The notes below the pieces were generated by a model, which had not been told where the DNA came from, did not search any database, and saw only the letters and a program-made list of their open reading frames with translations. A stretch of DNA of 64,000 nt from Tetramitus jugosus (lineage: Eukaryota > Heterolobosea > Eutetramitea > Acrasida > Vahlkampfiidae), in NCBI GenBank assembly GCA_937625935.1, contig OW569352.1, positions 62,001 through 126,000 of the forward strand, read 5' to 3'. The translations under genes and the position numbers were made by a program. Positions 1 through 64,000 of this stretch are shown here, one piece after another; within the stretch, counting starts at the first letter, position 1; each line of letters opens with the position of its first letter.

Positions 1-1345
1 ACTCTAACCGTTCGAGATAATTTCGGGAAATTTGGAGCTCCCGCAATTTTGATTCGTCGAAGTGGTTGATTAGTTCCCTTAAAAATTGGAAAAATGAGTC
101 GGCGGTTGAAGTCATGGGCGATTTGGTTGTTGAGGTGGGCTGACTACCCGTGCAGCTCTCTTCCTCGACTGTAGCCGGTAATATCACATTGTAGCTACAC
201 TTCCAACTCGTAATTTGCTTGCATATCTCATAGGGTTCACTGTACAAGAGCTCTCGTAGCTTTGGCAGTTGCTGTTGCTGCTGTTGGTGTGAAAAACTAC
301 TGCACATTTTTTGTTTCTTGTTTGGTGAGACGGGCGATGCGAAAATCTCACCTGAATCATCATCATCATCATTCTTATGCTTCTCCTCTTGTTGTTCCTC
401 ACTCTTGAATTTGATCATTGTCATATCCACTGTAATTCCCTTGTGATTACTACTACCACTACTACTATTATGATTGTGTTGTTGTTGTTGTTGTGAATGA
501 CGGTGATCACACAACAATTGTCTCTTTAATGCTCGATTCCAGTCCACATCTTGTCGGTCATCATCACCACCAACATTTTCATCCTTCTCGTTTTCATCAT
601 CACAACCACCAGTCCTTGTCATTGCTATTGCTACTCTTGTTGTGTTGTGTTCATCATTATCATTACTCTGTTGACTCAATGTTCGTTTCATACTGTTGTT
701 GTGGTTCTCTCGAAAGGTACTCTTGTTGTTGTTCGTTGTCGTGACAGTAGGGGAATTCTCTGCTGTGGGCTGATAAAAATGCACCCTTTTCGCTCTTGGT
801 TTTTCTTCGTTTGTGTTTGACGGTTCTGGTGGGGAATTTTCCGCAGGGCTGGAGGGTGATGGTGTTTCTTGTTGTTGGGCTTGTTTAGCGATTCGGACTC
901 CTTCTCTTCGTTGTAAAACTCGAGCTCGAACTCTGTTTCCGGTAGTTGGTCTTGGACAGACAAGATTCAATGATAGAGATGGAGAAGCAGAGCCATTGTT
1001 GACTCCTGTATTGCTTTGCTTCCATGGTCGACAGACAACTTGCTCTTCTCTCTGTGGACTGACGACCGTGATTTGAAGAGGAGAGGGAGGTATTAACTTT
1101 CTTCCTTGGGAGTGAGAACTGCCTGACATCTTGCATATTGAAGATAATGGTGCAGATGGGGAGGAGTGCTGCAATCGGAGCATGTTCGATGTGGGAGATC
1201 TTCTTTTGAGCAGTGAAGTGTACTTTGATTGTAAAGGAGATAGTTGACGTGGGAGGTGCTGAGTTGCACTCACCGATACACGTGTCGGCGATGCTGTAGG
1301 TGTTAGAGGTGAATGGGAAGGTGAATTAGGTATGACGGTCGTCAT
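1..1345 (-). CDS. Uncharacterised low-complexity protein, N-terminal 448 codons (runs off the window start)
   Basis: Reading the minus strand from an ATG at 1345 gives an uninterrupted frame of 448 codons to base 1. No stop is reached, so the C-terminus lies outside the window. The N-terminal 120 residues are rich in Ser, Pro and Thr with several SP/TP pairs, as in disordered phospho-regulated proteins. The middle has Asn/Asp/Glu tracts, a CAA run (Gln) and a Ser/Asn run. The last roughly 90 codons look more ordered, with mixed hydrophobic and charged residues ending ELQISRNYLERLE. I recognise no catalytic motif. A nuclear or regulatory role is a guess from composition only. Confidence in the frame is good because 1.3 kb without a stop is unlikely by chance, even in repeat-rich DNA; the product is unknown. 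Confidence 0.7.
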   Translation of the reverse strand, partial: MTTVIPNSPSHSPLTPTASPTRVSVSATQHLPRQLSPLQSKYTSLLKRRSPTSNMLRLQHSSPSAPLSSICKMSGSSHSQGRKLIPPSPLQITVVSPQREEQVVCRPWKQSNTGVNNGSASPSLSLNLVCPRPTTGNRVRARVLQRREGVRIAKQAQQQETPSPSSPAENSPPEPSNTNEEKPRAKRVHFYQPTAENSPTVTTTNNNKSTFRENHNNSMKRTLSQQSNDNDEHNTTRVAIAMTRTGGCDDENEKDENVGGDDDRQDVDWNRALKRQLLCDHRHSQQQQQHNHNSSSGSSNHKGITVDMTMIKFKSEEQQEEKHKNDDDDDSGEIFASPVSPNKKQKMCSSFSHQQQQQQLPKLRELLYSEPYEICKQITSWKCSYNVILPATVEEESCTGSQPTSTTKSPMTSTADSFFQFLRELINHFDESKLRELQISRNYLERLE

Positions 1346-1615
1346 TTCTCAAATAATGGTTTGTTGAACTTTGTATTCTCAGATATTTGAAGGGGATGAG
1401 ATGGGATGAGATTTATTGCCGGTTGTGCAAGATATGTTTCGTGGTTTTGGTAAATAAAGCAAGTGTGCTGGCTCAAACAACATTTCTGCTTTTTATATCA
1501 GATTTCTCCTGGAGAGTATTCTTGTCCTTCATCTCTAAAAAGTTCCCGATCAGTATTTGGACAGAAACATTGACTTGTTTAGAAGGAACATCAAAAAAGT
1601 ACGAAAAAAAAGTAC
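1346..1615. other. Intergenic spacer
   Basis: This is AT-rich DNA upstream of the minus-strand gene that starts at 1345. It should contain that gene's promoter, but I see no recognisable element. It ends at the left copy of a retroelement target-site duplication. Confidence 0.5.
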
Positions 1616-1631
1616 GAAACACAATCGTGGG

Positions 1632-2154
1632 TTTTTTTTTTTTTTTTTAATACAACAAATGGTGCTCACGCACCACGTTGCGGAACTTTTATTTTTCTTT
1701 TGCGTGAGAGCGGGCTTGCCTGCTCTCAATTGTCTAACATGATGTGGTGCTTGCCCAGTGGAGTGGCAGGCCTACGCAACAGGATTCATTCTCTTCTTGG
1801 AATGTTGTTTTGATCCCTTCTTCAGGGATTCGTTGCGAGGGCCTCCACTACCGTCTGGAGCACCACTGGTGAGGTCAGATGGCTCCGTAGTCCTAGCCAG
1901 TTGGTAGGACCTACGAAGAGCACCTGACTTGATACTGGCCAACCTGGCCGGGAGCTTGTTGGCAGCAGTGTCACCAACGGTGACACGTGCTGATCGCTTC
2001 TTGTGTTCGTTGAGTTGGGGACTCTGTAACTCACAGTCGGGGTTACTGAGATCCAACTCAACTGGATCTTCTTCGGTGGTTGTGCTTCTTGCACGGTCCA
2101 CCATGATTGCTCGGGCAGCAATCTCTTTCTTGACTTTCTTGAATACCTCGGAGG
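1632..2154 (-). mobile_element. 5'-truncated LINE-type retroelement (ORF1 3' part, 3'UTR and poly-A)
   Basis: On the minus strand this is the last third of a LINE ORF1, about 130 nt of 3'UTR and a 17-nt poly-A (poly-T at 1632-1648). It is nearly identical to 8635-9154, with only scattered substitutions, so the two copies are recent relatives. Perfect 17-bp direct repeats (GAAACACAATCGTGGGT) flank it at 1616-1632 and 2155-2171, the mark of target-primed reverse transcription. The 5' truncation falls inside ORF1, just after the codons for SEVF. The insertion lies 30 bp upstream of the tRNA-Ala gene. Identity, poly-A and duplication are seen directly; the mechanism is established for non-LTR elements. 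Confidence 0.9.
1772..2154 (-). pseudogene. LINE ORF1 C-terminal fragment
   Basis: This frame carries the C-terminal roughly 127 residues of the ORF1 protein whose longer copy lies at 8775-10058. It starts at SEVFKKVKKE and ends in the same basic tail, KKRMNPVA. A few residues upstream of the junction come from host DNA by read-through of the target-site duplication. It is a relic and probably makes no functional product. Confidence 0.8.
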
Positions 2155-2201
2155 GAAACACAATCGTGGGTCCGGAGCATAATAGCTAAGAATAGTATCA
2201 A

Positions 2202-2274
2202 GGGGTCATGGCTCAGTTGGTAGAGCGCGTGCTTTGCATGCATGAGGTCCAGGGTTCGATTCCCTGTGGCTCCA
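2202..2274 (+). tRNA. tRNA-Ala (anticodon TGC)
   Basis: A full cloverleaf can be folded. The 7-bp acceptor stem is GGGGTCA/TGGCTCC with two wobble pairs, the D-stem is GCTC/GAGC, the anticodon loop is TTTGCAT with TGC at the anticodon, and the T-stem is CAGGG/CCCTG with loop TTCGATT. The A discriminator is at 2274 and a T-rich terminator (GTTTTGC) follows. No intron is present. A LINE fragment ends 30 bp upstream. Confidence 0.95.
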
Positions 2275-2324
2275 GTTTTGCATTTTTGGCCAAGGTGATA
2301 AGAAAAAGCCAGCATTCATATAAC

Positions 2325-3686
2325 TCACGTGTTGTTATTGCTACAAAATATAGTCGAAATTGCAGAGATGAGATACTTCAACTCTCGTTTTGTTTGGATC
2401 TCCTCTGTGCCATGAAAGTCAACCGTAATTCCACTCGAGTAAATTCTCTCCAGTTGAAAATGCTTGCTGTCTAACACATAGAAGTGATAGGAATTTCCAT
2501 AAACCAATACACCCCACACGAAATCTGTAGCTTCATTGACTCTGTGATAGGTCAACCGTTGATCCCACAGTGCCATCAAATGCAAATACAGTTTCATTTG
2601 CAATTGTTCAAAATGGGAGGTGGAAACAACTGGAGACTCCACTCGATCACTCACCTGTATCACTCCAAGTGGTACTTGTGATGCATTTCCATGTCCATTC
2701 ACACCAATGTCAGCAGTATCACTACCGCCCTTGTAGTACACAAAATCTACCTCTCCATGAACTGTCATCTTGGCGCTATTATTTGTCATTGTACAACCAT
2801 CGGAATGACCATCATGATGCTGTTCAGATGCACATAATTCATGCATCTGTAAGGACAACGGAGCATTCATTTCAAAACATAGGCCAACCTTATTATTCTG
2901 ATGACGACGACAATGACGCTCTTCATCACAGCTTTCCACAATTCTGAAACACTCCATGATGACTTCATTGAGAAACAAGTGAAACACGTGATGATTCCAC
3001 CTTCTTGTTCGATTCATGAGCAACACCAACCTGTCATATAGATTATCAACATGTTGCAATGTAATCGTACTTGAAATTTTTCGTCGTTGTGCTTCAAATC
3101 TCTGCTTTTGTTCATTGTTGTTAGTGTTGCCATGATCGATTGATGCCAAAGAGTTGTTGAATAAATCTCGAGACAATTGTTCAAACGAAATCGACCACTG
3201 TCCCTCATCATCATCATCATCAGTGTCATTCTCATCACTGTTCATTTTCATCATTGGTCTAGTTCGATCATTCATCAACAACAACAATCCAATCTTTTTC
3301 TTTGCCTGTTGAAAAGTGTTGATTGTTGTTGGAGAATTCTCTCCTGATGCATGAGAGGTCTTGTCACTCAGCATGTATTGGTATTGGTATGGACTGCTAT
3401 TGATGATGGAAGATAAAAGCTTTTCATGTGAATGGGCGTCAATGAGACAATGGGAGTTGTGCAACAGTGGGTACAAGATGCGAGAGAGGTTACCTCCTGA
3501 TGCATGAGAGCTCGTGCCTGCTTCTGTGGCAATGGGTGATGTTGTGGTCGATTTCATTTGAAGCGTGTTGTTTGGGTGGATTTCTTTCTCGGTTCGCCAG
3601 TGTCGAGTTCTGTTCGAGTTTGCACTCGAAGTGTCCAATTTACAAAATTGTCGGACAAACTCCCGCAAATTCCGCAGTGATCGCAC
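2325..3686 (-). CDS. Uncharacterised protein, possible degenerate PD-(D/E)XK-like C-terminal domain
   Basis: This is a 453-codon minus-strand frame. The N-terminal 200 residues are poorly ordered, rich in His, Asn, Ser and Asp, with one acidic Asp tract. The C-terminal 200 look folded. They contain GEVDFVYY, then GVIQVSD, then a helix (FEQLQMKLYLHLMALWD), then WGVLVYGNSYHFYVLD. The order of a strand with Asp, a second strand, a Gln-containing helix and a strand pair ending in a G-x-x-YxFY element recalls PD-(D/E)XK nuclease-fold domains of large protist families. The expected E-x-K is replaced, so activity is doubtful. The start at 3686 lies 97 bp from the divergent aminopeptidase gene; a later Met, for example the one before KSTTTSP, is also possible. 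The function is not known. Confidence 0.6.
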   Translation of the reverse strand: MRSLRNLREFVRQFCKLDTSSANSNRTRHWRTEKEIHPNNTLQMKSTTTSPIATEAGTSSHASGGNLSRILYPLLHNSHCLIDAHSHEKLLSSIINSSPYQYQYMLSDKTSHASGENSPTTINTFQQAKKKIGLLLLMNDRTRPMMKMNSDENDTDDDDDEGQWSISFEQLSRDLFNNSLASIDHGNTNNNEQKQRFEAQRRKISSTITLQHVDNLYDRLVLLMNRTRRWNHHVFHLFLNEVIMECFRIVESCDEERHCRRHQNNKVGLCFEMNAPLSLQMHELCASEQHHDGHSDGCTMTNNSAKMTVHGEVDFVYYKGGSDTADIGVNGHGNASQVPLGVIQVSDRVESPVVSTSHFEQLQMKLYLHLMALWDQRLTYHRVNEATDFVWGVLVYGNSYHFYVLDSKHFQLERIYSSGITVDFHGTEEIQTKRELKYLISAISTIFCSNNNT

Positions 3687-3783
3687 ATTGTTTTTGTAGA
3701 GCAGACTTGTTTTTCTCCCAATTCAAGCCAACACAACAAGCAAAACAAATCCCTCTCACACAGTTTCTCTCAATCACGCAATC

Positions 3784-5358
3784 ATGCCATCTGATTTAAT
3801 CATTGGTGTCAAGTCCAACAAGGTCAATGACAACACTACCACTGTCACCCTCTCCACCACTGGTCAATCCGTCTTTAGCTCCAAATTCCTCTCCAGTGCC
3901 TTCTTGCAAAAGAACAAGTGGGACAATGGCAAGGTGCGTATCTGGTACAACTCTCAAGATGCTTCCCTGTTCAATGAACAGTATAATCAATTGAGCAATG
4001 ACCTCCAAAGAGTTGCATTCGTTGCTTATGAAAGCACAGTAGAAGCTTCCAAGTTGTTGGAAGTGGTTCACTTGAAGGAACAGTTTGATTTGAGTGGTAT
4101 CGAGGTTAATGAAGCTTCCATCGATACTCAAAACAGAGTTCGTGATGCTGCTACTGCTGCTTTGAAGACACTGTTTGATGATGACAGAGAGCTTGCAAAG
4201 GAAGTGGCTGTGGATGATTTTGATGGAAATGCTCAGTATGCAGCAGAAGGTGCCTACTTGAGCAACTATCAATTCTATTTGGATGAAGCAAAGCAACAAA
4301 AATTGAAGCAAACAGAGTTGAGCTTGTTGTTGAGTGGAAACAGTGATTTGGCATCTGCTTGGACCAAGGGAAAGATTATTTCTACGAGTCAAAACTTTGC
4401 CAAGTGGTTGGAAGAGTTGCCAGCCAACTATTGTACTCCAACACTGTTCTGTGAGTTGGCTCAAAAGCGTCTCGGTGGATCCACCAAGGTTCAAGTCGAG
4501 ATTCATGACGAAAAGTGGGCCAAGGAACTGAACATGAACAGCTACTTGTCTGTTTCTTCCGGATCTGATGAACCACCAAGAGTCTTGGAACTCAAGTTCC
4601 TCAACAATCCAAACAAGACGAATGGAGAGATTGATTTGGCATTTGTAGGCAAGGGTGTTACATTTGACTCTGGTGGTATTTCCTTGAAGCCTGGACCAGA
4701 TATGAAGCTCATGAAGGCTGATATGGGTGGTGCAGCTACTGTTGTTGCCTCTGTTTTGGCTATTGCTGAGCTCAACTTGCCACTCAATGTTGTAGCTGTC
4801 AATATGATGGTGGAGAACATGATCAATGGTCGCGCAACTCGTCCAGGAGACGTTCTTACTGCATCCAACGGAAAGACTATTGAAATTGATAACACTGATG
4901 CTGAGGGTCGTTTGGCTCTTGCCGACGGTTTGGTCTATGTCTCCAAGCAATACAAGCCAGATTACTTGATTGATATGGCTACTTTGACCGGTGCCATTGG
5001 TGTTGCTATTGGAGCCACAGCTGCTGGTTGCTTCACAAACAGCAACAGCACATGGAAGTTGTTGGAGGCATCTGGTTATGAGACGAATGAATTCTTGTGG
5101 CGTATGCCATTGTTCAGAACTCCATACAAGAAGCAATTGAAGGCCTTGTCTGCAGATTTGAACAATATTGGTGGTTCTGCTGGAGGTAGTTGCACTGCTG
5201 CAGTCTTCTTGGCTGAATTCGTTGATCACTCACTTGTCAAGAACTGGGTCCACTTGGATATCGCCAAGGTTGTCATTCCAAAGAGCGACGAATGTGGAAC
5301 TGGTCGACCAACGAGAGCTGTCGTTCGATTTGCAGAAAAGTTGGCCAACAGAAATTGA
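3784..5358 (+). CDS. Leucyl aminopeptidase, M17 family
   Basis: This 524-residue metallo-exopeptidase removes N-terminal amino acids from peptides. The C-terminal catalytic half has the classic M17 metal site: K290 in VGKGVTFDSGG, D295, D313 in MKADMGG, and D372/E374 with catalytic R376 in NTDAEGR. Family knowledge assigns two divalent metals to these side chains. The N-terminal about 190 residues form the more variable M17 regulatory domain. Length is typical for the family. No clear targeting signal is visible, so a cytosolic location is likely. The first ATG after a short AC-rich leader is used. It is divergent from the gene ending at 3686, with 97 bp between starts, so they share a promoter region. 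Confidence 0.96.
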   Translation: MPSDLIIGVKSNKVNDNTTTVTLSTTGQSVFSSKFLSSAFLQKNKWDNGKVRIWYNSQDASLFNEQYNQLSNDLQRVAFVAYESTVEASKLLEVVHLKEQFDLSGIEVNEASIDTQNRVRDAATAALKTLFDDDRELAKEVAVDDFDGNAQYAAEGAYLSNYQFYLDEAKQQKLKQTELSLLLSGNSDLASAWTKGKIISTSQNFAKWLEELPANYCTPTLFCELAQKRLGGSTKVQVEIHDEKWAKELNMNSYLSVSSGSDEPPRVLELKFLNNPNKTNGEIDLAFVGKGVTFDSGGISLKPGPDMKLMKADMGGAATVVASVLAIAELNLPLNVVAVNMMVENMINGRATRPGDVLTASNGKTIEIDNTDAEGRLALADGLVYVSKQYKPDYLIDMATLTGAIGVAIGATAAGCFTNSNSTWKLLEASGYETNEFLWRMPLFRTPYKKQLKALSADLNNIGGSAGGSCTAAVFLAEFVDHSLVKNWVHLDIAKVVIPKSDECGTGRPTRAVVRFAEKLANRN

Positions 5359-5500
5359 GTTCGCCACAAAATGAAGTCACATTCCTTCAGAAACAAGAAA
5401 TGAAGGAAACAGCTTTTTCCACGCCATCTGAGCATGCCGTAATTCAAATAAAAATTGAAGTGATCATCATCAAACAAACACCAAAAAAGATCACACTCAC

Positions 5501-6268
5501 ATGACAGCAGAACAATCTCCACAAACAGCACAACAATCCATTCCACTGACTCGATTGTTCGTGACTCAACCCAACAGTGCTACAAATGTGACCAAACCAA
5601 CAACACTCACACCAATGACAATGCCAATCACACCACCGACAATCACACCAACACTCACACCAACAGGTACATCTCTTGTGAGCGTCAACTCAAATAGTGG
5701 ACTTCCACTTCCAAACTTTCATACTCCAAAAATTTCAGACAAAGATGCCAGGCATGAGATCTCTGTTGAAGTCGTGCCTGGTGTTTTTAGTCTCATTCCC
5801 CAGTGCATACACAGTGGATGTTTCTATTACAATGTCGGTGACAGAATTCGTTTCCGATTGTGGAATCGCGGACCCCGCACACTGTATTATGCCCTGTTTT
5901 TTGTAAGCACAAAAAATAATGTTTGTCTGTTGCCGATCCATGGTGGTGGTGATACAGCAGAGGAAGCTTCTCCGCCGAGGGTATACAAGACGAGTATTTC
6001 AAGTCAAGATTTTGGCTCGTTTGAAAAAGATGAGGAGAGAGCCATTTTCATGCACACCAAGGAGCTACCAGATTGTGATTCAGAGGGGAAAACAAAGGTG
6101 ATTGTTGTGACGACGGCAGCAGATCCAACAAGTGTGGATATTCTGTCACGTATTGAATCACTGGGCTATGCGAGTCATTCAAGTCAGAGGCTAGTCAAGG
6201 GAGACGGTGTCGTTTATATTGAGAATTATGTTTTCTTTTCGAGCTTGGATGATTACATGGCCAGGTGA
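5501..6268 (+). CDS. Uncharacterised protein with DUF4384-like beta domain
   Basis: This 255-residue protein has a Thr/Pro-rich, probably disordered N-terminus (residues 1-80) followed by a folded domain. In the domain the order is GDRIRFRLWNRG, YYALFFVSTKNNVCLLPIHGG, a loop with an acidic stretch, then KTKVIVVTTAADP. This strand pattern (a property strand, a strand with short loop leading to LLP, and a closing VIVVTT strand) resembles DUF4384 domains, which often accompany kinases or caspase-like proteases. No such partner domain is present here. It follows the aminopeptidase on the same strand after 142 bp. AATAAA-like signals occur just after the stop (AAAATAAAAG). Domain assignment is tentative. 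Confidence 0.6.
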   Translation: MTAEQSPQTAQQSIPLTRLFVTQPNSATNVTKPTTLTPMTMPITPPTITPTLTPTGTSLVSVNSNSGLPLPNFHTPKISDKDARHEISVEVVPGVFSLIPQCIHSGCFYYNVGDRIRFRLWNRGPRTLYYALFFVSTKNNVCLLPIHGGGDTAEEASPPRVYKTSISSQDFGSFEKDEERAIFMHTKELPDCDSEGKTKVIVVTTAADPTSVDILSRIESLGYASHSSQRLVKGDGVVYIENYVFFSSLDDYMAR

Positions 6269-6432
6269 AGGAACAAAATAAAAGCATTGAACTGTTGACA
6301 AACAAAAACGACTAAAGAAGAAATGGGCTTAGTGATGGATACTCGTATTAGTGACTGCGTCTGTAATGACGTATTGAAAGGTATCCCAGAGTTGGTTCAA
6401 TAAAATTCTCTTGTGTTGCTACTTGAATGCAA

Positions 6433-7176
6433 TTTTTTTTCATACAATCATTTCGCTTGCTTTTCTCTACGAAGGAGAGTCGTGAGACATCTCCGTTTCA
6501 CCCCATTCACATAGGTTCTTGCTTTCTTACCGGCCACTCTTGTTTTGACCCCATTCGCTACCAGTCCGTTGGTGACATCTTCGATGGCATTTGTTTCTAT
6601 GCCCATCATACCCTTCAGAAATTCTCTACTCGTCCATCGCAAAGGACGCTTTTCCATCTTGCCATCCTTCAGTCTCACATTATCGAACCATATGTCGATA
6701 CATCTGTTGGCGGATACACCCATGCTGGTCAGCTCCGTACTGACTGCCAAAGTTAGACATCTTCTAGCATACACAGCCCTTAGGCATCGAATGAGGCAGT
6801 GCAACACACTTTCGGGTTCTTTGCAGCACCAGACACACATTGTGGGATCAGCACCCGTGCTCTTCAGACATCGAACAACTTCCTCCGTGTGGAGAGTGGA
6901 GAGTCTCACTTCTGACCTGAAGCTGGAACCATTCCAGTCTTCTTTCAACAGTGTGTGGGTACTTGAGAAAGCAGAAGTCTGCTCCACTGTAATTGGCATC
7001 CTTTTGAATCCACCAACGCTCGCTCTTCTCTACACGTGCATTCCTCTCCTGATCAAACAGGGACTGCAGATGTTCCCTACTCTCTGCTCGGAGGTTACCT
7101 TTGTACAGAGCAGGTTCATCTTTAGTGGTGGTTTGGTTTATGCACTGACAGGTCCTGACAGGATGGAACAAATCCA
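6433..7176 (-). mobile_element. LINE tail C: reverse-transcriptase C-terminus with poly-A
   Basis: On the minus strand this fragment carries the C-terminal part of a LINE ORF2, a short 3'UTR and an 8-nt poly-A (poly-T 6433-6440). Its 3' end reads ATTGTATG followed by the A-run. It is homologous to the neighbouring tail B (7186-8625) over the segment WW-IQKxxx...LEWF...TLH and the CxxC...HC box. It contains a frameshift, so it is dead. No target-site duplication matching its lower flank was found. Its upper edge at about 7176 is set by the start of the shared CTGTCAG sequence. Confidence 0.8.
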
Positions 7177-7177
7177 T
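6448..7177 (-). pseudogene. LINE reverse transcriptase C-terminus, frameshifted
   Basis: Two overlapping frames join to one protein segment. From 7177 the first frame reads to SETLHS near 6900. The second continues with TLHTEEVVRCL and then a zinc-knuckle-like box CVWCCKEPESVLHCLIRC, as found at the C-terminus of many LINE ORF2 proteins. The first frame aligns with tail B (WWIQKDANYSGADF against GWRIQKECLGVTDF). One indel near 6895-6915 therefore breaks the gene. The second frame extends about 110 residues beyond the knuckle, further than tail B does. Confidence 0.75.
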
Positions 7178-7185
7178 CTGTCAGC

Positions 7186-8625
7186 TTTTTTTTTTAAATA
7201 CAACCAATGGTTGCGCTGTTTATTCGTTGTTGTTTCTCTTCTACATGATGTAGCTGTTTATGACGGCAGAATGCCGTCACTGTTGCATTGTTTGTTGCTG
7301 GTGCTCGTAGATAAGACAGTAAAGAACTGTCTCTTGCTCGAAATTGCACTTCGGACATGTCGTATCCATATCCTCCACGCTATATAGATTCTTCACTACT
7401 GCCTTTGTGTGAAGTGTGTGACTTTTGACTTGGGCAACGAACCATTCCAGCTGTCTGGTCACCCTGAACGGACACCTCATAAATGAAAAATCAGTGACAC
7501 CCAAACACTCCTTTTGAATCCTCCATCCCAATTGTATCTCTGTACTGTCTGGTGAATACATTCCAGAGCTGTTTTTTTTTTCCGTGACTTCAAAGTTATC
7601 CCTGTACATTAGTACCGGCGGAGCTGCGGCCCTGTTCTCGTGCTTTTCATTGCACTGAAGCATTTCTAGATCCAAGAGGATGTTCCTATAACGCAAAGCA
7701 CTGATTCCGAAGTTGCCGTGAACTTTAACTAGCTCACTGTGCTTAATCCACTTACCCTCTCTTGTCAGCTGTTTCCTCAGGCTGATACCCATCTTGAAGA
7801 ACTTCTTGGCCACATCATTTGGTTGAGAAAAGGAGAGATTGCAACCAAGACAATCGACTTCATCACCATATGAAATTGTTAAACAGTTATTGTGCATCCG
7901 CTCCGCACACCATCTGAGATATGTGTGCTTGACCAACTCCAACCTATTGTTGGACTGAAAGACATTCTCCTTTTGGAATGTTTGCTGAAACTTGATCTCC
8001 TCAAGCGAGTCCAACATAAGTTTGTGAGCTTCGGTGTCACTCTTACCTCTCACCATATCCTTGATGAACCAGGCGGTTCTCACAAGGATCGACTGCTCGA
8101 TTTTGCGCAGACCAAATCCACCATTTTCACTTGAGACCTGCAACAAATCAGACGGGTACCGCCTCATAGCAACGGAGCCTTGTTTGATGAGCGCCTTCCC
8201 CATCTGGTTAACCTTCGTGATCCATCCTTTTGTCCAATGTGTGAATTCACACGCATAGAGGAACACCGGATGGATGCATGTGTTGATGATTCTTGCCACT
8301 TGCCTCGGAGTGAGTTTCATGATACTCAAACGGTTGATCACCCTCTTAACCTTATCTTGCGCCTGCTCCTTTTGTTTGGTTGTACAACCATTCAAGTTAG
8401 TGAAGAGCCCCAGTGCCCTGAAGGTTTTTTCACTGCCATTTGCTCGCACAACAACATTGTTGACCACTATGTTGTGCTCAGACCTTTTCCTACCCATCTT
8501 CCGGACATAGAGCTCCAGTTTGTTAGGGTGCATGACCATTTTGAGCATACCCAGCACTTCACTCATTTTGTTTACAGTCCTCTCAATGTCCCCCCTGTTG
8601 TTTGACATTAGGTTACAGTCATCCT
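7186..8625 (-). mobile_element. LINE tail B: 5'-truncated reverse transcriptase with poly-A
   Basis: On the minus strand the fragment begins within the RT catalytic box (GAT GAC, Asp-Asp) and ends in a short 3'UTR and a 10-nt poly-A (poly-T 7186-7195). The 3' end reads AACCATTGGTTGTATTT plus A-run, including a small hairpin. A 9-bp TCTGTCAGC lies at its lower edge (7177-7185) and again at 8626-8634, consistent with a target-site duplication later split by insertion of the ORF1 element. A perfect hairpin GACGGCA-TTC-TGCCGTC lies in its 3'UTR. Confidence 0.8.
7277..8608 (-). pseudogene. LINE reverse transcriptase (ORF2) thumb and C-terminal part
   Basis: This open frame of 443 codons lacks everything before the catalytic Asp pair: DDCNL precedes the first Met, and a stop lies just upstream. 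It reads through GDIERTVNKMSEVLGMLKM, typical of the palm/thumb following the YxDD box. It then has a long helical region and a C-terminal CPKCNFEQETVLYCLI zinc-knuckle-like box. The family tail present in copy C is missing. With no fingers or endonuclease domain, it cannot be an active enzyme. Frame integrity suggests a fairly recent insertion. Confidence 0.8.
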
Positions 8626-8634
8626 TCTGTCAGC

Positions 8635-10030
8635 TTTTTTTTTTTTTTTTTAATACAACAAATGGTGCTCACGCACCACGTTGCGGAACTTTTATTTTTC
8701 TTTTGTGTGAGAGCAGGATTGCCTGTTCTCAATTGTCTAACATGATGTGGTGCTTGCCCAGTGGAGTGGCAGGCCTACGCAACAGGATTCATTCTCTTCT
8801 TGGAATGTTGTTTTGATCCCTTCTTCAGGGATTCGTTGCGAGGGCCTCCACTACCATCTGGAGCACCACTGGTGAGGTCAGATGGCTCCGTAGTCCTGGC
8901 CAATTGGTAGGACCTACGGAGAGCACCTGACTTGATACTGGCCAACCTGGCCGGGATCTTGTTGGCAGCAGTGTCACCAACGGTGACACGTGCTGATCGC
9001 TTCTTGTGTTCGTTGAGTTGGGGACTCTGTAACTCACAGTCGGGGTTACTGAGATCCAACTCAACTGGATCTTCTTCGGTGGTTGTGCTTCTTGCACGGT
9101 CCACCATGATTGCTCGGGCAGCAATCTCTTTCTTGACTTTCTTGAACACCTCGGAGGTGTTCAATACTAGCTCGAAGATTGCTCTGTTACGAGCATCCTC
9201 ATCAATGGTGTTGTTGGTTGGCTCTTGGGTGACCGTAGTTGGAGTGGCGGGATGGGACTCCGGCATGATCGACTCCCAGTCATCGGTCGTAGACGGAGTC
9301 GAAGGTTCGAATTCGGAGATTCGCTCCGGCGTCCTTGGAGACGGGGATGCGAGGGGAATCCGGTTGACGGAAGCCATATCTTTTAACACACTGACTTGGT
9401 GGCGCAGGTCGTCCACCACAGCCAGTAGCTCTTGGTACATCTTGGTCAGCCTCTTGCTGACAGCCTTGACCGGATCACGTGGGCGTGGAAGGAAGCGCTT
9501 TGCTTCCACCTCCACTGGCATGGATTGAACGTTCCGAAGCAAAGCTTCGGCATACGTTTCGGACTCCATCACAACAAAGGCGGTGTCGTGCTTCTTGAGC
9601 ACGTTCTTGACCTTTGTTGTGCCAAGCATGACCTTGATGTCGTCCTCCGTCTTACCTTTGACACCGTGGAGGACGACCTTCTTGGCACAATCTACGTTGT
9701 GCTTGAGTGCTGCCTTGCAGCCACTCATCTTCTTGTTGCGGTTGAAGGATTCAACAAATGGGTAAATGTTGTCATCAACAACGGTTACCCACGCAACAAA
9801 CCTCTTGGGGCCCTTCTTGATGACTTGGACCCTGGTGAGCAAATCACCAAAATCCAAGCCAATCTTCTTGGCCAAGGCAGCCTTGGGGGAGTCATCGCAC
9901 TTTCCAGTGATGATGACCTCCTTGCTGCTTGGCGCTGTTCCTCTTGGTGCTGTGGTCCACACAGCATAGCGTGGATTCTCATACTCACGAACAACAGGGG
10001 TGTGTGTTCGTTTTTTCATCGGCGTTTTTT
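8635..10030 (-). mobile_element. LINE-type ORF1-only element A, with poly-A and target-site duplication
   Basis: The minus-strand element contains one intact ORF1, about 130 nt of 3'UTR and a 17-nt poly-A (poly-T 8635-8651). A 16-bp direct repeat TCATCCTTCTGTCAGC flanks it (8619-8634 and 10031-10046). No RT frame lies between ORF1 and the poly-A. The fragment at 1632-2154 shows the same ORF1-to-tail junction, so this is the real structure of the element, not a local deletion. It inserted at the 5' end of tail B. Its 5' edge is 40 bp upstream of the tRNA-Lys gene. Whether the native 5' end is complete cannot be told. Confidence 0.85.
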
Positions 10031-10058
10031 TCATCCTTCTGTCAGCGAAAGTCGTCAA
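8775..10058 (-). CDS. LINE ORF1 protein (RNA-binding, RRM-like)
   Basis: This 427-codon intact frame encodes a basic protein. Two RRM-like segments can be seen at about residues 46-120 (starting SKEVIITGK) and 128-200 (starting AKKVVLHGV, with TAFVVMES as a central strand). A helical or coiled stretch follows (KRLTKMYQELLAVVDDLRHQV, broken here at 20 residues as KRLTKMYQELLAVVDDLRH), then a Ser/Pro/Thr linker and a Lys/Arg-rich tail. RRM plus coiled coil is the usual layout of LINE-1-type ORF1 nucleic-acid chaperones. The first 8-13 codons are target DNA: the Met at residue 9 lies in the target-site duplication, so the native start is uncertain (Met 9 or Met 14). Confidence 0.75.
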   Translation of the reverse strand: MTTFADRRMKKTPMKKRTHTPVVREYENPRYAVWTTAPRGTAPSSKEVIITGKCDDSPKAALAKKIGLDFGDLLTRVQVIKKGPKRFVAWVTVVDDNIYPFVESFNRNKKMSGCKAALKHNVDCAKKVVLHGVKGKTEDDIKVMLGTTKVKNVLKKHDTAFVVMESETYAEALLRNVQSMPVEVEAKRFLPRPRDPVKAVSKRLTKMYQELLAVVDDLRHQVSVLKDMASVNRIPLASPSPRTPERISEFEPSTPSTTDDWESIMPESHPATPTTVTQEPTNNTIDEDARNRAIFELVLNTSEVFKKVKKEIAARAIMVDRARSTTTEEDPVELDLSNPDCELQSPQLNEHKKRSARVTVGDTAANKIPARLASIKSGALRRSYQLARTTEPSDLTSGAPDGSGGPRNESLKKGSKQHSKKRMNPVA

Positions 10059-10086
10059 TAAACACTAAAAACAAATTAAACAACAA

Positions 10087-10159
10087 GCCTCCCTAGCTCA
10101 GTCGGTAGAGCGTTGGGCTTTTAACCCAACGGTCGGGGGTTCGAACCCCCCGGGAGGCG
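10087..10159 (+). tRNA. tRNA-Lys (anticodon TTT)
   Basis: The acceptor stem GCCTCCC/GGGAGGC is perfect. The anticodon stem TTGGG/CCCAA encloses CTTTTAA with anticodon TTT. The T-arm is CGGGG or GGGGG with TTCGAAC. Discriminator G is at 10159 and a T-run follows within 10 nt. No intron. The ORF1-only LINE ends 40 bp upstream. Confidence 0.95.
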
Positions 10160-10452
10160 GATTGGTTTTTGTTGAGTTTTTCGAGTTTCATGAAACAGCT
10201 CAGTCCAGCTGTGAGTATTTCACAACTCAAAAAGGTTGGTTAACAGAACTACAATGAGAAGGAGATTCCAAGGATCGATGTTGGATAGTGAAGTTGAGCA
10301 ACTATGAACAAAGAGATAGATAAGCAGGATTTGGATTTGTAATTCTTCATGTTCTTCTTCGATAGAGAGAAAAAGCAAGACTTGTAGGCTCATGTAGGTC
10401 TTTGTCGTTCTGCTTGACTGAGAGTCTACTTGCAACTGAGAGTTTGGGTATT
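10160..10452. other. Intergenic region
   Basis: This holds the tRNA-Lys terminator and the presumed 3' flank of the first RWP-RK gene. Short frames here have no family features and I see no gene. Confidence 0.4.
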
Positions 10453-11154
10453 TTAGCTTCCTCCTCTTGGAGATTTGTTGATTGTGTCAACGTTCAGTTG
10501 CAAGAACCTCCTGGGTCTTTTGCGAATTCCTTTGGTGTTTGTTGAAACCGAATTGGATGATGAAGAAGAGGGAATTGAGCTTTGACTCTGAGGTTGTGGT
10601 TTCCTTGGCACATAATGGAGAAACTTGAAATTTGGACATTCATTCCCATGGATTTTGAGATTTCTTTGGAATGAATATTGAGCAGTAGCTAGTCGTTGTT
10701 GATCTGGGAGAGGCATGGAAAAGAGTCGAGTCAGTGTTTGAACAGTGTCTGGACTCAGCTCCTTCTCACTCTTTGGCTCCACTTCATTGACCATGTACCA
10801 AACACTTCTCCTTCTATTGTCTTGTGACAACTGGTGGGGCCATCGACCTAGACCCATCTTGTAAAATCTCCTCTTAAGAGTTGACAAGGAGACACCCAAC
10901 TTTTGAGCAGCCAAGCGTTGTGGGCAACCAAAGTACTTTGCAATCTCAGTTCTTGTTATTTGAATCTTGTTGCGGAAGGAGGTTGGTTTGGACGGATTCA
11001 TTACACGGGACTTCGAAGTTAGTTTGTCACTTTCAGATTGAGGGGAGGGAGGAAAGAAGTAGCGGGCTTCTGAAGAGTTGATACTTGGTTCTGTGGCTTG
11101 TGGATGAGCTTCGATTTCAGTTAGTTTAGCACTAGAGTCAATGGTTACTTTCAT
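10453..11154 (-). CDS. RWP-RK-type protein, array copy 1
   Basis: This 233-residue putative DNA-binding protein has its domain at residues 57-112. A helix starts at IQITRTEIAKYF, followed by CPQRLAAQKLGV, then SLSTLKRRFYKMGLGRWP (RWP at 104-106). In classic RWP-RK proteins RWP is followed by x-RK; here it is HQ. Three further family motifs follow: a segment around SEKELSPDTVQTLTRLFSM, FKFLHYVP, and a basic IRKRPRRFLQL near the C-terminus that could serve nuclear entry. RWP-RK proteins regulate nitrogen responses and gamete programmes in plants and algae; the role in this organism is unknown. It is the first of six same-strand paralogues. Start chosen by alignment of N-termini among copies. 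Confidence 0.85.
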   Translation of the reverse strand: MKVTIDSSAKLTEIEAHPQATEPSINSSEARYFFPPSPQSESDKLTSKSRVMNPSKPTSFRNKIQITRTEIAKYFGCPQRLAAQKLGVSLSTLKRRFYKMGLGRWPHQLSQDNRRRSVWYMVNEVEPKSEKELSPDTVQTLTRLFSMPLPDQQRLATAQYSFQRNLKIHGNECPNFKFLHYVPRKPQPQSQSSIPSSSSSNSVSTNTKGIRKRPRRFLQLNVDTINKSPRGGS

Positions 11155-12264
11155 AGTTACAATGGGACTGGGCAGTGAGAAGTTTTTGCTTTCTAGACTT
11201 TCCCTTCCGGTTGCTCAATGTACCAGTTATTGGAGTTTTAATTGGTATAAAATGAACGAGTCAACATAGAGGTCCTCCAAATTGACGGAAAAGAGAAGCG
11301 AGATTAGTTCTTTTGGTCATTCATCGCGCCTCATCCCTTTTATTGCTCCTGTTATACATACGGGGAGACAAAATCTCTGTGTGAATGATTTTCAATCACT
11401 ACAGATTAGGAAAAGAACTCGATGATATTCGTTACTGGTCGGTGATACTTTCGAAGATTCATCGGGATACAACGCGCAACTTTGACAAAAAAAGAAACTT
11501 ATTGATATTTTTTCGACTGAGATCGAACATGAAAGATAATTACACGAACAATATCATTCATTGGCTACCCGTTTAGTTCAGTGATATAATTTTCCAATTG
11601 GTTCGTGACATGTGGTTGATCTGTGGCGAGGAATCAATAATGACAGGAGAATCAACCTCAGTTAGGAAAATGTAGCAATGGCTGATCAAAGAGATTGCTC
11701 CATTGGATTTGTGCTATTTTATTGATTTTTGGAGTTCTTCCAGTGAGAATGGAAGGTCTTGCAGCTTACTGGGGTACGAGGATCAGTCTCTAGGAGGAAT
11801 AACTGAAGGATGATATCTTAAGAGCCCGAGTCGTCAATACATTGTCTCTCGATATGTGACAGTAAATCCAGCAGCGATTCCAAACCGTTCTGTTGGCTCC
11901 TTATCTTCCGAAACCACAAATTCTCCAAAAGTTCATAATGATAGTCTAAGGAGTTGTATCAATCCAATAGAGTTGAGATGAAATCTCCTAAGGGTTGGAT
12001 TTCTCCTTAGAGGTTACCAAAACAAATATCCAAGGAGTATTAGCCAATCTACCATAGGCCTTGTAGGAGTGCAGTAGTAACGACAAAACAAGTTGCTCAG
12101 CAGAAAAGGAGCTGACAAAAGATAGAAAGAAGAGTCATTGAGATCAACTACTATCAATAAAATGTACAAAGTTGGGGAAATGTTCTCAGGCATCTCCAGA
12201 TAGATCGAATTTTCCAGTGGAAATCAACTCTTTTATGTTGGCTTCTTATTTGATAGATACATCA
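11155..12264. promoter_or_regulatory. Upstream region of RWP-RK copy 1 and spacer
   Basis: No gene is visible in 1.1 kb. The part near 11489-11609 has two blocks shared with the upstream DNA of other array copies. One is AAAAAAGAAACTT (about 11489). The other is a 49-bp block at 11561-11609 running from GGCTACCCGTTT to ATTGGTTCGTGAC, related to 19929-19976 and 21681-21715. A GTATAAAATG sequence near 11247 is a TATA-like candidate. The rest (11.7-12.26 kb) is probably the 3' flank of copy 2. Confidence 0.5.
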
Positions 12265-12834
12265 CTAGTGTGTGTCGAGTTGCAAAAATCTTCTGGGTCT
12301 CTTTTGAACTCCCTTGTGAATTGAGTTGGTTTGGTTTTCAGATTGGAGTGACCTCTCACTCGTGGGCACATAATGGAGAAACTTGAAGTTCATTTCCTTT
12401 CTATTGATGGAGTGGTTGCTTTGTGATAATGGATGTTGACCTGTAGCGAGTTGTTGTTGCTCTTGAAGACTCATGGAAAAGAGATGAGTCAATGTTTGCA
12501 CTGTTTCAGGACTGAGATGCTTCTCACTCTTTGGCTCCACTTCGTTGACCATGTGCCAAATACTTCTCCTGTTGGTTTCATGTGTCTGGTAAGGCCATCG
12601 ACCCATTCCCAACTGATAAAACCTTCTCTTGAGTGTGGACAAGGAAACTCCCAATTTTTGAGCTGCCAATCGTTGTGGGCAACCAAAATACTTGGCCATC
12701 TCTGGTTTTGAGATTTGAATGTTGTTGCGGAAGGATGCTGACTTCTTAACTCGGGGTGAACCAATCAACCTTTCCCATTCAACTTGAGAGGAATGTATCA
12801 AGCATTGGTCTGATGTAAGCTTTGGTGCTTTCAT
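12265..12834 (-). CDS. RWP-RK-type protein, array copy 2
   Basis: This 189-residue paralogue is the shortest of the array. It keeps the whole core: KPEMAKYFGCPQRLAAQ, the SLSTLKRRFY helix and GRWPYQ. It also keeps the LSPETVQTLTHLFSM segment, FKFLHYVP and the C-terminal KRPRRFLQLD. The tail after that motif is only two residues long. As in the other copies, YQ replaces the position of RK. The upstream region is interrupted by a 4.3-kb insertion whose left edge is near 13072. Confidence 0.85.
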   Translation of the reverse strand: MKAPKLTSDQCLIHSSQVEWERLIGSPRVKKSASFRNNIQISKPEMAKYFGCPQRLAAQKLGVSLSTLKRRFYQLGMGRWPYQTHETNRRSIWHMVNEVEPKSEKHLSPETVQTLTHLFSMSLQEQQQLATGQHPLSQSNHSINRKEMNFKFLHYVPTSERSLQSENQTNSIHKGVQKRPRRFLQLDTH

Positions 12835-13343
12835 AGTTTCGAGGGGACTGTATCAATGGATTTTGAATGTTTTATTGCTGGGTTCTTTGAACTTTCTCGT
12901 ATTCAGTTGTTGAAATAGGTAAAATCAACAGGTTCGTTGTGGACAATTTATAAAGGGAACTCGGGACATCTGGGTGTTGGACGGGTCAGATTACTTCTCT
13001 TTTCGAGGAAAAGTGTCAAACTTGGAGATTCCATGTTTGGTGTTATTTTGATGGTTCTTCAATTAATATAGTACAATACAGTTCAATGCTTGGTTTGTGG
13101 GGTATGTTCCACTTCCCCCCATTCTAAGCTGTGATATCATCAACAATTCGTTTTTGGTCATGCAACGATGTAATGGCTAAAATATGTCCAAATAAAGCCT
13201 TCCAATACGAATCTTTGGTTATTATGATTTGAATTTGATGACTAGTCATTGTTTGAGTGCGATTGTTTATGATTGATAGAAGAACTGGTGTCAACAAAAA
13301 AGTGGAACTTCAACAACACGAATAACAAGCAACACACGAACAA
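12835..13343. promoter_or_regulatory. Upstream region of RWP-RK copy 2, cut by an insertion
   Basis: From about 12955 to 13036 the sequence matches 18184-18264, upstream of copy 3, at high identity (GGACATCT..., ATTACTTCTCTTTTCGAGG, CTTGGAGATTCCATG). From 13036 to about 13071 it matches 24080-24114, upstream of copy 6 (TTTGGT..., TTAATATAG against TTAATTTAG). The similarity ends near 13072. The remainder to 13343 is the 5' flank of the inserted module. Confidence 0.6.
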
Positions 13344-16109
13344 ATGAATGCACAAGTCAATTTTGATCCAAGTATATTGGTATTCACAAGAGTGAATGAC
13401 ATTCATTACTTCAATCTGACAAGTCTCATTAAGAACTACTGCACTAGAAGTGACAAGAAGCCGAAGAATTTCAAACCACAACAAAGTGCAGCATATAAAC
13501 CAGTTGGTATGATGATTGGCAATCATAAATACGTGGATAAAAAATGGTTACATCAATTCTTGCAGAGTGAATTGTGCTCAGTTCGTGATTCATATATAAG
13601 CTATCTTGTTTCAATTATGACCGAAAAGTTAAATGAAGATAATTTAGTGAATTCAAACAATTCAGAAGCAACTGGATCTGCTATTCCACTTGGTCATGTA
13701 GACATGAAGAAGTTATTCAATTTAAACTGTGCCAAATGTAACAATCATACTGTATCACCAACGAGCGGCAGAAGACCTTACAAATTAGTTAAAGAAATGG
13801 ATGATGCAGGTCATAAAAAACAAACAGTTACTCGTTTGATGTGCGGTGTCGTTGAACTTTTAGAGTCGAATGGCCAATAATTGGAAGCCATTCTTGAACT
13901 ATATTTTCAATATCATCCAGAAATTTTCTATAAGATCATCGATAGTTTCATCAGAGATCAAACTGGAAAGGTGTCCAAACGATCCAATAGGTATTCAACT
14001 ATCAACCAGATTTTGAAAGAAGCAAATCCACTAAGAACAGATAAGTTTTCAATTTTGTATATGAAAGACCATTATATGATCAGCGATGGTTTACTGCAGG
14101 GTGTTCGAGGTTATACTAATTTGAATGATATACCTCATGAGTCAACGCTCAAGCGAACGAGAATTAATGTGAATAATGAAATAGAGGAAAAGTATAGTGT
14201 CACAAAAATTATGGATGGACTACAGATTGAACTAGACAAAGCAATAGCTGATATGCACAAAATTCATAAAAGAGCATTGAAAGAACTGCAGCAGGTGCGT
14301 CACACTCATTCTGATAATTGTTGTACCAGTTCAAACAAGCACCAGAGACATCACATTCATTCTGCTATTTGTTGTTGTCACAGAGATTCTATGTATACTC
14401 CAGATGGTCCAAGAGAAGTGTCTATTGAAGGAAAGCTGTCATTTGATGGTGGAGCAAACGCATATACGACAATGACTTTCACGCCATTGAACCTCTCTAC
14501 TTTTGCAACTCAATCAAGAGACTCGTGTATTTGCTGCGCCTCGTATGTTGGATCAGAAACTGAGAAGGATGTGGACACCAGGTTCAAGCCTATATTCGAA
14601 CAAATTCAGAAGTGGATAGAAAATGGATTCACTCAAGATCAAGTTGAATTCAAGTTAAAGTTATTTTTAGTTAATGATCTGAAGGCTCTATCTCTTATAT
14701 CTGATGTGTTCAAGAATGGTCTGTTCTGTCCATTTTGCATGTGCAAGAAAGCTGAAAGACATTTATTTCAAAAGGATCACGCAGCTAGAATGTTGAATAT
14801 GAAATACAAAATGGATGTCGTTATTATGATCTGTATTCTACATTTGAAGATGAGAACTGTATGCAATCTTCTGTCACAAATTCTGTTGAGATCTCGTGAG
14901 GAGCAACCATTGCATGAGCAGCTGAAAGAGAACATCAGAAAGTTAAATGGATGTTCGCAGTTTGATTTTCGTGCTCGAGAGAATGATCCAGATGATGATG
15001 ACTTCGATCAGAGCAACATCAAGTTACCATATCTGAATGGCAGTCAAGTGAATGAGATTCTTCATAACTTTGAGAGTGTGCTGGATGGTATTGCAGATCC
15101 AGCGGAGCTTACAATCTGGAAAATTCATCGATATGTTATGTACAGATATGTAGAGGCATCTAGCAAAGAGATTGAAGAGTTAGACATGGAGCTTCTGCAG
15201 CAACTGCTCAAAACACTCGGAAGTCTCCTCAGATTCAGATATCCAGCGAGCAAATTTGCCTATTACTTTCATATTATGATCAAACATTTGCCGGAATTGC
15301 TGGTGCAGCATGGATCTTTGTGCAGATATTCGAATGAAGGAACAGAGAATGTCCACTCTATGCACATGAAAGCCAAGACACGAGCTACAAGTGCAGGTGG
15401 TAAAGCTGCAAAGAGTGGCGTTGCTAGAAAGACTCAGTTTGAGCAAACATTCTATCAAGGCCTCAGAAAGATATATCTACCAGCACAGCATGAACATATA
15501 AAGTGGCTGGGCAAACACTCTGAATATATGGAGCCTATAGATGATAATGGTAACAGCGATGACGAATTCGTTGATGAAACAGATGAAACTAACAGCAAAA
15601 AGAAGAAGAATGATCCACGAAAGCTCCTATTGAACAAATTGGAGAACTGGAAATTGATTGTACTACTGGATTTGCTCCAGATGGGTGATGATATAGAGGG
15701 ATATATGCAACAATATGTATCTGAACTACCACAATCAACAGAGAAGGCATATGTACCAATTGGAAACAGTACCAGCATTGATTCGTCTCAACAGAATGGC
15801 CCTATTCCAGAAATGAATAATCCATTTGTTCCACAGATGCCACCACAATTCCAGCAGCAGTATCCATTGATACAATACGGATCTCAACAGTACTCAACAC
15901 AGCAGTTCCAGCCACAACTTGCACCAGTTGTGCAAGAGCAACAACAGTTCCAGCCACAGTATCCATTGTATGTGACAACTGACAATAACTCTAATAAGAG
16001 GCAGAGAATTGATCCAGATTTGATGAGAAACACACGTGCGTATAGTGGAGCTAATGATTCTTTCCTACAGACGCTTATTGGCAACATCAATAATGCTCGA
16101 AGTGTATGA
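13344..16109 (+). pseudogene. Large module protein with KilA-N-like N-terminus and transposase-like body, in-frame TAA at codon 179
   Basis: One frame of 921 sense codons is broken by a single TAA at 13878-13880 (CAA TAA TTG). The N-terminus (FNLTSLIKNYC ... GNHKYVDKKWLHQFL) recalls a KilA-N-type DNA-binding domain. The body has a Cys/His-rich stretch, then LVNDLKALSL (Asp 445), a FCPFCMCKK zinc-like box, ILHLKMR, and KHLPELLVQHGSLCRYS followed by EGTENVHSMHMKA (Glu 668). An Asp, a metal box, a His-rich helix and a late Glu suggest an RNase-H-fold transposase; this is inference. The C-terminus is Gln/Pro-rich with a basic NKRQRID. No ATG occurs for some 60 codons after the stop, so the downstream part is not an independent gene. 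A C-to-T change in a CAA codon explains the stop most simply. Confidence 0.55.
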
Positions 16110-16163
16110 GTATATAATTACATTGCAGAAGTTGAAAAATGAATTGTTTACAATTAGTCCATA

Positions 16164-17303
16164 TTATGCAGTATCTATCCAACGATCACAAAATTTGAAT
16201 TGTGACACTTGAGAGTACTTGCATGTAACTCTATCATCTTCTTCATTAATAATTAATACAATGGATTGGTACATGGATCTCATTTCTGCACTCCAGTCAA
16301 CAACATTTCCATGATCACGAATGTGCCATCTGGATCCAAAATCAGGAAGAGTATTATTGAATCTATAATAATGCTTTGTGACATTCACTCTCACTCCATC
16401 TCTGATTGGGTGGAAAACTTTGGTTGTATGCTTACAATTGCTCTGTAGAGACATAAAATAATTGAACAGATAAAATGGACATTGACCTAGATGTAGATTG
16501 GTTCCATTCTTCGCAAAGCCAGGTTGCAATCTATTATTAAGGATCTTGGTTGCTGAACCTAGAAATTCTTGGATTCTGTGACAATCATACAATTTCTCAA
16601 ACTCACCACGAGTAATATTACATGCAGTGTTCTCTGGTTGAAAACTAATAGACTGGGTACGTGCTTGCTTCACTCTGCTCTTCAATACTTTCAAAGCACA
16701 TGACACTTCAAAATATGCAATGCTTGGATCAGAATCATCAGATTGCTCAATGTAATTATCAATCTTCTGCTCAACAGATGCCATATTAACAGGTGCAACA
16801 ATAGAAATTGGAACTGCACTTGATGCTGTATTATGGTTCATAGAATTGTTCAGGTACATGGAAGCGAAATATTGTTTGTAGTGAACTAGTTCCAGTTGGA
16901 GTTTGGTGACACTTTGGTTCAATAACTGAATCTTCTTATTTGCAATTGATAGCTTCTCTTCAAGAATCTTCGTTGTAGTACGACACACAATCTTCTGTGA
17001 TGTAGAGGAGACACGACCTCCCACACCCTTGCTCCTATGATCACCATTCAAGTTGGAAGTGTGTGCAAATGTCGTAGTGCTGTTTGATGCTGTCATTGCT
17101 TCGTTTGTGTGTTGTTTTGTTGTTGTTGCTGTTATTATGAGTCTTGCATCATCTTCATTTGTATCGTTGTTTATGGATGATTTTCGTGTTTGGAAGGCGG
17201 ATAACTTACAAAAATAGCGAAGAGAACAATTTACTCTAGTCTCATAGTCTGTGCTTTGAGTACATATGCCACTGGATTGAATTAGCCAATTACTCCAATT
17301 CAT
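16164..17303 (-). CDS. Uncharacterised coiled-coil module protein
   Basis: This 379-codon frame is convergent with the large module gene, 54 bp apart. A leucine-rich helix near residues 112-145 (KILEEKLSIANKKIQLL...) predicts a coiled coil. The C-terminal 160 residues form a distinct domain with CNITRGEFEKLYDCHRIQEF, GQCPFYLFNYF, HPIRDGVRVNVTKHYYRF and a final CDRWIDTA. I do not recognise it. The first 69 residues have a different composition and contain a possible donor (GTAAGT near 17212), so Met 70 at 17096 (MTASNST) may be the real start or the second exon. It probably acts with the neighbouring gene as a two-component unit. Confidence 0.55.
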   Translation of the reverse strand: MNWSNWLIQSSGICTQSTDYETRVNCSLRYFCKLSAFQTRKSSINNDTNEDDARLIITATTTKQHTNEAMTASNSTTTFAHTSNLNGDHRSKGVGGRVSSTSQKIVCRTTTKILEEKLSIANKKIQLLNQSVTKLQLELVHYKQYFASMYLNNSMNHNTASSAVPISIVAPVNMASVEQKIDNYIEQSDDSDPSIAYFEVSCALKVLKSRVKQARTQSISFQPENTACNITRGEFEKLYDCHRIQEFLGSATKILNNRLQPGFAKNGTNLHLGQCPFYLFNYFMSLQSNCKHTTKVFHPIRDGVRVNVTKHYYRFNNTLPDFGSRWHIRDHGNVVDWSAEMRSMYQSIVLIINEEDDRVTCKYSQVSQFKFCDRWIDTA

Positions 17304-17360
17304 TTGTGGAAAACAGAAACCGCAGGTTTTGTGGATTTACAGCCTGCAATCACAAGCAAC

Positions 17361-17392
17361 AAAGCGAAAGGTTCAAATCAATCACACTACGA
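17361..17392. repeat. Array block, copy 1
   Basis: This 32-bp block (AAAGCGAAAGGTTCAAATCA and on to TACGA) recurs at 18294-18325 with one mismatch. Looser versions occur near 21716 and 24205-24235. It marks the right edge of the inserted module and the end of copy 2's upstream DNA. Confidence 0.7.
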
Positions 17393-17476
17393 CGAGTCGG
17401 ATCTAGTCCCAAGGGAAGATTCCACAACTTTTGAGGACATGGTGTTTTTCTGTTCGCTTCTCCTTTCGTAGATCTT

Positions 17477-18088
17477 TCACTGGGTCCAGTTGCAAGAATC
17501 TTCTGGGCCTTTTTTGAATTCCTTTGTGGCAAATGAGATGAAGGAATCGAAGTATTTTGGCTTTCTTGGTGAGACGTCACTCTTTGGTACATAGAGGAGG
17601 AATTTAAAGTTGGGAGATTCATTTCCGGCGACAGGGTGACTTCTTTGTAATGGATTTGGTGTGGCCAGCCGTTGTTGCTCTTGAAGACTCATGGAAAAGA
17701 GATGAGTCAATGTTTGCACTGTTTCAGGACTGAGATACTTCTCACTCTTTGGTTCTTCTTCATTAACCAGATGTGCAAAACTTCTTTTCCTGTTTGTCTC
17801 TCGTGTCAATTGGTACGGCCATCGACCTATTCCCAAGTTGTAAAATCTTCTCTTGAGTGTGGACAAGGAAACACCCAACATTTCAGCAGCCAGACGCTGT
17901 GGACAATGAAAGAACCTTTCCATCTCTGGCTTGGTGATTTGAATTTTGTTGCGGAAGGATGTTGGTTTGGTTGGATTCATGACTCGAGATGAAGTTTTTG
18001 CGCTCTTCCCTTCAGAGGCGCATTTCGAACTTCTGTCTTCTTCTGACGTGATCCTTTCCAGAGAACCATGGGAAACATTTGCTTTCAT
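17477..18088 (-). CDS. RWP-RK-type protein, array copy 3, C-terminus scrambled
   Basis: The core domain is intact: KPEMERFFHCPQRLAAEMLGV, the SLSTLKRRFY helix and GRWPYQ. LSPETVQTLTHLFSM and FKFLLYVP follow. After YVP the frame diverges. The conserved KGIQKRPRRFLQLD is still encoded in the DNA but in another frame, and a third frame holds IPSSHLPQ and the TKGEANRK tail. At least two indels have therefore replaced the basic C-terminal motif with an unrelated one ending SCNWTQ. The start is set at Met 18088 (MKANVSH), which aligns with the other copies; a longer frame begins at 18142. The product may be impaired. Confidence 0.75.
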   Translation of the reverse strand: MKANVSHGSLERITSEEDRSSKCASEGKSAKTSSRVMNPTKPTSFRNKIQITKPEMERFFHCPQRLAAEMLGVSLSTLKRRFYNLGIGRWPYQLTRETNRKRSFAHLVNEEEPKSEKYLSPETVQTLTHLFSMSLQEQQRLATPNPLQRSHPVAGNESPNFKFLLYVPKSDVSPRKPKYFDSFISFATKEFKKGPEDSCNWTQ

Positions 18089-18730
18089 ATTGTAGTGGGA
18101 AGTATATAAATGGAGGTTTGTATCTGTTTTGTTGAGTCTCAAACTTTGTTACTCTTACGTTTGAGCCGTTGTCGGTATAATGAATGGGCACTTGGGACAT
18201 CTCGGACTGTTCAGAAGATTACTTCTCTTTTCGAGGAAAAGTGTCTAACTTGGAGATTCCATGTTGGTCGTTTTTGAAAGTAGATTTGTGGACAAAGCGA
18301 AAGGTTCCAATCAATCACACTACGAGAAGCAACATGTGATTCCACACATCTTATCAACGTCGAGGCACCAGAAAACGATTAATGTCGAAAAACAATCAGA
18401 TTTTGCCTGTGATTTAACCAGATTCGTGCATAAGCTTGATGCTGAGCAATTCTCGCTCAATGGTGCTTCTTCCAACTTGTTGATGATCCAGCTGGTTGGA
18501 CAATTGATTATTACGATTGGATGGTAATTCATATCACTCATTTCATTTCTGTTTTTATTGGTATTTGTCGGAAAATCGGGTACGGTTGACATAGAAAAAG
18601 CCATATGAAGAGAAGACTGTCATCGAGTTGACCTTTCTGTGGTGATTTTATTCGGCAGTGAAATTTTAACTCATTTCAGAGTTTCTTCGGTGAATAGAGA
18701 AGATGAGAGCGAATTGGGTTCTCGTTCACT
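18089..18730. promoter_or_regulatory. Upstream region of RWP-RK copy 3
   Basis: This 0.64-kb stretch holds shared blocks: 18184-18264 (as at 12955-13036) and 18294-18325 (as at 17361-17392). These lie about 100 and 206 bp upstream of the start, in the same order as in copy 2 before its interruption. No gene is seen. Confidence 0.55.
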
Positions 18731-19498
18731 TCATATCAAAAGTGAGTCGCTTCCAGGCAATTTTTGTTTCTTTCTGATGGCTTCCCCTTTCGTAGAGCTA
18801 TTATTGGTGTTCGTACCATCGTCCAGTTCCAAGAACCTTCTGGGCCTTTTGCGAACTCCCTCTGAGTTTGCTGCCGAATTGGATGGAGGAGTGTTGCCGA
18901 GAGATCGAGGTGATGTCTCATCTCTTGGCACATAATGGAGGAATTTGATGAAGCTTGGAGACTCTTTTTCACTGATGGAGAGATTTCTCTGGGATGAATA
19001 TTGAGTGGCGAGCAACTGTTGTTCTTGGAAGGTCATGGAAAAGAGGCGAGTCAATGTTTGAACAGTGTGAGGACTGAGTTCCTTCTCACACTTTGATTCC
19101 GTTTCATTGACCATGTGCCAAACACTTCTCCTTCTGCTATCTTGAGTCAATTGATATGGCCATCGACCTATTCCCAACTGATAAAATCTCCTTTTGAGTG
19201 TGGACAAGGAAACACCCAACTTTTGAGCAGCCAGACGCTGTGGACAGTGAAAGTACTTGGTCATCTCTGCTCTTGTGATTTGAATTTTGTTGCGGAAGGA
19301 GGTTGGTTTGGTTGGATTCATCACACGAACTGACACAATTGACCGTTTCCATTCACTCTGGGAAACACGGATCAAGCAGGTATCAGTCTCATGGGATTCA
19401 ATTCTCGGTTCAATTGTTCGTTGCTTCTGGAGAGGCTTTGGAGGAAGTTGAGTGATATGGGCTACCTTAGCACTGGAGGCAATAGTGTTCTTAGTCAT
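18731..19498 (-). CDS. RWP-RK-type protein, array copy 4
   Basis: This 255-residue paralogue has ITRAEMTKYFHCPQRLAAQ, the SLSTLKRRFY helix, GRWPYQ and the segment SPHTVQTLTRLFSM. FIKFLHYVP carries one residue more than in copies 1-3. The C-terminus has VRKRPRRFLELDDG, followed by a 30-residue basic tail (GEAIRKKQK) that may be a second nuclear signal. It is close to copy 5 in sequence. GTCAATTGA-like DNA and a TTC-rich leader precede the start but nothing decisive. YQ again replaces RK. Confidence 0.87.
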   Translation of the reverse strand: MTKNTIASSAKVAHITQLPPKPLQKQRTIEPRIESHETDTCLIRVSQSEWKRSIVSVRVMNPTKPTSFRNKIQITRAEMTKYFHCPQRLAAQKLGVSLSTLKRRFYQLGIGRWPYQLTQDSRRRSVWHMVNETESKCEKELSPHTVQTLTRLFSMTFQEQQLLATQYSSQRNLSISEKESPSFIKFLHYVPRDETSPRSLGNTPPSNSAANSEGVRKRPRRFLELDDGTNTNNSSTKGEAIRKKQKLPGSDSLLI

Positions 19499-20333
19499 GA
19501 GTAGAGTACAGAAGGTGGGGTCGTTGTGTTCTTGAGAGAGCTTTGTCAGGGATTATTGATGCTTGCTTTTATAAGTCTGTGGCTAGTTGATACCAACGAA
19601 CTGCTACGACATTTAGGGCACTTCGGACATATATTTTGGACCCTTCAAAAGAGATTACTGACCTCATTTAGAGGTAGGCATCGGGTCGCTGTTCCTAGGG
19701 GAATCACTTTTAACTTGATTTAGAAGCAAGTTATTCCTACATCGGCAACGAAGATGCATATCGCGACGAGAAGAAATGTTTTGGTCTTTATTAGACAGCA
19801 TCGCGAAGGGATCAAAATTGCACTACAACAAGATAATGGTCAACGTCTGGAGTGAATTGCTACCTCTAAATACAAAACTAGGGCATATCGAACATGAAAC
19901 TGTATACGCAGGCCTTGTTGTTCACTAGGTTACCCGTTTTGTTCAAGAGCTAGCATCTGTTTGATTGGTTCGTGACCGTCGCATGAAAGTTGATCAATGC
20001 GTGTTATAGTTCGAATGAAAGGTCATACAACAACCAAGATCAACTGTCTCCAACCGTCGAACCCACTTTTTTGTGAGTGTCCTCGGCAACCCAAAAGGCA
20101 AAATTGGAACATCATTGTTGAATACACCTCGAGATACAATTGTCGTATCCAACTGAAAAGCTCCGCACTCTCTCCCGTTACATGTTCTACCCGTATCCCT
20201 CACGTGTCTCAAGTGTGCTAAGGTGTGTTGTTTCAACGGTAATGATTCGAAGACGAATGGGTGATTTGATTACTATGTGTTCTTCAAAACTTATTTATTA
20301 TTGCCAAACGGGCGTTACAAAGTCAGACTCTGC
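19499..20333. promoter_or_regulatory. Upstream region of RWP-RK copy 4
   Basis: No gene is visible. Shared blocks occur at 19615-19645 (GGGCACTTCGGACATAT), 19717-19741 (TTGATTTAGAAGCAAG, as at 24106-24130), about 19773 (AGAAGAAATGTTTTGG) and 19929-19976 (GGTTACCCGTTTTG to ATTGGTTCGTGAC). The last 300 bp are the 3' flank of copy 5. Confidence 0.5.
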
Positions 20334-21164
20334 TCACCTTTGTTCGGAATCTTCCTCGGGTGAAATGGGTGAAGAATGAGAGCAAGTTTCTTTCGTCTTG
20401 AATCGAATGTGCGAGTCATGACTTATGGACAGCTTTTGTCGTTTTCTGTTGGCTTCTCCATTCGTTTTTACAGGGGTGTGTGTTTCATCATCGTCCAGCT
20501 GCAAGAACCTTCTTGGTCTTTTGCGAATTCCTTTGGTATTTGTTGCCGAATTGGATGATGGCGAAGAGGGAATGGAACTGCTTTGACTTTGAGGTTGTGG
20601 TGATGTCTCATCTCTTGGCACATAATGGAGGAATTTGATGAAGCTTGGAGACTCATTTCCATTGAGGGACTGGTTTCTTTGTGATTGTGAGAGTTGAGTA
20701 GTGGCAAGTCGTTGTTGTTCTTGGAAGGTCATGGAAAAGAGGCGAGTCAATGTTTGAACAGTGTGAGGACTGAGTTCCTTCTCACATTTCGACTCTGTTT
20801 CATTGAGCATGTGCCAAACACTTCTCTTCCTATTATCTTGAGTCAATTGATATGGCCATCGACCAATATCCAACTGATAGAATCTTCTCTTGAGTGTGGA
20901 CAATGAAACACCAAGTTTTTGAGCAGCCAGACGCTGTGGACAGTGAAAGTATTTTGACATCTCTTCTCTTGTGATTTGAATTTTGTTGCGGAAGGAGGTT
21001 GGCTTGGCTGGGTTCATGACACGGGAAGTCCGAGATGCAGTAACTGGTTTGTCATTTTCAGATGGAGGGATGCCATCTTCTTCTGTGATCCTTGGTTCGG
21101 TGACTTGTTGGCGCAGTTGAGGCTTGGCTGCCAGTTGAGCAGCTTTGGAGGGTATGGCAGGCAT
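20334..21164 (-). CDS. RWP-RK-type protein, array copy 5
   Basis: With the start at 21164 (MPAIPSKAAQL) the protein has 276 residues. A longer frame begins at 21371, but its extra 69 residues have no counterpart in other copies. The DNA there matches the upstream block of copies 4 and 6, so I reject it as coding. The core has TREEMSKYFHCPQRLAAQ, SLSTLKRRFYQLDIGRWPYQ and SPHTVQTLTRLFSM, then FIKFLHYVP, IRKRPRRFLQLDDD and a basic GEANRKRQK tail. It is most similar to copy 4. One domain change is GI to DI before GRWP. Confidence 0.85.
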   Translation of the reverse strand: MPAIPSKAAQLAAKPQLRQQVTEPRITEEDGIPPSENDKPVTASRTSRVMNPAKPTSFRNKIQITREEMSKYFHCPQRLAAQKLGVSLSTLKRRFYQLDIGRWPYQLTQDNRKRSVWHMLNETESKCEKELSPHTVQTLTRLFSMTFQEQQRLATTQLSQSQRNQSLNGNESPSFIKFLHYVPRDETSPQPQSQSSSIPSSPSSNSATNTKGIRKRPRRFLQLDDDETHTPVKTNGEANRKRQKLSISHDSHIRFKTKETCSHSSPISPEEDSEQR

Positions 21165-21871
21165 TACTAGGTTACAATATTGTGGGTAGTTGTTTGTTTT
21201 TGGTTCGTTGCTTCTATACCAATGCAAAGAGAACAGGTTTTTATAGCTCGCTTGGTACAAGTGACTTCGACATGTCACTTTGGACCCTTCGTGAGGGAAG
21301 GGAGAGCGATAGCCCCAACTTTGGCTGAAAAAAACAAAAAGAAAGAGGAATCTAACGGGAAGTTGCTTCAATGCACACCTGGAACGTGTTTATGCGCGAT
21401 GAATCGTTTTTCAATTGATTAGGAAATGGTTTTCGCTCCCAATGATGGTTGGTATTTTTCAATGATCGATCCGAGATGTATCCGCATGACAGCGGAAGAA
21501 GTCCTTACTAAAAATTGACTAAAAAAGAAACTTTAGCCTTTATGTGAGAGCGAAACGAAAGGACCAAAAAAATTCTACACAGGATAACAGATATCGCAGA
21601 GAACACTTGGATTTTCACAACTATAAATTTGACACTAAGATCTTAAAAGGACTCAAGAACACGAAACAGTAATGATGCTTGGCTTCCCGTTTTGTGCAAT
21701 TCATTGGTTCGTGACTTGAGCGAAAGGTTCAAATCGGAATACACTCAGATCAGTTCGACGAGGGAAATGGAGAATAATGTCAGTGTTTCCATTCATCCGG
21801 CAACCAAGATGGAAGCACTATGCCATCACGGGCGAGAGCTAGAGAAACGGCGTTTTGAATAATGCCGAGTT
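21165..21871. promoter_or_regulatory. Upstream region of RWP-RK copy 5
   Basis: Shared blocks occur at 21262-21298 (ACATGTCACTTTGGACCCTT), about 21519 (AAAAAAGAAACTTTAGCC) and 21681-21715 (GGCTTCCCGTTTTG to ATTGGTTCGTGAC). AGCGAAAGGTTCAAATC follows immediately at 21719. No gene is seen. Confidence 0.5.
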
Positions 21872-22858
21872 TCAGTATGAACCAATTTTGACTTGTGGAT
21901 GTTTGAACTGAGATGAATCCTTCATCCGAATGGATACTCTCTGATGGCCAATGACCGAGATGGCGGGATAATAAACAATGCCTTGTGTTGGAATGTCTTC
22001 AATGGTGTGAAAGTACTCGTTGTTCTTGAAGAGATACATGGACGCAGTCTTTGAGCTTCCTCTCAAATTCTTCAAGTCAAACTTGATCGCAATCGTGTCA
22101 CCCGAACTGAACACAAAATTCTGCTCACTCAAGATAGAGGTTGCCGTGGCACGTACACGGTTCATGTTAACCGTGTGAATGCCAATGTTGTAACCCACGC
22201 CTTCACTACCTAACCCAATAATCTTGTCCCGATCCACTGTTGTATACTCATACGTACCTGTTTCGATTCCGACAAAGATTCGATATGCATTATAACTACC
22301 ATTGTCATGATCATCCAGTGTGTACTCCCAACAATAAACTCCTCCCATCTCCAATTTTCGATTGGCTCGAATCGTGTCCCACTTGCTCGTTCTCTCACAT
22401 GAGATTGTCTTGTTATTGTTGTACAATTTAAGATCAGTGTCCGGTGTTCTCGACTCTGGTTCCCACTGGATCATGTTCATACGAATCAGATTTCTCCACA
22501 TGTTGTTCTCCACAGTGGTTTCCTCTGCCTCCTCAGAAAGAGAAGCATAAGAAGCCTTGGAAGAATGAGAAGCCAACAATGAAGCATTCATTTCATTGTT
22601 TGTGAGTCCGAATTGGTTGAGAGCCATGGATTTCCACAAGTATCCATCAGAATCTGTACTCAGTACCAGATAGGCACCATGATGACCACTCAACGAGATA
22701 CTATACAGGTCCTTGATCTCCAAGAATGTCAACAGGTACAGTTGTAGGTCACAGGATAGCAATTCAAAGATGTTTTGAGTCCAGGGAATTTCTTGTACAT
22801 TGCCGATTTCATCAGATGATGGCTTGTTGTTTCTTGCTCTCTCTTGGCTGACTGTCAT
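21872..22858 (-). CDS. F-box and SPRY (B30.2-like) domain protein
   Basis: This 328-residue protein probably acts as an SCF ubiquitin-ligase substrate adaptor. The F-box is at residues 30-60 (LLSCDLQLYLLTFLEIKDLY). The SPRY domain spans about 155-315: GGVYCWEYTLDD, then YRIFVGIET, GVGYNIGIHT, SSGDTIAIKFDL, LFKNNEYFHTI and YYPAISVIG. These are the expected strand landmarks of SPRY, including the strand after SGD. The F-box plus SPRY layout matches the FBXO45/FSN-1 type. It lies inside the RWP-RK array in the same orientation but is unrelated to it. The target is unknown. Confidence 0.88.
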   Translation of the reverse strand: MTVSQERARNNKPSSDEIGNVQEIPWTQNIFELLSCDLQLYLLTFLEIKDLYSISLSGHHGAYLVLSTDSDGYLWKSMALNQFGLTNNEMNASLLASHSSKASYASLSEEAEETTVENNMWRNLIRMNMIQWEPESRTPDTDLKLYNNNKTISCERTSKWDTIRANRKLEMGGVYCWEYTLDDHDNGSYNAYRIFVGIETGTYEYTTVDRDKIIGLGSEGVGYNIGIHTVNMNRVRATATSILSEQNFVFSSGDTIAIKFDLKNLRGSSKTASMYLFKNNEYFHTIEDIPTQGIVYYPAISVIGHQRVSIRMKDSSQFKHPQVKIGSY

Positions 22859-23155
22859 GTTTCTGTGTGTTGGTTTTTTGATGTCACTTTCAATCGAACA
22901 CTTCAGCCAGTTCTGAACTAGAACTCAAAAACCTACATTACTGAGTGTTCTCGAGTGGTCTCCTATCTCGGAGCTCGGAGATCTTGTCCATAATCTTTAA
23001 GAATTTGGGATTGGTATCGTGAAGATTCTTTTTAATGTACATTGTGAGTTACGGTATGAGTTATTACAGAGTGATGCTGGTCCATGAAGATGTAACTGCA
23101 AGAATAGGTTCTTTCCTGCGTACAAACCCTCGACAGGCCAACATTTCTTATTGTT

Positions 23156-23896
23156 TCAGAGATTACCTCCAGAATTCTTTTGTCTCTTCCTGGGCGTTCC
23201 TTTCGGAGATCCCTTGGTTGAATTTTTGTCATCGTCCAGCTGCAAGAACCTTCTGGGTCTTTTGTGAATTCCTTTGGTCGAATTGGATGGAGAAGAGGGC
23301 ATTGAGCCTCTTTGACTCTGAGATTGTGGTGATGCTTCATCCCTTGGCACATAATGGAGAAACTTCAAGCTTGGAGACTCATTTGCATTGATAGACCGAT
23401 TTCTTTCTGTTGACAGTTCTTGAGTGGCCAGGAGTTGTTGTTGCTGTAAACTCATCGAAAAGAGACGGCTCAATGTTTGGACAGTGTCCGGGCTGAGTTC
23501 CTTCTCACTCTTTGGTTCCTCTTCTCTCACCAAATGCCAGATACTCCTCCTTCTTGTATCAAGAGTCAACTGATAGGGCCATCGACCTATTCCCAACTGA
23601 TAAAATCTCCTTTTGAGCGTGGACAAGGAAACTCCCAACTTTTGAGCTGCCAGGCGTTGTGGGAAGTGAAAGTACCTCGTCATTTCTGCTCTTGTAACTT
23701 GAATTGTGTTACGGAAGGAGGTTGGTTTGGATGGATTCATTACTCGAGATGAAATCAGTGGTCGATCATGTTCAGTTTGAGGGGAGTGTATCTGGCAGTG
23801 TTCTGGGGATGGAAGCCTCGGTTCGGTCACTAGTTGTTGGCACCAGAATGGAGTGATATCGGTTTCCTTTACTTGGAGTGGAATGGCAGTGTTCAT
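23156..23896 (-). CDS. RWP-RK-type protein, array copy 6
   Basis: This 246-residue paralogue is the outermost copy. The core has TRAEMTRYFHFPQRLAAQ (Phe where others have Cys before PQR), SLSTLKRRFYQLGIGRWPYQ and SPDTVQTLSRLFSM. LKFLHYVP follows, then IHKRPRRFLQLDDD and a tail ending RKRQKNSGGNL. The N-terminus aligns with the other copies, which supports the start at 23896. RK is replaced by YQ as in the rest. Confidence 0.87.
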   Translation of the reverse strand: MNTAIPLQVKETDITPFWCQQLVTEPRLPSPEHCQIHSPQTEHDRPLISSRVMNPSKPTSFRNTIQVTRAEMTRYFHFPQRLAAQKLGVSLSTLKRRFYQLGIGRWPYQLTLDTRRRSIWHLVREEEPKSEKELSPDTVQTLSRLFSMSLQQQQLLATQELSTERNRSINANESPSLKFLHYVPRDEASPQSQSQRGSMPSSPSNSTKGIHKRPRRFLQLDDDKNSTKGSPKGTPRKRQKNSGGNL

Positions 23897-24589
23897 GTTT
23901 CGGGGATGTTAGATTGGTTTGTTTTCTTAGAAAAAGAATTGTGCTTAGCTACATGTGCTTCGAAATTTGGTATAACGACGAACAACATAACTTGGGCCAT
24001 CATACATGTTGGACCTTTCATGAGAGAAACACGACAACTAGAGCTCTGTTAGGGAGTAGTTTAACATGGAGTTCCCACGTTTGGTTTTAATGTGATGTTT
24101 CTTCCATTAATTTAGAAATGAATCATTCCCACGTCAAGGATCGGATGCCCAGGAGTCCGCTTGTTTGTGAAAAAAGAAATTGGTTTATGCCTTATCCGAA
24201 AAGCAGAGCGAAAGGGTCAAACCAATCACACTCCAAGATAACATAGAAGGTCCTGAAGGATTTTGACGTCCCTTTATCTGTCAAACGAGATTTCTTGCTC
24301 AGGGAAAGAATCAGTTTGTCGTTCATTTGGCTGCCTGTTTTAGTTCAAGAGCTTTATTCTCGACATGTTGGAGTGGGAAAGGTTCATATCCCTCAGAGAT
24401 CCATTATCCACTTTGGACGATTCTCACTATGGTGACATTTGCTAGTGTGGCTGGATGGAGCACTCGCACTACGATACGGAAGTTACACAAAAAACCCAAG
24501 TTAAGTTGTTTGAAAGTAACAATGGATCACAAAAGTTCCAACATGACTGATAATAAGAGCATAGGTGCTGTATTTAGAAGGTTCTGGTT
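23897..24589. promoter_or_regulatory. Upstream region of RWP-RK copy 6
   Basis: Blocks shared with other copies are at 23988-24032 (CATGTTGGACC), 24080-24130 (to TTAATTTAGAAATGAATC), about 24169 (AAAAAAGAAATTGG), 24205-24235 (AGCGAAAGGGTCAAACC) and 24329-24352 (GGCTGCCTGTTTTAGTTC). This is the fullest set in the window. No gene is seen. Confidence 0.5.
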
Positions 24590-25288
24590 CTATGGAGATG
24601 AATAAGAAGTGCTGTTAGTAAGCACATTTTCGAACTTCTCATGTCTCGTCATTACAATTTTCGTCACATCGTAACCCAGTTGCTTGGCATACTCCAACGA
24701 ATGTCTTAACCAAATATCCACCATTGGTTTATCTTCGATCGATCTTGCAAGAACCCACAGATATCTCTTCCTTGGTTCTCCTACCAAAGCAAATCTGTAA
24801 TCCGTTGAAACATCCAGAATCCAGTATTGATCTGGTAGAGGCATATTCGGAAAATGAACTTCCATCTTTGCAGGTTCAGACATATCAGGTACAATTGCCT
24901 TGCCTGTCACATACTTTTTCTTGCCTGTGATCTTGGATTTTCGACCTCTGTTGAGAACGGATAGTGTTCCATTTTCATTCTTCTCAATTGTTGTCTTCAC
25001 GTTGCAAATTTTGTGCTCGAAAGGCACAGGAAGTCGAGCTACTTCATACCAAGTACCCAAATACTGTTCTAGTGAGAAGGGGTGCACCACAGGCATATCC
25101 ATATCTTTGTGTTTGAACCGAGCTGTGACAGCATGGAAGAAATTGGATAGTCGGCGATCATTGTGCTTGCTCCAGCCTGGTCTCACTACTTGAACGCTGG
25201 ATGGATCAATAGTGACATCAGTTGCCACTTCACTATTTCCACTGCTATAAGTGTCCTTTATAAAACTTTGTTCCTTGTTCATTATCAT
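24590..25288 (-). CDS. Lipocalin of the bacterial Blc / apolipoprotein-D type
   Basis: This 232-residue protein has the lipocalin barrel from about residue 72. It shows the family signature YLGTWYEVARLPVPFEHKIC (78-97 region), then LSVLNRGRKS, GKAIVPD, MEVHFPNMP, YWILDVSTDYRFALVG and YLWVLAR. It ends with the C-terminal helix (LRHSLEYAKQLGYD). Such proteins bind small hydrophobic ligands and serve membrane lipid repair or transport. The N-terminal 70 residues are an extension without a clear signal peptide or lipobox, unlike bacterial Blc, so a cytosolic or unconventional location is likely. Start at 25288; Met 3 is equally possible. It is divergent from the carboxylase gene. Confidence 0.9.
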   Translation of the reverse strand: MIMNKEQSFIKDTYSSGNSEVATDVTIDPSSVQVVRPGWSKHNDRRLSNFFHAVTARFKHKDMDMPVVHPFSLEQYLGTWYEVARLPVPFEHKICNVKTTIEKNENGTLSVLNRGRKSKITGKKKYVTGKAIVPDMSEPAKMEVHFPNMPLPDQYWILDVSTDYRFALVGEPRKRYLWVLARSIEDKPMVDIWLRHSLEYAKQLGYDVTKIVMTRHEKFENVLTNSTSYSSP

Positions 25289-25826
25289 GTGCAGAATAAA
25301 TGTTCTCAGTGTAGGGTTGTGAAAACCGATACTTTACTCAGATCAAAGCTTTGTCTTTGTTGTTGATGTTTGGAAGTGGACAAATTTGATATTCAGCGAG
25401 AATCCACTCAATGGAAGGAATCATGGTTGATTGTATTTTTGAAGCGAAAGTCCAACCAAAAATACATTTTGTCCCACAATGTCGCAAACGAGTTGCCGTC
25501 AACCGAAGCCGATAAAGAACCAATATTTCTTGCTTCACTTCATAGTCGGCCCAGGTTCAAACTTCAAAGGATTTTCATTATCTTTTGAAACTTTTTTCTT
25601 CAAGAGGAGCCATCAAGGGCGTAACAACCCCTTGGTTGGCACACTCACTATTGACCAAACGAAACAGAAATCAACCAAACATTCATTTTGATTGATCGTG
25701 GCGGATAAAAACAATGAGGAGGATTACTCCGTAATATCTGATGAGCGGGTGATCTGTGAAAAAATTGCTTCTCCACCGCAAAAAAATCACTTTGAACAAC
25801 AAGCAAACAACACCACACAAAGCAAA
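25289..25826. promoter_or_regulatory. Divergent intergenic region, lipocalin / carboxylase
   Basis: This 538-bp spacer separates two divergent genes and must hold both promoters and 5' leaders. I see AT-rich DNA and no defined element. Short frames here have no family features. Confidence 0.4.
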
Positions 25827-27626
25827 ATGATGTTGCGCCAAGCTTCCAAGCTCCAAAAGTGTGTCAAGCACACTGCAATCAAGGCCATCTCAGTCAACAC
25901 TTCTGTTGCAGCTACCAACAACAGCAACAATAGACTTTTCTCCACTTCTTCCATTGTTGAACAAGCTCAACAGCGCATTCTTTCTCCACCAGAGAAGCTT
26001 AAGGTTTGTTGTCATGAAATCTCAAAAAAAAAATTTTTTTACCATGGAAAAAAAACTTGATCACACGAAAGCTAACAACAACATTATCTTTTTTTTTCTG
26101 AATAGCTCTTGCAACAAAGAGTGGACAAGATTAAGCAAGAAGCAAAGCTAGGTGGTGGTCAAAATCGTCTCGATAAGCAACATGAGAAGGGTAAGCTCAC
26201 TGCTAGAGAACGTATTGAGTTGTTGCTTGATGAGGGCAGTTTCAGAGAGTATGACATGTTTGTGAGACACAGATGCACTGATTTTGGTATGGAACAGCAG
26301 AGCTTTGCTGGTGATGGTGTCGTTACTGGTCACGGAACCATCTATGGTCGTCTCGTCTTTGTCTTCTCACAGGACTTTACTGTTGTTGGTGGTAGTTTGT
26401 CAGAGACACATGCTCAAAAGATTTGCAAGATTATGGACAAGGCTTTGCAAGTCGGTGCACCAGTCATTGGTATCAATGACTCTGGTGGTGCTCGTATTCA
26501 AGAAGGTGTTGGTTCATTGGCCGGTTATGCTGAAGTCTTTCAGAGAAATGTGAACGCATCTGGTGTCGTTCCACAAATTTCATTGATTATGGGACCTTGT
26601 GCCGGTGGTGCAGTGTACAGTCCTGCCATGACTGATTTCATCTTTATGGTCAAGAACACTTCTCACATGTTTGTGACGGGACCTGATGTCGTCAAGACTG
26701 TGACCAGAGAAGATGTGACCATGAACGAGTTGGGAGGAAGTGCTACCCATACTCAAAAGTCTGGTGTGGCTCATTTGGCATTTGAGAATGATATTGATTG
26801 TTTGATCAGAACCAGAGAATTCCTCAACTTTTTGCCATTGTCCAACAAGGACAAGGCACCAGTGATTGAGAATGTGGATCCAAGAACAAGAAGCGACGAG
26901 TCATTGGACTTTATTATTCCACCTGATTCCAATACACCATACGATATGAAGAATGTGATCCGACCAATTATTGATGAGGGTAACTTCTTTGAGATTATGC
27001 CTGATTTCGCAAAGAACATTCTGACTGGATTTGCAAGAATGGAGGGACAAACTGTTGCTATTATTGCCAACCAGCCATGCGAGTCTGCTGGTGTCTTGGA
27101 TATTGACTCCAGTGTCAAGGCTGCTAGATTTGTTCGTTTTGCAAATGCATTCAACATTCCTATTCTCACCTTTGTTGATGTTCCTGGATTCTTGCCTGGA
27201 ACTAAGCAAGAGTACGGTGGTATCATCAGACACGGTGCTAAGCTATTGTTTGCTTATGCTGAAGCCACTGTTCCAAAGATTACTATTATCACTAGAAAGG
27301 CCTATGGTGGTGCCTATGATGTCATGTCCTCCAAGCACTTGAGAGGAGATTGCAACTATGCATGGCCAACTGCCGAAATTGCTGTGATGGGTAAGGAAGG
27401 TGCTGTCAAGATTTTGAAGAACTCCATGGGACCAGGTACCATCCAAGAAAAGGAACAAGAGTACGCCGACAAGTTTGCCACTCCATTCAGAGCAGCTGAG
27501 AGAGGATTCTTGGACGATGTTATCGTACCAAGCACCACCAGACAGAGAATCTGTGAGGACTTGGAGATTTTGAAGACAAAGGAGCTCTCTAACCCTCAAA
27601 AGAAGTTGTCCAACATTCCTCTCTAA
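25827..27626 (+). CDS. PCCB: Propionyl-CoA carboxylase beta chain, mitochondrial, two exons
   Basis: Exons are 25827-26003 and 26106-27626, giving 565 residues. The 102-nt intron (GTTTGT ... CTGAATAG) is phase 0 and joins EKLK to [10 protein letters not shown]. The product is the carboxyltransferase subunit that moves CO2 from biotin to propionyl-CoA, feeding propionate, branched amino acids and odd-chain fat into methylmalonyl-CoA. Residues 1-55 form an Arg/Ser-rich mitochondrial presequence. Landmarks are [63 protein letters not shown] and [11 protein letters not shown], the two oxyanion-hole regions. Acetyl- or methylcrotonyl-CoA specificity is less likely given overall similarity to PCCB. 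Confidence 0.95.
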
Positions 27627-27733
27627 AGTACGACTGTCGATACTTATTAAAGAATAATGGATTTGTTCAGTGTGTACAAAGAGTGTTTACAAGTGTTTAC
27701 CTCCTGGAAAAAACAATTTTAGTGTTCCATTCT

Positions 27734-28645
27734 TTACAACAAGAACCAAGTCACAATGACGCAAAAGGCAATGAAAAACGATAGAGCCACCATATCTCTC
27801 TGCCTCTTTTGTTGAATACGAACAATCATTCCATCAATCACTGGAAAACGTGCTCTCATGCCACCTAGTTTAGCATTTGCACCAGAGATGAGCATTCTCT
27901 GATAGGACATGTTGCCTCGAATTTCATGTGCTTGATCAAGCAAACGACTCGCAGAGTCATCAATACTCAAAATGGCATCACCATCAGCAGTTGTCCGATT
28001 CAATCGATCCAACTCACTCATGCCACCATCATTATTACCACTGCCATTATTACTATTATTATTATTGATGGGTGAGTAGAGCATGTTTGATCGTTGAACA
28101 CTCATTCTCCATTTTTGTAATTCTCTCTGCATGTCGTTCATTGTTTGACCGTGTTGATGAATTTGATCTCTCATGTGCACTGGCAGTTCAATCATTTCAT
28201 CACTACTACTACTACTACTACTACTGTTACTATTGTCATGAAGTAATCTCTTCTTTTCTGATGCGTCATCATCACTATCATCATCATCACTTGATGATCC
28301 ATTCATACTATTCTTCTGTTGTTGTTGTTGTTGTTGATTCACATGATTCATTCGATGATTCAACGACACGAGTTCATTCAACAATTGTTGAGCTTCCTTG
28401 TCCAGTGTCTGTATCCGATCCAATAATTTTTGACGTTCATTTGTATTGTGACTATGATTGTGATGCTGATGATGATAATGAGTGGTATTATGAGTGTGAT
28501 GGTTGTTGGTCTCTAGGTGATTCAACTTGTGAACGAGTCGAGACAATTGATCCAATTTTTGATTGAGTAAATGTTCTTTTTTGGAGGCGTCCTTGTTCAA
28601 TTCTTGAAGAGGAACGAGTTTTCTGCTTGGAATACTCTTGAGCAT
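27734..28645 (-). CDS. GOS1: Golgi Qb-SNARE, Gos28/GOS1 type
   Basis: This 303-residue tail-anchored SNARE acts in ER-Golgi and intra-Golgi vesicle fusion. The C-terminal 90 residues carry the SNARE helix (DDSASRLLDQAHEIRGNMSY ... AKLGGMRARFPVIDGMI). The ionic-layer Gln region and a single membrane anchor (ALSFFIAFCVIVTWFLL) follow, as in Gos28. The middle is expanded by low-complexity tracts: a Gln run from a CAA repeat, a Ser run from an AGT repeat, His and Asn runs, and an Asp/Ser stretch. The gene is convergent with the carboxylase gene, 107 bp apart. Confidence 0.85.
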   Translation of the reverse strand: MLKSIPSRKLVPLQELNKDASKKEHLLNQKLDQLSRLVHKLNHLETNNHHTHNTTHYHHQHHNHSHNTNERQKLLDRIQTLDKEAQQLLNELVSLNHRMNHVNQQQQQQQKNSMNGSSSDDDDSDDDASEKKRLLHDNSNSSSSSSSSDEMIELPVHMRDQIHQHGQTMNDMQRELQKWRMSVQRSNMLYSPINNNNSNNGSGNNDGGMSELDRLNRTTADGDAILSIDDSASRLLDQAHEIRGNMSYQRMLISGANAKLGGMRARFPVIDGMIVRIQQKRQRDMVALSFFIAFCVIVTWFLL

Positions 28646-28760
28646 TTATTTGTTGTTGTTGTTTGTTTTATTTGCTATTGTTGTTGTTGTTCTTTTGATT
28701 TGTTCGCTATTGTTGTTGTTTTTTTGGGATGTAAAAAAAACAGTCAGCATCCACACAGAG

Positions 28761-31700
28761 TTAGGAGGTGAATACATCATCGGCAAGCTTGTCCAGGTCA
28801 ATGCCCTGTGGAACGAAACGAATCATCGTGTAAAGAGTGCGGATATCATGGGTGGTGAGAGAGGCAGCCAAAAAATTACGTACGTCTGTCCAACTCGACA
28901 GAGAGCACTTGGAGGCGAGAGAGTTCAGTACAGCTTTCATATCCTGGGCAGACATGATTGGTCGTACGTTCTTACTAATGAAGAGCATCAGGTCATCAAA
29001 CGATAGAAGAGCAGAGGATTTCTCGAGATGAGGAGCTGCGTTCAGGAATTGAGACACCTCATTTTCATTTTGAAACTTCATTCCTAATGCTCGAAGTAAT
29101 TTGGACAACTTCTCGTAGTGGATGTGAGTAGTTTCGTCTGTTGTTCTATTATTCTTCGCAAAATGCATAAATGTAGATTTCACTACATCGACTATGTCCT
29201 TTGGAACATTGTACTTTTGTTGAATGTCCCTTCTTTCTCGTTCTTCACGGTCAAGTTCTGAACTCCTCTTCTTCATCTCATTCTGTATATCATGCCACTG
29301 ATCCTTCATCTCGTCCCATCCAATAATACCATACAACTCGACTGCATCTCGAATGAAACTCTCTCGATTATCATTCCTTTCTCTATTTAACGAGACTTGC
29401 CGATGTTCGTCACAGATAGATGAATAATTAGCCTTTATAGAAGTAACGTACTCCATCCTCATGGATTGCACCGATTCTTCTAACAATTGAATGATTTCAG
29501 AGGAATCGATAATCTTTGTTTTCTCAGGTAACAGGAGCACGAGGTTTTGTTCGAACCAGAACTGAAGGTTGTTAAATTTACTCACATATTCACCAGCATA
29601 TGATGAGTGTTGATCATACAGAGTTTGCATACATTGGTGTTCATTTTGGAGTTTAGTTTTCAATCTCTCTAAATTCTCCAACTTTTCTTTCAGCGAGAAC
29701 TTTGTTAGGGTTGTGAATGTGACATCTGATAAAGTTTCATCTTTCTCCTCTTCTAATTTGTGTATCACATCCTCAAGTAAATCTCTTACAGTGCTCGATC
29801 GAGATTCTATCATTTCCATCTCGAGAATACAATTGAGTAAATCAACCTTCTTCTGTTTCAATGATTTGAGATTATGGTTGTCATTTTGAATTTCAGAGAA
29901 TTTGTCTTCCACACTTTTGATATCAGATAATAGGGAGTCAAGGAGAGTATCTACATTCTCCAAATCACACGCTTGTTTTTGGAGAGATGATTCATACGCT
30001 TGATGAGCTACAACCGATTCGAACGTTGAATCTACTGAGGGAAGATCGAGCATTTTGTTGAGTACTTGTTTTCTCAAACGAGAGAGCTCTTCAACGTAAT
30101 TCTTTTCCTTCTCGACAGTAATGTACTTGGTTGCCCTTTCTTCATAATATTCATGTTGGATATGAAGAATTTTCAGATCCAACAGGGATAGCTGGGAATC
30201 ATAGTAAGAATTGACTTCGAATATCTGATCCATCGTACTTAGTGCGTCTTTATACCATGAAGTAAGTTCTTCTCGTTCTATGTTCAATGGTCTGATAGTT
30301 GAATTGAGGTTATTGGCTAGCAGCTGTTGTCTTACTCGATCGATTCTGTCAAGGGTATTCAAGCATTGCTGCCAAACATCTTCTATCTTATGTTTCATAT
30401 CGAGCTCAAGACCACGATCAATTACTTTCTGTACCCTTTCCAAATACAACAGGGAGAGCGAGGAGAATTTCTTGCACAGCGCAACAGTTTGAACACTCAA
30501 AGATAACGCACACCTATATTTTTCAGGAAGAGATATTCCACTCTTCAATGTATGCACTATGTATGCTCTTCCAACAGTTGAGGTAATTTCAATTTCATCA
30601 TCACTTACACTTACTTCATCATCCATATTATCTAGTTTTGTCTGGACTGCCCCCAGTTCTCCAATTAATGTCTCTGACCACTCCTCATATTCAGAAGAGA
30701 TCATCGAAAGGGAATGAATAGATATGCTTGCAGAGTCTGATTCTTGCTGTAGGTTTTCAATAATAGATTTGAACCTTTCAGCTAAATTATTGAGACAAAT
30801 CATCAATGATTTAGACACTGTATCGTCAAGAGTATCTTCGAATCGCTGGTGTATATTGCGAAGTGCTGGTATCACATCTTGAGAGTATAAAATATCCATG
30901 TCAGATAAAAATTTCTTTGCTGGCGAACTATTATCAAGTAATTCTACAATTCTTTTGGTTAATGTGTTGAACAATTGTTCATAATCTCGACAAAGGAGGG
31001 AGTAGATTTCCTGAAGTCGAATCTCATCACGATTTCTCTCGATAGGGAGCTTGTTAAGTTTTTCAATAAAGGTCTTTTGTTTTGTCGCATCCAGATGATG
31101 AACTAACTCTTGCAAGAAGTTTTTCTCTTTCTCCACTAAAGGTTTTGATTTCATTGTTTCGAATGCATCATTTATCCTTTCTGAAATAGCGACCATGGAT
31201 CCCTTATCGTATGAATCCTCAATAAAACGTCCCAATTGGTGAGTCAAACACTTCACTACTTGTGCCATTGTTTGGTCAAGTTCCAACCATCTCGTTTGTA
31301 AGATTTCATCGCTTGTCAAATTGTTGTTGAACAAGTGATCTTTAAGTTTTTGATTGGACGATAATTCTTGCTTGAAAATAGAAAATGTGACAATATTATC
31401 GACCATAGTCGAGAAGGTTACATTGTCTTTCGAAAGTCTATCAACCAGTTTTGAGAGGTCCGTCAGAGAAGAGCAGACCCAGCGATCCAAATACAACTCC
31501 GAGAAGAAATCATCTATATTTTCCACTCTCGATATGATTACACTCAATTCGTGGTACTTTGTTTTGTTTTCTATCGCTAAATTCTGCAGTTTCTTTCCTA
31601 ATTCTTGGAAAGAACTTAGAAAAGTGCTCATTGATGATTTAACTGCTTTCTTGAAAGTAATCTGTTGCAGAAAATCGTAAAGTGCGATGAGTGTTCTAAG

Positions 31701-34700
31701 TTCAGTTTCGAGCTGGTAATATTCCTGATTCATGTGCTGCAAATTTTTGCTTTCAGAATTGAGGTTGGAAACCATCTCACTCAGCCCTTTGACCTTTCGA
31801 TTCAAGGATAAGAAAAGATTGGAATATCTATCTTTAATTCTCTCTAAATCAACTTGAGACGACCCTACATGAGTTAAATGCTCATTGGCAGAGGAGGTAG
31901 CCTTTTCCAACAAAATCAAATCTCCATTCAGAAAATTTGAGATGTCTAATAAGAAGGAGTCCCATTCACTCGGAAGTAAAACGCATTGCTCTATCATCGA
32001 AGTTCTGAGAGAAAGAAGAAATTGGTACTTAGTTTGGGACTTTGGGATATCTACTCTCAACTTTTCAATTCTATTCAATTGGATCTCTGAATCATTAGGA
32101 GAGTTGCTCGAGAGAAGAGCAAACAGAGAAGAAATTTCTCCTCTTATCCATGAAGATAAGCTCACAGCACTATCAAACCATTGGCTCCTAATGGCGAGAA
32201 CATATTGAAATTGCTCAAGCAAGGCAGCATATTTAGTGTGTTTCTTTTTCATATATCTATCCATCTTGTCAATTCTTTTCTTCAAATCACTAGGTGTTGT
32301 TAAATCAAATTTGAGAGATATCCCCATTGATGTAAGTTTAGTCCAAGTTAGGGTCAGTTGTTTCAAGAGTAATGAGATTTGGACTCTCTGAGAAAAATAG
32401 AGATCGCACGACCATCGAGATGAGCAGATATTATCAACTGACTCATGGGATGTTTTGTGGCGTGAGTCTTCGTACCTTTGGGTCCATAAACTGATTGTTT
32501 GGAACAATGCAGAATATGTGGAAGAGAGTACTTCATACTTTTTTAGAATATCAAATTCTTGTCCCACAAAGGTAAATGTCACATCGACGTTCTTCAGAGT
32601 TGTGATGATAAGATCCTCCAACTGTTCCTCCTCTTGAACAATCTCTATATCGTCAAAAGATTCTAAGAGAGAAGAATATTGCGACAAGATTCTCAAGATA
32701 TGACTATTGTGAACACTGATTTGCTCCAATTTCTCTTCTGCTTCTCGGGCAGTATTAGACTCTTTCCTTAGGATATTAACTCGATTTGTGATGAGCTGTA
32801 GTTCTCCACAATACTCAACAAAATTTGATTCTAACAGTTTCTTCTTTTCTTCTGTTTCTTTTTCCTCTTCCTTCATATCTTTCGCTCTCTTAATAAACCG
32901 ATCAACGAGAAACAATGTACAATTCCAGTGATTTTCTATCAATTCAGAGTATACCTCTCCTCCAATTCTTTGAATAAAATCAACGAGAAGTTGAATTTCT
33001 ACTTTGGTTTCAGCTTGAAAAGATGAAAGGACAATCTCCATTGCTTCAGAGGATGAATTTGTTAAATGGCTGCACAACTGCTGTCGAATATCAGAATTTA
33101 GGATAATGAATTTTGCTATGGTATCTATCAACTGATCTCGTTGTTCTGTTGAACGATTCAACACATCAGACACCTCTGATACCATTTCTTCAATCTCCAA
33201 CAGAGTGTTGGACATGGTTTTCCAAAGATGGGATATCTTTTGTTGATACTGAGTTAAAGAAGGATCTGGATTGGATATTTGATGATATATTTGCTTCATG
33301 TTTTCGAATGTAATGAGCATTGACTCCTTCTGATTCGCGATGGATTTCAATTTCTCTTTGGTTAGGCAAAGTCTTGCTCGATTGTTCACTTTTGTAGCGA
33401 GCACAGAATTTAATTGATTGATACTCGAGTGTAACCATTCTTCTAGATTGTGAGAAGATATTTGTTGTATTTGATTCTTTCTCTCCTCATTGATTAAGAG
33501 TTCTTCCATTTGCTCTTCAATCATTCGAATGATTTGTCTACTCTGTTTTAACCACCTTATCCATTTTATCTCCACAGATCGAATTACTTCTTCGAGCTCT
33601 GTCCAGGTATTTTCTGATGACAAAGAGAGTTCAATATACAAACTAATAATTCTGACAAGATGGTTATACTGACCAATTTCATCATGAATTAACCTAGAGA
33701 TTTGTTCAAGAGTTTGCTCAGCACCTAGAATTTCGGAGATACATTGAACACGACCTTCAATGTGGCTTCCTTGATCGATCCATCTCGAAACATTTCTGAG
33801 TAACTCAACAATCTGCTTTGTTAGTTGTTTCTCTCGGTGGTGATCTGAGACTTGTTCGCGAGCCGGGCAAGGCAAGCATCTTTTAATTTTCCTTTTAAGA
33901 AGGGAAACAGGAAATACTTGGAGGGCCCTACCGGAGAGTTGGTGATCTATTTCTTCCAAGAATTGTGTCATTTTCGAGATAGATTCTTCCGCATCCGAAT
34001 GGATATTGATTTTCTCTCGGACACAATTATTCACTTGATCGAAGAGAACCAATGCTGCTTGTGCATAACTACTAGACAGTGATTTAAGATCTGTTTCTGT
34101 TCGGAGTAGAGATTCGAGCTCCGACATGATCCTACCATATTCTTGATTAAAATTATTAAGTAACTCTCTGAAATCACCCAAATGATTCTTAATTGACGAA
34201 GAAAGTATCCTCACCAACTCGCAGGAAGATTTGGGAGGAAATGTCCTGGAAACTACTTGTGCTGATAGGATTGAATGTTCTTTCAATGCCCGACAATCAT
34301 CCAATAGTGAGGTTAATATGCTGATTGGTGTTCTTCCATACAATTCTACTCCCCGCTGAACCTTGTTATTCTTCAATATTTCGTTGAGAGTTTTCATTCT
34401 TTCTATTTCGAAAGTAATACTCTGATCATAAATGAAGGAATCCTGATAATCTGCTTCAATATCGACGATAAGAACAGACAATAAGTGAAGTGTAGAGTAC
34501 GCATCGCTAACCAGAATTAGAATCCCCTGTTTATCAGGTTGATCGGGCAACGAATCTACTATTCCTTCGATTAGTTTTGTCTCCTGTTTTCGATGTTCAA
34601 CAAGTCGATGGCATTTCATTAAATCATCTACTGATTGGGCATTTTGAATGCAAGATTCAATTTCCTTTACTTTCGAAATCCAATCATGAATGAAAGTATG

Positions 34701-37700
34701 TTGCTCAGCAATCCATTTTAGTTGATCGGTCGAAAATGCTCGTTTTCTCATTTTCACTGATTGAACGGTATCCCGTTGCTCGAGGAGTTCAATCACATGT
34801 TGTTGTAGCCCTCTAAGAAATGCAACACCATACTCGATATTCTGAAAGTCTACATTCCGCTCAATACTTAGTCTCTCTAGCTCCTTCAATTGTTTCTCAA
34901 TTGATTCCAATTCGGACGAATATGCAGACTCTCCGTTCTGGATGACTATCTTTTCTCGTAGCTCCTCAATCTTGAGTAAAATTGAATTAGCGAATTCATT
35001 GTATTTTGATTCAAGCACTTGATCCTCTTTTGTTCTAACAACATCTCTTTTGATAGTTGTCAGACAATCCTTGACAAAATCTTTGGCTAATTCGATTTGT
35101 TCTATTATAGTTTTTACCACTCTAAAATCCTCGGCCCCACAATTCGTGGAATTGAAGAGAAGAGAGAAGGAGGAAAAGAATCCAATGGTTGACTGAAGAT
35201 CAGCTAGGTGAGTAAAAAGTTTCACTAAACTAATCTCCTTATGAGAGAAAATATCCTCTATGACCTTTTTGCGTTGAACGATCACTTCTACTTTCATTCT
35301 AAATCTATCAACAAGGCTCTTAATATCTGGAGACACAACTAAACGATCAATACAACACTCATCAATTAAACTGCTCGCTCGTTGGTGAAGTCCATTTAGC
35401 AAAGAATTCCAATAATCAGATATTGACTTTCCTTCCTCAGATTGGAACCGCGAGAAGTACCTGTATTCTATTAAATCAGGCGCACATGCCGATATCTCTG
35501 AGGAACAATCAATGATTTGTTGAAGATTATGGAATCTTGGGATAGAGTTCTCCTGTTTCAACACACACTCTTTAACAGAGTTCTGAAGTTGAGTCATTTG
35601 TTTCGGGGTTCTTACTAAGGTATCATCTCTTCTGACCGAACACCATATCCGCAGATACTTGGAAAAATACTCAGAAAACGATTCTAGAAAACGGTGTATG
35701 TCGACTGAATTGCTCCAAGTGTCTGGCGATATCAGATTGATGAAATCTGCGAACAATGATACCCGATCAACAAACACATTCTCTTTCATCATTGAATCGA
35801 CATGTAGCTGAGAATTAGGTGATGCTGAAAAACTCTCTGCCACAAGATCCACTAGACATTGAAGTTTCTGAACTTCTTTCTCGCTCAGTGATGAAGAATT
35901 GACTCTTTCCCTTACGAGCAGACAAACAATGTGTATTATATTTGATATCGACTCCCAATGATTCATGATGGCTTCGTAAGTAAAGATTGTAAACTGTTCG
36001 TCATTGTTTCTTTGTTCGTATTGGGTGGATATTTCTGTTTTTAGACTTTCCAGTACTTCAAGATCGGAGGTCAACTCTCGAACAATCGAATCTCCCTCTG
36101 TCGAACTGTCTGCAATAAACTTGAGTCTCTCCAATGTTCTCGTTACTCGAAACACTATCGCCATCAACTTCTTAATCGATTCATTGCGCTCAAGAAAGAT
36201 CATGTCAGTTTCATCGATTAAGGACTCTTTCTTCATCACAAGAAGTTTCAAATCGTTATAAAACCGCTCAAGATCAGTCGCCGAAGGAAGATTAGGATCA
36301 TCACTATGTAATTCGGTCATTTGCTTCTCTATCTCTTTCAGTATTTTCAAAGTAGATTCTTTTAAAGACAAATCCTCTCGGACAGTTGGCAGGATGGCGT
36401 TAATGTATGGTGGATCAATAGCACTAGAGCTGAGTAAAACCATTGAATAAGCAATCGACAATCCTAATTCATCAGCTAACAGTCGGTACTTTACTCTCAA
36501 CGCTTCACTTTCAATGTGCTTCGTCATCGCTTCTGCAAGTCTAGCCTGTTGTTGACTAGTGGACATGACAAGATGGGATAATGACCTTTCTAAATTATGA
36601 ATCTCATAACTAATCGTTTTCTTCTGGTGAACGCGATTGTACATTAGTTTTAAATTACTTAACCTCGCTTTGACTTGTGAGGTGGTAATTGATATAGACA
36701 CTGTCATATCGTGTCTCTCCTGAATGTCTTGTAAGGAATTATTGTCGTCGATGGAATTTATCTCAACTAACCCACTGGCCAACTTCTGAATGTGCTCCTG
36801 TATCACTGAATATTGGGTCTGATAGGACAACGATAGGTAGGTTTGGAACATAATCATCGCAGAGGCTGTGACAAGATTTGCATTGAATTTCATTTCATGA
36901 GGCAAAAGAAACCCGAAAGAGTTGAGCAGTCGCGGAAGAGAAAGATGTCCTGGAGGCTCATAGGGGTCGAACTTATTCCTGCACATGGTTAATATCCTCA
37001 AATTATGGTCACACTCAAATAATCGAACGACCATCTGAACAACTCTCAGTTTCTCTTTTCGATACTTTTGAAATTGTCGAATCAATCTTTCTACATCGTC
37101 ATCTGACTGAGGTTTTGAGGACTCGACTCCTTTCAAAAAAATTTCAAACCGTTTCATCGTATCTGATATTGTCATGGAAACATCATAATATTCTTGTTGA
37201 AGGCTCATATAAAACACCTTTCGTCGAATGCCAGCAGCCACCTCTCGCGACTCGAAAGTTGACTAGTATGTCGATATGTATTAGAACAGGATCATAGTAA
37301 TCTAGAAGTACAAGTTGTTGTATCTTACCGATGAGATGTGAGCAATCTCCACAAACAACATGGATAAAAAGAGTAGTATGGTGCTTCTATTGATGTTAAA
37401 ATTTTGAATTATGTGACTGATATTGAACTGATGGAATGAAACTTCAAATGCTTGTTTCAGGTTGGATTGGGGATCATGCTATTGTTTGAGTCAGTACACA
37501 ACTTTCTCGCTTAACATTTGAAATAGGGCGTATACATACCCTGTGAACAGAGTTAAGGTCAATATGTTCTGGAGAGTAGGAATGTAGAATATAGCAAAAA
37601 GCAACACCACTATAAAATCCCTCGTCAAAATCAATTTTCTCTGCAGCACCACCCGGATACACAGAAATACAATCCTTACACCAAGCTGATAAAGCATCTT

Positions 37701-38325
37701 CTCCCACCTGATCCTTCCATTTGATCAAATCAGCTTCAAGCACAAACTTTTGGAACAAGAGAGAAAATAGATCATTCACAGTATCTATGTCAGTCATTAA
37801 ACTTTCCGCTGAAACATCTAGATCATCAATGTCCAAGCTAAACTCCTCTCGTAGAATATTCAATAACAAGTTCAAGTTCTGAATCATTTGAATCTCATAC
37901 ATTACATCTTTCTTGAGCAGTGCTACATAGGTATCTTTCTTCTGTTTCAATAAGATTTCCATAAGATATCCTAGAAATATTCCCTCTGAAACTTGGTCGA
38001 AAGGAAAAGAGAGCCTTTTCAGCACTGCTTTTGCAGTATCATGAACAATGATGTCGCTGGTAGCTTGAAATTTCGAGTGCTTTGTTTCTTGTTCCTCAGC
38101 CAACTCTTCTAAAATCTCTTTTTCATACATTGACTCAAGAACAGATGATGAATAACCCTTTGCATAACGTTCCTCTAACTTTTTTGCTTTTAACAGATAG
38201 AGGTAAAGCAAAGGTTCCTTTTCTTCTGATATTGAATCCAGGGAGTACTCGCGAAGTAACAACCAATGGGCCCACTTCTCAAAAGCTCTGCAGTCGTCAA
38301 TCTCCTTGGAGTTTCTTTCAGCCAT
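28761..38325 (-). CDS. Giant tandem-CH, coiled-coil, EF-hand-like cytoskeletal protein (spectrin/alpha-actinin superfamily), three exons
   Basis: Exon 1 is 38325-37540, exon 2 is 37478-37329 and exon 3 is 37262-28761, together 3,145 residues. Introns GTATGT...ACAATAG (61 nt) and GTAAGA...ATACTAG (66 nt, with CTAATAC branch-like) are both phase 0. Exon 1 has CH1 (about residues 110-195, IQNLNLLLNIL) and most of CH2 (ALSAWCKDCISVYPG, YSGVAFCYILHSYSPEHIDL). Exon 2 supplies the missing end of CH2 (DPQSNLKQAFEVS, LFLSMLFVEI). Two CH domains bind F-actin. Some 2,600 residues of charged helical sequence follow, spectrin-repeat-like but not clearly periodic by eye. The last 150 residues form a Ca-insensitive EF-hand-like domain (VVKSTFMHFAKN, LSKLLRALGMKF, LSFDDLMLFIS). 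It likely crosslinks or tethers actin. Confidence 0.9.
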
Positions 38326-38542
38326 GTTCAGTTCCCAACAGGTGCACTCTTGATCTCTTCAAACAAGATTTCAAACGCAAGAACATAAAAGTCTTTTTTG
38401 TTTGGCGCCTTAGGAAACGGCTGTTTACTGTTGTTGTGCTCTGTTGTTTCAAATTTTTGACACTGTTTTGCCTAGATGCGTTGATCACGCATGGTCCACA
38501 TGTTGGAGACCCAAACTCAACCCAAAACCGAAGATTGACCTC

Positions 38543-39580
38543 TTAGTCCTCATTCTGTACATAGCGATACTCTTTAGCAAATTTTTGGAATAAGAGTCCA
38601 AAATAGCGGTCAACCCTCTCCAGTGAGCCAAACCGCTCTTGGTCAATCTTGGAAGCGCGTATCTTGCTGTTATACTCCTCTGCACCATTGTACACTAATC
38701 GAACGGACACAAAATCGAGAGGAACCATATCTACACTGTACATGTTGAACCGTCGTTGGAATGTAAAAATAACGGACCAACGGAACAAGAACCATTGGAG
38801 TAGTTGGTGTTCCTGCTCCATTTTGTGCATGACTCTCTCACCTCGATTGTGGGTCACAGTTACCGTTTGTTTCGTCCATTCGTCCTGGGCTGGCTCATCC
38901 TTGACCTGTATATTGATTAGCCAATCCTTGTCCTTGTACTCTTTTTGACACTTGTTCTGTATCATTTGTTTCAGAAAAATGACAGATTGAGCAATGGCAC
39001 TCTGATTGCAAGCTCTAAGCACCTGAAACAGCGCATGATCCTCCGTAAACGTATCAATAATCACTCTCTGTAACCACTCGTGGTTCTCAACATCATTTTG
39101 ATGACAATTCTCAAAAAACGACTTCATTATTCTCTTCTTGTCTCCATAGAAAGCGTCACCATGATCACTCATCACAACAGGAGCAACAACAGACAGAGAA
39201 GAACTCGAGCAATGTTGTGTTGGCGGCACTGCTACAATGGGTTGTGATAGCTGTGTCGATACTATTTGCTTCCTGTTGTTGGCTCCCACAGGCGTTAAGC
39301 TATCATACAGCAGACCAATAATTTCCTGTAATCGATCACCTAGTTCGCTCAATTGCGGAGAAATTTTTTGTCCGTTGATCGTCATTTTACCCATGAGTCG
39401 CGGAAGGTCCTTGCCCACGGGCATCATACTCGCATTGTTTTGAACAATGACATTAAAAGTGGCAATGGCAGCTTTTTGAAAGGTAAACGGTGGTGGAGCA
39501 TCTTCGTCTCTATCCGAGTCCAACAGAAGATGTTCCTTGCTGCTGTTGGAGCTCCACTTTTGAAATGGACTGCATGACAT
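38543..39580 (-). CDS. Uncharacterised protein
   Basis: This 345-residue soluble protein has no signal peptide or membrane segment. Residues 1-30 are polar. Residues 35-95 may form helices (KAAIATFNVIVQNN, LSELGDRLQEIIGLLYDSL). A 40-residue polar linker follows, then a larger folded part with two Trp-rich segments: HEWLQRVIIDTFTEDHALF, and QLLQWFLFRWSVIFTFQRRF. The C-terminal strand-like piece is DMVPLDFVSVRLVYN. I do not recognise the family. It lies 217 bp downstream of the CH-domain giant's start on the same strand, which need not imply linked function. Confidence 0.75.
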   Translation of the reverse strand: MSCSPFQKWSSNSSKEHLLLDSDRDEDAPPPFTFQKAAIATFNVIVQNNASMMPVGKDLPRLMGKMTINGQKISPQLSELGDRLQEIIGLLYDSLTPVGANNRKQIVSTQLSQPIVAVPPTQHCSSSSLSVVAPVVMSDHGDAFYGDKKRIMKSFFENCHQNDVENHEWLQRVIIDTFTEDHALFQVLRACNQSAIAQSVIFLKQMIQNKCQKEYKDKDWLINIQVKDEPAQDEWTKQTVTVTHNRGERVMHKMEQEHQLLQWFLFRWSVIFTFQRRFNMYSVDMVPLDFVSVRLVYNGAEEYNSKIRASKIDQERFGSLERVDRYFGLLFQKFAKEYRYVQNED

Positions 39581-40090
39581 GATGTTGCGGTTGTTGGTTT
39601 GTTGTGATGTAGTTTGTTTGGGTTATTGTTTTTAATTTTGTTTCGTCGTTGCGAAAAAGAAAATCGGCTCTCACTCAGTTACTAGGGTATGTGGACTAGT
39701 GGGAACACTCAGGAAAGCGGTACGGAAGTGAGTGTATGAACGAGTCGGTTTTGTTGGGTGGTTTTGTTTCTTCTTGTCGTTTTGAGCTCTCGCTGTTTCT
39801 GTTGAACAATAACGTTGGGAGTGCAAATCTGTTTTGGGTGTTCGTGAAAGATGATAAGCAATCGAGCGCTGCTCTCTAACCGTTTTTCTGTTGATGTTCT
39901 TTGTCGGGAAAAAGAACCAGTTCTCAACAAAAAAAGAGAAAACGTCACTCGGAGTGCTCGATTGAACCAGGTAGGTTAAATCGTGGCATGAGCGCGTCCT
40001 TGGCAGTTGGCCAACTCATGCCACGGCACTGGTTCAATCCAATTCCCGCGCTCGCGCAAAAATATTATGGCCGATATCACTGAATATATA
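39581..40090. other. Intergenic region with palindrome
   Basis: This 510-bp spacer contains the promoter of the gene starting at 39580 and a long interrupted palindrome at 39961-40038, listed separately. I see no gene. Confidence 0.5.
39961..40038. repeat. 78-bp interrupted palindrome
   Basis: Two perfect nested arms pair. ATTGAACCAG (39961-39970) pairs with CTGGTTCAAT (40029-40038), and CGTGGCATGAG (39982-39992) pairs with CTCATGCCACG (40015-40025). The centre adds TTGG/CCAA. An RNA or extruded DNA strand could form a long hairpin with an asymmetric internal loop. It ends 52 bp upstream of tRNA-Arg. It could be a small MITE-like element or a regulatory hairpin; no flanking duplication is evident. 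Confidence 0.8.
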
Positions 40091-40163
40091 GCCGTCGTAG
40101 CTCAGCTGGAAGAGCACTGGACTTCTAATCCAGTGGTCGCGGGTTCGAGTCCCGTCGTCGGTA
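40091..40163 (+). tRNA. tRNA-Arg (anticodon TCT), copy 1
   Basis: The cloverleaf has D-stem GCTC/GAGC, anticodon stem CTGGA/TCCAG enclosing CTTCTAA (anticodon TCT), and T-arm GCGGG/CCCGT with loop TTCGAGT. The acceptor GCCGTCG/CGTCGGT has G-T at 1-72 and a T-T mismatch at 5-68. The discriminator is A, followed by C and a T6 terminator. No intron. It is identical over its 73 nt to the gene at 60706-60778. Confidence 0.92.
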
Positions 40164-40199
40164 CTTTTTTATCAGAAAGAACCTTTATTGTATTGGTGT

Positions 40200-40463
40200 T
40201 CATTCTCTGCTCGTTTGATGCTTTCCACCAATATCATTAAGCTTTGATAGAATTTTCTCTCCTCTTGTTTTTGGTTGTTCTGGTTGCTCTCTCAACTTTC
40301 TATCTTGTTCTGCACCCGGTCTCCCAAAAATTTCATCCAAAGATTGTCTCTCTTCAGACTTTGGTTTTTCTTCTCTTTTGGTGTATCCTCTGTTGATCGC
40401 TACAATTCTTGCAGGTTGTGGATGTGCCTTGACAAGGGATCTGGTTAATGCGAGTCTGATCAT
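40200..40463 (-). CDS. Small putative mitochondrial protein
   Basis: This 87-residue frame has an N-terminus typical of mitochondrial targeting: MIRLALTRSLVKAHPQPARI, basic and free of acidic residues, ending near RGYTKRE. The remainder is highly charged and helical (SLDEIFGRPGAEQDRKLREQ) and ends in a Lys/Gly tail. I do not recognise it. It lies between a tRNA gene and the RNA triphosphatase gene, in a region with no other gene, and reads in the opposite direction to both. The targeting-like start is the main reason to accept it. Confidence 0.5.
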   Translation of the reverse strand: MIRLALTRSLVKAHPQPARIVAINRGYTKREEKPKSEERQSLDEIFGRPGAEQDRKLREQPEQPKTRGEKILSKLNDIGGKHQTSRE

Positions 40464-40837
40464 CGTAACTGCTGCTGTGTAGTAAGTTTGGTTCGTGTTT
40501 CAGTCTTTCAATAAATATGATGATGGAAACAACCACCAAGAGATCTCGCTTCAATCATGGTTGTATCCGACAATTTTCTCTCAAAATATCAACCTGGAAT
40601 CCTTTTTTTTGGAATACAACACACTTTACAAAACCTGCCAAGGTGACCAAATAGTGACACCATTGCCCCTAAAATCCATCTTACAAGACTCCCTATCTAC
40701 ATCTCAACCAAGCTGTTCAACTGCTCTCTACGGTAATGTACACGAACCGTAATGATTTCTCCTCCTTTATTTTTTTCACACCACAACAGAAACAAAACCG
40801 AAAAAACCAAACACAAAATACGACAACAAACAAAAAC
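40464..40837. promoter_or_regulatory. Divergent intergenic region
   Basis: This 374-bp region lies between the small mitochondrial gene and the RNA triphosphatase gene. It is AT-rich and ends in an AC/A-rich leader before ATG 40838, similar to leaders of other genes here. No defined element is seen. Confidence 0.4.
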
Positions 40838-41869
40838 ATGTCCACTGCACATTCAAATGACCACGGTTCCCATGGTAGTGTCACATCCAAAAAAAGAAAA
40901 CGTTTCTTTGACTATCAAAAAATGAGAAAAGACCGAGTCAATTACAAGAGAAGCAAGTGTACCAACAATAACAATGATAACAATAACAACAACAACAATC
41001 AGAATCATAAGAATGATAATGATTGGGTAAATGCAAATAATAACAATAGTGAATACAATAAGAAGAGAAGCGGGAAAATTCAAAAAATGATCAAGAAATG
41101 GAAGCTTTATTCGAATGGATGGGAACCTGTTGCTCAGACCAATCTCATTCCCATTCGAGTCCCATTGTCCTCCCACAGCAGTTCTTTTATTCTCAAGGAT
41201 TTTTGCCGCGAACAACAAAACTCCGCCAATCGGAAAATTTCATGGATTATTGATTTGACCAACGTCATGGATGAAGCATTGTATTATGGTGAGCGTGATA
41301 TACCAGATGGTGTCTCCCGTATCAGAATCAAGTGTCCTGGTCATGATACTGCACCCTCTCTCTCTCAAACCAATCAATTTTTGTCCGCCGTAGAAGATTG
41401 TTTGCGAAAAACTCCGACTGACTTTATTTTGGTTCATTGTACGCATGGGTTGAACCGAACGGGCTTTTTGTTGTGTGAATACTTGTTGAACAAGGGTATT
41501 TGTTCGTCAGTGAGTGAAGCGATTCAAGCGTTTCAAGATGCGCGCAAAGAAACGATTACAAAAAATTATGTGCTTCATGAGCTGGATAGGAGACACTCGA
41601 CGACGACAACAAGGATAACAGCTTTTGGTGCTCAAAATTCGGCAGTCTCTACAACTATGACGACGACGACGGAGAAGAAAATGGAAGCAATAGATGTGAT
41701 GAAGCAAAAGGAAACAATGACGACGTTGTTGAAATCAGAGGGCACGAGTATTTTAATAGAGAAAGACAGTTTAGTGTCAAAGCAGGAGAGCAAGGTTACA
41801 ACGAATGAACAAACGAAACGGAACAAGAAGCCAAAAGGCAAGAAAAAGAAAAAGTTACGGTCCAAATAA
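40838..41869 (+). CDS. RNA 5'-triphosphatase, PIR1/capping-enzyme type
   Basis: This 343-residue cysteine-phosphatase-fold protein has the domain at about residues 85-230. WIIDLTNVMDEALYYGERDI, KCPGHDTAPS and the P-loop HCTHGLNRTG (nucleophile Cys near residue 201) match the RNA triphosphatase half of metazoan and plant capping enzymes and DUSP11. The reaction removes the gamma phosphate of nascent RNA for capping. No guanylyltransferase motif (KxDG) follows; the C-terminal 110 residues are Thr/Lys-rich and end in a basic KKKKLRSK tail. The N-terminus has basic and Asn-rich tracts, so a nuclear site is likely. The start at 40838 follows an A-rich leader; an in-frame Met at 40736 lies in non-coding-like DNA. 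Confidence 0.88.
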   Translation: MSTAHSNDHGSHGSVTSKKRKRFFDYQKMRKDRVNYKRSKCTNNNNDNNNNNNNQNHKNDNDWVNANNNNSEYNKKRSGKIQKMIKKWKLYSNGWEPVAQTNLIPIRVPLSSHSSSFILKDFCREQQNSANRKISWIIDLTNVMDEALYYGERDIPDGVSRIRIKCPGHDTAPSLSQTNQFLSAVEDCLRKTPTDFILVHCTHGLNRTGFLLCEYLLNKGICSSVSEAIQAFQDARKETITKNYVLHELDRRHSTTTTRITAFGAQNSAVSTTMTTTTEKKMEAIDVMKQKETMTTLLKSEGTSILIEKDSLVSKQESKVTTNEQTKRNKKPKGKKKKKLRSK

Positions 41870-41926
41870 ATATCATATATGGACAAAATATGTAATTTAA
41901 ATGTTGTAATAAATGTGTGAAGTATG

Positions 41927-42961
41927 TTACAAACCCAATAGGATGAATACAAGGCTAACGAGCAAGACAAACATGGATGTGCCATTGTTTGCAATATTGA
42001 TGGATGCGCCCGTGGATGCCATTGTCAAATTTCGAATGAAATCAACTGAATTGGTGACAAATGAAATGGCCTTGTCATGATTCTCCTTTAGCGCCCAATT
42101 GTCAGCTCCACTTAGTAACTCTAACTGAATTGAATGGTCTTTCAATCGCTGAGAAAAGGCAGCCAACTGCACCCTTGTGTCCTCATTGAGCAAGAGCGCT
42201 CTTGATTCAAAGTACACTCTTCGAATCTTGTTTCTCTGTTGACTCACATATGCAAAGAAATTGTCTTGCTTCACTTGGTCAAACGCGACTTCATAATCCC
42301 ACAGGTACAGATCTCTGACGGGTGAAGTTGACGGAATCGAACAAGTCGGATTCATCACCTTCCAAGTATCGTAGTAATGAACTGCCACTCCATCAAACGA
42401 GCTCTCACCCTTGAACGCAGCATAAATCTCGGTCAGAGCACCCTCAAACTGTGCACTTGTCTGATTGAAAAAGGTGGCCATGGGTTCTTTCGGTAGTTCC
42501 ATCGTTTCAAACGCCAACACGACTCTTCTCTTTTCGGAAGCAGGTCTCGAATTGCCATATGAAACTTCACCTGTACCATCGCTAATGGCTCTGCTTGCTG
42601 AATTGACATAGTCCATCACGACTATATTGCTCTTGTCCTGTATCCATTCGTTCAGTGGTCTTGTTTGACTGTTTCGAGTGACATTGACATATGTGTCGAA
42701 CCATCGAGGAATAGCAAACACCAGGGGAATCTTGGGTGGTGCAGTTAGCTCTACCAACTTTTCAATCAAGTCCAGAAACTGATTCGCAACAGAGTTCGTG
42801 TCATTGTCCCACTGTGGAAGCGAATAGGGCTCAATATCGAGCTGAATACCAACTGGTGGTGCAGTTGCAAGAGTTATGGTGGTATTTGCTGCCATCAATA
42901 TGATCAACAGCAAGGACAAAAAGAAGATGCATGACGAGCGATTGTGAGCTGATGCCTTCAT
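41927..42961 (-). CDS. Secreted, GPI-type surface protein with a chitinase-like DxE motif
   Basis: This 344-residue protein has a signal peptide (hydrophobic core CIFFLSLLLIILMA, cleavage near residue 32). A C-terminal hydrophobic tail (MFVLLVSLVFILLGL) preceded by Ala/Ser/Asn is typical of a GPI anchor. The mature start contains VGIQLDIEPYSLPQW, which resembles the catalytic strand DxDxE of GH18 barrels, and later VVMDYVNSASRA, VVLAFETME, DGVAVHYYDTW and RVYFESRALL. Strands after the DxE follow in an order seen in TIM barrels, but the strands that should precede it are absent. Enzyme activity is unproven. Several N-glycosylation sequons are present. Confidence 0.7.
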   Translation of the reverse strand: MKASAHNRSSCIFFLSLLLIILMAANTTITLATAPPVGIQLDIEPYSLPQWDNDTNSVANQFLDLIEKLVELTAPPKIPLVFAIPRWFDTYVNVTRNSQTRPLNEWIQDKSNIVVMDYVNSASRAISDGTGEVSYGNSRPASEKRRVVLAFETMELPKEPMATFFNQTSAQFEGALTEIYAAFKGESSFDGVAVHYYDTWKVMNPTCSIPSTSPVRDLYLWDYEVAFDQVKQDNFFAYVSQQRNKIRRVYFESRALLLNEDTRVQLAAFSQRLKDHSIQLELLSGADNWALKENHDKAISFVTNSVDFIRNLTMASTGASINIANNGTSMFVLLVSLVFILLGL

Positions 42962-43087
42962 TGCCCATCATGCCGTTGATACAAGCGAACGGACGAATTT
43001 TGTTCGAATGGTCGTTTATAATCGTTGTTGTTGAGAGGGAAAACTGTGTTTTGTTGTTTTGGTGTTCACATGAAATATGTTCATTCC

Positions 43088-44051
43088 TTAAGCAGATTTG
43101 CTGCTGTCTTCTTCAGCTTCTTCCTGAACCAATGCATGATAGTTGTAAGAGTACTTGCACTTGCCACCGTATTCTTCAATCAATTGATCCTTGTCCACGT
43201 ACTTGTCCAAAATCTCTTCCAGTTCCTTGTTGCCTCCCTTGACCATGACATACTTGTCAATGGTTTCCTGGGCCAAGAATGGCTTGACAAAGCTCCAAAT
43301 CATGCTCAATGTCCATCCAACATTAATGACCATACAGCGAGCCAAACGTTCAGTGTAATAGTCACCCAACTTGACAAACATGTCCTTCATGGCCTTGACA
43401 ACACCAAGAGACAATGAAGAGTCCTTCATGTCAACGACCCATAGAATATTGGTCACACCAGGTGCCATTCTAGCCACACACTTCTCCATAATGTAGACAA
43501 AGAACTTGAATTTGAGCAGTTTGTTCTCTTCGGTAATGTCAGACTTGTCCTTGCCCATCTGAATGTAGATGATTGGTCTAGATTGTCTGTCATAGCCATA
43601 GTGATACAAGAAACCGTACTTTGCAACGTTTTCAACATCCTTCAATCGAATATTCCATGGCTTATACTCACGTCTCCATGCCAAAGTTTCCTTTAGTTGT
43701 TCAGAAGCAATCTTCAAGTCCCACTTGAGACCACTCAAGTATCTTTATGTGTTGTGTAGAAATGTTGTGTGTGTGAGCTTTTTCTGTTGTTTGATCATAA
43801 AAAACGCGATTCTTCTCTTGTTGATTTTTTTTTGTGCGTTCAACAAAAAAAACATACCTGTACAAGCACAAGTCATCAACAAATGTCTTGTCTTCTTCAG
43901 TGAGTTCCCACTGTTCAGCAATGCTTCTCAGATCATTCAAAATCTTTTTTTGTTCGTCAGTGAGACGGTTCACTGGTGATTCAGCTGGTCCAGGAACTAC
44001 GCCATAGTTCTTGTCACTGCCTCTTGGCACTAAGTATGGATTTGTTGACAT
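43088..44051 (-). CDS. Sec14-like CRAL-TRIO phospholipid-transfer protein, two exons
   Basis: Exons 44051-43858 and 43742-43088 give 282 residues. The 115-nt intron (GTATGT ... CATAAAG) is phase 2 and joins LCLYR to YLSGLKWDLKIA, restoring the CRAL-TRIO-N helix (usually FLRARKWD). The lipid-binding domain follows: LAWRREYKPWNI, YHYGYDRQSRPIIYIQMGK, WVVDMKDSSLS, YYTERLARCMVINVGW and WSFVKPFLAQETIDKYVM, then GGNKELEEILD. These are the signature positions of Sec14 proteins, which exchange phosphatidylinositol and phosphatidylcholine at Golgi and plasma membranes. The C-terminus is acidic. Confidence 0.93.
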
Positions 44052-44343
44052 TGTTTATGTTGTTGTTGTTGTTGAAAACAGGGTGATGATGTTTGTTGTG
44101 TTTTTTTCGGTGTGGTGGGCGAAGTTGTTGTTAGCTGTTGCTTGTTCGCAAAGATGATTTGTGTGGCACACAAAGGGGGGTGGAAAGAATCAAAGCAGAT
44201 TTGACTCCTGGTAAAGAGACGTAGAATTTTGGCGCGATCCCGAGTTATTTTTGAACTTGACGCCCTGGGAACCGCCACGGAAAATTGTAAACCAATTGTA
44301 AAAATCTCACAATAATGATATTTTCATTGTTGTCTTTATACAT

Positions 44344-45201
44344 TCATTGGCGTGGGACAGTCTGGTAGAACAGGATTCGCATTTGGATGACAAACTTTCT
44401 GAAATCGTTGCTCTCGTTCAGTTCTTGCAGTATCACAGAATAATCCACTTCTGGGGTGCAATCTCTGACATTGTATCGGTCTCTCTCAACTCTCACGTTG
44501 AATGAAAATATTCTCTCTGGATCGTTAGGGTCAATATACTTGAGTGATATCCGTATCCATTTCGATGTTTCATCCGATCTTTCAATTCTCATGCCCAAGA
44601 ACTTTTCAAAATGCTGCAACCCAAACGATATCTGCTCAGAGTTTAATTTACATTTTTGAATGGCTTGTGCTATATATGCTTGTTGTTGTTGGTTCACTTG
44701 CATACGATTGGACAACTCTTGTTCCATTTGCATTGCTCGCTCAGGCAAATTTGACTCTGTTGACTGAGCCTGTTGCACCTGTCTCTTCATGTGACTCTCC
44801 AGAGAGTGTTCTTCCTTGACACGTTGCTCCGTTTCTCGCACTTGTTTATCTAATCTGTCATACTCTTGTGACAAGTCTTGTATTGTTTCTGTGCGTGGTT
44901 GGCCAAGAAGGGAAAATCGTCAACAACCATCCCGAACAAAACGTTTTGTCTGTTGTTCAAAAGTGACAAACAACACAATAACAACAAAATGGTAGTAGTG
45001 GGGTAAGTACTTACTTTGAAAACTGTTCATGAGATTCGTGTGTTCTGAACCGATGAGTCCAGTTTCTTCCTGTTGTTTTTTCGACCAATTGTCAATCATA
45101 ATTCCAGTCTGTTTCATCTCATCTTCCAACATTGCAATTCTATTTGCAGTTTGCTGTACGATAGATGCAGCTGTCAATGTCTGCTGTGAGTGAGGGTCCA
45201 T
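44344..45201 (-). CDS. SPC25: Kinetochore protein Spc25 (Ndc80 complex), two exons
   Basis: Exons 45201-45015 and 44888-44344 give 243 residues. The 126-nt intron (GTAAGT ... GCACAG) is phase 1 and joins NSFQ-K-TIQDLSQEYDRL in one coiled coil. Residues 1-160 form the dimerising coiled coil. The C-terminal globular domain reads FEKFLGMRIERSDET, LKYIDPNDPERIFSFNV, YNVRDCTPEV and LNESNDFRKFVIQMRILF, the recognisable Spc25 fold that docks to Mis12 or CENP-T. It works with Ndc80, Nuf2 and Spc24 to link centromeres to microtubules. The family is poorly conserved, so the match at the C-terminus is notable. Confidence 0.9.
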
Positions 45202-45315
45202 GTTTGCTCTTGGGTGTCAGTTATGTTGTTTGTTGCTCCACAGAACTGAGAAAATTGAAGAGCGCCAAAAAATGGCGCGAACAAAGTGAAGAACATTGAT
45301 TTATACACCGGTTAT

Positions 45316-46080
45316 TTACAACAAGAGGAAAGCACCGAGGAGAACCAAAATGCATAGTGAACCTAATTGCGGGAAAGATCCAGCTTTTGAGGCGTTGCTA
45401 GTTTGTTGTGGAGATGTCGAGTTATCCACATTCTGGTTACTGCTGTTGGCAGGAGCAGTGAAGCTGATTGATTCAAGTTCAAATGTCTGATTTGGGTTGA
45501 AGCTAAATCGCACCAATAATCCCTCTACACTATCTACCCAAACAATGTACTCAACAGTTGAGTTGTCAGAGGTGTTTTCTTGAAGAAGGTCTATTCTGGA
45601 GATGGATGAGTAGTTGCCGGATGGTGTTTCGATAGGTTCGTCCGAGGATACTTGTCCCTCTGATACTATTATCACTGTTTCGTTTCCATTGGTTTGATTT
45701 ACTCTTTTAGAGATAGAAGTGAAGTTAGCGCCTGACGTAAAGAAGATGTATCCAGGATCATATGTGTAGTCAAAGTTGCATGCCTCAGCGCTACCTTCAG
45801 CTCTCTCTCTGTACACTATTAAGGTGTCATTGTCAACAGTCTTGACATATCTGAAGCGAGTACACGAATCACCAGAAAACACAATCGAGATTATGACACC
45901 ATTGTTTTGTTGGTCTTCTTCTTCCACAGTCCACACCGAAGTGATTGCTGTGTTATTTTCTTGGACATAGGTAAAGGTGGTTCCGACTACAAAGTTTGGG
46001 GCGCTCTGAGCACTGCAGTTGGCTAGCAGAAAAAGAGCTAGAATCAACAAGGTAAGGGTTCCAAAGAGTATTCTGTTCAT
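45316..46080 (-). CDS. Secreted GPI-type glycoprotein, unknown function
   Basis: This 254-residue protein has a signal peptide (ILFGTLTLLILALFLLANCSA) shown here as hydrophobic residues 4-24, and a C-terminal anchor signal (LCILVLLGAFLLL). Between them is a beta-rich domain with more than eight N-glycosylation sequons (NNT, NDT, NFT, NQT, NGN, NYS, NTS, NSS). A Ser/Asn/Thr-rich stalk lies before the anchor. Two Cys pairs (DSCTRF, EACNFD) may form a disulfide. No enzyme motif is seen. It is probably a cell-surface coat protein; the neighbour on the other strand (46349-50660) is also a surface protein, with a shared 200-268 bp divergent promoter. Confidence 0.75.
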   Translation of the reverse strand: MNRILFGTLTLLILALFLLANCSAQSAPNFVVGTTFTYVQENNTAITSVWTVEEEDQQNNGVIISIVFSGDSCTRFRYVKTVDNDTLIVYRERAEGSAEACNFDYTYDPGYIFFTSGANFTSISKRVNQTNGNETVIIVSEGQVSSDEPIETPSGNYSSISRIDLLQENTSDNSTVEYIVWVDSVEGLLVRFSFNPNQTFELESISFTAPANSSNQNVDNSTSPQQTSNASKAGSFPQLGSLCILVLLGAFLLL

Positions 46081-46348
46081 GTTTCGAGAGTTGTTCAGTT
46101 ATGGGGATTGAGTTATTGTATTGGTTGTTTTGTGTTGTATTGAAAGAACTCTATATCATTGTCCCATTACTCTTAAATAATTACAGTGAACGTTCCCTTT
46201 GACCTAATCTTGTCCGTCCAAGGAATTCCGATCCGACTCAATTCCTTAGCTGATTTCGTTCAACGGCTCCAAATCGGAGATGCGAATCCTCCGTCCCGAC
46301 CCATACCGAAAACCATCAACAACAAAACACATTGAAGATTTTCACAAA

Positions 46349-49300
46349 ATGGGGATGATCCATAACCACAGCAGCAACAATGCTGTCGTCACACTATTAT
46401 CCAAGTGTGTTCAGCTGCTGTTGTTGTCGTTATTCTTACTCCAAATTTTCATTGTTAGCTTCAACAACCATAACAATGACAATGGTGACCATGGTGGTGG
46501 AGATGGGCGGTCCTTTAGTGCTTTTGTACGTGCTGCCGCTGAGCCACAACACTCCACGATACCAATCACCTCACTCGGTGTGCCAAGTGTCCATCACAAC
46601 TCGAAAGGCTATTGGAGAGCGTTTTCGATACCATTGAGTCAATTGTTGGTCAATATGACACAAAGTCCGAGCTTTACAATCTCTGTAACACCTTACTCTG
46701 GGTCCGTTGAGTTGTACATGTCGATTGATTTCATTCCAAATGAACTTCCATGCTCCAATTGTATCATGGCCAACGCTCAAAAAAATTCTTATCACTACTG
46801 GGGCGAATTTAGGAGATTTTTTAAGACGAGTGACGAGTTTCCAAAGAAACCAAATTCTACAATTTATGTGTCAGTGAGAGCAACTGAAGAAACAAAGTAT
46901 ACGTTTAATGCTTGGACCGAACAAAGTATGTGAGCATGTGCTGCTTGTGGTTGATTTTTTGGTGAAGATTGAAGTTAACTTACGCTGCTATCCTTTTATA
47001 ACTACTATTTTTTGATATTTTGTTCATTTGATAATGGTGTACATGTGTGATTGATGATGATGACGATTGTTCTCGCATGAACATGAAACAAAAACGAATA
47101 TATGTGCATGAATCACGTTCGTTAGCTCCGATTTATATCATGGACGGTTATCCGCAATTCTTTTATTTGCCTTCGAATTATAACTTGACGTTGGTGTACA
47201 GCAAGACGACATCTGATCCATTCTATGTGAGTAGTGCATCGCTCAATTCGTATCATAATGTGTACATGAGTCGTGCGCACATATCAAAAAGTCCTTCTTC
47301 GAACAGTAACGAGTGGAGTATGACGAGTTTTGGTTTTGATTCAATTTCGGTCGGAGTCAATGATCCTAATTTCTCTGTCAATACTGATTACTATATGACA
47401 CTACATGGAACTTTCAATACCTTGTTGTATTTTTCTGTAGCATCCGTGTCTACCTATGTGAATCTCGTTCCAAATACGCCGATTCCTGCTTATGTACCAG
47501 GACAAGAATATCGACTCTTTAAGTTCTGTTCGTACAAGGCTGAACACAAGGTTGTCATCAAAACGATAACGACGACTATATTAACGAACCCAGATATCTA
47601 TGTGATCAAGGGAGATTATTCAGATCCTGCTGTACCACCTTCCAAGTTTAACAAGAAAGATATTTGGTCCAGAGAAACGACAACGACTACACCGATTCTT
47701 ATTGAAGACAATACAGCTGGATGTCTCTATCTATCTCTGCTTCATTATGCCTCTGATGCAACCATTCAGATTATAGCGAGTGATGATATCATGAGGTTGG
47801 CCGATGGCATAGCACAACCTGCAAAGCTCTTATCAGGCCAAACTGACACGTTCAGATTTTCTTTGACTCATGCTACAAAAGAGTTACAATTTATTGTGCA
47901 CACTGTATGTATCAACTGATAATTACTTCTATACTCTTCTATTGTATAATCGTCATATCTTACATCCGTTTGTGACATATTTGACTCTGTGAAAAATAGG
48001 ATGCTAGTTGTAGTGTAGATATGTATGGAGCAGAGACGATTATTCCCGTACCAGGACGTGGTGTGAAAACTGGTCTATTGCAAGACACGAATCAAAAAGT
48101 AATCACTTTTGAAAATCCACAGCGCGCTACCAACTACTTTGTGACTGTAACAGAAAACGGTGCCAACAATTGTTACTATACCATATTGGCGGCTACAAGC
48201 CAAGCCCATGTTTTTCTCACAGATGCAGAACCTGTCATTAATAATCGTGTCACATTTGGCCTGTATCGTTGGTACATATTTGATGATCCAGGTACGGTTA
48301 GTCAAGATTTTCATATCACGGCTATGCCATCGAGTGGTAATATTGAATTATTTGTGTCAACAGAGGTCATTACTCCATCACTAGCACAATATTCATGGGG
48401 CAGTAGAGATAGACGGTTGGAGTTTGTTGTTATCCCATCCTCCGATCCGAAAAAGAATGGAAAACATCGCTTCTTTATTAGTGTTTACGGAGCAGAGCAT
48501 CCTATTATGAAAGACATGAGCTATTTCACTGTACTGGTCACTCTTGATCAGACACAGACTATATTAGAAGATGGAGCTGAGGTATCATCTGTAGTACAGT
48601 ACTTAGGCTATAGATATTTTATGTTTGAAGTCAAGTCACCAGGAGATTTATTTATTGAGTTAGAGTTGGATGATGCAATGAATTCAGCAGAGTTCTATGT
48701 TTCCAAAAGATATAGCAAACCTACTGAGAACAGAAAAGACCAACAATCATCAAACTATGGAACAAATTATGTGCGAGTGAACAATGCGCAACTCGGTTTC
48801 TACAAAATTGGAGTGAAGGGATTAGACAGAGAACCTCAGATTGGTATCAGAATTACGGCTAAATTATCAACGACATACATTCATGCCAATGCTATTACTT
48901 CTATGCAATCGGTCAGAAGAAATGCTCACAACAAGTTCTTTACTTATGTTCCTCCTCAAGCCGAGTTTATCGTTATTGCTGCGTCCATGATCCTTGGAAA
49001 GACATCTTTATATTTGAATAGTGATATGATTGAACCATCCGCTACCGCATACATGGAGTCAGATACCTCGTGGCCTATTAATGTCATTATGATCGAAAGG
49101 AAAGACTCTCGCTTCCAACCTGGTATCTGGTCTCTACTTGTCGATGGTGAGGAAAACAGTGATTATTTTCTCACGGTTAATACAGACGGCGAACCTGCTT
49201 TGGCACAAATCTCAATTCCAGTCATTGGTATGATTCCTGGATCAACAAATTTGAGTATGCTGTATGAGTACCATCTATCGGATGACACGGCACTGAATTC

Positions 49301-50660
49301 CACTGATGATTATGAGTTAATTGTTCGTGTTCTTCGTGGAGAAGTCTCTGTGTATGTGGGTCAAGATCAAAATCCTGGTCCTGATCACCACATATTCTAC
49401 TCAGCAGGTCATCAAAGTCGTGTAATGGTATTGTCTAGAAATAAGTTAAAGCTGGGAGCTCCCTTGTATGTGAGAGTTGTAGGTGAGCTACACATTACGG
49501 AGAGGACATTGTATGAAATCACACTGTACATGCCCACGATACCGCATTTGTTGCTCCAAGAGCAGCTCAGTGTGCAAACTCTGGAAGCTCATGCGTCACA
49601 GAATGTGAATGAACTCGCGTACTTTAAAATTGTGAATCCAACAGAAAGTTCCTCGAGGTTGACTACGATTGTAGAGTCATGCGAGACTAAATTTCCACCT
49701 GTATTCTATGCCAGCACTGAAGACAAACCTCCTACAAGAGATCAATATACTATCAAAAGTAAGAAGGACAACAATTTTGTACAAACTGCCAGTACACAAC
49801 ACACTCAAGCAGGATTCATTTTTATCGGTGTTGATCCAGTGCATATAAGCACCGCACAAAACTACTCCATTCTAACAATGGACCAGGATCCAAGACCAGT
49901 CATCACCAAACCTCGGTTTGATGTAAAGATTCAAAACAATAGGGCTAGACTGGAAATTGAACCTGCTGCACCAAACTCCAAATATCAGAAAGATGCATTC
50001 CAGTATGATGTGTATTTGCTCGTGTTGGAGGTCAAGGACAACAGTCAAATTGATAAGATCAACTTTGAAACGGTGTGTTCACTCAGGAGCAATGGCATAT
50101 TGATGGGCACTGCCTCTTTCAGCAATGAGACAGGACCTAAATATGTGTTTGAGATGACAATCAATATCAAAGAGGTGTATATTCTCAATGTCGTTGTGCA
50201 CAATCGGTTAGGCTTAGCCAGCTGTTACGAAGCATGTTATATTATGAAAGGTCGATACAGTACCTTGTTCAACGGATTGATAGAACCATGGAAACCGAGT
50301 GTACTCGCCATTGTCATCACAGGAGCCACTGTTGGAGCGTATTGCGTACTGGGAATGGTTTTCAATTTCTTCTTTAGGAAAAAGAGAGGTATTCAAACCA
50401 TTCCACATGTGAACTTCCTCATTGATCTGCCCTTCTTGATGATTGATGGTATCAAATGCATCATATTGTGCGGACGTATACCGCCAGTTGCGAAGAAAAG
50501 GAGGAGACGCAAGATAAAGAAGGCCAAATACAACCAGCTGGAGGAAGATCTGGAACTCAATGCTCCATCACGAGACTCTGCAGGAACTGGCTTTGGCAAC
50601 GACGATGACCATGATCTAATCGCTGTCTCTCCCGATAATCTCATCGAAGAGGATTCTTAA
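46349..50660 (+). CDS. Large type I membrane protein with repeated PPC-like beta domains, three exons
   Basis: Exons are 46349 (or 46280)-46925, 47126-47904 and 48000-50660. Introns GTATGT...CGTTAG (200 nt, phase 1) and GTATGT...AAATAG (95 nt, phase 0) preserve frame, giving 1,338 (or 1,361) residues. A signal-anchor stretch (LLLLSLFLLQIFIVSF) is followed by five or six roughly 150-200-residue units. Each has a YFRF/YRYFMFEV strand, a lYvS strand and a closing YYxxVxG strand, resembling bacterial pre-peptidase C-terminal domains. A transmembrane helix (VLAIVITGATVGAYCVLGMVF), basic RKKRG and an acidic cytoplasmic tail end the protein. It is a likely surface receptor or adhesin. The Met at 46349 has the better context. 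Confidence 0.75.
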
Positions 50661-50698
50661 TCTAATATAATTTATTTTTGTATTTTTGTATCAAAAAA

Positions 50699-52195
50699 CT
50701 AACTTTTGTTTGTTAGTAAACCGGCGGATTCATCATGCCGCCGTTCTGCCTTCACTTTCGATGATGAACAGACTCTGCAAAGATACTTTAGCAAAAATCC
50801 AATGAGCAACATCACATCCAACAAAATCATTGCCATGATAGGTACCGATGCAATCATTAATCTTCCAAAATCACCTTGCGCCGATCTCGTTTTCACCTGT
50901 GTCGAATAACCCATTGCATCACCCGTCACATTAAACACAACAATCGAATCTGCAGGCACCTTACAGTCACTTGCTCTCAAATCGCACACTGATTTGACCA
51001 TCTTCCGATCCACTGTCAGATAATTCGGTATCGAAACAGAGAAGAACACTGATCCGTAATCAATGGTGCTATGATTGTTGCGATTCGCGTAATAAAACAC
51101 AAAATCAAACTGGTTCGGATTGACTACGAGAGAGCCAACTTGATACGATACATGATACGGAAGGTTCAACTTGGTATCAAACGTCGTATACATGTAACTG
51201 GGCAATTCATGACGTGCCCACTTTGGAAAATAATCATGATCCATCACAGCCAACTGTATCGGAGACAAAATTTCATCGTCCTGATACTCGAGATAGTATG
51301 ACATGTTGACAGTCGATCCAGGCAATAGACAAAAACCAAATGAATCAAACTCAAAATCATTTTGCAGATAGGTCAAATAGACGGACGATGTATATAGGAT
51401 GCGCTTGGACGGATTCATCAACGGTTCGTGCTTTAATACCATGACCTGCACTGATCCATCACCAATCGATGCTTTTTCTCTCTTTTTTAGCGCTCCTGTT
51501 CCTTCTTGTTCCTTCTTCTTCCGTTGTAATCGATTCGATGGAGAAGGTGTGGGATCCAACTGTGAAAAAATGGCGGGAGAATCACGTTTCGAAACGGGAA
51601 AAGTCGTCCATGCAAATCGTGAATAATGTTGGTAACCTACAGGTGGAACAAACAATTTCATAGTAGAATACGTGTGTTCATGCAAAAAATAAATTTTGAA
51701 GAGAAGTATGATAAATGTGACGAGGAGAGCTCCGTTTGCAACAATGGCTGATCCTAGTGTGAAACGAGTGCATGAACACATGGTTGATGGGTGATGATGC
51801 GTGTGCTCATCATCATCATCGTCATCGTCATCGTTATCATGATCACCTACCTCCTTGTCAATCACATGGTCATGGTCATCATGAGTCAATTTGTTGTTGT
51901 TGTTGTTGTTGATGATGATGTGGTTGTTGTTGTTGTTGTAAGAGTGGTGGTGAGAGGTGAGAATGGGTTTGAGTGATTGTTGGAATGTTGTTTGTTGGTG
52001 TGTTTGTTGCTGTTGTTGTTCGAGCTGTTGTTGTTGTTGTTGTTGATGATGAGGTGGATATGTGGTGTCGATGGAGGAAGACCAAGTTCCATGATCGGAT
52101 ACCGTAGTCATCGAAGAAGAAAACTCCGAATCGGCGTTATTCACTTTCCCGCTCTGATAGGAGTATTCGGCAGAAGAAGAGGACGCAGCGCTCAT
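50699..52195 (-). CDS. Two-pass membrane protein with homopolymer-rich cytoplasmic N-terminus
   Basis: This 498-residue protein starts with about 145 residues of low complexity: Ser, a long Gln/His tract, Asn runs and an Asp run. A first transmembrane helix follows (AIVANGALLVTFIILLFKI). Then about 270 residues lie outside, with two Cys near VCDLRASDC and several aromatic-rich strands. A second helix (PIMAMILLDVMLLIGFLLKY) precedes a Cys/Lys-rich tail (RVCSSSKVKAERRH). The layout is reminiscent of plant APD-type membrane proteins but no RING is present, so I assign no family. It is convergent with the large surface protein gene, only 38 bp apart. Confidence 0.75.
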   Translation of the reverse strand: MSAASSSSAEYSYQSGKVNNADSEFSSSMTTVSDHGTWSSSIDTTYPPHHQQQQQQQLEQQQQQTHQQTTFQQSLKPILTSHHHSYNNNNNHIIINNNNNNKLTHDDHDHVIDKEVGDHDNDDDDDDDDEHTHHHPSTMCSCTRFTLGSAIVANGALLVTFIILLFKIYFLHEHTYSTMKLFVPPVGYQHYSRFAWTTFPVSKRDSPAIFSQLDPTPSPSNRLQRKKKEQEGTGALKKREKASIGDGSVQVMVLKHEPLMNPSKRILYTSSVYLTYLQNDFEFDSFGFCLLPGSTVNMSYYLEYQDDEILSPIQLAVMDHDYFPKWARHELPSYMYTTFDTKLNLPYHVSYQVGSLVVNPNQFDFVFYYANRNNHSTIDYGSVFFSVSIPNYLTVDRKMVKSVCDLRASDCKVPADSIVVFNVTGDAMGYSTQVKTRSAQGDFGRLMIASVPIMAMILLDVMLLIGFLLKYLCRVCSSSKVKAERRHDESAGLLTNKS

Positions 52196-52676
52196 CTCTC
52201 TTCGTAGATTACTAGTTGTTTAACTGGTGGTTCAAAAGGATTCAAAAAAAACAAAGGAGATCACGATGATTGCTTGTTGAAGTTCTCCCAATCAAATTCC
52301 TTGATGCATCCACCAACAACAGAAAAAGGGTCTAGTTTTCGTGAAAGCTTTTTTCTGTTTTTGTTGCCGAAAGTGCTCGGAGAAATGAAATGCAGGAAGA
52401 TCCTTGAATTCGAAGGACTTCATCGAACTTCGCGCCTCAAATAAAAAATGCAGGTGTGCAGGGAACACTTGAAAATACACATAGAAACCAAATCACATAA
52501 CTGTTCCTCCGTTTTGTGAACCCTCCTGCATATCTAGAAGCATTTCAAAGTTTAAACTCTTTTGTCGAGCTCGAACAGGACTTCAACAACAACACAAGAA
52601 CTAGAACTGAGATTAATTTCAACTTAACTTCCCATTAACTACTCGAGGCCTCTATATCCAGGAAAACAATTTCAAT
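52196..52676. promoter_or_regulatory. Divergent intergenic region
   Basis: This 481-bp stretch separates two divergently read genes. It contains A-rich leaders near both ends and no frame with family features. No defined element is seen. Confidence 0.4.
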
Positions 52677-53558
52677 ATGCCAAAACAAGCTAAATTAACC
52701 AAGAAGTATCACGATAACAGTATAGATGATTGCTTCAAGAGTAATACCAATGAAAGTTACAGAGTAGCAACCGAGAGCAACAAGGAGAATTCTCTTAAAG
52801 GAAGAAGTTCTGTGAGTTATTTTCTCGAACGTAACTATCACCGCAGTTACAATGCATCAAAACCTTCTTCCTGTGTTTTTAAAGTTCCTCTCATGTCTCA
52901 ACACTCGTCAAACACGGCACCTGTGAAGCATCATTCTCTAATCTCTTTCCTTCAAGATGTAATGCCTGAAAAAGAATATTCAGATCTTAATTGTCTTGTT
53001 CAGATACATCACAGGCTAGGAATACATCCTAAACAATTCGATGACGAGTTTTCTGGTGTTGTTAGGCAATTTAATGATCAATGGAATAAGCAACAGCAAG
53101 AGTTTTTATCATGCACCAAAGAAGAGAAAGCCAAAAGACTAACAGAAGATCCATCCATGAGAATCAAGATTACTCAACTGACAAAGTATTTAGAACGCTA
53201 TCAGATTTTAGAACTCAGAGAAAAGTTCCCTATGATGCATGAGGACAATCTTACCCTGGAATTGAGACAACATCACTATCTACCAACACTCGAAGAAAAA
53301 ATAAGGCACAAGATATCCATGATACCAACAACATCGAAAATGAACTTAGGTCAACCACAAAACAAACATGGCGACACAACAAACAAAAAAGAAGATGAAT
53401 TGTGTATTGTTTGTTGTGACGAAAAAGCCAAAGTGATGTATTCGTGTGGTCATTCATGTTGCTGTAGCTCATGCTCAAAGAAGATTACTCAATGCCCACT
53501 GTGCAGAGCACCTATCGAGGCTGAGGGTAACAATTCAGCGATTCCTGTAAAGAACTAA
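52677..53558 (+). CDS. RING-HC protein, IAP/MDM2-type C-terminal RING
   Basis: This 293-residue probable E3 ubiquitin ligase carries its RING at residues 240-282. It reads ELCIVCCDEKAKVMYSCGHS, then CCCSSCSKK and CPLCRAP, giving the CxxC, CxH, CxxC, CxxC metal ligands of the compact C-terminal RING class. The Ile-Val after the first Cys and the Pro-Leu-Cys are the usual E2-contact positions. Residues 1-80 are basic and Ser/Asn-rich. Residues 95-220 are helical (DLNCLVQIHHRLGIHPKQFD, LTKYLERYQILELREKF) and probably bind substrate. No BIR or p53-binding domain is seen. Confidence 0.88.
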   Translation: MPKQAKLTKKYHDNSIDDCFKSNTNESYRVATESNKENSLKGRSSVSYFLERNYHRSYNASKPSSCVFKVPLMSQHSSNTAPVKHHSLISFLQDVMPEKEYSDLNCLVQIHHRLGIHPKQFDDEFSGVVRQFNDQWNKQQQEFLSCTKEEKAKRLTEDPSMRIKITQLTKYLERYQILELREKFPMMHEDNLTLELRQHHYLPTLEEKIRHKISMIPTTSKMNLGQPQNKHGDTTNKKEDELCIVCCDEKAKVMYSCGHSCCCSSCSKKITQCPLCRAPIEAEGNNSAIPVKN

Positions 53559-54062
53559 GGAAAGAAGAGAACAAGTTGCTCCATAAGAAGAAGTGCCCAC
53601 AACATTACTCAGAATAGAGACATATAGAAAAGATTGATCAAAGAGAAATTCTCTATCTCGATCATCAGTGGGTGATTGGCGAATCTTGCTCGCTTAGTCA
53701 CACTAAGGGTATGTAGGCATCCCGTGCTCTGTAGTGTGGCTAAACAGAAGGAATCTTCAACTCATAGTAACACGTAAACTCGTTTTTCTTTACAATGAAG
53801 CCTGGATCAAATTGTTTGTCCGTTTTTTTTGTAAATTGTTGAGGCGTCAAAAACCCGGAGAAACAAATCCAAAACAGAACATAAGCATGTCTCAAAAAGG
53901 AAGGCAACTAAAAATTTTGTATCCAACGTTTGACCGCATAAAGGTTCGACATGCATGTCTGGTAACCTCACTCAACAACGAGAATAAGAAGCTTTTTAAC
54001 TCAAACAACATCAACCAAACCCAAACCCAAACCAATAGCAACAACAACATCACATACACACA
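53559..54062. other. Intergenic region
   Basis: This 504-bp region holds the 3' end of the RING gene and the 5' leader of the next gene (CAAACCCAAACCC-rich just before ATG 54063). A frame of 127 codons from 53734 overlaps the leader and has no recognisable features. I see no gene. Confidence 0.45.
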
Positions 54063-54422
54063 ATGCCTGGCAAATATTCTTATGGTACGTTTCACTGGAG
54101 ATTCCCAATTGCTGTGATAGCAACATTCTCCCTGACTGCGTATGGATACCTCGAATGGTCCAAGAACTTGTTCCCAAAGCCAGCTACCTACACTCCTGAG
54201 AACTTGAAGTTTGAAGAAGATACGTTGAACATGCCTGGTGGTCTCCACAGATTCCACAGAAGAATCGATGTCAACAGTTTGAACTACTCTGTTCACTCGC
54301 ACAAGTATTGGCCAAAATGGGATAGAAGAGACGACGATGATGACAATGTGTTCCACTTGGCTTCCCTTGGAAAGCTCGGTGGTTCATCTGACGAAGCAGA
54401 AGAAGAAGAAGCTGAAGAGTAA
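54063..54422 (+). CDS. Small single-pass protein, probably mitochondrial inner membrane
   Basis: This 119-residue protein has one membrane segment near the N-terminus (IAVIATFSLTAYGYLEW). A Tyr/His/Trp-rich hydrophilic part follows (PGGLHRFHRRIDVN, HSHKYWPKWDRRDDD), then a very acidic tail ending EEEEAEE. A short N-terminus, a single helix and an aromatic matrix or intermembrane domain are typical of accessory respiratory-complex subunits. The family is not identified. It starts immediately after an AC-rich leader like those of other genes in this window. Confidence 0.7.
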   Translation: MPGKYSYGTFHWRFPIAVIATFSLTAYGYLEWSKNLFPKPATYTPENLKFEEDTLNMPGGLHRFHRRIDVNSLNYSVHSHKYWPKWDRRDDDDDNVFHLASLGKLGGSSDEAEEEEAEE

Positions 54423-54615
54423 GCGCTTCAAGGATTCTTACTCAATCAACCACCTCCTTCCAACAACTCCACCAATCAACAAGAACAAACAACGGGTTTT
54501 TAAACCAAAAACACGGCGGATAAATCATCTCCAACGATCAATTGTAAATATAAAGTTAACTTTGCACGCGCAAAATTTTCGCGTTTTACAATTTCTCACT
54601 TTTCACACCAAAATT

Positions 54616-55479
54616 TCAAAGAGAAATGTTCTTTGATAGGACTTTGCTTCTCTCTTTGTCAATTTGTTCCATCTCTCGAATCATGCCTGATATTTGGTTT
54701 CGCATCAGCGACTCAAACGGTTCACTCTGTCCAATTTCTCTCATCTCCATAAGCCAAGTGTAGCGTTCATTGACTTCGTTCACTAATTCATTGAACCGAT
54801 CAGTCATTGGCTTCGATGTTGTTGTTGGAGCGTTCTCTGGTCGTTTTCGATTCTTGGGAAACCTTGCGTCAATAATCTCTTGTGGCGTCTTGTTCTTACC
54901 TCCAAATTCAAAGTATGTGTTCAAGTATTCCTTCTCTCGTTCTCTTACATTGGGAATTGTTCCTTCTGGAGATAGTTGGAACTTTGTTGTGGGACATTTC
55001 TCTTGTTCGAATGCTCCTTGGACAATCATGGTATCTAGAGCTTTCTTTCGAGGGATAGAGAAACTCTTTTGACCAAACATGTTATTGTAAGTTGTTGAAT
55101 GAGTTGAATTAGCATGAATGTAGTCGTTCAGTTCAGAATCTCGAGACACTGCTATTCCATGAGAAGGTAAACTTTTCTTGTTTTTGACTACTTCCTGTAT
55201 CGTATCCTTTTGGTACTTTGTCAGTTTACTGTCTTTCATCATGGACTCAATCAGCCGTTGAGTGTCTTTCGATGCTCTCTCTTTGAGCTGGCTCGACTTT
55301 ATTGAAGCTCTTGAACTCTGACTACTATGCGAAGTGGACCTCATTGTTCTCTTTCTCTTGTGTATGTTGTACGTTGGTAGTGATGACGAATAGGAACAAC
55401 CATCGGATCGTTTCGTAAACGATGGAAACTGTTGATCAACAAAGGATAGAATCTGGCGCCAGATGGAAATAGCTTTCAA
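54616..55479 (-). CDS. UPF0193 (EVG1, C22orf23-like) protein
   Basis: Motifs match the UPF0193 family in order: RLIESMMKDSKLTKYQKDTI followed by KNKKSLP, then REREKEYLNTYFEFGGK, and near the C-terminus RFNELVNEVNERYTWLMEMR, IGQ, and NQISGMIREMEQIDKE. Family members occur mainly in organisms with flagella, and a ciliary or axonemal role is suspected but not established. The frame has 287 codons. Residues 1-45 are unlike the family, so the Met at residue 46 (MRSTSHSS) may be the real start. No membrane segment is present. Confidence 0.82.
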   Translation of the reverse strand: MKAISIWRQILSFVDQQFPSFTKRSDGCSYSSSLPTYNIHKRKRTMRSTSHSSQSSRASIKSSQLKERASKDTQRLIESMMKDSKLTKYQKDTIQEVVKNKKSLPSHGIAVSRDSELNDYIHANSTHSTTYNNMFGQKSFSIPRKKALDTMIVQGAFEQEKCPTTKFQLSPEGTIPNVREREKEYLNTYFEFGGKNKTPQEIIDARFPKNRKRPENAPTTTSKPMTDRFNELVNEVNERYTWLMEMREIGQSEPFESLMRNQISGMIREMEQIDKERSKVLSKNISL

Positions 55480-55549
55480 GTGTTTTATTATTCATTGTAT
55501 TATTTCATTAAATTGTGCTTCAGAGTCTCCATGTGTATGTTGTCATTGT

Positions 55550-56532
55550 TTATAGCTCTTCATTCAAGAAGAAAAGAGTTTGATCAAACAGAGCAGACAC
55601 AAATGACCAATCAACAACTTGCCAATAAGCCTGCACGTAGTTGGCTCTGCTGTTCTTGTGATCCATGTAATAGGCGTGTTCCCAGCAATCCAAGGCCAAA
55701 ACAGGGGCAAACTCTTGAGCAATAGGTGTCTCTTCGTTTCTACCAGTCCAAATACGCAACTGCTTATTGTTGCCAATGACTAGATAGACCCATCCACTGC
55801 CAAACAATCCCAATGCAGCATCAGTAAACTAGAGAACAATAAATTAAAACCAGAGTGTTTGGTGTTAGCAACAAAGCCATGAATAGAAATGTTACACACA
55901 AGAAGTGTGGCGCATTATTGTAAAAAATTTTCCATTTCAGTTCGCGCAATGAAAAAAGCGCGCCAACCACAAAGACCTTAGAGAAAGCTCATTCATATCC
56001 ATGCTAAGCTCTCTTCTCTCTGTGTCCCCAATCTATCATCATCATCACACACACACTTATTAGAAGAAAAAAACAGCAAACATACCTCCTTCTTGAAAGC
56101 ATCCAAGCTTCCCCATTGTTCATTAATCTGTTTTAATAGTTGACTATTGGCAACAAGAGCAGTTCCACTAGGTCTAATACACTTCCAGAAGAAACTGTGA
56201 TTAAAGTGCTCGCATGCCACTTGGTGAACATCAGCCTTGGTGGCATCGAGTGCAGTGTGTCTGATCACGTGTTCAACAGGTGCACCATAAAATGGGGTGC
56301 CCACTGTAAGCTTGTTCAATCGCTCCACTGCTTGACTGTGATGCTTGTTATAGTGATGAGTCAGTGTGGTGCCTGAGAAGCATGGGAGACAACCACCGTT
56401 GATTGGGTAGGAGACGGGTGGGAGATTGTGGCGCAGTCTGAGTGTGGTAGAAGTCAGTGACAGAGATGCATGATTTTGTTGGTGGTGATTACGAAGTAGG
56501 AATTGCTTGGAAGCTGTTGATATTCTGTTCAT
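55550..56532 (-). CDS. Iron/manganese superoxide dismutase, probably mitochondrial, two exons, atypical active site
   Basis: Exons 56532-56086 and 55828-55550 give 241 residues. The 257-nt intron (GTATGT ... TTCTCTAG) is phase 0 and joins AFKKE to FTDAALGLFGSGW. All four metal ligands are present: H60 (HYNKHH), H112 (FNHSFFW), D196 and H200 (LDCWEHAYYMDH). An Arg/His-rich presequence of about 35 residues suggests mitochondrial import. Two positions known to be near-invariant differ. The gateway Tyr after KHHxx is Ala 68. The second-sphere Gln sites of iron (AAQ) and manganese (NQDTP) enzymes both read Glu (E108, E181). Activity is therefore uncertain; a structural role like SOD-fold mitoribosomal proteins is an alternative. 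Confidence 0.88.
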
Positions 56533-57063
56533 GCTTTTTTTCTTTGTTTGGATTGTTGTGGGTGTTTCTCCGTTGCGTGAAAAAATGTTTTTGTTAAATG
56601 GAGGACAAAAAATGTAGGTGCATTTGCTACTTGATCTCTTGGTGTAAGTTAGTTGGACAACAAGCTCTCTTCGCTTAACAATTTACAAAATGATTTATTT
56701 GTGTTTTTTTGGTGTTTGGTGGTCATTGAAATGAATATGCTTCCCTTCTTTCATGCCATACTCTCGTGTTGGCATTTCAATAAAAATATTATTATAGAAT
56801 TGCAGTCGTTCCTTCCATTGTTTCTGCGTGTGATTACATTAGATAAAACAACATATACTTCATCGAATCATGTCTCTTGATCCAATCATTGGCGTTTCAA
56901 TGATCATATAAAAAAGGAGGACCAAGTGATCAATTACAAACGAGTAGCGCTGTTTCCTCCTCGTTGTTCATCAGCATCATTAGAGTGCGCACCATCAAAA
57001 TGCACACAAGCATTCATCGATAGAAAAAACAATTCTGCAACAATATAAAGTGCGAAAGACAAT
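56533..57063. other. Intergenic region
   Basis: This 531-bp region holds the promoter of the SOD gene and the 3' flank of the Rieske gene. Short frames lack family features. An ATAAAAATATTATTATAG stretch near 56780 is AT-rich but undefined. Confidence 0.4.
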
Positions 57064-57963
57064 TTAACCAAGGATCAAGGTTTCTCCTCCATCAACGAAT
57101 TGATGCTTTGGCACTTCCAAGTTCAATGGAGCAGGTCCCAAACGAATTCTTCCGGATGCATCGTAGTGAGAACCGTGGCAAGGGCAGAAGAAAGCATTGT
57201 AGTTACCAGCGTCAGTGACTGGGACACAACCCAAGTGAGTACAGATGGCCAATAGGATAGCCCATTCTGGCTCCTTGCATCTCTCCTCATCCTTTTGTGG
57301 ATCTCTCAATTCAGACAAAGGAACGCTCTTAACAATGGCGACTTCCTCAGCAGTTCTGTGCTTGATGAAAACTGGCTTACCTCTCCATGTGATGGTGATG
57401 GTCTTACCGAGTGGAATTGGACGCAAATCGACTTCAATTCTAGCAACGGCCAAAACATCGGCAGATGCACCCCAAGAGTACAAAACCTTCAAAACGACCA
57501 AACGAGCACCAGCAGCTCCAAGGAATCTGCTTCCGCTAGCCATAAAGTATGCGAATTGTCTCTTGTCATATGCACCTTGAAGACCTTGAGCCTTCAACAC
57601 AGAGGTTATAGTCTCGTCTGTTTGGTAACCTGTCTTTGGTGCCTTTGAGATCAAATTTTGGACACTCTCTGGGATTGCTTTTGGATCAACAACTGGTGCT
57701 TCAACAGATGTTGAGTATTGTCTGATGAGTGGTGTTGAGATGCGTTGAGTAAAGTTGAAGTTTTGCTTTGCGTTGAAACCAGTGAGTCTGACTTTGTTTT
57801 GTGAGAAGAATCTAGAGCCCAATGCAGGAGCGGTGAACTTTCCAGAGGAAACAGCGTTGAATTGATTACCAACGGCGCTAATTAGAGAAGGTGAAAGGAT
57901 GACATCTCTCTTTTGTGCACTCTTGATGAGTGGAGTCTTAATTCTGAAACAAAAGTTGCTCAT
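57064..57963 (-). CDS. UQCRFS1: Rieske iron-sulfur subunit of cytochrome bc1 complex
   Basis: This 299-residue protein passes electrons from ubiquinol to cytochrome c1 through a 2Fe-2S cluster. The cluster-binding loops are CTHLGC (about residues 241-246) and CPCHGSH (258-264), with the closing [13 protein letters not shown] membrane anchor lies before the head ([20 protein letters not shown], with [13 protein letters not shown] after). Residues 1-90 form an Arg/Lys/Ser-rich presequence, long as usual for this subunit. TTTGTTTCAG in the first codons resembles a splice acceptor, so an upstream first exon cannot be excluded. It is on the same strand as its neighbours but not in an operon. Confidence 0.95.
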
Positions 57964-58163
57964 TGCTCTGCGTTTTAGTGCGAAAGTTGTTCACCTATGT
58001 GTGTTGTTGCTGATTTTGTTGCGTCGCATCGGAAAAATGGAAAAAGGTTGACTGTTTTTACAACAATGAACATTCACCAATTTATTTATCCGTCACGGTG
58101 ATACAACACCTAAAATATTGGATGTCCAGAAGTTTTGTGCAAATTTGTTGTTGAAATTATGGT

Positions 58164-60377
58164 TTATACATCACCATACATAATGTCAATATGGCTTTGG
58201 TATCTTGTCTTGAGGTCTTTTCTCTTTAGTTTCATGGCTGCGGTCAAGAGGCCGTTTTCTGGTGTCCATTCATCATTTACAATCGTGAATTCTTGCATCA
58301 ATTCAATGCTCTTGAGCTTGGACTTCTTGGCTTCGAGATCAAAGCTTTCCTTCACTGCCTTTTTGAAGGCAGCATTCTTGATTAAGGAGTCCAAATCATC
58401 TGATACTCCATTTTGATAGGCCCAGTTCTTGGCTTGCAATTCAGCAGGCAACACAACACCAATCACGTGGCTGTGTTGAGAATCACCATAGACGAACAAG
58501 CCGTTTGGTGCGACAAATGGTGAGTTTGCATACACGGATTCAACTTTTTCAATAGCAACGTATTCACCGTGATCCATCTTCACCAAGTTCTTCTTTCTGT
58601 CGATGATTTTGAGGTGACCACATGTAATCGTACCCACATCACCAGTGTGGAACCATCCTTCCTCATCAAAGTCTTCGCTCTTTGGCTTACCAAAGTAACC
58701 AGCTGTGACGCATGGACCTCTCGTCCAGATCTCACCCTTCGGTTCCTTGTCTGACGCCAAGTAGTTCATTTCAGGAATACTGACGAGCTTTAGTTCAGCA
58801 CCAGTGACCACAGGTCCAATAAATCCAGGCTTCAACTTTTGCACCATGGAGTTAACAGTTAGACCGGCTGTAGTCTCAGTGAGTCCATAACCCTGGAGCA
58901 TAGATGCACCAAAACACAATCTGATAAATTCTTGAGTTGATGGAGTCAATGGAGCACCTCCAGACAAAATGATTTCTGCCTTGCCACCCATGAGAGCCTT
59001 CAACTTTCCGAACAAGATCTTATTCCAGAGTGGAGTGTCTCTGTTTTGTTGATATGCGTGCTTCTTTGCTGCGTAAGCTGTATTGAACAACCATTTCTTG
59101 ATTGGACTTGTTCCAGGTTCCTCCAACTTACTCAACACAGTCTTCTTAATCGTATCAAAAATTCTAGGTACACCAGCCATCACAGTAGGTTGAACAGCGG
59201 CAAAATCACCACATGGCTTGGCTCCAGTATCAGTCAGCGTACGAGGAGATCCATAACCGATTCTTCCACCACCTGTAAGGATCAAAAGTTCAGCGACACT
59301 CTCCAAAATATGAGCCAACGGTAAATAAGCCAAATAAGTCCATTGAGAAACATCCAACTCTGCAGATTCAGAAACAGTAGCAGAAGCAGCAACCATATTG
59401 GAATGCTTAATCAAAACACCCTTTGGATCTCCAGTGGTACCAGATGTGTACATAATAATGGCCAATGAATCCTTGGTAGGACGCTCGCGGATTGGAACAG
59501 CAGTAGCCTCAGTTTCCTGCGATCCTAATCGCTCGACTTCTTCAAATGACATGATGTTCAATGGTGTTTCTTGCTTGAGTCTTTGAATTTCGTACTCTCT
59601 TCTGCTGAGTTCCTCTTCAGTTGCCTCCAATGGTGTGCTTGACACATAGATGATGTTCTTCAACGAAGGAATCTTTTGACACAGAGTGTGAAGACGTGGC
59701 AATTGATCCTCATTGATCAACATGGAAGTCACTTGAGTTTCATTCAGCGAGAGAATCAGTGCATCTTCACCTAGATTTGCATAAACGGTCACAAGTGTAA
59801 TATTGTACTGATAGGCAGCCAGTGCAGCCATCATCCACTCCATACACGTGTTTTCAAACATTGCAAATCGATCACCACTGTTCAAGCCACAGAATTGAGC
59901 CATTCCTCTTGCGAAATGAGTCACCTTTTGATGAACTTGATCATAGCTCAAATAGGACAATGCACCAAACTCTGGTGTCTCCCACACTTTTGTTGTTCCG
60001 TTGGACATCACTTTGGAAGCCTTGTGAATTTTGACCAATGGTCTCCTACCCATACAAGGCTTCTTTCCATACAATTTGACCACATGATCAAACAATTGAT
60101 CCACAGTTTCAACACCAGCAAAGGCACTCGTGGTCAATCGCTCAGGATGTTTTCCATTTCGATAAATGTCGGACTCTGCTTCAGGATTCTTACTCTTTTG
60201 ATGAGTGACGAGACTGCTCAGATTCACCTTGTCTTTGGTAAACATGGATGATCCTCCAAGGTCCTTTGGAAGCGCGGATTTGCCCTTGATGGCATAAGCA
60301 ACGTAGAAACAGACGAGATCAAGTGTGTTTAAAAGCGTGGCAAAGAACCATGAGACAAAGGATTTGACTGCGCTCAT
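58164..60377 (-). CDS. Long-chain acyl-CoA synthetase
   Basis: This 737-residue enzyme activates long-chain fatty acids with ATP and CoA via an acyl-adenylate. An N-terminal membrane helix (FATLLNTLDLVCFYVAYAI) anchors it, as in ACSL1/3/4. The adenylation motifs are IMYTSGTTGDPKGV (about residue 310), QGYGLTETTAG (about 493), TGDVG (about 577), and a Lys-containing IDRKKNLVK just after. Length and spacing match the ACSL family. The Met at 60377 (MSAVKSF) is chosen because the additional 42 residues from 60503 are basic and unconserved-looking. Peroxisomal or ER location is not evident from the sequence. Confidence 0.95.
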   Translation of the reverse strand: MSAVKSFVSWFFATLLNTLDLVCFYVAYAIKGKSALPKDLGGSSMFTKDKVNLSSLVTHQKSKNPEAESDIYRNGKHPERLTTSAFAGVETVDQLFDHVVKLYGKKPCMGRRPLVKIHKASKVMSNGTTKVWETPEFGALSYLSYDQVHQKVTHFARGMAQFCGLNSGDRFAMFENTCMEWMMAALAAYQYNITLVTVYANLGEDALILSLNETQVTSMLINEDQLPRLHTLCQKIPSLKNIIYVSSTPLEATEEELSRREYEIQRLKQETPLNIMSFEEVERLGSQETEATAVPIRERPTKDSLAIIMYTSGTTGDPKGVLIKHSNMVAASATVSESAELDVSQWTYLAYLPLAHILESVAELLILTGGGRIGYGSPRTLTDTGAKPCGDFAAVQPTVMAGVPRIFDTIKKTVLSKLEEPGTSPIKKWLFNTAYAAKKHAYQQNRDTPLWNKILFGKLKALMGGKAEIILSGGAPLTPSTQEFIRLCFGASMLQGYGLTETTAGLTVNSMVQKLKPGFIGPVVTGAELKLVSIPEMNYLASDKEPKGEIWTRGPCVTAGYFGKPKSEDFDEEGWFHTGDVGTITCGHLKIIDRKKNLVKMDHGEYVAIEKVESVYANSPFVAPNGLFVYGDSQHSHVIGVVLPAELQAKNWAYQNGVSDDLDSLIKNAAFKKAVKESFDLEAKKSKLKSIELMQEFTIVNDEWTPENGLLTAAMKLKRKDLKTRYQSHIDIMYGDV

Positions 60378-60705
60378 GATAATAACGGTATGATAACAAT
60401 CGTAGTTTTTGCTTTGTCTTTTTGCCTTCAGAAAAAAAATGGCGAGTCGAAATTTTTTTGTTCGATCTTGGGATTGCGACATTGATGCGAGGTTCCACGT
60501 CACCCAGCCAGATGAACAATCTCAGATGTGTTCTAGAGTGGGAAAAAGAATGAAACACACAAAATGTATTTTCAAAGAGATAATAGATCAACCAACACAT
60601 AGGTTCCAGATACTCCAAGTCGACCACCAAACATGAAAAAACCACAAGACAACGTGAAATTCAGAGAAAGTTACGAGAAACACTAAAAATAGAATGAAAC
60701 ATCAA
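60378..60705. other. Intergenic region
   Basis: This 328-bp spacer holds the promoter of the acyl-CoA synthetase gene and the 5' flank of tRNA-Arg copy 2. No gene or defined element is seen. Confidence 0.4.
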
Positions 60706-60778
60706 GCCGTCGTAGCTCAGCTGGAAGAGCACTGGACTTCTAATCCAGTGGTCGCGGGTTCGAGTCCCGTCGTCGGTA
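60706..60778 (+). tRNA. tRNA-Arg (anticodon TCT), copy 2
   Basis: Identical over 73 nt to the gene at 40091-40163, including the T-T pair at positions 5-68 and the following C and T-run. Anticodon loop CTTCTAA. The upstream DNA differs and lacks the palindrome found at copy 1. Confidence 0.92.
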
Positions 60779-60982
60779 CTTTTTGTTCCGACAGCCACGC
60801 ATGACAGTTCGTGTTCTTCTTCCAACTTCGTAATTCCCTCACATTGGCCACAAGTGAACAACAACTTCCCGAATCTCCTACACCAACCTCCATTATTCTT
60901 CTTCTGCTTTTTCACTGACAAACACCCCCAAATTCGAAAAAAACCAAACCAAACTATTCCCCAAATCAAAATCTGATATATC

Positions 60983-62824
60983 ATGAACAAGGACGTGTCT
61001 GCTGGCCCTCTGTTCAGCTATAGCAGAGACAGCAATGGTGACTCTGAAACAAAGGTACTCTATGGCTTAGTGAGCAAGCACAAGCACACACAGACGGAGA
61101 CAACATTTGGATTGGGTCCATGGGGACTGTTGTTCTATGTGAGAGTGGGCAACTCTTCCACAAGTTATAATAATGAACAGACCAACAACAGTAATAGTAG
61201 CTCAGAGATTACGATCATGTTTCTGTTCTACTTGTTTTACTTGTTTTTGAGTCCTCGGAAAAAGTCATGGTTCTGCTTGCCTTTGCTCTCTTTTATGAGA
61301 TATGTGGACAATAGTGATGGTCAGAAGAGTAGACCACCGACCATGTGGGGTTTTGCATTGATGGGACTGTTGGGTGTCGCTGTGAGCTGTGCAGGAAAGA
61401 TTCTGGTGCTGAGTCCATTGTTGTTAACGGTGAGCGTTCAGACTGGGTGCGCTGAAACCAAGAGAGAATTTACAACTTGTTTGCTCCTGTATTGGAGAAT
61501 TCTGTTGGGAAGAATGAACTGTAGAATTTTTTGGCCATTTTTTGGCGTTGTTCATTGGAATGATCAAAAGACTGGTGGTTACAAGGAGTACAGTGTCATT
61601 TGGCCTCTGTTCCGTTATCAGTATAGCGAAAAGAGTGAACGTATGACTTTGCACTTGTTGTTCCCATTTTTTAAGCTCGTCAAGAGTCCAGAGGAATTTG
61701 CTCTTCGATTCTTGCCCTTCACTTGGATAAAGACTGTGAATGGAGTGATGAGTCGTGGTTTCGTCCTATTGTTCTATTGGGAAGTGAATGATGAGAAACA
61801 AACTATTGGTGTGTTCCCCATTTTCCACATGAAGAAGGACAAGAAGACTGATACCATCAAGACTCTGTATGCTCTGTTTATGGGCATGTACCGCACAACA
61901 GACACATCCAAGACATTGATGATTACTCCTCTGTGGTGGAGTCATTGGAAGTTGTCATCGACTCATGCCTCGGGATATGACTATTACGTGCACATGTTGC
62001 TTCCTCTGTTTGCCTATGGAAATTTCACTCCAACAAGTGAGCAAAAGGAAGGAGCTGCCAAATATTTTGAAAACTTTATGCTGTGTGTTCCATTGTTGGC
62101 CACACTAGTGTCCTATAGACCTAGAGACTCCATCATCAACATCTTTGTTTTGGCTCTGGCTTGGTACTACCATGATCTGAAGAACGAGAGAAAGTATATT
62201 TATGGTACAATCTATGGTCAATATCAGAGAGGTCCTGCTAGGTATCACTCTGTACTCTTTGTGCTTGCTCTGTGGAAGGAGGGTATGATTATGAATGATC
62301 TGGACGTGTGGGTGTTGTTTGGTTTGATCAGATACAGGTATGATGGTCTTGTTAAAGAAACTGTCACATGGTTCCTTCCATTCTACTATGTGAAGCACGA
62401 TGAGCGCGTTCAATTGCCGAATGGTGACTATGATTGCATGAACTTTACAGTGAGAATATTGATTCTGTTCAAGATTGAGGCACACAACTCAGACTCGTTG
62501 CCTCCTCCACCCTCAAGCACATTCCAAGTGGACTCTCAGAAGGAAGTTTCTCCTGTTGATAATGCCTACAGTTACAATTATGCACCACCATCGGCCAATC
62601 AACCACCGCCATTCAATCCACCACCATCTAATCAATCGTACAACGTACCATTCAACGCTCCACCTCAGCCAACCTATTCCCAACAACCATACGTGCAACA
62701 ACCATATGTGCAACCGCAACCGTACAGAAGTCTTCCTCCAACTCCTAAACATCTGGCTGCTAATAGTCAACCTGTTGAGCACAATCCATATACTCTACAA
62801 GGATATGGTCAATCTGGATTTTAA
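60983..62824 (+). CDS. WPLF-repeat protein with Pro/Gln-rich tail, unknown function
   Basis: This 613-residue protein has about 450 residues built from short units of roughly 20-30 residues. Each has an aromatic-proline strand and a charged turn: CRIFWPFFGVVHW, YSVIWPLFRYQYSEKSE, LHLLFPFFKLVKSPEE, LRFLPFTWIKT, IGVFPIFHMKK, LMITPLWWSH, MLLPLFAYGN and TWFLPFYYVKHDE. Three or four hydrophobic helices near residues 75-165 may span a membrane. The C-terminal 110 residues are Pro, Gln, Asn and Tyr-rich (YVQQPYVQPQPY). The strand-turn pattern with regular aromatic girdles recalls bacterial beta-repeat outer-membrane or S-layer-like proteins, but I know no named family. It is 205 bp downstream of tRNA-Arg. 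Confidence 0.7.
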   Translation: MNKDVSAGPLFSYSRDSNGDSETKVLYGLVSKHKHTQTETTFGLGPWGLLFYVRVGNSSTSYNNEQTNNSNSSSEITIMFLFYLFYLFLSPRKKSWFCLPLLSFMRYVDNSDGQKSRPPTMWGFALMGLLGVAVSCAGKILVLSPLLLTVSVQTGCAETKREFTTCLLLYWRILLGRMNCRIFWPFFGVVHWNDQKTGGYKEYSVIWPLFRYQYSEKSERMTLHLLFPFFKLVKSPEEFALRFLPFTWIKTVNGVMSRGFVLLFYWEVNDEKQTIGVFPIFHMKKDKKTDTIKTLYALFMGMYRTTDTSKTLMITPLWWSHWKLSSTHASGYDYYVHMLLPLFAYGNFTPTSEQKEGAAKYFENFMLCVPLLATLVSYRPRDSIINIFVLALAWYYHDLKNERKYIYGTIYGQYQRGPARYHSVLFVLALWKEGMIMNDLDVWVLFGLIRYRYDGLVKETVTWFLPFYYVKHDERVQLPNGDYDCMNFTVRILILFKIEAHNSDSLPPPPSSTFQVDSQKEVSPVDNAYSYNYAPPSANQPPPFNPPPSNQSYNVPFNAPPQPTYSQQPYVQQPYVQPQPYRSLPPTPKHLAANSQPVEHNPYTLQGYGQSGF

Positions 62825-62859
62825 TTCGTAAATCGTTGTTGTATTTAATGTTGTTCATT

Positions 62860-64000
62860 TTACAATCGATATCTTCTCTTTGGAGCAGGAGTTCTTCTCA
62901 TATTTCTTGCTTCAAAAACAGTTCTTGCCTTGTCGTAACTGTCATCTGTCACACGTCTGAACATCTCCAGAGCACATACTGGATTGTCCTGAGGGACCAT
63001 GTGACCTGCAAACAACACTTTCCACAGTTCGAAGTTCTCGTACTTCTTTCTGAAAGCAATGTTGGTGTTGCCAAGAATACCATCAGTGTTTTCAGGATTT
63101 GGCAACTTTGGTCTCACTTCGACGTTTGCAGTCTTTTGCCATGATGACAATCCAGACCAGTTCTTCATTCTGTTGATCCATGCTTCAGTAGACAAAACAT
63201 CAACGATAACATCTAATTGGCCAGAATACACGATAACCTTGATACCAGCCTCCAACAACTGCTCCACTTGAGCAACAGATGGCTTCATAAAGTCAGCATA
63301 CAAATAAGTGAATACATCACCACTCTCCAGGTCCCACTTGATATTGTTAGGAATTGTTTTTCCAACTGGTAGCAATGAATTGAACTTCTTTCTCTGTTCT
63401 TCGTTCATGTACTTGGTCATGTTGTCATACGTGTATTCTGTGTGACGCAAAAAGTTGTAGAAGCTGACTGATCCTGCAGCACTGATAATAAGCTCTTGTT
63501 GGCTGCCCCATAGATCAGTAGCTGCTTCAAACTGATTGTTTTCCAGTGCTGTTTCAATCTTTGAAGCATACATGTCAATTTGTTCTCTTGATTGATCATC
63601 CACGTGACTCAAAGCTTGCAAATACTTGCCATAAGAGTTCACTGCATCTTGAGGACTAATCCAGCTATCACCCAGAGCAACACCAGTCAGTTTCAGACCA
63701 GGAATACCTGCCTTCAATAAACCAACAGCAATGTTGCTGTTCATCTTACCTCCATAGCTTTCACTAAAGATCCACAGTGGCTTATTGTGGAAAGAAGGGA
63801 AGCGGAGGAACATTTGCTTCATTACGGTGATAAAATGGCGCACCAAATCATCTTCACTCTTGGCGTAGCCATTCTTATTTAGCACGTAGCTATAACCACT
63901 ACCTACTGGTTGATCCACAAAAATGAGTGCATTGGCATAGTCCATCCATGTTAAGCTTCTGTTTTGAGGCTTGCTAGCTTCTCCACAGAGATCGATTGGA
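62860..64000 (-). CDS. Serine carboxypeptidase (S10), SCPEP1-like, C-terminal part
   Basis: The frame is open to the window edge, giving at least 379 residues; the N-terminus with signal peptide lies outside. It removes C-terminal amino acids, usually in lysosomes or after secretion. Visible landmarks are SLTWMDYANALIFVDQPVGS, catalytic Ser in SESYGGK, catalytic Asp in YSGQLDVIVD and catalytic His in FAGHMVPQDNP, where M-V-P follows as in retinoid-inducible carboxypeptidases. The final residues (RRTPAPKRRYRL) are basic. Its stop is 35 bp from the stop of the convergent WPLF-repeat gene. Confidence 0.93.
   Translation of the reverse strand, partial: PIDLCGEASKPQNRSLTWMDYANALIFVDQPVGSGYSYVLNKNGYAKSEDDLVRHFITVMKQMFLRFPSFHNKPLWIFSESYGGKMNSNIAVGLLKAGIPGLKLTGVALGDSWISPQDAVNSYGKYLQALSHVDDQSREQIDMYASKIETALENNQFEAATDLWGSQQELIISAAGSVSFYNFLRHTEYTYDNMTKYMNEEQRKKFNSLLPVGKTIPNNIKWDLESGDVFTYLYADFMKPSVAQVEQLLEAGIKVIVYSGQLDVIVDVLSTEAWINRMKNWSGLSSWQKTANVEVRPKLPNPENTDGILGNTNIAFRKKYENFELWKVLFAGHMVPQDNPVCALEMFRRVTDDSYDKARTVFEARNMRRTPAPKRRYRL

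Follow-up and report, generated by a model that had tools for sequence, protein, structure and literature searches.

The main finding of this study is that a group of related non-LTR retrotransposons (LINEs) very probably uses target-primed reverse transcription to insert at a fixed site upstream of genes transcribed by RNA polymerase III (Pol III), a reading to which we assign a probability of about 0.88. As far as can be read from the DNA itself, the copies display a fixed distance to their target, a single orientation, target-site duplications that vary from locus to locus, stacking of one element behind another, and autonomous copies side by side with copies that carry ORF1 only. The insertion address lies approximately 40-56 bp in front of tRNA genes, which represent many isotypes, and more rarely in front of 5S genes. 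The analysis concerns a stretch of 64,000 nucleotides, here called the window (G000:C9:62001-126000), and the 26.35-Mb genome in 56 contigs to which it belongs.

Insertion loci at tRNA-Ala and tRNA-Lys in the window

The features of the two loci, with window coordinates, are as follows.

1616..1632, no strand: target-site duplication, left copy, 17 bp (exact repeat)
1633..2154, minus strand: 5'-truncated copy of the ORF1-only retrotransposon (L017), with its poly(A) end on the left (98% identity to element positions 874-1395)
2155..2171, no strand: target-site duplication, right copy, 17 bp (exact repeat)
2202..2274, plus strand: tRNA-Ala(TGC), the target (ARAGORN)
6432..7169, 5' boundary approximate, minus strand: presumed oldest layer at tRNA-Lys, a LINE ORF2 C-terminal fragment with its own T-run (tblastn to ORF2 at 6448-7108; 3'-end motif L031:654)
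7170..7185, no strand: third, diverged copy of the tRNA-Lys 16-bp target site, 13/16 bases (repeat comparison)
7186..8618, minus strand: middle layer at tRNA-Lys, a LINE 5'-truncated ORF2 (RT C-terminal part) with poly(A)/own T-run (ORF2 match)
8619..8634, no strand: target-site duplication, left copy, 16 bp (exact repeat)
8635..10030, minus strand: presumed newest layer at tRNA-Lys, a full-length 1,395-bp ORF1-only retrotransposon (L001; genome copy comparison)
8775..10019, minus strand: ORF1, 414 aa, predicted to form two RRM-like domains and a long helix (prediction)
10031..10046, no strand: target-site duplication, right copy, 16 bp (exact repeat)
10087..10159, plus strand: tRNA-Lys(TTT), the target (ARAGORN)

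The original prediction placed a 17-bp duplication 30 bp before tRNA-Ala and a 16-bp duplication 40 bp before tRNA-Lys, and the exact repeats at 1616-1632/2155-2171 and 8619-8634/10031-10046, together with tRNA starts at 2202 and 10087, agree with both statements. Counted from the 5' end of the element, the gap to the tRNA is 47 bp at tRNA-Ala (L017) and 56 bp at tRNA-Lys (L001). Both elements lie on the minus strand and both tRNAs on the plus strand, so that the elements are indeed antisense with their 5' ends nearer to the tRNA, and the two Arg tRNAs of the window (40091 and 60706) are free of insertion as had been stated, with no blastn match (E 1e-3) to LINE-bearing loci in the 400 bp upstream. 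Two other parts of the prediction had to be revised. The element is not the 3' part of some longer LINE but a complete ORF1-only unit, with 22/30 loci matching from positions 1-5 to 1387-1395. The tRNA-Lys locus is a stack, with three occurrences of the 16-bp site (7170, 8619 and 10031). Since an ORF2 fragment and the ORF1 element lie between these copies, the site has been used twice by LINEs. The two site copies that flank the ORF1 element match exactly and the outer copy has diverged, suggesting that the insertion nearest the tRNA-Lys gene is probably the newest. Such LINE stacks provide a layered record of insertions.

Copies across the genome and their Pol III targets

Distances from copies to tRNA genes, measured genome-wide, bear out the predicted targeting. 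A query consisting of the ORF1 element's 3' part gave 43 rows, which amount to 40 copies after three short fragments were dropped; 30 of these were taken with 1.5-kb flanks, and flanks were added for nine more, C43:243504 being left out. We found 23 of the 40 copies 40-63 bp upstream of a tRNA gene (median 56 bp from the element 5' end; L025 is 56 bp away after allowing for an internal deletion, raw 119 bp, the distance of C8:44145 comes from coordinates, and L016, at 40 bp, has an ambiguous 5' end). Two more lie upstream of 5S genes, with a gap of 50 bp for L028 and, counted from the end of the match, of 56 bp for C10:501321. Every one of these 25 copies is antisense to its Pol III gene and has its 5' end towards it. 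Another 12 sit, past a short spacer, behind the poly(A) end of a LINE in the same orientation, as judged by eye (L004, L007, L012, L013, L021, L022, L024, L027, L086, L089, L090 and L091). In all, 37/40 copies either adjoin a Pol III gene or follow another antisense LINE, and the remaining three, L023 (rearranged), L088 and C43:243504, were left unassigned. Even when all 1,593 first-look tRNA candidates are counted as genes, the chance of finding 23/40 copies in a 36-bp window is 5e-51. The targets are tRNA genes of many isotypes with differing flanks. Target duplications, which differ in sequence among loci, were found in 21/30 loci, 17 of them 15-20 bp long, by a finder that permitted shifts and mismatches and was run without a chance control. 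Long one-directional piles of LINEs were also seen at G000:C4:342714-354094, with at least five matches upstream of a single tRNA gene, and at G000:C38:176311-187223.

The same pattern was examined from the side of the targets. From 1,593 tRNA candidates (Rfam RF00005) the best 63 were scored, and 53 were taken as nuclear; the ten rows on contigs C54 and C56 were dropped as mitochondrial, an assumption made because both contigs carry identical tRNA positions. These contigs are perhaps a single mitochondrial genome assembled twice (G000:C54 and C56). For 5S genes (Rfam RF00001), the best 47 of 772 candidates were scored. LINE positions combined the 150 matches of an ORF1 N-terminal search, extrapolated to residue 1, with the ORF2 matches, and contig extents were approximate. 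Within 4 kb, 18/53 scored tRNAs have an upstream antisense LINE and none (0/53) has an upstream-sense or downstream one, whereas the scored 5S genes show 5/47 upstream antisense, three downstream antisense and one downstream sense. Within 200 bp, an upstream antisense LINE accompanies 13/53 tRNAs and 2/47 5S genes (15/100 together, among those scored), and a downstream sense LINE accompanies 1/47 scored 5S genes. When LINE positions were randomised 500 times, the same 200-bp count over the 100 tRNA and 5S genes had a mean of 0.14 and a maximum of 2.

A count with fewer LINE matches gave 12/53 tRNAs. Among the other 41, the 150-bp flanks of 19 were inspected, and 10/19 match LINE-bearing loci, the matched part not necessarily being LINE; 6/10 of these matches end 42-57 bp from the tRNA and the others 71-106 bp (the match of L110 is weak and far from the tRNA, and a 29-bp match of L106 was left uncounted). 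LINE-like sequence thus lies upstream of at least 26/53 tRNAs, a count in which 22 of the 53 lacked sequence inspection. Four 5S genes have a LINE approximately 48-56 bp upstream. Outside that position the orientation bias at 5S genes is weak, because they have fewer matches than tRNA genes (2/47 vs 13/53) and some downstream LINEs. The 47 scored 5S genes are scattered over many contigs and both strands, and LINEs are rarer there than at tRNAs.

ORF1-only and autonomous elements

The ORF1-only retrotransposon is a discrete unit of 1,395 bp, full-length at 22/30 loci, with an intact ORF1 and its own poly(A) and without ORF2. Its leader before the ORF1 ATG is 11 nt (bases 10030-10020 in the element at tRNA-Lys). 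The pN/pS of ORF1 is 0.16 across 14/30 loci, chosen as intact copies, which from sequence comparison points to purifying selection on ORF1 in this family. A second ORF1-only family probably exists as well, to judge from the matches: ORF1-only copies number 40 in one family and approximately 43 rows in the probable second, versus 22 ORF2 rows with frames of at least 900 aa. Pfam gave no match to ORF1 above its cut-offs, a sequence-profile search of solved structures returned three rows but nothing interpretable, the best (8vd6) depending on a 27-residue stretch that does not pass alone, and a similarity search found eight ORF1 relatives, none named as a known element. The arrangement recalls HAL1 (half-L1) of mammals, a LINE derivative with ORF1 only that is presumably moved by ORF2 in trans. 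To our knowledge HAL1 has no target specificity, and the present element differs from it in being target-specific and in its ORF1 architecture. In a survey of 3' ends, pairing over six positions is possible in 44/59 distinct ends, with the best offset picked by script and without shuffles; the survey pattern itself demanded TTGTAT before the poly(A), so that this part of the shared motif was built in.

Autonomous relatives, which carry ORF1 together with an ORF2 encoding an APE-type nuclease and a reverse transcriptase (RT), follow the same pattern upstream of tRNA genes. In L063, ORF2 matches Exo_endo_phos (PF03372, E=7e-6) and RVT_1 (PF00078, E=8e-24), and these LINEs show the APE and RT pair, the poly(A) end, the variable 5' truncation and the target duplications of APE-type LINEs. 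As to the C-terminal zinc-finger-like motif that characterises ORF2 of TRE5, a zf-RVT match to the ORF2 fragment at 6448-6999 (E=0.23) is below cut-off, and L061 has no such match at E 0.1. In L063 and L064, the only copies whose coordinates were compared, ORF2 starts with an ATG that shares a 7-nt overlap with the ORF1 stop, and in L062 the mechanical ORF1 and ORF2 frames overlap by 133 nt.

The C-terminal part of ORF2 has 99 matching rows in the genome. Across 50 ORF2 loci (L031-L060 and L065-L084), 21 tRNAs have an ORF2 match upstream within 1 kb, all antisense; the gaps, measured from the protein match, are 26-83 bp in 16/21 and 121-867 bp in the others. In L034 a tRNA lies 1.2 kb off on the opposite side of the ORF2 copy. 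The flanks L065-L084 are hand-picked 5'-truncated rows out of 69 ORF2 rows without a locus. Thirteen of these 20 flanks contain a tRNA, two (L070 and L079) hold a further LINE with no tRNA reached behind it, and in the flanks examined of the partial copies L083 and L084 Rfam matches neither a tRNA nor any other family. The remaining three (L068, L081 and L082) were not assigned; L082 has an ORF1-type match 50 bp upstream of a tRNA that is beyond the stretch examined. Six ORF2 flanks without a tRNA gave no match at E 0.5 when searched for RNA families, and in L048 a 5S gene lies 48 bp from an ORF2 fragment.

Ten of 11 long copies reach a tRNA (L061-L064, L094, L096-L099 and L101, the last by coordinates), including the 5'-truncated L061 and L064 with its broken ORF1; the other, C25:180274, has neither LINE nor tRNA in the flanks examined. 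In all eight long copies with a readable start, 60-88 nt separate the ORF1 ATG from the tRNA (L062 81, L063 66, L094 67, L096 88, L097 63, L098 65, L099 60 and L101 64 nt), and the match of L064 begins 52 nt from it. Assuming the usual gap to the tRNA, the leader in these copies is at most approximately 40 nt. Because the leader is so short, there is little room for an internal promoter upstream of ORF1.

Proposed mechanism and relation to known elements

We propose that the elements dock on the Pol III pre-initiation complex through one of their own proteins, probably ORF1. The ORF2 endonuclease would then nick the tRNA-sense strand at approximately -40 and the other strand at approximately -56, and the RT would copy the RNA starting at its poly(A) end. 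The ORF2 of autonomous families would move ORF1-only RNAs in trans. Sites are used repeatedly, as at tRNA-Lys, so that elements stack. Recognition of the Pol III machinery with TFIIIB as the docking partner is the most likely arrangement, as TFIIIB is common to tRNA and 5S genes and adjoins the cut, and the LINEs at 5S genes are consistent with this route.

Several other explanations have to be weighed against this targeting. It is improbable that the elements enter any nucleosome-free promoter and that Pol III genes are merely the most open ones. tRNA genes are usually depleted of nucleosomes, as such an explanation requires, but the insertion window is narrow, the promoters surveyed being those of Pol III genes. 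We consider it very unlikely that a sequence-specific endonuclease reads a motif in the tRNA 5' flank, in the manner of R1/R2 on rDNA. Among solved structures, those nearest in sequence to the RT are R2 proteins; however, the nuclease is of the APE type, the spacing is equal at 5S genes, and by eye no motif is common to the duplications and flanks. Still less credence is due to random integration followed by survival of only the harmless insertions near tRNA genes in a gene-dense genome, even though the genome is compact and the window holds many long uninterrupted ORFs, since survival alone does not predict the 40-63 bp window, the single orientation or the reuse of the same 16 bp, nor does random integration fit the absence of downstream or upstream-sense LINEs within 4 kb of the 53 scored tRNAs. 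That the copies are duplications of a single old tRNA-LINE unit hardly deserves consideration, for although many copies are 95-99% identical, isotypes, flanks and duplications differ, 5S genes are hit, and varied truncation points stand at the same distance.

If targeting through the Pol III machinery is accepted, the target may also supply the promoter, with copies transcribed outward from the open upstream region of the tRNA gene. We raise this tentatively. The LINEs carry no 5' regulatory region, which leaves room for such a source, and an internal promoter within ORF1 is the main alternative. With a borrowed promoter, targeting would be needed for expression and not only for safety, which would account for both the strict orientation and the constant spacing, and the community would consist of ORF1-only elements keeping ORF1 under selection and of rarer ORF2 suppliers. 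Elements that are nearly leaderless make the source of the promoter directly testable.

The closest parallel is found in Dictyostelium discoideum, where TRE5-A (TRE5-A.1 and TRE5-A.2) is described as inserting approximately 40-54 bp in front of tRNA genes, with the opposite direction of transcription; TRE5 elements also target 5S genes, form tandems and carry ORF1 and an ORF2 with APE and RT, their ORF1 interacts with TFIIIB proteins and their integration requires the B box, and a non-autonomous derivative apparently moves in trans, ORF1 being present in the assay element modelled on TRE5-A.2 (PMC5911963, PMC5391098). The present elements resemble TRE5 in their antisense position upstream of tRNA genes (here 40-63 bp, slightly wider and further out), in also hitting 5S genes (here more weakly than tRNA genes), in an ORF2 with APE and RT, in tandem stacks and in a non-autonomous partner. 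Unlike TRE5-A, they have no 5' A-module promoter or long 5' UTR (the leader being 11 nt) and no -1 frameshift for ORF2, whose ATG overlaps the ORF1 stop in L063 and L064, and they have an ORF1 predicted to contain tandem RRMs and an ORF1-only family apparently under purifying selection. Because two features of TRE5-A were not found and no ORF1 relative is named as a known element, which speaks neither for nor against common descent, we did not file these elements as TRE5. Convergence with TRE5 is likely, although not proven. NLTR-B of Polysphondylium pallidum is a non-LTR element 39-64 bp upstream of tRNA genes (PMC5911963); it has an RNase H domain and three ORFs, whereas ORF2 of L061 gives RVT_1 only in Pfam at E 0.1. 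Among LTR retrotransposons of yeasts, Ty3 and Tj1 target Pol III genes, Ty3 via TFIIIB and Tj1 also at 5S genes (PMC5006619, PMC5911963), but these are integrase-based elements inserting near the transcription start site. In the table of a 2018 review, every non-LTR element that occupies a fixed position relative to tRNA genes comes from a dictyostelid (PMC5911963), and we found no further ones at a fixed tRNA-gene distance in the open-licence PMC literature.

The host, in contrast to that of TRE5, is probably a member of Heterolobosea and not Dictyostelium. A single aminopeptidase in the window has Naegleria lovaniensis (43%) and Willaertia magna (39%) as its best named relatives by score, which makes the predicted distant protist lineage likely, although an 819-aa sea-urchin protein scores higher, other animal and fungal proteins are close behind, and metagenome proteins reach up to 99%. 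LINEs of N. lovaniensis are given as 190 copies and 0.25% (PMC6125883). The recurrence, in a second and probably distant lineage, of this spacing and orientation, of side-targeting to 5S genes, of stacks and of a non-autonomous partner suggests that LINEs of compact genomes can arrive repeatedly at Pol III targeting as a solution, with ORF1 as its likely adaptable part.

Other reverse transcriptases were seen in passing. Weak RT matches below the family cut-off lie near contig ends (C3:2089, C17:2337, C9:603492, C10:606104 and C48:379851) in frames of 241-1,273 aa and may represent an RT element of subtelomeres. Further RVT_1 matches are limited to profile positions of approximately 60-205 (C28:223019, C15:386571, C30:32495, C35:278212, C14:166470 and others) and therefore perhaps belong to a different reverse-transcriptase family; some of them are close to LINE copies. 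In the window, the proteins at 10453-11154 and 20334-21371 have a stretch in common, as seen by eye, which we take to resemble RWP-RK regulators.
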